Source of the DNA: Komagataeibacter sp. FXV3
GTDB taxonomy: Bacteria > Pseudomonadota > Alphaproteobacteria > Acetobacterales > Acetobacteraceae
Direction of reading: 5' to 3'
Assembly: GCF_015155755.1 (NCBI RefSeq)
Contig: NZ_VWPI01000119.1
Location: forward strand, 1 to 33,702
DNA: 33,702 nucleotides
This document shows, one piece after another, positions 1-33,702 of the stretch. The notes beneath the pieces are model-generated. The model saw only the letters and a program-made list of their open reading frames with translations. It did not search any database and was not told the DNA's origin. A program made the translations under genes and the position numbers. Every line of letters starts with the position of its first letter. The stretch's first letter is position 1.

Positions 1-195
1 TACTCTCTCTATTCTCTTGTCAAAGATCCCGCCGGAGCAGCATCGCCGTCCGGTGAAGGGGCTTTTACGGATATTAGCCCACCCTGTCAACGCCGCCCTG
101 AAAACACATGAAACGCACGGAAATCAGCCGTTAAAACCAAAAACCGTTCACCAAACGAACCGAAAAACGTGCCTTAACATGAAAAATATATGAAA

Positions 196-219
196 AAAGG
201 AGGGGCAAGCCCCTCCTTT
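196..219 (-). terminator. Rho-independent terminator of clpB
   Basis: A perfect 10-bp inverted repeat (196-205 with 210-219, loop CAAG) lies 27 bases past the clpB stop. Read on the minus strand, the GC-rich stem is followed by a run of six T and then a further AT-rich tract, which is the classic intrinsic terminator layout. Confidence 0.9.
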
Positions 220-246
220 CTCCAGATCCGGTGTGGCGTGCCGATA

Positions 247-2850
247 TCAGTCGGCATCCACCTCGTTCCCATTGATGGTCAGGTGGTCGTCCTTTGCATC
301 AACGGTGACGGTTTCACCATCATGGATGGTGCCTTCCAGCAGCAGGCCCGCCAGCGGGTTCTGCAATGCACGCTGGATCACGCGCTTGAGCGGACGCGCA
401 CCATACACGGGGTCATAGCCTTCGTTCGCCAGCCATGCCTCGCCGCCCTTGTCCAGACGCAACTGAATGTTACGCTCATCCAGCAGCTTGCGCAGGCGAC
501 CGATCTGGATTTCCACGATCTTGCCCATATCCGCCTTCTGCAGACGGGAGAACAGGATGATTTCATCCAGACGGTTGAGGAACTCGGGCCGGAAGTGGTT
601 GCGCACGACCTGCATGACTTCCGGCCGCACGCTTTCGACCGATTCCCCATCCGGCAGATGGGCCAGCACTTCGGAACCAAGGTTACTGGTCAGCACGATC
701 AGGGTGTTGCGGAAATCAACCGTGCGGCCCTGCCCATCGGTCAGGCGGCCATCATCAAGCACCTGCAGCAGGATGTTGAACACATCCTCATGCGCTTTTT
801 CGACTTCATCGAACAGGATGACCTGGTAGGGACGGCGACGGACGGCCTCGGTCAGCACGCCACCTTCCTCATACCCGACATAACCGGGAGGGGCACCGAC
901 CAGACGGGAGACTGCATGCTTCTCCATGAACTCACTCATGTCGATACGCAGCAGGGCCTTCTCGTCATCGAACAGGAAGCGGGCCAGCGCCTTGCACAGT
1001 TCCGTCTTGCCCACACCCGTCGGGCCAAGGAACAGGAACGAACCGATGGGACGGTTGGGATCCTGCAGACCGGCACGGGCACGGCGCACCGCGTTCGACA
1101 CCGCCTTGAGGGCCGGTTCCTGACCCACCACGCTCTTGCGCAGTTCATCTTCCATGCGCAGCAGCTTGGCGCGCTCGCCTTCCAGCATCCGGTCCACCGG
1201 CACGCCGGTCCAGCGCGATACGACAGCGGCAATGCCCTGATCGGTCACGGTATCGCTGACCATGCCGTCGCCCTTGCTGATCTGGTCAGCTTCTTCCTGC
1301 GCCTTGGCAATCTGGGCCTGAAGCTGCGGCAGGCGGCTGTACATCAGTTCCGACGCACGCCCCAGATCCCCTTTGCGCTGGGCGATCTCGATGTCCGAAC
1401 GGACCTGATCCATTTCCTCCTGCAGCTTCTGCACCGCGTTGACGCGATCCTTTTCAGCATGCCAGGCGGCGGTCAGGGCATCAGACTTTTCCTGCAGTTC
1501 CGACAGTTCTGCTTCCAGCTTGACCAGACGTTCCTTGCTGGCTGCGTCATCTTCCTTGCGAATGGCTTCGCGTTCGATCTTGAGCTGGATCAGACGACGA
1601 TCGAGTTCATCAAGTTCCTCGGGCTTGCTGTCGATCTGCATGCGCAGGCGACTGGCGGCCTCATCCACAAGGTCGATGGCCTTATCGGGCAGGAAGCGGT
1701 CGGTGATGTAGCGGTTGGACAACGTTGCCGCCGCCACCAGCGCACCATCGGAGATACGGATCCCGTGATGGAGTTCGTATTTTTCCTTGATCCCGCGCAG
1801 GATGGAAATTGTGTCGGCCACCGTCGGCTCACCCACATAGACCGGCTGGAACCGGCGGGCGAGGGCCGCGTCTTTTTCAATATACTTGCGATATTCATCC
1901 AGCGTCGTCGCACCAATACAGTGCAGCACGCCACGGGCCAGTTCCGGCTTGATCAGGTTGGAGGCATCCATCGCGCCATCGCTGCGACCTGCACCCACAA
2001 GGGTATGCATTTCGTCGATGAACAGGATGATCTGGCCTTCAGCCGACTCGATTTCCTTCAGGACCGCCTTCAGGCGTTCCTCGAACTCACCACGGAACTT
2101 CGCACCGGCAACCAGCGCGCCCATGTCGAGCGAGAGCAGCTTCTTGTTCTTCAGCGCCTCGGGCACATCACCATTGACGATACGCTGCGCCAGTCCTTCG
2201 ACGATGGCGGTCTTGCCCACGCCCGGCTCACCGATCAGGACGGGGTTGTTCTTGCTGCGGCGTGCAAGGACCTGAATGGCGCGGCGGATTTCCTCGTCAC
2301 GACCGATCACGGGGTCCAGCTTGCCCTGCAGCGCAACCTCGGTCACGTCGCGCGCATATTTCTTCAGCGCGTCAAAATTGGCTTCTGCGTTTTCGCTATC
2401 CACGGTGCGTCCCTTGCGGATGGTGGCAATGGCTTTTTCCAGCGCCTGTGGCGTCGCCCCCCCTGCGCGCAGGGCCTGGCCGGCCGGGGTCTCGGATGCG
2501 GCGATGGCGGCCAGCAGTCGGTCTTGGGCCACGTATTCATCGCCCGCCTTCTGCGCGGCCTGTTCGGCCGCATCCAGCACGCGCACCAGTTCGCCCGTTG
2601 CACTGGGCTGGCCCGCGCCGCCGCCCTGTACTTTCGGCAGTTTGGCAAGGGCGGCTTCATTCGCCGCCGTAATGGCGGGAACCTGCCCGCCGGCTGCGCG
2701 GATCAGGGCGGCCGCCGCCCCCTGATCGTCATCCAGCAGGGCCTTGAGCAGGTGCTCCGGCGTCAGCTGCTGGTTGTAATCCCGCATGGCAATGGTCTGT
2801 GCCGCCTGCAGGAAGCCGCGCGACCGTTCTGTAAACTTCTCGATATTCAT
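247..2850 (-). CDS. clpB: ATP-dependent chaperone ClpB
   Basis: Cytoplasmic AAA+ disaggregase that works with DnaK/DnaJ/GrpE to rescue aggregated proteins after heat stress. The 867-residue product has the full ClpB order: N-terminal Clp repeat domain (about 1-150), first AAA+ module with Walker [10 protein letters not shown] (about 206) and Walker B FIDEMH, a long coiled-coil middle domain (about 410-525), and a second AAA+ module with GPTGVGKTE (about 607) and LFDEVEKAH, ending in the C-terminal small domain. Length is normal for the family. The start ATG is preceded by a GAGGGA ribosome binding site and matches the family N-terminus MNIEKFT. The gene stands alone, with its own terminator and a predicted heat-shock promoter upstream. 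Confidence 0.98.
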
Positions 2851-2938
2851 TTATTCCCTCGTCCCTTTCAATCAGGCGACATAACAGGTTGTGCCACTGC
2901 GCCGTCCCTCAACAGGCAACGGCATGGCGCTGGATTCC

Positions 2939-2967
2939 AGATGGGATCAACTGGATGTTATTACAAG
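2939..2967 (-). promoter_or_regulatory. Predicted RpoH (sigma-32) promoter of clpB
   Basis: On the minus strand, CTTGTAA (2967-2961) is followed after 15 bases by CCCATCT (2945-2939). This matches the sigma-32 consensus CTTGAAA / CCCATnT at six of seven bases in the -35 box and in full in the -10 box. Transcription would begin near 2932 and leave a leader of about 80 bases before the clpB start at 2850. Control of clpB by RpoH is well established in proteobacteria; use of this exact site is inferred. Confidence 0.7.
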
Positions 2968-3068
2968 ATATCGGGCGTGGATTTCCTTCCCCTGTTTCCT
3001 GTCATACCGCATCGGGCAGCCCGGATTTCCATGGGGGATAGCTGACCATTGCCGCCGGGCCTGCAACC

Positions 3069-3082
3069 TTGATCCATGTCAA
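3069..3082. promoter_or_regulatory. FNR/CRP-type binding-site-like dyad
   Basis: TTGATCCATGTCAA is an inverted repeat that matches the FNR/ANR consensus TTGAT-N4-ATCAA at nine of ten defined positions. It lies about 100 bp upstream of the predicted clpB -35 box. Acetic acid bacteria are known to carry FNR-family regulators such as FnrG of Gluconobacter. Function at this place is unproven and chance occurrence is possible. Confidence 0.35.
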
Positions 3083-3186
3083 GATTGCCGTGCCTTATCA
3101 ACGTAACGGCCATTCACCCAGCGGCAACACCGCATGAAACCGACAGGGTTCCCCACCCTGACAGGGCGGGGAAGGAAACATCTGTC

Positions 3187-4251
3187 TTACTTGCCTTTTC
3201 TGGCAACCGTCGGGCCAAGCAGCAGCAGGTCGGCGGGTGAAAGCCGGTCCGATGCCGTGCTGGCCTGATGCCAGAAGGGATAGAGCAGCGGCGGTGCGCT
3301 GGCGTCATCCAGACGGCTGATTTCCTGAGCCGTCAGGCTGAGATCAGCAGCCTTGAGGTTATCGATCAGTTGTGCCTCCGTCCGCGCGCCGATCACGATG
3401 GAGGTCACCGCCGGACGCTGCGCCACCCATGCCAGCGCCACCTGTGCCGCCGAAATGTCACGAGATTCGGCAATGCTGACCAGCACTTCCACCACATCAT
3501 ACAGCTTCTCGATATCATGGACCGGTGGCTCGCCCCAGTTCTCGATCTGCCGCGTGCCCTGTGGCTGGGGCTTGCCGCGCCGGTATTTGCCCGACAGCAG
3601 GCCACCCGCCATGGGACTCCAGACCTGCACACCGATCCCCTGATCCACCGCCACGGGCAGGAGTTCGTATTCCGCATCCCGCGCCTGCAGGGAATAATAG
3701 ATCTGCTGTGCCACCGGTGCGATCAGGCGGTTGCGCTCCGCCGTGGCCAGCGCCTTCATGATGTGCCACGCCGAGAAATTGGAAACCCCCGCATAGCGGA
3801 TCTTGCCTGACCGGGTCAGGGTATCCAGGGCCTCCAGCGTTTCATCCAGCGGGGTCTGACCATCCCATTCATGCAGGTAATACAGGTCGATATGGTCACG
3901 TCCCAGCCGCTTCAGGCTGGCCTCGCATGCGCTGACCAGGTGATAGCGTGACAGGCCCGCATCATTCGCCCCCTTGCCCATGCGGAAACGGGCCTTGGTG
4001 GTCACCATGATATCGTCGCTGCGGCCCCTGAGTGCTGCGCCAAGGATTTCTTCCGACACGCCGGTGGAATAGATATCGGCCGTGTCGAACATGTTGACCC
4101 CGGCATCAATGCACAGATCGATCTGCCGACGCGCACCGGCAAGGTCGGTATCACCTGTCTTGGCAAAGTCACCCTTGCCGCCAAATGTCATCGTACCCAG
4201 CGTAAAGGCGGAAATCCGCAGGCCGGAACGGCCCAACTGACGGTATTGCAT
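3187..4251 (-). CDS. Aldo/keto reductase
   Basis: NAD(P)H-dependent oxidoreductase of the aldo/keto reductase superfamily, cytoplasmic, with a TIM-barrel fold. The 354-residue protein opens with the family start (MQYRQLGRSGL, then LGTMTFGG) and shows the catalytic tetrad Asp56 and Tyr61 (FDTADIY), Lys86 (TTKARF) and His127 (YYLHEWD). A nucleotide-binding stretch (VIGARTEAQLIDNL) sits near the C-terminus. It resembles the YajO/AKR11-12 type. The natural substrate cannot be read from sequence. It lies alone between a repeat-bearing gap and the clpB promoter region. Confidence 0.93.
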   Translation of the reverse strand: MQYRQLGRSGLRISAFTLGTMTFGGKGDFAKTGDTDLAGARRQIDLCIDAGVNMFDTADIYSTGVSEEILGAALRGRSDDIMVTTKARFRMGKGANDAGLSRYHLVSACEASLKRLGRDHIDLYYLHEWDGQTPLDETLEALDTLTRSGKIRYAGVSNFSAWHIMKALATAERNRLIAPVAQQIYYSLQARDAEYELLPVAVDQGIGVQVWSPMAGGLLSGKYRRGKPQPQGTRQIENWGEPPVHDIEKLYDVVEVLVSIAESRDISAAQVALAWVAQRPAVTSIVIGARTEAQLIDNLKAADLSLTAQEISRLDDASAPPLLYPFWHQASTASDRLSPADLLLLGPTVARKGK

Positions 4252-4318
4252 GTCTTTTCAATCCTTCTGCATGAAGAGATCCGGAGACTGTCCGTGAAAC
4301 ATCGTGAAAATTGTTAAG

Positions 4319-4393
4319 AGTTTTTGGTGAAGCTTTTTGAAAAAAGCTTCAAAGAACGCCGTCCTTGCTGAAAAAGCAGCATCCAAAAAATTT
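4319..4393. repeat. AT-rich double-hairpin repeat, copy 1
   Basis: First of four related elements in this window. The ends are inverted (TTTTTGG ... CCAAAAA). Inside is a near-perfect hairpin, GAAGCTTTTT-ga-AAAAAGCTTC (4330-4351), then a second, weaker stem around 4366-4380. It fills the gap between the aldo/keto reductase start and the stop of the fumarylacetoacetate hydrolase-family gene. Same orientation as copy 3. Confidence 0.8.
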
Positions 4394-4453
4394 CTGTTTC
4401 CAAACAGCCTCTCAATGACTGGCGCACGGCATGACAGCCCGCACCGCATGTAT

Positions 4454-5146
4454 TCAGGCGGTATAGGTCACGTTCAGTTCCCCCACACCGGCGCAGGTGG
4501 CATGCAGCACATCGCCACGCCGGACCGGCCCCACGCCCGACGGGGTGCCGGTCATGATCAAGTCACCGGGGGCAAGGGCGACAAAACGGCTGAGGGAGGA
4601 GATGATCTCGGCCACGGACCAGATCATTTCCACCAGATCGCCCTTCTGCCGGGATTCACCATTCACGCTCAGCGTAATGGCGCCCCCTGCGGGGTGGCCA
4701 CAGACCGATGCGGGAACAATGGATGAAATGGGACAGGACTGGTCAAACCCCTTGGCCAGCGACCATGGCCGTCCCGCCTTCTTGGCGGCGGCCTGCAGGT
4801 CACGCCGGGTCATGTCCAGCCCTACGGCATAGCCATAGATATGCGACAGCGCCTTTTCCACGGGGATGTTCTCCCCCTCACGCGCGATGGCCGCTACCAG
4901 TTCCACCTCATGATGCAGGTCGGACGTACTGACCGGAAACGGCAGCAGGCCGCCACCCGGCACCACCGCGTCACCCGGCTTGGAAAAGAAAAAGGGTTCG
5001 GAACGTTCGGGATTGCTGCCCATTTCACGCGCGTGGGCAGCGTAGTTCTGCCCCACGCACCATATCCGCCGGACGGGAAAGACACCCGCACGCCCCTCCA
5101 CTGGCACAACGGGAAGGGTGTAGGGGGGAATCACGTAATCCGTCAC
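4454..5146 (-). CDS. Fumarylacetoacetate hydrolase family protein (fumarylpyruvate hydrolase-like)
   Basis: Metal-dependent C-C bond hydrolase fold, 230 residues. The metal ligands are in HHEVEL (Glu80, Glu82) and GLDMTRRD (Asp111), followed by the family stretch KGFDQSCP and the C-terminal GTPSGVGPVRRGD. The pattern DMTRRDLQ...GRPWSLAKGFDQ is typical of the fumarylpyruvate hydrolase (NagK)/YcgM branch, which splits fumarylpyruvate or acylpyruvates. The GTG start at 5146 was chosen because AGGAG lies nine bases upstream (5156-5160). An ATG twelve codons further upstream has no ribosome binding site. No gentisate-pathway partners are visible nearby, so the physiological role may be general acylpyruvate or oxaloacetate clearance. 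Confidence 0.9.
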   Translation of the reverse strand: MTDYVIPPYTLPVVPVEGRAGVFPVRRIWCVGQNYAAHAREMGSNPERSEPFFFSKPGDAVVPGGGLLPFPVSTSDLHHEVELVAAIAREGENIPVEKALSHIYGYAVGLDMTRRDLQAAAKKAGRPWSLAKGFDQSCPISSIVPASVCGHPAGGAITLSVNGESRQKGDLVEMIWSVAEIISSLSRFVALAPGDLIMTGTPSGVGPVRRGDVLHATCAGVGELNVTYTA

Positions 5147-5251
5147 GGTACGGTGCTCCTGCTGTTCATATCCGGCGCGCATGGTGGCACCGCGCCCCGG
5201 TCCGTGTCACGGCAAATGCTGGCAACAACTGGAAAAGCCGACATAAAAAAA

Positions 5252-5279
5252 ACGCCAGCCGGGACAGCCCGGCTGGCGT
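5252..5279 (-). terminator. Rho-independent terminator of the ilv operon
   Basis: A perfect 12-bp stem (5252-5263 with 5268-5279, loop ACAG) sits 47 bases after the ilvC stop. On the minus strand it is followed by an uninterrupted run of T (complement of 5245-5251). Confidence 0.9.
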
Positions 5280-5326
5280 CTGGAAAAAGGGATGGCGCAC
5301 CATCCCCGATCCCGGTCGTGCAATAA

Positions 5327-6379
<1,053 letters not shown>

Positions 6380-6398
6380 TCAGGTAAAAACGCGACCC

Positions 6399-6914
6399 TT
6401 ACAGGATTGCCGCGCCACGGGCGATGGCGGCGACACCCGTGCGCGACACCTCGGCCAGGCCAAGGGGACGCATGAGGTCGATAAAGGCATCGAGCTTGTC
6501 GGTCGCACCCGTCAGCTCAAAGACGAACGAAGTGGCCGAGGCATCAACAGGATGGGCGCGGAACGCCTGCGCGATGCGCAGGGCGTCGGCGCGGCGTTCG
6601 CCACTGGCGATCACCTTGACCAGCGCCATTTCACGCGCGACGTGGGGGTCCGCCGCCGTCATGACCGACACGCGGTACACCGGCACCAGGCGTTCCACCT
6701 GCGCGCGGATCTGTTCCAGCACGCGCGGGGTGGCGGTGGTAACGATATTAATGCGCGACTGGCGGCCGGTTTCATCAACCGGGGCCACGGTCAGGCTTTC
6801 GATATTGTATCCACGACCGGAAAACAGGCCGATGACACGTGCCAGCGCGCCGCTTTCGTTTTCGACCTGAATGGAAATGACCGCGGAGACCGGGCTCTCC
6901 TGCTGCGTGGTCAT
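6399..6914 (-). CDS. ilvN: Acetolactate synthase small (regulatory) subunit
   Basis: Regulatory subunit that binds the catalytic subunit IlvB and confers feedback inhibition by branched-chain amino acids. The 171-residue product has an N-terminal ACT domain (AVISIQVENESGALARVIGL, then GYNIESLTV) and the usual C-terminal ALS_ss domain (ELTGATDKLDAFIDLMRPLG and VSRTGVAAIARG). The start at 6914 is preferred because AGGAAA lies seven bases upstream. An in-frame ATG 15 codons earlier lacks a ribosome binding site and adds residues not typical of the family. It lies 104 bases after ilvB and 52 bases before ilvC. Confidence 0.96.
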   Translation of the reverse strand: MTTQQESPVSAVISIQVENESGALARVIGLFSGRGYNIESLTVAPVDETGRQSRINIVTTATPRVLEQIRAQVERLVPVYRVSVMTAADPHVAREMALVKVIASGERRADALRIAQAFRAHPVDASATSFVFELTGATDKLDAFIDLMRPLGLAEVSRTGVAAIARGAAIL

Positions 6915-6984
6915 GATGGTGTTTCCTGACTGCTGAAGGTGCTGGCACGCAGGCTGCATGCCAGCAGGATAAGGACGAAAAGCA

Positions 6985-7006
6985 CCCGGCGGGAAAGCCC
7001 GCCGGG
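6985..7006 (-). terminator. Terminator-like hairpin between ilvB and ilvN
   Basis: A perfect 9-bp, all-GC stem (6985-6993 with 6998-7006, loop AAAG) lies in the ilvB-ilvN gap. On the minus strand it is followed by TGCTTTTCG, a weak T-rich stretch. It could be a partial terminator or an RNA stability stem that sets the IlvB to IlvN ratio. The downstream genes still have to be transcribed, so full termination is unlikely. Confidence 0.5.
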
Positions 7007-7018
7007 ACTGACGGGCGA

Positions 7019-8839
<1,821 letters not shown>

Positions 8840-8911
8840 GTTCCTGCTCCTTCGCCCAAAGCCACCGGAACAATCCGGCCAGCCCTCGGGGGCGAAATCC
8901 CGGGGCCGGGT

Positions 8912-9916
8912 TTACGGAAACCCTTGGCCCGCGTCAATGCGGTTAATAACAAAAGAAATGATTTTATTGCTCCACCTTTCCATTTGTTGCGCGGTTTCGC
9001 ATTTTTCAAACCGTTTTTCATATAAAAACGTGTCCATCTCCGCCGCCAGCGCGTGATGGGCGAACCATGTCGCCTGTCGTTTCGTGTATTGCCCGGTCAG
9101 GCGGATGGCCTGCTGGGCCGCTGCCGCCATATCCATTTCGCCCCGCAGCACGGCGGCCAGTTCGGGCACGCCATGGGCGCGCATGGCTGGCAGGGCCGGG
9201 GACAGGTCCTGCGCCAGCAGGCGGGCGACCTCATCCATCGCGCCAAGGTCGAGCATGGCATGGAACCGGCGGGCTATGGCCGCGCGCAGCACGTCACGCG
9301 GGGGATGCAGACGTATGGCGACAAAACGCGCGGGCAGCGGGGGCAGCACGGCTTCACGCCGCCACCAGGCCAGCCCATGGCCGGTGGCCGCATGCACTTC
9401 CCATGCACGGGCAATACGTTGTCCATCGGTCGGGCGCAGGGTTGCGGCGGTTTCAGGGTCGCGCTGGCGCAACATGTCATGCACTGCCGCTGGCCCAAGG
9501 CGGTCCACCATGTCGCGTGCCTGCGCACGGATGGCGTCGGGCGGCTGGGGTATATCCGCCAGCCCATCAGTCAGCGCGCGGAAATACATGCCCGTGCCGC
9601 CACAGAACACCGGCACCCGGCCGGCATCCCATGCGGTACGGGCCGCAGCGATGGCCTGCGTGCGCCACCATGCGACACTGCCGGGTTCCGCTGCTGGCAA
9701 CACACCGTACAGTGCATGGGGCACGCTGGCTTCATCGGCGGCGTCAGGCCGGGCTGTCAGGACACGCAGGTCACGATATACCTGCATCGAATCGGCATTG
9801 ATGATGGTACCGTTCACCTGCCGTGCAAGGGCCAGCGCAAGTGCGGACTTGCCCGAACAGGTCGGACCCGCCACGATCACCGCCACGCGCGCCCGCCCGG
9901 CAGGGGGGCGTGTCAT
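8912..9916 (-). CDS. miaA: tRNA dimethylallyltransferase
   Basis: Transfers a dimethylallyl group to A37 of tRNAs that read codons starting with U, the first step toward ms2i6A. The 334-residue protein has the P-loop GPTCSGKS (17-24), the INADSMQVYRDL motif, the VFCGGTGMYFRAL substrate region and the C-terminal QYTKRQATWF motif. The last 40 residues are unusually rich in AT codons compared with the rest of the gene. The gene lies 72 bases upstream of ilvB in the same direction, so ilvBNC may be partly co-transcribed with it. It is divergent from serB with only 30 bases between the two starts. Confidence 0.96.
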   Translation of the reverse strand: MTRPPAGRARVAVIVAGPTCSGKSALALALARQVNGTIINADSMQVYRDLRVLTARPDAADEASVPHALYGVLPAAEPGSVAWWRTQAIAAARTAWDAGRVPVFCGGTGMYFRALTDGLADIPQPPDAIRAQARDMVDRLGPAAVHDMLRQRDPETAATLRPTDGQRIARAWEVHAATGHGLAWWRREAVLPPLPARFVAIRLHPPRDVLRAAIARRFHAMLDLGAMDEVARLLAQDLSPALPAMRAHGVPELAAVLRGEMDMAAAAQQAIRLTGQYTKRQATWFAHHALAAEMDTFLYEKRFEKCETAQQMERWSNKIISFVINRIDAGQGFP

Positions 9917-9946
9917 TGTCTCTCACCTGTCATATACCCGGACCCC

Positions 9947-10855
9947 ATGGCTGATTCCTCTTCTTTTTCCCATACCCTTGTACTGGTGGCCAACCGTGGC
10001 GCCACATCCCTCACGCCGGTTGATATCCAGACCGCGCGTGACCTGGTGCGCGGCAATGCTCCCGTCACCCTGTCGGAAGGGGAAGCGGTTGAAATCGACT
10101 GCAATGCCCCCGCGACATGGGAACAGCCGGATATCGGGGCCATGCGGGATGTGTTTGCCGGGCGCGGGATGGACGTGCTGGTAACGCCGCGCGACAACCG
10201 CCGCAAGCGGTTGCTGGTGGCCGACATGGACAGCACCATCGTCAGTTGCGAAACGCTGGATGACATCGCGACCCATGCCGGGATCGGGGAAAAGATTGCC
10301 GACATCACCCGGCGCTCCATGAATGGGGAAATCGAATTCGAATCCGCCCTGCGTGAACGTGTCGCCCTGCTGCGCGGCCTGCCGGTCAGCCTGCTGGAAC
10401 GGGCATGGCAGGATGTGAAGCTCAATACCGGTGCCGTGGAACTGGTACGCACCATGCGCGCGAACGGCGCACGCACGGCGCTGGTGTCGGGCGGGTTCAC
10501 CTTCTTTACCAGCAAGGTGGCGGCGCTATGCGGTTTTAATGAAAACCACGCCAATATCCTGCTGGATGCGGACGGCACGCTGACGGGCACGGTGGGGCAG
10601 CCCATCCTTGGCCCGGATGCGAAGCTTGCGCACCTGCGCCGCCTGGTGGCGGCGGGCAGTCTGGACATGCGTGACGCCATGGCGACGGGCGATGGCGCGA
10701 ACGACCTTGCCATGCTGCGCGTGGCCGGTGCGGGCATCGCCTTCCATGCCAAGCCCGCTGTCCGGCGCGAAATCACCAGCCAGGTCAATCATACCACCCT
10801 GCGCACCCTGCTGTTCGCGCAGGGTTACCGGGCGGCCGAATTCGTTACGGCGTAG
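9947..10855 (+). CDS. serB: Phosphoserine phosphatase
   Basis: Last step of serine synthesis: hydrolysis of L-phosphoserine by a HAD-family phosphatase. The 302-residue protein has a short N-terminal ACT-like region (1-80) and the HAD core: DMDSTIV with nucleophile Asp93 and acid/base Asp95, the ALVSGGFTFF serine motif, the lysine region, and GDGANDLAML near the end. The open frame runs far upstream on the strand opposite miaA, but MADSSS is the first start that fits the family. No strong ribosome binding site was seen. The start-to-start gap with miaA is only 30 bases, so the promoter must overlap the miaA 5' end. The last 11 bases overlap the convergent transporter gene. Confidence 0.95.
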   Translation: MADSSSFSHTLVLVANRGATSLTPVDIQTARDLVRGNAPVTLSEGEAVEIDCNAPATWEQPDIGAMRDVFAGRGMDVLVTPRDNRRKRLLVADMDSTIVSCETLDDIATHAGIGEKIADITRRSMNGEIEFESALRERVALLRGLPVSLLERAWQDVKLNTGAVELVRTMRANGARTALVSGGFTFFTSKVAALCGFNENHANILLDADGTLTGTVGQPILGPDAKLAHLRRLVAAGSLDMRDAMATGDGANDLAMLRVAGAGIAFHAKPAVRREITSQVNHTTLRTLLFAQGYRAAEFVTA

Positions 10856-11804
10856 GCACGCTGCCGCTGGCGGCCGTGCCCGGAGGCTGGGTGCGGCTGT
10901 CCTGTGCCTCGATGAAAACACGGGTTACTTCGGGGTAGGCCTGCTTGATCTGATGTTCCAGCGCGCTGACCACGATTTCCACCTGCCCTGCCGTCATGTC
11001 GTTACGGAAATCAAGGCTGATCACCACCAGCACGTCACGTGGGCCAAAATGCAGGGAGCGGATTTCATTCAGCCGCTCCACCCCGCTGGCCGCCAGCGCC
11101 ATGCGGCGCAGGGCCACCAGTACCTCCGGCGCCACGCCTTCGCCGGTCAGCAGTGACTGCGATTCCCGCGCAAGGAACGCCGCCGTCACCGCAAGGATGC
11201 ACGCGATGATGATGGACGCCACGCCATCCAGCACCGGCATGTCCAGCCACTCGGCCAGGATATTGCCCAGAAGCGCGACACCAAGACCGCTGAGTGCTGC
11301 CGTATCCTCGAACAGGACGGTGAATACGGTGGGGTCCTTGCTCATCTGCACGGCCTCGACCCAGCCGCGACGGCCCTTGCCTTCCTTGCGGAAAGTCCGC
11401 AGCGCCATCAGCCAGACCGAGCCTTCAAACACGATGCTGGCCAGCAGCACGACGTAATTGACCAGCACATGCGCGACGGGCTGCGGATGGATGATGTGGA
11501 TGATCCCTTCATACAGGGACACACCAGCCCCCAGCCCGAAGATCAGCAGCGCCACCACAAAGGTCCAGAAATACAGTTCCAGCCCGTAGCCGAACGGATG
11601 CATGGCCGTAGCCGGCCGCGTCGCACGCCGCATGCCGACCAGCAGCAGTCCCTGGTTGCCGGTATCGATCAGGGAATGGATGGCCTCGCTCAGCATGGAG
11701 GCGCTGCCGGTCATGAAAGCGGCGGCAAACTTGGTTGCCGCCACCAGCAGGTTGCCACCAAGGGCGGCGAAGATGACAGTTCGGGAAGATGAGGAATGCG
11801 CCAT
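10845..11804 (-). CDS. Cation diffusion facilitator family transporter
   Basis: Inner-membrane proton/divalent-metal antiporter, probably Zn2+ (or related ion) efflux. The 319-residue protein has the CDF fold: TM1 near 12-32, metal-site helix with SMLSEAIHSLIDTGNQ, then HPFGYGLELYFWTF, further TM helices with the second site (GVASIIIACILAVTAAFLA), and a C-terminal cytoplasmic domain of about 100 residues ending at a Pro-rich tail. The HPFGYG form places it near the SLC30A9-like branch of bacterial CDFs. The ATG at 11804 (MAHSSSSRT) matches family N-termini. A GTG nine codons upstream is possible but poorly placed relative to any ribosome binding site. It ends 11 bases inside the convergent serB. 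Confidence 0.93.
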   Translation of the reverse strand: MAHSSSSRTVIFAALGGNLLVAATKFAAAFMTGSASMLSEAIHSLIDTGNQGLLLVGMRRATRPATAMHPFGYGLELYFWTFVVALLIFGLGAGVSLYEGIIHIIHPQPVAHVLVNYVVLLASIVFEGSVWLMALRTFRKEGKGRRGWVEAVQMSKDPTVFTVLFEDTAALSGLGVALLGNILAEWLDMPVLDGVASIIIACILAVTAAFLARESQSLLTGEGVAPEVLVALRRMALAASGVERLNEIRSLHFGPRDVLVVISLDFRNDMTAGQVEIVVSALEHQIKQAYPEVTRVFIEAQDSRTQPPGTAASGSVPTP

Positions 11805-11946
11805 TGATTTTTCAATATGAAGTACGGCCACATCCTATCGCGCCGCCACGGCTTTTAACAGGGCGCACGATCAGGCCATACCGGTTGCGGGCGCGGGGCT
11901 GCCTGTCCTATGGTCGGGGGCCAATGCCCACGGAGTACGTATCCTG

Positions 11947-12798
11947 ATGCGCACCACTGTCATCCAGATGGCGCCCGGCGCATCCGCGCACGATAATATC
12001 GAACACGCCCGCGCACTGATTACCGCCGCCATCACCGCGGACAAGCCCGACCTTGTCATGCTGCCGGAAATGTGGAGCTGCCTTGGTGGCACCCGGGACA
12101 TGAAGTTCGCGGCGGCCGAGACCCTGCCCGCCCCCGATGGCACGGGGGAAGCCGGGCCGCTGTACCGGTTCCTGTCGGACATGGCGCGCGAACATGGCGT
12201 CATCATCCATGGCGGGTCCATCGGGGAACGGCATGGGGACAGGCTGTTCAATACGTCCGTGCTGTTTGATGCAAAGGGGCGTGAGCGCGCGCGTTATCGC
12301 AAGATCCACCTGTTTGACGTCACCACCCCCGGTGGCGAAGGCTACCGCGAAAGCGATACGTACGAACCCGGTTCGGACATCGTGACCGCGCCGCTTTCCG
12401 CTGGCCTTACGGCGGGACTGGCCATCTGTTACGATATCCGCTTTCCCGCGCTGTTCCACGCGCTGCGGGCGCGGGGGGCGAACGTGCTGCTGGTGCCTGC
12501 CGCCTTTACGGTGGAAACGGGGCTGGCGCATTGGGAAACGCTGCTGCGTGCCCGCGCGATCGAAACGCAGTGCTGGATGGTCGCCTGTGGCACCACCGGC
12601 ACCCATACGGACGAAAATGGCCAGAAGCGCCGCACGTACGGCCATTCCATGATCATCGACCCATGGGGCACCGTCGTGGCCCAGGTTTCGGACGGACCGG
12701 GGTGGAGTACCGCGCGCCTGGACCGCACGGTAACCGACAGCATACGCGAACGCATGCCGGTCATGGCGCATCACCGCCTGTCCATCCACACCCCATGA
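11947..12798 (+). CDS. Carbon-nitrogen hydrolase (Nit/omega-amidase type)
   Basis: Nitrilase-superfamily amidase of the Nit1/Nit2 branch, likely to hydrolyse deaminated glutathione or 2-oxoglutaramate-like amides as metabolite repair. The 283-residue protein carries the full catalytic triad: Glu41 (LPEMW), Lys119 (YRKIHLFD) and Cys161 ([11 protein letters not shown]). The late block [13 protein letters not shown] is typical of the branch. It has no signal peptide, so it acts in the cytoplasm. Its TGA stop overlaps the ATG of the NAD kinase gene (ATGA), so the two are translationally coupled. The exact substrate is inferred from the family. Confidence 0.93.
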
Positions 12799-13598
12799 AT
12801 GACATGTCGTACCCCGGCTGGACCGATGGGTACCTTCCCACGAAGCTGAGCTTTGCCGCGGCCCCGAACGAAAGCGCGCAGCTGTGGCTGGAACGTCTGG
12901 TCGGGCAGTACGGGCAATGCCCCCCGGATGAAGCGGACGCACTGGTCTGCCTTGGCGGCGACGGCTTCATGCTGGAAATGCTGCATACGACGCTGGGGCG
13001 CAAGCTGCCGGTATATGGCGTGAATTGCGGGACGGTGGGGTTCCTGATGAACCCCGCCGTGCCCGATGACCTGCCCGCCCGCCTTGCCACGGCACAGGCT
13101 GCCATCCTGCACCCGCTGCGCATGAAGGCCACGACGGTCGAGGGCAAATGCATCCATGCCCTTGCGCTGAATGATGTATTCCTGTTCCGCCAGACACGGC
13201 AGGCGGCGAAAATCCGCATCGGGGTGGACGGACGCGTGCGCCTGCCCGAACTGATATGTGATGGGGTGCTGATTTCGACACCGGCAGGGTCAACCGCCTA
13301 CAACCTGTCCGCGCACGGGCCAATCGTGCCGCTATCGGCCAACCTGCTGCCGCTTACGCCCATCAGTGCGTTTCGCCCGCGCCGGTGGCGCGGCGCGCTG
13401 CTGCCTTCCACGGCGCAGGTGCGTTTCGACATTCTGGAAACCGACAAGCGCCCCGTGGCCGCCGTGGCCGACTTTACCGAAGTGCGCGATGTCATTTCCG
13501 TCGAAATCAGCGAGGCGCGGGAATTGCAGACTACCGTGCTGTTCGATCCGGGGCAGAGCCTGTCGGAACGGATTATAACCGAACAGTTCACTGCATAA
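12795..13598 (+). CDS. nadK: NAD kinase
   Basis: Phosphorylates NAD+ to NADP+ with ATP or polyphosphate. The 267-residue protein has the GGDG motif (54-57, [11 protein letters not shown]), the [10 protein letters not shown] loop and the glycine-rich [18 protein letters not shown] motif. The C-terminal beta-sandwich domain follows to the end. The start overlaps the preceding hydrolase stop as ATGA. The frame continues far upstream, antisense to nothing annotated, but that part is in another phase of the hydrolase gene and is not coding. The product is a little shorter than E. coli NadK (292 residues), as is common in alphaproteobacteria. Confidence 0.96.
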
Positions 13599-13612
13599 GA
13601 TATCCCTCGAAA

Positions 13613-13715
13613 GGTAATAAAAGTTTTTGGCTGACGCCTTTTTTCAAAAAGGTGGTATCTTTTAAAAGCTTTTTGGGAAAAAGCTTCACCAGGAACTTTT
13701 GCTGCTCTTTTATCA
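13613..13715. repeat. AT-rich double-hairpin repeat, copy 2
   Basis: Element in the convergent gap between nadK and the YgjP-type gene, opposite in orientation to copies 1 and 3. It has the end AAGTTTTTGG, a stem GCCTTTTTT-caAAAAAGG, a stem AAAAGCTTTTTgggAAAAAGCTT, and the outer GAACTTTT and CTTTTATCAG found also at the edge of copy 3. It may serve as a bidirectional terminator here. Confidence 0.8.
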
Positions 13716-13722
13716 GACACGC

Positions 13723-14448
13723 TCAGACCGGGGCGATCCGGTGCAGGCTGGCGCCATGGTCATGCAGCCATTTTTCGGCCTGACGCCGGTGCGGGGTCAG
13801 GCTGTCCACCAATAACCAGAAATCCGGCCCGTGATTCATGTGCCGCAGATGCGCGAGTTCATGGGCAATGATGTAATGCTGAACCTCCAGCGGTGCCATG
13901 ACCAGCCGCCAGCACAGCATGATCGACCCATCGGATGAACAGCTACCCCACCGGCTTTTCGTATCGCGCAGCCTGACCTGTATCGGTTTCAGGCCGCAGG
14001 TTTCGGCCTGCGCGCGCAGGCGGGCGGGCAGACGGACCTGCGCCTGTGCGCGTAGATAGGCGCTGACACGGCGGGGGACGAATTCTTCCGCACCGCTGAC
14101 ATGCAGCACCCCGTCTTCCAGCCATACGCCACGCCGTGCGTCGGGACAGTGGCGGATTTCATGGCGCCGCCCATCCAGCACGACATGGCCGCCATGGCAC
14201 AGGTCAACAGGCGGTGGCAGGCGTGACAGCCCCGCCGCCACCCATGCGGAATGCGCGCGCAGCAGCGCCAGCCCGTCCGATTTGCGCGCGCCACGCGGCA
14301 GGGTAATGACGACATGCCCGCTACGGGGATCGATCCGCATGGAAATACGCCGCGCCTGACGCGATGCCCGCCAGCATACCGTGACCTGACCGGACGCGAT
14401 GGGCACGACCTCCGTCCCGGTCGTCACAGTATTCCTGCCATGAAACAT
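13723..14448 (-). CDS. YgjP-type (DUF45) metal-dependent hydrolase
   Basis: Predicted zinc metallopeptidase-like protein of the M48-related DUF45/YgjP family, 241 residues. The zinc motif HELAH (196-200) with a following HMNH and a downstream acidic/Trp region (GPDFW) is present, as is the family signature RWGSCSSDGSIMLCWRL before it. The N-terminal half is a beta-rich domain (RRISMRIDPRSGHVVITLPRG). Cellular role is unknown for the family. The ATG at 14448 is used here, but a GTG seven codons later (14427) has AGGA at good spacing and may be the true start. Both flanks carry copies of the palindromic repeat. Confidence 0.9.
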   Translation of the reverse strand: MFHGRNTVTTGTEVVPIASGQVTVCWRASRQARRISMRIDPRSGHVVITLPRGARKSDGLALLRAHSAWVAAGLSRLPPPVDLCHGGHVVLDGRRHEIRHCPDARRGVWLEDGVLHVSGAEEFVPRRVSAYLRAQAQVRLPARLRAQAETCGLKPIQVRLRDTKSRWGSCSSDGSIMLCWRLVMAPLEVQHYIIAHELAHLRHMNHGPDFWLLVDSLTPHRRQAEKWLHDHGASLHRIAPV

Positions 14449-14466
14449 CCTGTAAATTCATGAAGG

Positions 14467-14560
14467 CATTTTTGGTGAAGCTTTTTTCAAAAGGTTTCGA
14501 CAAGACATCGTCTTTTTGAAAAAAAGCAGCAGCCAAAAACTTTTATTACCCTTTTATCAG
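14467..14560. repeat. AT-rich double-hairpin repeat, copy 3
   Basis: Element in the gap between two minus-strand genes, with CATTTTTGGTGAAGCTTTTTTC at its left, a second stem CTTTTTGAAAAAAAG, and CCAAAAACTTTTATTACC then CTTTTATCAG at its right. The right end overlaps the last codons and stop of the YcgN-type gene, so the C-terminus of that protein is encoded by repeat sequence. Confidence 0.8.
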
Positions 14561-15046
14561 CGGCCGGGATGGGCGCGTGCGGCAGAATGCATTCCGTGGG
14601 GCTTCGCCGGGCCAGTCAACCACATGGTCCTCCAGCATGCCCGCCTTGCGTTCACTGATGACCCTGCCGCTTACGGATATGCCTGCCTCATGCACCGTAT
14701 CACGGGTGCCGGACACCAGTGGGTGCCACCATGGCAACGGTTCCCCGTCACGCACCAGCACATACCCACAGGTTGGCGGCAGCCAGTCGATATCCGCCAG
14801 CATTTCTGGCGTCAGGCTGATACAGTCCTGTACCCGGCGCTGACGGTGTTCATAATCGGTACACAGGCACGACGTGGTATCCAGCAGGCGACAGGCGACA
14901 TCGGTAAACAGGACTTCATCCGTCTCGTCCTCACGCAGCTTGTGCAGGCAGCACCGGCCACACCCGTCACACAGCGACTCCCACTGCGTGGAAGACATCT
15001 GCTCAAGGGGTGTCGTTTCCCAGAATGGCGGGGTGTCATCTGTCAT
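14546..15046 (-). CDS. YcgN family cysteine-cluster protein
   Basis: UPF0260/YcgN family protein of 166 residues with a zinc- or iron-sulfur-type cysteine cluster. Conserved cysteines appear in LCDGCGRCCLHKL (about 26-38), in DVACRLLD, in TSCLCTDY, in VQDCISL and in PTCGYVLV, the full family pattern. The tail (DGEPLPWWHPLVSG, VSGRVISERKAG, VVDWPGEAPRN) is also standard. The family function is unknown. The start lies 35 bases after the mini-permease gene in the same direction, so it may be in the same transcript. The final residues come from the edge of repeat copy 3. Confidence 0.93.
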   Translation of the reverse strand: MTDDTPPFWETTPLEQMSSTQWESLCDGCGRCCLHKLREDETDEVLFTDVACRLLDTTSCLCTDYEHRQRRVQDCISLTPEMLADIDWLPPTCGYVLVRDGEPLPWWHPLVSGTRDTVHEAGISVSGRVISERKAGMLEDHVVDWPGEAPRNAFCRTRPSRPLIKG

Positions 15047-15081
15047 GGTCGTGGTCCTGCCGTATCAAATCCATAAAATCT

Positions 15082-15546
15082 TCAATGCCCGGCCACCGCC
15101 GCCATGGCGCATAGCACGATCATACCGAACGAAAACGCCACCACCCCCGCCACCGGCAGGCCCAGCAACGGCAGCCAGAGCAGCCGGAAACGCATTTTCG
15201 CATCCGCTCCCAACCCACAGGCGGTGCGCGACAGGCCCGGCGGAATCCGGTCCAGCACCCGCAGCAGGGGCCACATCGCGGCAGGGGCAAGGCACAGCCC
15301 CTGCACGATACATCTGGCCATTCCGTTCCCATGCGCAAGGTCCGGCCACCATACCGCCAGACCCAGTCCCGGCAGCACAAGACAAAGCAGCATGCCGCGC
15401 AGCAGCACGCACCACGCGGGCCATGCCCGGTACAGCCCGACATGCACCGCCAGCACCAGCCCGCACGCCACCACAAGACCCAGCGCGATACAGGCCCCAT
15501 CCAGCCCCAGTAGCCCGGCCGGACGGACAGCAAGGTCAGGCGGCAT
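15082..15546 (-). CDS. Miniature ABC-type permease-like membrane protein
   Basis: Predicted inner-membrane protein of 154 residues with about four hydrophobic helices (near 12-36, 40-68, 75-100 and 125-150). The stretch TACGLGADAKMRFRLLWLPLL matches the EAA loop that docks a permease onto its ATPase (A--LG------F---LP). It resembles the C-terminal half of PotB/PotC/ThiP-type subunits, which normally have six helices and 260-290 residues. The start ATG shares one base with the stop of the binding-protein gene (TGATG), so translation is coupled. No in-frame continuation of a longer permease was found in neighbouring frames. It may be a reduced functional subunit or a decayed one; the intact frame favours retention. 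Confidence 0.7.
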   Translation of the reverse strand: MPPDLAVRPAGLLGLDGACIALGLVVACGLVLAVHVGLYRAWPAWCVLLRGMLLCLVLPGLGLAVWWPDLAHGNGMARCIVQGLCLAPAAMWPLLRVLDRIPPGLSRTACGLGADAKMRFRLLWLPLLGLPVAGVVAFSFGMIVLCAMAAVAGH

Positions 15547-16574
15547 CAGCCCGCATCCCGCAACCATGTCTCAAAGCGGCGTGACAGGTCGGGGTAATGT
15601 GCCTGCCAGAACTGCACATCCACCGGCAACGCCACGGGCGCATGCGCCGTATCGGGTGGCGTCGCGGCAGGATAGCGGGCAAGGAACGCGGCCTGCTGGT
15701 CAGGTTGGATGATAAAGTGCAGCAGGTTGCGCGCCTGCCCCAGCCGGAAGGCCGACTGCCCGGCCACCACGCCCCATGACAGGCCATAGGACAGCGCCAT
15801 GTCCGTATTGATGCCGATCCTGTCCCTGTAGCGCGTAGCAATGCTGCGCACCGCGTCACCGGGCGCGCTGCCCATCAGCACCTGTCCGTGTTCAAGAATA
15901 CTGGTGGCGTCCGCCGGGGTGGACCACCACGTGATATAGGGGCGAAGCTGGCTCAGCTTGCGAAAGGCGCGATCGACACCCTGCGGTGTGGCAAGCTGGC
16001 CATACACATCGCCCGGCGCCACGCCATCGGCCATGAGCGCGATTTCCAGCGTGGTACGCGGGTCACGCCGCAGGCCACGCTTGCCGGGAAAACGCACGAT
16101 ATCCCAGAAATCAACCCAGCGTGGCGCAAGTCTGCGCCGTGTCTGGTCCCATGCCACCACGATCTGGGTTGTCATGCCCGGCACACCGCACCCGTCGGGG
16201 TTGGTGGCGCTACCGGCCAGGTGAATGACCAGTTCACGCACGCAGGCGGCGCGGATGGTGCTGTCCTCGGCAAAGACCAGTGACCATGTACCCGCGCGTC
16301 CCGCATGCAGGCCATGCCTTTCCAGTTCCGTCAGGGTGCCGTTCCATGCCTGCTGCGCCACCGGCTGGTGGGACGCCCGCGCGAAAGGCTGGAGGAAGGC
16401 GGCATTCTGCGCCTGTGTCATCTGCGACTCCGTGCTGGCGACCACAAGGGCGGCCTTATGCCGTACGGGGGTCGCAGCAACAGCCGAAACAGACCGGACG
16501 GACGGGGCGAAGGACGCCACCAGCAGGCTCAACAGGCCGATACGGACGCGGGGACGGGACGCAAACTGGAACAC
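15546..16574 (-). CDS. PotD-like periplasmic substrate-binding protein
   Basis: Extracellular solute-binding protein, family 1/polyamine type, 342 residues. It has a signal peptide (Arg-rich start, hydrophobic 12-24, likely cut after SAVAA near 34). The block WVDFWDIVRFPGKRGLRRDP, then LEIALMADGV and a stretch ending WWSTPADATSILEHGQVLMGSAPGD, follows the PotD/PotF pattern for spermidine/putrescine-type binders closely. The ligand is not certain: the residues that grip polyamine amines were not verified. It lies 44 bases after the ATPase-like gene and overlaps the mini-permease by one base. Confidence 0.85.
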   Translation of the reverse strand: MFQFASRPRVRIGLLSLLVASFAPSVRSVSAVAATPVRHKAALVVASTESQMTQAQNAAFLQPFARASHQPVAQQAWNGTLTELERHGLHAGRAGTWSLVFAEDSTIRAACVRELVIHLAGSATNPDGCGVPGMTTQIVVAWDQTRRRLAPRWVDFWDIVRFPGKRGLRRDPRTTLEIALMADGVAPGDVYGQLATPQGVDRAFRKLSQLRPYITWWSTPADATSILEHGQVLMGSAPGDAVRSIATRYRDRIGINTDMALSYGLSWGVVAGQSAFRLGQARNLLHFIIQPDQQAAFLARYPAATPPDTAHAPVALPVDVQFWQAHYPDLSRRFETWLRDAG

Positions 16575-16618
16575 GGACAGGAAACAATCTTTCAGGCAGG
16601 GGCGAAGAATGCCGGACG

Positions 16619-17734
16619 CTACCCCATTTCACCCCGGAACGGAAAGGCAATTGCCTGCCCCGGCTGCCACGCCAGTATGGCCACCTGCCCCGCCGCCACA
16701 CGCTGCAGGGCGGGGGTGGGCGGACGGCGCGCCAGCAGTTCCTCCCCATTCGCCAGCCTGAAGCGCAGCAGCACATGATCGCCCATCTGCCGCATGTCCG
16801 TCAGGGTCGCCTCCAGCACCGGCGGCCCGTCGGGGTCAGCGCCCCCCGCCATGCCGGGGCGCGAGGGGAACATGACCGCGATCCGGTCCGGCCGGATGCA
16901 CAGCATGGCCAGTTGATCCGCCTCCACGCCCGGGGCGGCCATGGCTTCGACCGGCAGGCCACCGGGCAGGTGCGCAAGGGCCACATCATCCTCGACACTG
17001 GCCACGCGGACCGTCAGGCTGTTGGCATGGCCGAACCCGGTCGCCACCCGGTCGCAAGCAGGGCGGTCGAACAGGTCCAGCGCCGTGCCAAGCTGCACGA
17101 TCTCCATGCCATCCATATAGGCAATCGTATCCCCCAGCAGCAGCGCATCCTCGCGCCCCCGCGTCAGCAGCACCACGCACAGGCCACGCGCGCGCACCAG
17201 CCGGCCGACCAGACGCCGCATGGCCACGCGGGCCGCAGGCGGCAGCGGCGTAAAGGGATCATCCAGCACCAGAACGGGGGGTTCGAACACCAGGGCGCGG
17301 CCAATCATGACACGCAGCGCCTGTTCGGGTGAAAGGGTGGCGGGACGGGCATGTTCCAGCCCATCCAGCCCCAGCAGCGCCAGCACGGCGCGCACCCGTG
17401 CCGCCACGGCGTGCGATTCCTCCCCGCGTGCCCGCAACGCGAAGGCCAGGTTGGCCTGAACCGTCATGTGGGCGAACAGCGGATCGCGCCATCCCACCAG
17501 CGCGCATGGCCGCCGGTCGGGTGGCAGGCCGGTCACGTCAACCCCGTCAACCATGACCTGCCCCGCGCAGGTGGATACATGGCCCACCAGCATGTCCGCC
17601 AGCACGCACAGGCAGTCGGTCCTGTCATTGACAACCGTCAGGCACTGGCCCGCCGCGGCAGAAAAAGACAGGCCCGGCGCACCGGAAAAGGCCCGGAGCG
17701 CGTTGACAACCAGCCGAATGGAGAAAGGAGACAT
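16619..17734 (-). CDS. Degenerate PotA-like ABC ATPase homologue (pseudo-ATPase)
   Basis: ABC ATPase-fold protein of 371 residues with a C-terminal TOBE-type domain (about 240-371), matching PotA in length and order. Every catalytic motif is altered. The Walker A site GxxGxGKT is replaced by NDRTDCLC (36-43). The Q-loop glutamine is lost (VGWRDPLFAH, 80-89). The signature LSGGQ reads LSPEQ (134-138). Walker B is VLVLDDP (154-160) with Asp in place of the catalytic Glu. The D-loop SALD is TPLP, and the switch His is Arg192 (LTRGRED). The fold-defining text (FAHMTVQANLAFALRARG, GTALDLFDRPA) remains. It is predicted not to bind or hydrolyse ATP normally. First gene of the three-gene locus. Confidence 0.85.
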   Translation of the reverse strand: MSPFSIRLVVNALRAFSGAPGLSFSAAAGQCLTVVNDRTDCLCVLADMLVGHVSTCAGQVMVDGVDVTGLPPDRRPCALVGWRDPLFAHMTVQANLAFALRARGEESHAVAARVRAVLALLGLDGLEHARPATLSPEQALRVMIGRALVFEPPVLVLDDPFTPLPPAARVAMRRLVGRLVRARGLCVVLLTRGREDALLLGDTIAYMDGMEIVQLGTALDLFDRPACDRVATGFGHANSLTVRVASVEDDVALAHLPGGLPVEAMAAPGVEADQLAMLCIRPDRIAVMFPSRPGMAGGADPDGPPVLEATLTDMRQMGDHVLLRFRLANGEELLARRPPTPALQRVAAGQVAILAWQPGQAIAFPFRGEMG

Positions 17735-17833
17735 GCGATAACAGAAACCTGACTGGGGAGATAACGCGTTATAAGCAATGGTTACCTCCTTACCAGAGGA
17801 TTGTTGGCTTCACTCGTCACAAAGGAAACGATC

Positions 17834-18091
17834 ATGAGCAAGACCGAAACCATCAAGCACGTCACCCACGAAGACCTGCAGGCCCTGAAGGGCCACATCG
17901 AGAACCTGCTGCACACGCACGGCAAGCAGGCCCTGCATGATGTTGCCAGCAAGGCGGAACATCTGGCGGGCCAGGCACGCGAAAACCTGGCGGAACACGC
18001 ACCCAAGAAGGGTGGCTCACGCGCTCGTTCGCTTGTTGCTATCGCCATTTTCTCGGTGATCGGCTATTTTCTTGGCCGCGCAACGAAATAA
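17834..18091 (+). CDS. YqjD/ElaB-like (DUF883) membrane-anchored protein
   Basis: Small 85-residue protein with a charged, amphipathic, helix-forming N-terminal two thirds (QALKGHIENLLHTHGKQALHD and AEHLAGQARENLAEHAPKK) and one C-terminal membrane helix followed by the short tail GRATK (about 66-85). This is the layout of the DUF883 family (YqjD, ElaB), which in E. coli anchor to the inner membrane and bind ribosomes in stationary phase. The start at 17834 has GGAAA at a seven-base spacing. It is followed after 40 bases by a YqjE-like gene, as in the yqjCDEK neighbourhood of enterobacteria. Confidence 0.85.
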   Translation: MSKTETIKHVTHEDLQALKGHIENLLHTHGKQALHDVASKAEHLAGQARENLAEHAPKKGGSRARSLVAIAIFSVIGYFLGRATK

Positions 18092-18131
18092 GGCTTTCTA
18101 GCCTGCTGCAACCAGAGGATACGCGAGCATC

Positions 18132-18566
18132 ATGAGAATAGGCGAAATCGGTAAAACCATCATTGAAGGGGAACTGACCCTACGCAAGCTGATGGCGATC
18201 CGTCTTGGTCGTCAGGCTGCATTCCTGGTTGTGGCGGCTATCTTTGCTTTTTTCGCAGTCATTTCGGGCCATGGGCTGCTGTGGGCCTTCTGTTACCAGA
18301 CACTGGGCTTCAGCGCCCTTGGTTCGGCTGCGGCCGTATTCGGGGCCGATCTTCTGGTGGTTGTCATGGGGCTGGTCATGGGCCGGCGTTCCTACATGAC
18401 ACCGGAAGAAATCCGTGTACGATTCGCACGTGAACACGCCCTGAACGAACTGCGGCAGACCGTTGCCCTGTCCGCCGTGGCCACGACGGTTGCCGGTCCG
18501 CTGACCCGCCATACCGGCCGGGCGGTATGGAACCTGTTCAAGGTCATGACGGGGCGCGGAAAATAA
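18132..18566 (+). CDS. YqjE-like (DUF1469/phage holin superfamily III) membrane protein
   Basis: Inner-membrane protein of 144 residues with two membrane helices (about 28-50 and 61-84) separated by a short loop, preceded by a basic amphipathic stretch (GELTLRKLMAIRLGRQ) and followed by a cytoplasmic helical tail. This matches the YqjE/DUF1469 family that sits next to YqjD-type genes. The function of the family is not known. The start follows a GAGGATACGCGAGC leader. It probably forms an operon with the DUF883 gene before it and is followed by a perfect hairpin at 18592-18619. Confidence 0.8.
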   Translation: MRIGEIGKTIIEGELTLRKLMAIRLGRQAAFLVVAAIFAFFAVISGHGLLWAFCYQTLGFSALGSAAAVFGADLLVVVMGLVMGRRSYMTPEEIRVRFAREHALNELRQTVALSAVATTVAGPLTRHTGRAVWNLFKVMTGRGK

Positions 18567-18591
18567 CCCCCCAAGCCACCGGCCCGCACAG

Positions 18592-18619
18592 TCTGGCAAT
18601 GATCCACGTCATTGCCAGA
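18592..18619. terminator. Hairpin after the YqjE-like gene
   Basis: A perfect 11-bp inverted repeat (18592-18602 with 18609-18619, loop TCCACG) lies 25 bases past the stop. There is no T run after it on either strand, so it may act as a stability hairpin or a Rho-assisted end rather than a full intrinsic terminator. Confidence 0.5.
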
Positions 18620-18689
18620 TAGTATCCATGCTGAAATTGCATTGGCTCACTTTGTCGTTTTCTGGAAACGTGCAGCTTCCGGATATACT

Positions 18690-18714
18690 AAGCACGCAAA
18701 TGGTTTGCATGCTT
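18690..18714. promoter_or_regulatory. Operator-like dyad and -10 box upstream of the MarR gene
   Basis: The arms AAGCACGCAAA (18690-18700) and TTTGCATGCTT (18704-18714) form an 11-bp inverted repeat with one mismatch and a TGG centre. It lies directly after a good -10 box, TATACT (18684-18689), which has only a weak -35 partner (TTCTGG). A MarR dimer bound here would cover the transcription start. MarR regulators commonly repress their own operon in this way; binding is inferred. Confidence 0.55.
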
Positions 18715-18745
18715 AATAATTGTATGTCCAAGCTGGCGGAACAGA

Positions 18746-19219
18746 ATGCCCGATCTGGAGCGCAACGAGAAGGAACTGTCGTTTGGTCGCCGTCTCGCCC
18801 GGCTTGGTGCCGCATGGCGCAGGCAGGTTGACCGCGACCTGCAGGAATACGGCCTGACGGAAGCGACATGGCGGCCAGTGCTGTACCTTGGCCTGCTGCC
18901 GCCCCCCGTGCGCCAGACCGACCTTGTGCGCGCCCTTGAAATCGAAGCCCCGTCCGTTGCCCGCCTGCTTGATGTACTGGAACGCCGTGATCTGGTGTTC
19001 CGTTCCCCCGACCGTGACGATAAACGCTCCAAACTGGTCAGCCTGACGGAAAAGGGCGAACGCACCGCACGCCAGGTCCGCCATGCGGTGGAAGCCGTGT
19101 CCAACCGCCTGCTGCATGGCATTTCCACCCCTGAACTGCAGGCCTGCTATTCCGTCTTTGAACGGATCGAGGCCAATCTGTGCACCCGGACCGGCGCCCC
19201 GGGCGGGGGACAGGCATGA
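18746..19219 (+). CDS. MarR family transcriptional regulator
   Basis: DNA-binding winged-helix regulator of the MarR/SlyA family, 157 residues. It shows an N-terminal dimer helix (RLARLGAAWRRQVDRDLQEYGLTEATW), the recognition region DLVRALEIEAPSVARLLDVL and the wing DRDDKRSKLVSLTEKG with the conserved DxRxK-type pattern. Members typically sense phenolic or aromatic compounds and derepress efflux genes. It lies directly upstream of a DUF1656/HlyD/NodT efflux set and is very probably its local regulator. Its stop overlaps the ATG of a small frame as ATGA. An operator-like dyad sits just before the gene. Confidence 0.93.
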   Translation: MPDLERNEKELSFGRRLARLGAAWRRQVDRDLQEYGLTEATWRPVLYLGLLPPPVRQTDLVRALEIEAPSVARLLDVLERRDLVFRSPDRDDKRSKLVSLTEKGERTARQVRHAVEAVSNRLLHGISTPELQACYSVFERIEANLCTRTGAPGGGQA

Positions 19220-19446
19220 CCCCCGTTTTGCTGTCCGTCCCATTGCGTGACCATGCCCCGGCACTGCCTGCATGGGGGCACCCGATGCCACGACGGAATG
19301 TCCCATCCATGCAGTTTGTCTCCATTGCCGGTTTCTTCCATGCGTCCGGTCGGCTACAGATAGCGACGGGCAGGGATACAGTCCGTCATGGCCTGTCCGT
19401 GCCTGCTCCTCCTTCAACGGGACCGTTCGGAATGAGAACCGCCTGA
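19216..19446 (+). CDS. Small hypothetical frame between marR and DUF1656 gene
   Basis: A 76-codon open frame whose ATG overlaps the MarR stop (ATGA) and whose TGA overlaps the DUF1656 start (TGATG). The product is Pro/Arg/His-rich, has no membrane helix and matches no family I recognise. The overlap at both ends suggests translational coupling, yet the composition is unlike a conserved protein. It occupies the place where a FUSC-type pump gene would be expected. It could be a coupling frame, a remnant left after in-frame loss of that gene, or chance. Confidence 0.35.
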   Translation: MTPVLLSVPLRDHAPALPAWGHPMPRRNVPSMQFVSIAGFFHASGRLQIATGRDTVRHGLSVPAPPSTGPFGMRTA

Positions 19447-19640
19447 TGCTGAGCGAATTCAACCTATTCGGTGTCTTCATGGCACCGATTGTCGTCTATG
19501 CCGTGGCTGCCCTGCCTGTCACCATGCTGCTGCGATCGCTGTTATGGTGGTGCGGCATAATGAAATGGTTCTGGCATCTCGCCCTGTTCGAGGTTGCGCT
19601 ATACACTTGCGTCCTCTGCCTGATGATCCTGTACATCTGA
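19446..19640 (+). CDS. DUF1656 small inner-membrane protein (AaeX-like)
   Basis: Membrane protein of 64 residues with two helices (about 10-30 and 41-62) and the family opening MLSEFNLFGVFMAPIVVYA. DUF1656 proteins (AaeX, YtcA type) accompany tripartite efflux systems with an HlyD-type adaptor and a FUSC/AaeB pump, role unknown. It begins inside the stop of the preceding small frame and is followed after 28 bases by the HlyD adaptor gene. Confidence 0.9.
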   Translation: MLSEFNLFGVFMAPIVVYAVAALPVTMLLRSLLWWCGIMKWFWHLALFEVALYTCVLCLMILYI

Positions 19641-19668
19641 CTGTCCCAAGAAGGTTCGAGAAATCCCC

Positions 19669-20580
19669 ATGCCCCTCCTGCGCACCCTGATCCGTGTGGT
19701 CCTGACCCTGGCGGTCGTGACGATGGCCATCGTCATGGGCGTCACCTTATGGGACACCTACATGATTGCCCCCTGGACACGTGACGGACGTGTTCGCGTC
19801 TATGTCGTGGACGTGGCGCCGGAAGTGTCGGGAACCGTGGTGCAGCTGCCCGTGGTCGACAACCAGTTCGTGCACCGGGGCGACCCCCTGTTCGTGCTTG
19901 ACCCCGTACGTTTCCGCCTTGCCATACGCGAAGCACAGGCCCGGCTGGACGGTGCGCTGGAAGACCTGAAGCTCAAGCAAAATGATGCGCGCCGCCGCAT
20001 GGGACTGGGCGGTATCGTGTCGGCGGAAGAACAGGAAGTCTTCAACTCGAACGTGGCAACGCAGATCGCGTCGGTTGATGCGGCGCGCGCGGCCCTTGAC
20101 CTGGCCAAGCTGAACCTGCAGCGCTCCATCCTGTATTCCCCGGTCAACGGCAACATCACCAACCTCAACCTGCGGGTGGGTGATTACGTCACGGCGGGCC
20201 ATGCGCGGCTGGCGGTGATTGACGCCGATTCCTACTGGGTCAACGGCTATTTCGAGGAAACGAAGATGTGGGGCGTGCATGTGGGTGACGATGCGCGTGT
20301 CAAGCTGATGGGTTACAAGGACATCCTGCCCGGTCATGTGGTCAGTATCGCCCGCGGTATCAATGACCAGAACGGCAGGCCCGACGGCCTGGGGCTGCAG
20401 GATGTCAGCCCGATCTTCACATGGGTGCGGCTGGCGCAGCGTATCCCGGTCCGTATCCATCTGGACCATGTGCCTGACAGCGTGACACTGGCGGCCGGCA
20501 TGACCGCCACGATCAGCGTCGGTCCCCAGTCCCGTACCCAACGCGGCCGTCTGACGACATGGCTGCAAGACCATCTGTAA
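19669..20580 (+). CDS. HlyD/EmrA family periplasmic adaptor (AaeA-like)
   Basis: Membrane fusion protein of 303 residues. One N-terminal membrane helix (about 8-28) is followed by the biotinyl-lipoyl motif (VAPEVSGTVVQLPVVDNQFV), a helical hairpin (about 85-150), the second lipoyl half (LYSPVNGNITNLNLRVGDYV) and a beta-barrel domain (SYWVNGYFEETKMWGVHVGD). This is the AaeA/YibH pattern of adaptors for aromatic acid or drug efflux. It bridges an inner-membrane pump to the outer-membrane channel encoded next. The adaptor gene lies 16 bases before the NodT-type gene. Confidence 0.93.
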   Translation: MPLLRTLIRVVLTLAVVTMAIVMGVTLWDTYMIAPWTRDGRVRVYVVDVAPEVSGTVVQLPVVDNQFVHRGDPLFVLDPVRFRLAIREAQARLDGALEDLKLKQNDARRRMGLGGIVSAEEQEVFNSNVATQIASVDAARAALDLAKLNLQRSILYSPVNGNITNLNLRVGDYVTAGHARLAVIDADSYWVNGYFEETKMWGVHVGDDARVKLMGYKDILPGHVVSIARGINDQNGRPDGLGLQDVSPIFTWVRLAQRIPVRIHLDHVPDSVTLAAGMTATISVGPQSRTQRGRLTTWLQDHL

Positions 20581-20596
20581 GGCGCCGGGCACGATC

Positions 20597-22114
20597 ATGA
20601 ATATCAACGCAGTTACCCGCCGGACCGGCCTGTTCCTGACATCGGCCATTTTCCTGGCCGGTTGTACGGTAGGCCCCCGTTACCAGCCCGACCGGATGAA
20701 ACCCCCGGCCAAGTTTACCGAGGATGACCACGCCGCCACCCCTGAGGAAATCGAGGAAACCAACAAGGAACTGAAACAGTGGTGGCACCTGTTCAAGGAT
20801 CCTGAACTCGACAAGCTGGTCGATAAGGCGATTGCGGGGAACTATAACCTGCAGGTCGCGGGCCAGCGCATCATGGCCGAACGCGCCATCCGTGACGTGC
20901 AGGCATCGCAGTGGTATCCGCAGGTTGATACGCAGGCATCCGCGGGTGATGTGCGGTATTCGATCAATATCGACAACTGGCCGCTGCGGCCCGGCAACCC
21001 GGTCAACCACCCGCAGGCATCGTACCTGGGCTATGGCTTCAGCGCCAGCTGGCAGATTGACGTGTTCGGTCGCATCCGCCGTAGCGTGGAAGCCGAAAAC
21101 CGCGCGGTCGAGGAATCGATCGAGGACCGTCGCGCCGTCATGGTCATGATGCTGTCCGAACTGGCCGGTGACTACATGATGCTGCGCGACCAGCAGTTGC
21201 GGCTGGAAATCGCCAACAACAATATCCACGTGGCACAGGATGCCTATGACCTGACCAACCGCCTGTATCTGGAAGGCGTGGGTAACACCATGCAGATCGC
21301 GCAGGCCAAGGCGGAACTGGATTCGCAGACGGCGGCACGTGAACCGCTGAAAACCCATATTTCCCAGATCACGCATGCGATTGACGTGCTGATGGGGCAA
21401 ATGCCTGGCACATCGGAACTGGAACTAAAGGTGGCCAAGCCGCTGCCACCAGTGCCGGAATTCCCGTCCACCCTGCCGTCCATGGTGATCGCCAACCGTC
21501 CCGATATCCGCAAGGCGGAACGCACCTATGCCGAAGCGACAGCACGCATTGGCGTGGCCGTTGCCCAGCTTTACCCGAACTTCACCATTCCGCTGAACTT
21601 CAACCCCAATGCATCGGCCCTGTATCAGGTGTTCCAGATGGGTGGCATGAGCTGGCAGTTCCTGATGATGGCGTCCCTGCCGCTGATGCATGGCGGGAAA
21701 TATACTTCCCAGATCCGTATGGCGCAGGCTGCGGCCGAAGCCAGCAGGCTTGCCTATCGCCAGTCCGTCCTCAACGGCTTCAAGGAAGTCGAAGACGCGA
21801 TGGCCGCATGGCATGATGATGAAGAACACACCGAGCTGCTGGCCAAGGCCGCGGAAGACAGCGCACTGGCCAGTGAGCGCGCGCGCAAGCTGTATGCCGC
21901 CGGTCTGGTCGGGTTCCTGGAAGTGCTGACAACCGAACGCACGACCCTGAACGCCCAGAATGCCGAGGCCATGGCACGGCTGGAGCGCCTGCAGGACGCG
22001 ATCAACCTTTACACGGCGCTGGGCGCGGGCTGGCAGGGGATTGCCCTGACCAATACCACCCTGCCGGTATCACTGGAAAAACAGAATATTCTGGCCCGCG
22101 CTTTCCAGCAGTAA
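20597..22114 (+). CDS. NodT/OprM family outer-membrane efflux lipoprotein
   Basis: TolC-like outer-membrane channel of 505 residues. A lipoprotein signal ends in LAGC with the lipidated Cys23, followed by TVGPRYQPDRMKPPAKF, the usual RND/NodT mature start. Two outer-membrane factor repeats follow, with FKDPELDKLVDKAIAGNYNL, LSELAGDYMMLRDQQLR, and NRPDIRKAERTYAEATARIGVAVAQLYP marking the second half. It gives the efflux set its exit through the outer membrane. It is the last gene of the set; no clear terminator follows, only a repeat element 127 bases later. Confidence 0.95.
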   Translation: MNINAVTRRTGLFLTSAIFLAGCTVGPRYQPDRMKPPAKFTEDDHAATPEEIEETNKELKQWWHLFKDPELDKLVDKAIAGNYNLQVAGQRIMAERAIRDVQASQWYPQVDTQASAGDVRYSINIDNWPLRPGNPVNHPQASYLGYGFSASWQIDVFGRIRRSVEAENRAVEESIEDRRAVMVMMLSELAGDYMMLRDQQLRLEIANNNIHVAQDAYDLTNRLYLEGVGNTMQIAQAKAELDSQTAAREPLKTHISQITHAIDVLMGQMPGTSELELKVAKPLPPVPEFPSTLPSMVIANRPDIRKAERTYAEATARIGVAVAQLYPNFTIPLNFNPNASALYQVFQMGGMSWQFLMMASLPLMHGGKYTSQIRMAQAAAEASRLAYRQSVLNGFKEVEDAMAAWHDDEEHTELLAKAAEDSALASERARKLYAAGLVGFLEVLTTERTTLNAQNAEAMARLERLQDAINLYTALGAGWQGIALTNTTLPVSLEKQNILARAFQQ

Positions 22115-22240
22115 TACAGCCGCTGCCCCGCTGACCGCCGCCGCAATGGTGGGCCAGCAGGGCAGATGGCCTGCCTGCGAAGGGATCCGCCTGTAGTGTG
22201 GATTAAGAGGCTATTTAAAAACAACTCATTGATGAAAAAC

Positions 22241-22326
22241 AGTAAAGGTTTTTTGAGTGTCGCCTTTTTTCAAAAACGCGACGTTCTTCAAAGGTTTTTG
22301 GAAAAATATTCACCAAAAACTTTCTT
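22241..22326. repeat. AT-rich double-hairpin repeat, copy 4
   Basis: Related to copies 1-3 and oriented like copy 2. It has a stem GTCGCCTTTTTT / AAAAACGCGAC, a second stem CAAAGGTTTTTGG / AAAAATATT, and the conserved end CACCAAAAACTTTC. It is the most diverged of the four. Confidence 0.7.
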
Positions 22327-22521
22327 ATGGTTACGGGATATTTTTCTGAAAGGTCCTATTTCCCCGAAGAAAATAAACGTACCAGAAATTTTCTGGAAGC
22401 AATACAGGCGTGGCTGATTGCATTCAAAGGCCGCAATACCCTGTTTTATCAGCCTGATCCCCATCATATTACATGGTCCGATCTTTATAAACTGATCCAG
22501 GCTGCCGCGATTTACGAATAG
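22327..22521 (+). CDS. Small hypothetical protein (doubtful)
   Basis: A 64-codon open frame that begins at the edge of repeat copy 4. The predicted product (MVTGYFSERSYF..., then FLEAIQAWLIAFKGRNTLFY and HHITWSDLYKLIQAAAIYE) has a protein-like second half, with two possible helices, but matches no family I know. No ribosome binding site lies before the ATG. It may be real, a fragment of a larger lost gene, or chance. Confidence 0.25.
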   Translation: MVTGYFSERSYFPEENKRTRNFLEAIQAWLIAFKGRNTLFYQPDPHHITWSDLYKLIQAAAIYE

Positions 22522-22599
22522 GGTACTAACAATTTAATTCAATAAAATCATGGCCAATGATTGTCCTGCGCCGTGCATATGCTAAACAGGTCCGTATAT

Positions 22600-22684
22600 G
22601 CGAGCTTGGCGGAATGGTAGACGCACGAGACTTAAAATCTTGCGCCCGCAACAGGGCGTGCGGGTTCGAGTCCCGCAGCTCGCA
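22600..22684 (+). tRNA. tRNA-Leu (anticodon UAA)
   Basis: An 85-base tRNA with acceptor stem GCGAGCT (22600-22606) paired to AGCTCGC (22677-22683), discriminator A, D-arm GGCGGAATGGTAGACGC, anticodon stem CGAGA/TCTTG, loop CTTAAAA with anticodon TAA at 22633-22635, a long class II variable arm (GCGCCCGCAACAGGGCGT) and the T-arm GCGGGTTCGAGTCCCGC. The 3' CCA is not encoded. The long variable arm and UAA anticodon identify leucine. Confidence 0.97.
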
Positions 22685-22804
22685 GATCCTACGGACATTA
22701 TGACCATGTGCAGGAACGTTCGTTCCGCAGATTGGCCTGGCGGCTTTTGAAAAGGTGCGACCTAATCGCCTTATTCATTCCTCCTGAAAACGGACATCAT
22801 GCAA

Positions 22805-22838
22805 ACAGGCCCGCAGGCATGAATACCTGCAGGCCTGT
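22805..22838. terminator. Hairpin downstream of the aldolase operon
   Basis: ACAGGCC (22805-22811) pairs with GGCCTGT (22832-22838), and inside it GCAGG (22813-22817) pairs with CCTGC (22826-22830), giving a 13-position stem with one mismatch and an 8-base loop. It lies 25 bases past the class II aldolase stop on the minus strand. The following T-rich stretch is short (TTTGCATG), so termination strength is uncertain. Confidence 0.6.
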
Positions 22839-22862
22839 CAGAACGCACAACCTCAGCCCGTA

Positions 22863-23618
22863 TCAGTCCTTGTAATCCGGCTGTTCACGATCAAGCTTGC
22901 GGCGCAGGGCCTGCCAGATCAGGCGGCCCTGATCGGGATCATCATCAAACTGCTTTTTCGCGCGCAGGATCTGCGCCTCGGACGGAATGTGCAGTGGCAC
23001 CCCAGTCGCCTGCGCCGCGATCTGGATGCTGCAGGCCTGATTCAGGTAATACATGCGATAGAATGTATGCGCGACGGTCGTACCAACGGTCAGCAGTCCA
23101 TGGTTCTGCAGAATAAGCGCATTGCGGTCACCAAGGTCGCGCACCAGACGTTCACGCTCGCTCAGGTTATCATCCGCTGCAATCCCTTCGTAGGGGTGAA
23201 AGGCGACGCTGCCGTAGAATTCCATGTTGATCTGGTTCAGCGGCAGGACGTTCTGGTCCTGTGCCGCCACCACCATGCCGGGAATGGTATGGGTATGCAT
23301 GACGCAGGCGGCATCGGGCCTGCTGCGGTGGATGGCAGAATGGATGACAAACCCCGCCGGGTTGATCGGCCACGACGTTTCCTGTCTGGGCAGGCCGTCC
23401 GCATCCACCACGACCAGGGAACTGGCGGTAATTTCCTCGAACAGAAGGCCGTAGGGATTGACCAGATAGGCATGACTTGGCCCCGGCAGACGCACGGACA
23501 GATGCGTATAGACAAGGTCGGTCATGCCGAAATGCGCGATCAGGCGATAGGCTGCTGCCAGATCCTCACGCAGGGCCTGCTCTGTCATGGCAGATGATGT
23601 AGCCGGTGCAGTAGACAT
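22863..23618 (-). CDS. Class II aldolase/adducin family protein
   Basis: Metal-dependent aldolase or decarboxylase of the L-fuculose-1-phosphate aldolase/adducin fold, about 251 residues. The zinc ligands are the HTH pair (VMHTHTIPG) and the later QNHGLLTVG histidine; TDLVYTHLSVRLPG near the N-terminus is the phosphate/substrate loop. It is closest to non-sugar-specific members that lack a clear assigned substrate. The ATG at 23618 is used; another at 23636 has no usable ribosome binding site, and a third at 23588 is also possible. It is the last gene of the TIM barrel, dioxygenase, aldolase operon. Confidence 0.9.
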   Translation of the reverse strand: MSTAPATSSAMTEQALREDLAAAYRLIAHFGMTDLVYTHLSVRLPGPSHAYLVNPYGLLFEEITASSLVVVDADGLPRQETSWPINPAGFVIHSAIHRSRPDAACVMHTHTIPGMVVAAQDQNVLPLNQINMEFYGSVAFHPYEGIAADDNLSERERLVRDLGDRNALILQNHGLLTVGTTVAHTFYRMYYLNQACSIQIAAQATGVPLHIPSEAQILRAKKQFDDDPDQGRLIWQALRRKLDREQPDYKD

Positions 23619-23668
23619 GATGTTGGAAAATCCCATCCTGTAGCAAACGCCTGGCCGCCGTAGCGGAA

Positions 23669-24739
23669 TCAGGCCTTATCGTTTTTTGCACGCTTGAAGT
23701 GCCCAAATGTGGCCACCTTGCGCGCGCCGGTGGGCAGCGACAGCGTCCCGTCCGCCACGCGACGGACAAGGTACTGATAGGTCTGCAGCGCCTGCGCCCA
23801 CATGTGTTCCCCGATGGTAATGGTCTCATAATCCTGCGCGCCATTGGCAAAGGCTGGCAGCGGCTGGATCTTGGTATGATAGTCACAGGCATAGAACAGG
23901 GGAAAGGAATATCGTTCTGCCGGGACGCTGCGGACGCGATGCGCGGTCGCGACAAAGGCCCCTGCGGTCATGACTTCCAGCATGTCACCAATATTGACCA
24001 CAAAGGCGCCCGGTACCGGCGGCGCGTCAATCCAGTCGCCATTACCATTCATGACTTCCAGCCCCGGCTGGTCCGCCAGCAGGATGGTAAAGCATTCATA
24101 ATCGGTATGCGCGCCAATACCGGGCGCATCCTTTACATCCGCATCGTACGGATAATGGATCATGCGCAGTTTGGATGGCGGAAAATTGGCGTGGTCATCA
24201 AAATACGTTTCCGGCAGCCCAAGGGCGAGGGCAAAGCCACGGAACAGCGTGCGCCCCAGCGCGAAAACGGATTTGTAATACGCTTCGGCCTCCGCACGGA
24301 AGCCGGGCACCGTGGGCCAGTTGTTCGGCCCCAGCAGCGGCGTGCCCGCCTTGACCAGCGGGTTATCGGCCGGGACCTCGAAACCGATGTCAAAGGCTTC
24401 CTTATGATCGGGACGGCCCTTGCTGTACACTTCCTCGCCTTCCGGCACGTAGCCCTTATGCGTGGCGGACGTGCCGATGTAGTATTTCATCTTTTCTTCG
24501 TAAGGCAGCGCGAAGAAATCCCGCGCCGCCTTGCGCACGCCCGCGATCTCGGCATCCGGCACCTGATGGCCGGAAATATAAAGGAAGCCGACATTGCGCG
24601 CCGCAGCCCCGAGTTCCTCCGCCACGGCCTGACGCGCAGCAAGATCAGGACTGTACAGCCCCGCGATATTGACAACGGGAATGGAAGTAAAGGTCTCGAC
24701 GTGACCGGGCATTACCGTATCCTGTTTGGTAGACGTCAT
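23669..24739 (-). CDS. 2-oxoglutarate/Fe(II)-dependent oxygenase, isopenicillin N synthase family
   Basis: Non-haem iron oxygenase of 356 residues. The N-terminal DIOX_N domain ([22 protein letters not shown]) is followed by the jelly-roll core with iron ligands His211 and Asp213 ([13 protein letters not shown]) and His267 (ATAHRV), and the 2-oxoglutarate pair Arg276/Ser278 (ERYSFPLFY). The stretch [20 protein letters not shown] and [11 protein letters not shown] resembles the 2-ODD-C23 type, some of which hydroxylate homoarginine. The substrate here is not known. The start shares bases with the stop of the TIM-barrel gene (ATGA), so the two are coupled. An upstream extension of the frame is excluded for that reason. 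Confidence 0.92.
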
Positions 24740-25599
24740 GACGCATGATCCTGTTGCTTGGTCGCGATGAAATCCAGAAAATGGTGGCGTTCCGTCTGTC
24801 CCATCCACACATTCAGCCCCCACAGGTCGGCCACCGGCGCATTGGTGAAGGGAAGCGTGTGCAGATAGCCATCCGGCCCGCATTCGGGGGTCAGGGTGGT
24901 GGTGGCGTAGCCCCGCGCCATCTGGGACAGCCAGACCTTTTCCCAGAACTGCTGATGAAACCGCAGGGCAGGCTGGTATTCAGGGGCAGCCGGATGGGGC
25001 ACCTGCGGTCCCTGGTCATACCCCACGCGGGCCTGTACATGATGGACCCGGCTGATAAAGGCGCTGAAATCATCCAGCGGGTCATCCAGCAGCCGTTCAC
25101 AGGTCACGACCCAGTGGCTGATATCGGTCGTGAACAGCACGTCAGGATGCTGGCGGATGACATCCAGCGTCATCCACGGGCTGGACAGGATGCGCGCGCG
25201 ATGGGTTTCGAAACTGCACAGCAACCCGGTATCGCGTGCCACGTCCTGTGCCCGCGCAATGAATTCGACCTGCTGGGCCGCATTCCACCGATCATTGCCG
25301 CCCAGTACGTTTATGAAACGTGGTGACATGGGTACTGCGCGTTCCAGTATGGCGCGCAGATCGGTGACATGATCATCCACGCTGGCCGCCTGGTGGGGTA
25401 ATACGCCACCACCGGTCATGGCGATGCCGATATAGGGCACGCCTTCGCCGTGCAGGATCCGCGCGCATTCGCTGGCCTGCGCCACGGTGGGTGGGATGCG
25501 TGCCTCGATCCCGTCAAAACCCGCTGCCCGCATATCGGCAACAGGCTCGTCCCATGGACGGGTATCGCCCCACAACGTCTTGAATATGTCCAGTTGCAT
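24736..25599 (-). CDS. Sugar phosphate isomerase/epimerase-like TIM barrel protein
   Basis: Xylose isomerase-like (AP endonuclease 2 fold) TIM barrel of 287 residues. Probable metal ligands are Glu131 (CSFETHR), Asp159 (FTTDISHW), a His at 186-187 (SRVHHVQAR) and Glu239 ([10 protein letters not shown]). Such proteins include hydroxypyruvate isomerases, tagatose/psicose epimerases and inositol-catabolic dehydratases; this one cannot be assigned. It is the first gene of the minus-strand operon and overlaps the dioxygenase start by four bases. Its upstream gap of about 280 bases, shared with the divergent NYN gene, contains dyads that could be operators. Confidence 0.88.
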
Positions 25600-25735
25600 C
25601 AGCTGGCGTCCTCCAGCGTGGCACGGATGGGAAAACCGAACGGGATCAGGGCACGGACCATGTAATGCAGCTACCCCTTCGATAGACGCGGAACGATGTG
25701 TTTATGCAACGACGATCAACCGTTGCGGTCATATG

Positions 25736-25761
25736 TGTAAATAGGAATTTTCCAAAGTACA
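25736..25761. promoter_or_regulatory. Dyad in the TIM-barrel/NYN divergent gap
   Basis: A symmetric arrangement, TGTA (25736-25739), GGAA (25744-25747), TTCC (25750-25753) and TACA (25758-25761), forms an interrupted inverted repeat around 25748-25749. A second, GCAACG ... CGTTGC, lies 20 bases to the left (25707-25727). These are candidate regulator sites for the operon on the minus strand; no matching regulator is known here. Confidence 0.3.
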
Positions 25762-25880
25762 CTTAGGCACGCACGGCACCAAAGACAGGACTGGCAAAAA
25801 GCGGGATCACGTCATTTGTCCGATCGCCCGGCAGCCTGTATCTGACCAGCGACGGGACACGGCATTCCATGGAGGACATA

Positions 25881-26642
25881 ATGCAGGCAAATGCTGACAA
25901 GGCGCTCGCTTTACTGATTGATGGGGATAATGCATCCCCCAGGATCATCATTGGCCTGCTGGAAGAAATCGCCAGTTACGGGGTCGCCAGCGTCAAGCGC
26001 ATCTATGGCGACTGGACAAAGCCCAACCTGAATGGCTGGAAGGAATGCCTGCTGGAACACGCAATCCAGCCCGTGCAGCAATTTGCCTATACAACCGGGA
26101 AAAACGCCACCGATGGCGCGATGATCATTGATGCGATGGACCTGCTGTATACCGGGCGGTTCGCAGGGTTCTGCATTGTATCGAGTGACAGCGATTTCGC
26201 CCGTCTTGCCGCCCGCATCCGTGAACAGGGGGTGACGGTCTATGGGTTCGGGGAACGCAAGACGCCACGCCCCTTCATTACGGCATGCGACAAATTCGTC
26301 TATTTCGATGTCCTCAACCACCACGCCGCGCATGATGTGGAAACACACAGGCACCGGACAGACCGGACCACGTCCCGTGGCCTACCCTTCGGCCAGCCGG
26401 TGCAGACCCTTGATGAACAGGATCTGGACAAGCTGCGCAACGCCATCAACGCGTCCTCGAACGAGGACGGATGGGCCAACCTGGCCTCGGTCGGTGCCCA
26501 TCTGGCCAAGCAGGCATCGGATTTCAACGCCCGCAACTTCGGCTACGCGCGCCTGAGCGACCTGATAACCGATTCCGGCATTGTCGATGTCGAATGGGTC
26601 GGCCACCACCCCAAGGTGGTCATGGTGCGGCTGAAGAAATAA
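25881..26642 (+). CDS. NYN domain protein with C-terminal OST-HTH/LOTUS domain (LabA-like)
   Basis: Predicted PIN-like RNA-processing protein of 253 residues. The N-terminal NYN domain has the acidic residues of the nuclease fold: ALLIDGDNAS, NATDGAMIIDAMDLL and VSSDSDFARLAARIREQG. The linker (about 155-180) is charged, and the C-terminal part (DEQDLDKLRNAINASSN... to VVMVRLKK) fits an OST-HTH/LOTUS winged helix, a predicted RNA-binding module. This architecture is common in bacteria, but its target is unknown. The ATG at 25881 was chosen because GGAGG lies five bases upstream; the ATG four codons earlier has none. It stands alone, convergent with the carbamoylase gene, 18 bases apart. Confidence 0.9.
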   Translation: MQANADKALALLIDGDNASPRIIIGLLEEIASYGVASVKRIYGDWTKPNLNGWKECLLEHAIQPVQQFAYTTGKNATDGAMIIDAMDLLYTGRFAGFCIVSSDSDFARLAARIREQGVTVYGFGERKTPRPFITACDKFVYFDVLNHHAAHDVETHRHRTDRTTSRGLPFGQPVQTLDEQDLDKLRNAINASSNEDGWANLASVGAHLAKQASDFNARNFGYARLSDLITDSGIVDVEWVGHHPKVVMVRLKK

Positions 26643-26660
26643 CACCGCCGCACCTTAATC

Positions 26661-27911
26661 TTATGCCGCGTCAATCCGGGTATCGGCCAGCATTACGGCA
26701 TGCAGCAGGACATTGGCGCCCGCCGTTGCATCCGTCGGCTCGGCGCTTTCGGCCTCATTATGGCTGATACCGTTCAGGCAGGGGACGAACACCATGGCCG
26801 TCGGCGCCACCTGCGCCATGTAGGCGGCGTCATGCCCGGCGCCGGAGACGATATCGCGCATGGAATAACGTTCCTCCTCCGCCGCCTCCCGCACGCAGGC
26901 GATGCAGGTGGGATCAAAATGCACGGCGGCTGAATTCCATACCGGCGACACCACGGCTTCAACCCCGCAATCCTCGGCCAGGGCCGCGATCCGGGCGCGG
27001 AAATCCTGCTCCATCGCCTCCAGAACCGTGTCGGACGGATTGCGCAGGTCAACGGTAAACATGACATTGCCGGGAATGACATTGCTGCTGGCTGGCTGGC
27101 AGTCGACAATACCGACCGTGCCCAGGCCGTCCTTATGGGACATCGCCACGCCATGCACCGCATCGATCATGCGGGCAGCGGCCCACATGGCATCAGCGCG
27201 CATGGTCATGGGGGTTGTGCCCGCGTGGGAATCACGCCCCATGACGCGCACTTCGTACCAGCGCATGCCCTGGATGCCCTGCACCACGCCGATCGTCTTT
27301 TCTTCGGCCTCCAGCACGGGACCCTGTTCGATATGCAGTTCAAAATACGCGGCGGCGGGATGCTCGCCACAGGGCTGCGTACCTGCCTGCCCGCCCTGTG
27401 TCAGGGCGTCACCCAGGGTGATGTTGTCACGGTCGGGACGGCTGCGGGCATATTCTTCAGTAAAGACACCGGCAAATACGCCGGATGCCAGCATGGGAGG
27501 GGTAAAGCGCGCGCCTTCCTCATTCGTCCAGTTGACGACCTCGATCGGGTGACGGGTCTGGACCTTGCCATTTTCCAGCGCACGCAGCACCGCGACACCA
27601 CCCAGCACGCCCAGGATACCATCAAAACGGCCACCGGTCGGCTGCGTGTCCAGATGGCTGCCAATCATGATCGGCTTCAGGCCGGGCTGCGTGCCGGGAC
27701 GGCGCGCGAACTGGTTGCCCATGGAATCATGGATGACTTCACACCCCAGCGCCCGGCATGTACTGGCAAACCATTCGCGCACCTTCAGGTCATCCGCGCC
27801 AAGCGCCAGACGATGCAGCCCGCCACGCGCGGTCGCGCCAAAACGGGCCGTTTCCATCAGGTCGGACCATAGCTGCGAACCATCGATCGAAATGCTGTTT
27901 TCCATACCCAT
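26661..27911 (-). CDS. M20 family hydrolase, N-carbamoyl-L-amino-acid/ureido-acid type
   Basis: Di-metal amidohydrolase of 416 residues of the hydantoinase/carbamoylase branch (HyuC, allantoate amidohydrolase, beta-ureidopropionase). Metal ligands are His86 and Asp97 (GSHLDTQPTGGRFDG), Glu132 (NEEGARF), His193 (ELHIEQGPVLE) and His384 (GISHNEAES). The dimerisation lid has GRDSHAGTTPM. Members split ureido acids into CO2, NH3 and an amino acid. The exact substrate is not readable. GGAG lies about 12 bases before the first ATG; the second (27905) is equally possible. It is 164 bases downstream of the amidinotransferase-fold gene in the same direction and may act on its ureido product (inference). 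Confidence 0.92.
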   Translation of the reverse strand: MGMENSISIDGSQLWSDLMETARFGATARGGLHRLALGADDLKVREWFASTCRALGCEVIHDSMGNQFARRPGTQPGLKPIMIGSHLDTQPTGGRFDGILGVLGGVAVLRALENGKVQTRHPIEVVNWTNEEGARFTPPMLASGVFAGVFTEEYARSRPDRDNITLGDALTQGGQAGTQPCGEHPAAAYFELHIEQGPVLEAEEKTIGVVQGIQGMRWYEVRVMGRDSHAGTTPMTMRADAMWAAARMIDAVHGVAMSHKDGLGTVGIVDCQPASSNVIPGNVMFTVDLRNPSDTVLEAMEQDFRARIAALAEDCGVEAVVSPVWNSAAVHFDPTCIACVREAAEEERYSMRDIVSGAGHDAAYMAQVAPTAMVFVPCLNGISHNEAESAEPTDATAGANVLLHAVMLADTRIDAA

Positions 27912-28075
27912 GGGTCTCTGTCTCTCCGTTGAATGACGCCGGACGATGCGGAATTGGCAAAGGATGCATCAGGTCGCCAGGGTGTGCCATGCCTTACCGC
28001 GCGACGGGGCCATGCGGGCAATGCCGCATGGCACGGGCAGGCACGGTCACGCCATGCCTGCCCTTACGCGGTTGT

Positions 28076-28948
28076 TCAGTCCTTCTTCAGGGACTTGCGG
28101 CGCAGCGGCATGGTCATGCAGTGGATGCTGCCGCCACCCTGCGAGAACTGGTTGAGTTCCGGGTCCAGCACCGTCAGGCCTTCCGCGCGCAGCATCTGGT
28201 TGATGCGCGTGCAGTGATGGGGGCTGACCACGCGTTCGCGGCCCAGCGACAGGACGTTGCAGCCCATGTCCCGCATGGCTTCCTTGTAGCTGACCGGCAG
28301 CAGGCGGATGCCCTGTGCGCGGAACCAGTCCAGATCCTCATCGGCGATCACGTCCACGGCGGCGATGGCCAGGTCTTCCGCCACCATGGTGAAGATCACG
28401 TCCAGGTGCAGGAAATGCTCGGGGAAGCGGATCATGCGGCAGGTCCAGCCTGCTTCCTCGAACCAGCTGATGAACTCGGCGGCGCCCGCCTCGTCCGTGC
28501 GGCCACCACTGACGCCAACCGCCAGCAGGCCGGGACGGATGATGTGGATGTCACCGCCTTCGATATGGCCCTTCGTGCAGGTCTTCCAGATTTCGTCCTT
28601 GCCATAGAATTCATGGATCGGCGTGATTTCCGCCGTGCGCTCGGGACGGGCGAGGTTGGTGACGACAGTGCCGAACGGCGTGGTCTGGGAACTGTCGCGG
28701 GTGTACACCTCGTACGGCATGTCCTTGTGCGGGGTCAGGAAATGGCAGCTGACCTGCTCGCCTTCCAGCGTGGCGACAAGTTCCCGGAACTGCGCATTCA
28801 GCGCGGCACGGTCGATCTTCGCACCGTTGGCCATGCTCTGGATGGCGATATCATTACTGGGAATCCAGGAATAATAGTCAGGGGGACATAGCAGCACATC
28901 CGCCAGATCCCCGGTTTCACTGTCAATAAACCAGCGGTTTGCGACCAT
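28076..28948 (-). CDS. Amidinotransferase-fold guanidino hydrolase (arginine deiminase/DDAH-like)
   Basis: Guanidine-modifying pentein of 290 residues. Family landmarks are TRD (83-85, VYTRDSSQTTP), EGGD (130-133, GHIEGGDIHIIRPG), His181 in HLD (FLHLDVIF) and the catalytic Cys277 in GGGSIHCMTM. With these it should attack a guanidinium carbon and release NH3 or an amine, giving a ureido product, as arginine deiminase and dimethylargininase do. It is shorter than arginine deiminase (about 400) and near bacterial dimethylargininase (about 255-285). The ATG at 28948 has AAGGA eight bases upstream; frame further upstream lacks a ribosome binding site. It is divergent from a LysR gene. Confidence 0.9.
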   Translation of the reverse strand: MVANRWFIDSETGDLADVLLCPPDYYSWIPSNDIAIQSMANGAKIDRAALNAQFRELVATLEGEQVSCHFLTPHKDMPYEVYTRDSSQTTPFGTVVTNLARPERTAEITPIHEFYGKDEIWKTCTKGHIEGGDIHIIRPGLLAVGVSGGRTDEAGAAEFISWFEEAGWTCRMIRFPEHFLHLDVIFTMVAEDLAIAAVDVIADEDLDWFRAQGIRLLPVSYKEAMRDMGCNVLSLGRERVVSPHHCTRINQMLRAEGLTVLDPELNQFSQGGGSIHCMTMPLRRKSLKKD

Positions 28949-29373
28949 TGCCTTAATCCTTGTCACATAACTGAATACACTAGGGTATTTCCCGAAAGAT
29001 AACGGGGGGTGCGGACGTTCAAATATCAATGGTTCATAGTTTACTTTGTATTTTCATTAATCTTGACATATGCAATGCCCACCTCCGTTACCAGTGCGCG
29101 ACCCTCAGGCATGCACGGATGCGGCAATCGTGCGCTGGCCGGACGTTTTTTCATTCCCGGATCGGTATTTTTACGCTTTTCCACCCGGCAGCCGCACATA
29201 ATCATTCCCCCTGCCCTTCGTTGCGGTTTATGGATAATCCTGTCAACGAATTGGCCATTTCCGACAATGAGAAGCGACAGATGCCCGCCTATGTTCCCAT
29301 ACAGGAATAATTCCGGTTGCCAGCATGGCGGCACGGCATGTTCCATGTCTGATACCTGGTGGATCGGTCCTGC
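28949..29373. other. Divergent regulatory gap between amidinotransferase-fold and LysR genes
   Basis: These 425 bases separate two divergent starts and are AT-rich near 29010-29075, where promoter elements are likely. A TTGACA (29065-29070) on the plus strand has no good -10 partner at the right distance. No gene was recognised. LysR regulators usually bind such shared gaps at T-N11-A dyads; no single convincing site was picked out. Confidence 0.5.
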
Positions 29374-30354
29374 ATGACGCGAGAACATACATCAAGTCCG
29401 GGCAACAGCGCGCCCTCGCGCCGCAAGGCGTCACACCGCAAGGCTGCCGGTTTTCACGGCCAGATCGCCGAGGTGGACCTGCGCCTGCTGCGCGTGTTCC
29501 GCACGGTGGCCGAACATGGCGGTTTCGCCGCCGCCGAAGTGGCGCTGGGCAAAAGCAAGTCTTCCATCAGCATCGACATCTCGGCGCTGGAAAACCGGCT
29601 TGGCCTGCGCCTGTGCATGCGCGGGCGCAGCGGGTTTGCGCTGACAGCGGAAGGCCGGATGGTGATGGAAGCCACCAACACCCTGTTTTCCGACATCGCA
29701 CGCTTCCAGCAACGCATCAACGAAGCCAGCGGCACCCTGTCGGGGCGGTTCTGCCTGTATGTACCCGACAATATCCAGATCCATGGCGAAACGGCGCTGG
29801 TACGCGCGATTGAAATCTTCACCACCCGTCATCCGGGGGTGTTCCTCGACATCCGTTCCGCGTCCCCGCGGGAGGTGGAATTTGCGGTGCTGAACGGACA
29901 GGCTTCCGCCGGCATCACGCTGAACCCGCGCCATCTGCCCAACATGGAGGCTATCCCCCTGTTCCAGGAGGAACTGCACCTGTTCTGCGGCATGCGCCAT
30001 CCACTGTTCACCATGCCCGAAGATACGATCACCCCCGAAATCCTGTCCCGGCATCGCATGATCGAGGTATCGGGCGCCGCGTCGTCGCCCATGTGGGAAG
30101 GGATACGCCCGCGCCTAACCTTTTCGGCCGCAGCCGAAAACGTTGATTCGCGCGCGCTGCTGATCCTGTCGGGCAGTTATGTTGGTTTCCTGCCCGAACC
30201 CTTTGCCCAGCCCCTGCTGCGTGCTGGCCTGCTGCGCCGCATCATGCTGGGGGGGCTGCAACTGGTTACGGGTTTCCACTTCATTGCCCGGCCTTCACCC
30301 GAAACCGGGCTGATGGTCGATATATTCCGCCGCATTCTGGAAGAAGCCTGCTAG
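29374..30354 (+). CDS. LysR family transcriptional regulator
   Basis: DNA-binding regulator of 326 residues. After a charged, poorly conserved leader (1-30) comes the LysR helix-turn-helix (LRLLRVFRTVAEHGGFAAAE, then LGKSKSSISIDISALENRLG and GFALTAEGRMVMEA), then a periplasmic-binding-like effector domain (about 120-326). The ATG at 29374 has no strong ribosome binding site; a GTG five codons upstream is an alternative. Its place between a divergent guanidino hydrolase and a plus-strand ABC importer suggests it controls both, in response to the imported compound (inference). Confidence 0.93.
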   Translation: MTREHTSSPGNSAPSRRKASHRKAAGFHGQIAEVDLRLLRVFRTVAEHGGFAAAEVALGKSKSSISIDISALENRLGLRLCMRGRSGFALTAEGRMVMEATNTLFSDIARFQQRINEASGTLSGRFCLYVPDNIQIHGETALVRAIEIFTTRHPGVFLDIRSASPREVEFAVLNGQASAGITLNPRHLPNMEAIPLFQEELHLFCGMRHPLFTMPEDTITPEILSRHRMIEVSGAASSPMWEGIRPRLTFSAAAENVDSRALLILSGSYVGFLPEPFAQPLLRAGLLRRIMLGGLQLVTGFHFIARPSPETGLMVDIFRRILEEAC

Positions 30355-30420
30355 CGCGGGCGCCACACAGATGGTTTTCCACCCCCGACACCTGCCCCAT
30401 ACCCCCGTGGAGCACACCGT

Positions 30421-31990
30421 ATGACCCATTCCATGGCGCAGTTCATGCGCCGCTGTTCTTCCCGCTTCCGCCCCCGTGTGCTGGCAGCCGCCCTTGCCGG
30501 GGTGCTGGCCATTGCGGGAAGCGCACAGGCCGCAGAACCCGACCTGCCCGGCTTCATCCATGACGGTACGCTGACCATCTGTACCAATCCCACCCTGCCA
30601 CCGATGACATTCGTGAACGGTAACGACGTCAACGCCGTGGACGGGATCGACATGGACATCGCCCACCGGCTGGCGGATTACTGGCATGTGTCCATGGTTG
30701 TCACGACCATGGACTTTACCGGCCTGTTCCCCAGCCTTGCGGCGCAGCGGTGTTCGATGGTGGCCAGTGGCATCATCAAGCTGCCGGAGCGCGAGAAGAA
30801 TTTCGATGCCGTCTCCTATCAGGATACAGCGCTGGTGGTCGTGGCGCGCGCCGGTACCCCGCCCCTGTCCAGCATGGCCGACCTGTCGGGCAAGACAGTG
30901 GCCGTACAGTCGGGCACCAGCTACAGCGCACGGCTGGCAAAGGAAAATGAAACACTGGTCCAGGCCGGTCGCGCGCCCATCATCATCCAGCAGTACCCGA
31001 CCGAGGACCAGGTGGTGCAGCAGGTGCTGATCGGCCGCGTTTTCGCCTTCGCCAGCCAGGATGTGGAACTGTACTACCGGCAGGAACAGCTGCACGGGAA
31101 GGTCAGCGTCATCCTTGTACCGCCCTATCCCGAATACGGGCATTTCGCGCTGTATATCCGCAAGAACGCGCATGACCGCGAACTGCTGGACCAGGCCATC
31201 GCCACCATGGGCCAGAACGGGCAGATGGCCGCGATCCAGAAAAAATGGGCCATTTCCCCCGATGTGGCAAAGGCGCTGGCCAACACGTCCCCGGCCCCGA
31301 TGTTCCGGTGGGACACGTTCTTTTCCGCGCTGACATCGACCGCCTTCATGCGCGGTGCGTTCATCACGCTGGCGGTGGCCGTCCTGTCGCATTTTACCGC
31401 CATCATGATCTCGATCCCGATGGCGCTGGCGCTGAACGGGCGGGATTCGCTGCTCAAGATGGCGCTGAAGGGATATGTATCGGTATTCCGTGGCGCGCCG
31501 ACGCTGCTACAGCTGCTGTTCATATGGAATGCGCTGCCGCAGTTCCTGCCGATCTTCCGCGAGGCATGGTTTACCCCCTTCCTGGCCACATGGCTGTCGC
31601 TGTCGATCAACGAATCTGCCTATCAGGTCGAAATCAACCGCGCCGCGCTGGGTGCGGTGGACAAGGGGCAGGAACTGGCGGGCGACGCGCTGGCCATGTC
31701 CCGGCGGCAGGTGTACCGCCATGTCATCTTCCCGCAGGCGCTGCGCATTGCGCTGCCGCCCACGATCAATGAATTCATAAGCCTGCTGAAAACCACGTCG
31801 CTGGCATCCGTCATCTCGCTTCAGGAACTGCTGGCGGTGACCCAGATCCAGGTGGCGCGTACGTTCGAATTCACGGAATATTACGCCGCCGCACTGGTCT
31901 ATTACCTCGCCATGGTTTTCTTCTTCCTGTTCCTGCAAAAACGCGTTGAACGACGCTTTGCATGGGCTGACCGTCACAAGGCAACCGCAA

Positions 31991-32001
<11 letters not shown>
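30421..32001 (+). CDS. Polar amino acid ABC importer: fused substrate-binding protein and permease
   Basis: A 526-residue fusion. A signal peptide (1-37, ending SAQA) precedes a type 3 substrate-binding domain (about 40-285; LTICTNPTLPPMTFV, GIDMDIAHRLADYW, FDAVSYQDTALVV). A His/Glu/Gln-type permease domain follows (about 300-515), with helices starting near AFMRGAFITLAVAVLS, the GAPTLLQLLFIWNALP region and the EAA loop AGDALAMSRRQVYRHVIFPQALR. Such fusions are known, for example GlnP of lactococci. The ligand is likely a polar amino acid or guanidino/ureido acid, given the neighbours. The ATPase gene starts 11 bases inside its 3' end. Confidence 0.93.
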
Positions 32002-32755
<754 letters not shown>

Positions 32756-33370
32756 GGGGCACGCCTCACATCTTGCAGGACAAGGTCTGTCATGACCTGA
32801 AATCCGTCCTGTAGAGAGACGGAAATGGAACAGACACTTTCACTGATGAGAGACATGGACGTTCCGGCCCCTGATTGAGGCGGTTCGTCCTCGGGGCAAG
32901 ACACCGCCACATGATCTGCAGCGCACGATAGATAGATAGAATGGTGCGCTATCGCCACCAGATACGAGAAAGCAGCCACTTCGTTCCTCGTCGTCATCCA
33001 CATCACGGCAGCAGACTGGATCAGACCATAACAGGATCTAAACACCAGATGTGTCTTCGCGTCTCACAAGATGTTGTAGCCAAGCAACATCAAAAAAAAA
33101 CCAAGCCGTTTTCCGCCCCTTTGCACAGCAGCATCCGGCACATGATGTGAAATTAAATTCTTATAATTATCAATGTGTTATGAAAAATTTTTACGTTTGA
33201 AAGCGCCAGATTATTGGGCTTTCGATCCATTGGCTACAGATAATGAAAGTATGATTTGGCTTCTTATAAACCAATGCACAAGACGCCTTATTGTAAGAAT
33301 CAAAGCAAGATAAACGGGTTTTTTTGCGCCCTAGAGATCGGTTCTAACGGGAATGAAACAGGATATCGGC
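32756..33370. other. Long gap before the TonB-dependent receptor gene
   Basis: These 615 bases contain no gene that I could support. The left half is of mixed composition, with a short GATA tetranucleotide run (32927-32940) and frames without recognisable protein features. The right half (about 33150-33350) is strongly AT-rich and is the likely promoter region of the receptor gene, with several T/A-rich candidate boxes but none clear enough to name. Confidence 0.5.
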
Positions 33371-33702
33371 ATGAAACTATATTTTTTACGTCATTCCTTC
33401 CGTCTTCTGGCCGCAGTTCCCGCATATGTCAGCCTGCCGGCCCTGCCCTGCCTGCTACTGGCATCGACATCACCACTGGCAGTTGCCGCAACGGCACCTG
33501 CCAGCGCCCAGTCGGTTGATACGAAACATGCCGCCGCACACCATTCCACGCCACGCCATCAGGGTGCGGCGATGCCCAAGGCATCGCCCGAGCAGATAAC
33601 AGTAACCCGGTCACATGCGCAGCGTTATCTGGCCACGCCCGGTACGGTCAACACGATCAGCGGGAAGGAACTGCGCTCGCTTCACCTTGAAAGCCCAAAG
33701 GA
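33371..33702 (+). CDS. TonB-dependent receptor, N-terminal part (runs off the window)
   Basis: An open frame of 110 complete codons that continues past the window end. A signal peptide (basic start MKLYFLRHSFR, hydrophobic 12-40, ending PASAQ) is followed by a His-rich linker and then SPEQITVTRS, which resembles a TonB box, and GTVNTISGKELRSLHLESP, the start of a plug domain. Proteins of this kind are outer-membrane receptors that import siderophores or other large ligands with energy from TonB-ExbBD. AGGA lies seven bases before the ATG. The ligand cannot be told from this part. Confidence 0.8.
   Translation, partial: MKLYFLRHSFRLLAAVPAYVSLPALPCLLLASTSPLAVAATAPASAQSVDTKHAAAHHSTPRHQGAAMPKASPEQITVTRSHAQRYLATPGTVNTISGKELRSLHLESPK

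Follow-up and report, generated by a model that had tools for sequence, protein, structure and literature searches.

The window, the whole 33,702-nucleotide stretch of DNA analyzed here, contains three neighboring genes on the minus strand that we call A, D, and B (Table 1). Judging from gene order and overlap, they form one predicted operon with A as its first gene. The position, strand, length, and unbroken frame that the first-pass annotation had given for gene A proved exact, with 371 codons followed by a stop and no internal stop codon. The homology sits in this minus-strand frame, which lies over long open reading frames of the plus strand, such as that at 16280–17332. Downstream of B are a gene for a CxxCxxCC protein, which we take to be ycgN, and a YgjP-like gene. 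On the other side of A, the gene for a small membrane protein is a very constant upstream marker of the locus across the family.

Table 1. Features of the A-D-B locus in the window, and the loci of other genera that combine D with Mla genes
Feature	Position	Strand	Remarks
Gene A, PotA/MalK-type pseudo-ATPase	16619..17734	-	371 aa; first in the predicted operon
Former Walker A loop NDRTDCLC of A, residues 36-43	17606..17629	-	no Lys/Thr
Former Q-loop segment WRDPLFAHMTVQANLAF of A, residues 82-98	17441..17491	-	conservation 97th percentile
TOBE_2 domain of A, residues 278-364	16643..16903	-	Pfam 45.2 bits, cut-off 21
Gene D, diverged solute-binding protein (by sequence)	15546..16574	-	SBP_bac_8 74 bits, cut-off 27; GTG start
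Gene B, read as a 161-aa half permease	15082..15567	-	its start shares 22 bases with the end of D
EAA-type coupling loop of B, about residues 111-136	15160..15237	-	32 aligned sequences
ycgN-like CxxCxxCC protein	14546..15046	-	conserved downstream neighbor
YgjP-like metallopeptidase-domain gene	13723..14448	-	conserved downstream neighbor
144-aa membrane protein, divergent from A	18132..18566	+	weakly holin-X-like, 15.5 of 28.4 bits
Loci with D and Mla genes			L118, L122, L131, L149-L151, L153, L154, L156-L158, L161, L162, L165, L174, L178, L183

Products of the predicted operon

The Pfam domain ABC_tran matches residues 45–161 of gene A with 41.4 bits (cut-off 25), and the TOBE_2 domain that follows also exceeds its cut-off, which gives the NBD-then-TOBE architecture of PotA/MalK-type proteins. 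The AlphaFold model is confident, with a mean pLDDT of 92.4, and its best PDB matches by Foldseek are MalK (9bcr_D) and PotA (8zx1_A), with TM scores of 0.85–0.86. The earlier statement that the fold and the TOBE domain are kept is confirmed by these results. The scores against NCBIfam PotA (140.8 bits) and PhnT (143.6 bits) fall short of the family scores of 355.6 and 499.15, respectively.

Although gene A shares the full-length NBD and TOBE fold with the PotA/MalK family, it lacks the catalytic set of that family, which consists of GxxGxGK[ST], DE, LSGGQ, the Q-loop Gln, and the switch His. When aligned with canonical relatives, the Lys column of Walker A contains a Leu, Trp82 occupies the column of the Q-loop Gln, the signature reads LSPEQ, and the Walker B pair is Asp-Asp. 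The final residue of the D-loop is a Pro, and the switch residue is Arg192. The first-pass annotation had described every ATPase motif as lost, which holds for Walker A, the Q-loop, the catalytic Glu, the D-loop, and the switch, but goes too far for the Walker B Asp and for the Ser and Gln of the signature, which are still present in the window copy. By its sequence, gene A encodes an ABC protein of the MalK/PotA type that is complete in length but whose ATP site is destroyed, and the protein is predicted to be catalytically dead.

Gene D scores above the gathering threshold of SBP_bac_8, as expected of a polyamine-class binding protein, with the Pfam match starting only at residue 91. By eye, its N terminus resembles a signal peptide. 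Relatives in the PDB, found by sequence, include binding proteins of the polyamine, GABA-sensor, and opine types. The best of these matches, 4i1d, is confined to profile positions 139–250, and the match to 5l9s spans profile positions 43–311. In common with polyamine-class binding proteins of the PotD/YdcS type (we assume YdcS to be an example of the class), D retains the conserved segment FWDIVRFPGKRGLRRDP...LEIALMADGV...RPYITWWS, which aligns with 4i1d and 3rpw. By sequence, D is classed as a diverged binding protein of the polyamine class.

A type I ABC importer contains two full permeases, or one homodimerizing permease, of five to six transmembrane segments. The locus has a single 161-residue permease gene, B, and hence not a complete permease set. 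BPD_transp_1 reaches 16.5 bits on B, below the cut-off of 26.4, and another B, at locus L112, has no BPD match whatever. The EAA-type coupling loop of a type I importer is present in B, with Leu119, Gly120, Ala121, and Pro133 invariant among the 32 aligned sequences and Arg114, Arg128, and Trp131 found in at least 90% of them. In the model of B (pLDDT 77.8), four long helices are accompanied by a short coupling helix. The first Foldseek match of B is PotC with an E value of 0.029, and 45 of the 50 matches listed are chains of ABC-importer entries, none of the matches passing an E value of 0.001. We read B as a truncated permease of a type I importer. The first-pass annotation dealt with gene A alone; the whole transporter is altered, with a half-size permease and a diverged D.

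That annotation had also proposed that A may borrow a second active subunit. Gene A would then pair with a live ABC ATPase encoded elsewhere and still take part in transport. There are 55 ABC_tran matches in the genome of the window, gene A among them, and other PotA-like proteins occur, e.g. on contig C149. The ABC gene near 31.9 kb of the window encodes, by eye, a polar amino-acid-type ATPase. The available part of PMC7658222 reports exchangeable ATPases for type I importers. However, each composite ATP site combines the Walker A and B motifs from one subunit with the signature from its partner (PMC7756269, available part), and A has lost both halves, so that neither composite site could be rebuilt with a partner. 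The exporters with a degenerate site that are described in the available part of PMC7756269 (TM287/288, TAP, and ABCG5/G8) likewise contain a selected ABC subunit with altered catalytic residues, but they keep their other site canonical, whereas in the importer-type system of A both halves of both sites are lost and A completes no consensus site. The four long helices in the model of B also speak against continued transport with a borrowed ATPase, which we regard as very improbable.

Gene A within the genus and the block

Orthologues of gene A were found in all 18 congeners searched, with 79–95% identity, and nine named Komagataeibacter records contain the gene at 80–95% identity. No internal stop is present in the matched part of any of the 19 same-genus copies, 18 of which reach a stop codon while one is cut by a contig end. 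The median dN/dS within the genus, calculated by the Nei-Gojobori method over 171 non-independent pairs from 19 sequences, is 0.206 for A, 0.323 for D, and 0.440 for B, and the neighbors ycgN, marR, up_18132, and ygjP range from 0.09 to 0.20. Values for A in four other genera are 0.195, 0.295, 0.233, and 0.387. B evolves fast, with median values of 0.40–0.62 in the window's genus and other genera. Gene A is under purifying selection, and it shows neither the broken frame nor the dN/dS near 1 of a pseudogene.

Recent decay or a sequencing error was considered as well and is ruled out by the 18 orthologues, the open frames, and a dN/dS of about 0.2. The signs of decay named in the first-pass annotation (intact orthologues in close relatives, frameshifts, and dN/dS near 1) were all absent. 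Its view of A as a retained pseudo-ATPase has held up, given the orthologues in congeners, the purifying selection, the confident fold model, and equal losses in other genera.

A profile of D matches 227 of 299 genomes of the family, and many of these matches are ordinary binding proteins. For comparison, 103 loci were chosen by the author, mostly as the best matches of the D profile; the set is non-random, contains D throughout by construction, and includes just 5 of the 19 loci from the window's genus. The fetched regions are as short as 3.3 kb, and a missing neighbor may therefore reflect the end of a contig or locus. A locus was counted as a block locus when the divergent small membrane protein scored at least 150 bits in it or when ycgN lay downstream. 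By this definition, 55 of the 103 loci, in 23 genera, are of the block type of the window. A dead A was found in 36 of them (16 genera) and no A in 17 (6 genera), and two loci of genus g63 were not fully read, as their fetched pieces do not extend to the Walker A region. Among the 55 block loci no live or half-live A was found, and each of the 36 dead copies was matched in one open frame.

The block sequences of A that could be compared column by column number 35, with the window copy included; 11 come from the window's own genus, and the sequences were weighted for conservation. The Walker A Lys and the catalytic Glu of Walker B are present in none of the 35, which excludes chance or assembly error as the cause of the motif losses. 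The Q-loop Gln and the switch His are each found in one sequence, the second Gly of the signature in two, and the Walker B Asp itself is gone in 12. The replacements recur, with Leu in the Lys column in 27 of 35 sequences and Asp in the Glu column in 28 of 35.

Conservation along the protein was ranked among windows of equal length in the same 35 sequences. The percentile is 10 for the Walker A loop, 41 for the switch, 48 for the signature and the D-loop, and 64 for the Walker B strand. In contrast, the linker (residues 221–238) is at the 96th percentile, two TOBE windows are at the 89th and 99th, and the former Q-loop segment ranks equally high (Table 1). This segment corresponds to the region that we take to be the docking place of the TMD coupling helix in MalK. 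The contrast in percentiles, together with the docking place in MalK, indicates that the putative membrane-partner side and the C-terminal domain are better kept than the ATP side.

MalK exerts regulation through its C-terminal domain towards MalT. By analogy, A could be a cytoplasmic regulator that acts through its TOBE domain, the ATPase fold being a mere carrier, as the high ranks of the TOBE and linker windows (89th–99th percentile) against those of the ATP-site loops (10th–64th) would suggest. However, the only regulator-like neighbor is a MarR gene, which is unmatched in many of 63 loci (with a genus-built profile and some loci short), and the co-occurrence of A with B points to the membrane. 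We consider such a cytoplasmic regulator quite improbable.

The presence of B tracks that of A in all 55 block loci, both being found in 38 and neither in 17. On a tree of ycgN and ygjP from 47 loci there are two changes for A and the identical two for B, and with only two changes the agreement falls short of significance (sign test, p 0.5). The best match of a genome-wide search for A in the 17 genomes without A reached 219 bits, compared with 373–550 bits in nine genomes with an intact copy and 322 bits for the weakest full block A elsewhere (L103). A genome-wide search for B in the same 17 genomes gave at best 24 bits, in frames of about 300 residues, compared with 30–183 bits for the block B of five control genomes. 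These whole-genome searches support a true absence of A and B there. D persists in these six sampled genera, whose genomes measure 1.9–2.7 Mb, and in being kept without a cognate ATPase and half permease it differs from polyamine-class binding proteins.

Genome G159 (locus L147, genus g63) has a fragmented D and an A interrupted by an in-frame stop codon; its B and ycgN can still be matched, and A of its congener G080 is a single open frame. The split A and the fragmented D of G159 indicate that the operon can be dispensable. As a check on the bias of selecting by D, an A profile was run over 20 of the 72 genomes with no match to D. Among the 24 matches fetched from these genomes, 23 keep Walker A. 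The remaining one, L217 (also L240; genome G043, genus g26), is a further dead A with the marker gene next to it; the contig breaks off within A, before any downstream D could be seen.

Loci outside the block and Mla genes

The 48 non-block loci contain a canonical A in 14 cases, a partial one in 6, and a dead one in 3; the remaining 25 have no A, or only a match below 190 bits, mostly to MlaF. In the partial copies (L111, L122, L155, L165, L171, and L175), Walker A is kept and other motifs are lost. L162 may be one more degenerate A. Several non-block loci have the divergent marker gene at lower scores. In a tree of D (89 rows, built by a quick method after 12 near-duplicate rows and 2 rows shorter than 200 residues had been left out), the 46 non-block rows form one group with 98% SH-aLRT support. 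The simplest account is that ancestors with a live ATPase were followed by stepwise loss, the polarity being deduced. Five loci (L160, L164, L166, L170, and L183) have a canonical A beside D and no adjoining permease by a simple scan for the EAA motif; their permease may be elsewhere or may have been missed.

Canonical, partial, dead, and absent forms of A within one family could also reflect slow decay, in which function was lost in an ancestor and the genes then decayed separately in each lineage, starting with A and B and ending with D. The half-size B, the stop in A of G159 set against the open frame of G080, and the absence of A and B from six genera with genomes of 1.9–2.7 Mb would all fit such a course. 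Erosion of this kind is difficult to reconcile with a dN/dS of 0.2–0.4 for A in five genera, not near 1, or with 36 of 36 dead copies in one open frame across 16 genera. The recurrence of the same replacements at the dead site (11 of the 35 sequences being from one genus) also argues against it, as does a dN/dS of 0.21 for D in genus g49, which is without A and B (6 of 10 pairs usable). Slow decay is therefore unlikely in our judgment.

Of the 103 loci, 17 have MlaE downstream of D in the same orientation; they belong to 16 genera and all lie outside the block (Table 1). MlaE adjoins D in 14 of them, and other genes intervene in L118, L122, and L131. MlaF and MlaD are also present in 16 of the 17, and at L154 only MlaE was seen. 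Pfam scans of four of these MlaE proteins and one MlaD protein confirmed the STAS-MlaE and MlaD domains, respectively. By contrast, no Mla gene was seen in the stretches fetched for the 55 block loci, where ycgN and ygjP take that position instead; 31 of the 48 other loci have none in their fetched stretches either. The downstream, same-strand linkage to MlaE ties the binding protein of those 16 genera to an MCE-type lipid transport operon. This gene order suggests an older role of D beside an MCE/Mla phospholipid-transport operon.

No Mla operon was seen within the window, and the genome to which the window belongs has MlaE three times, each on other contigs. A second conserved pseudo-ATPase of the same genome lies outside the window, at about 27.8–30.3 kb of contig C1 (L193:3795-6332). 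It is a 231-residue MlaF-like protein encoded between an MlaE and an MlaD gene, with no recognizable Walker A and an ABC_tran score of 18.3 bits (cut-off 25). Its orthologues are found in 18 of 18 congeners (82–98%) and in genome G019 (46%).

Proposed role of the assembly

The best explanation, and the one towards which we lean, is that D, B, and the pseudo-NBD form an ATP-independent assembly derived from an importer. A would be the catalytically dead NBD homologue of a former polyamine-class ABC importer, presumably of the type named PotABCD/YdcSTUV. It would dock on B through the conserved RDPLFxHLTVxxN segment, as conservation and co-occurrence suggest, and such docking is favored because rescue of A by a live partner is improbable. 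Together with its TOBE domain, A may hold B as a scaffold in the membrane that supports the periplasmic D independently of ATP. The assembly would not pump; it would sense or present a periplasmic ligand, or stabilize an envelope complex. The role as a regulator, scaffold, or sensor that the first-pass annotation suggested for A would be compatible with these results. The longest-lived function would belong to D, since D outlasts A and B in the six sampled genera.

A broader proposal can be put forward tentatively, and we think it rather unlikely as a whole. Across the family, the importer would have become an ATP-independent envelope complex in which the pseudo-NBD locks the half-size B as a passive anchor for a repurposed D, once or still beside MCE-type lipid traffic.

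No description of an A-D-B operon was found in the titles and abstract openings of the papers listed in literature searches. To our knowledge, ABC subunits without catalytic activity have been described mainly in systems that retain an active partner. In the conserved importer-type system described here, both ATP sites would be dead, and live, half-decayed, dead, and absent versions occur within one family. This provides a natural series for asking what the ABC architecture does without ATP and which subunit bears the selected function. Annotation by homology would label A, D, and B a polyamine transporter, which would lead to misleading metabolic models of these bacteria.
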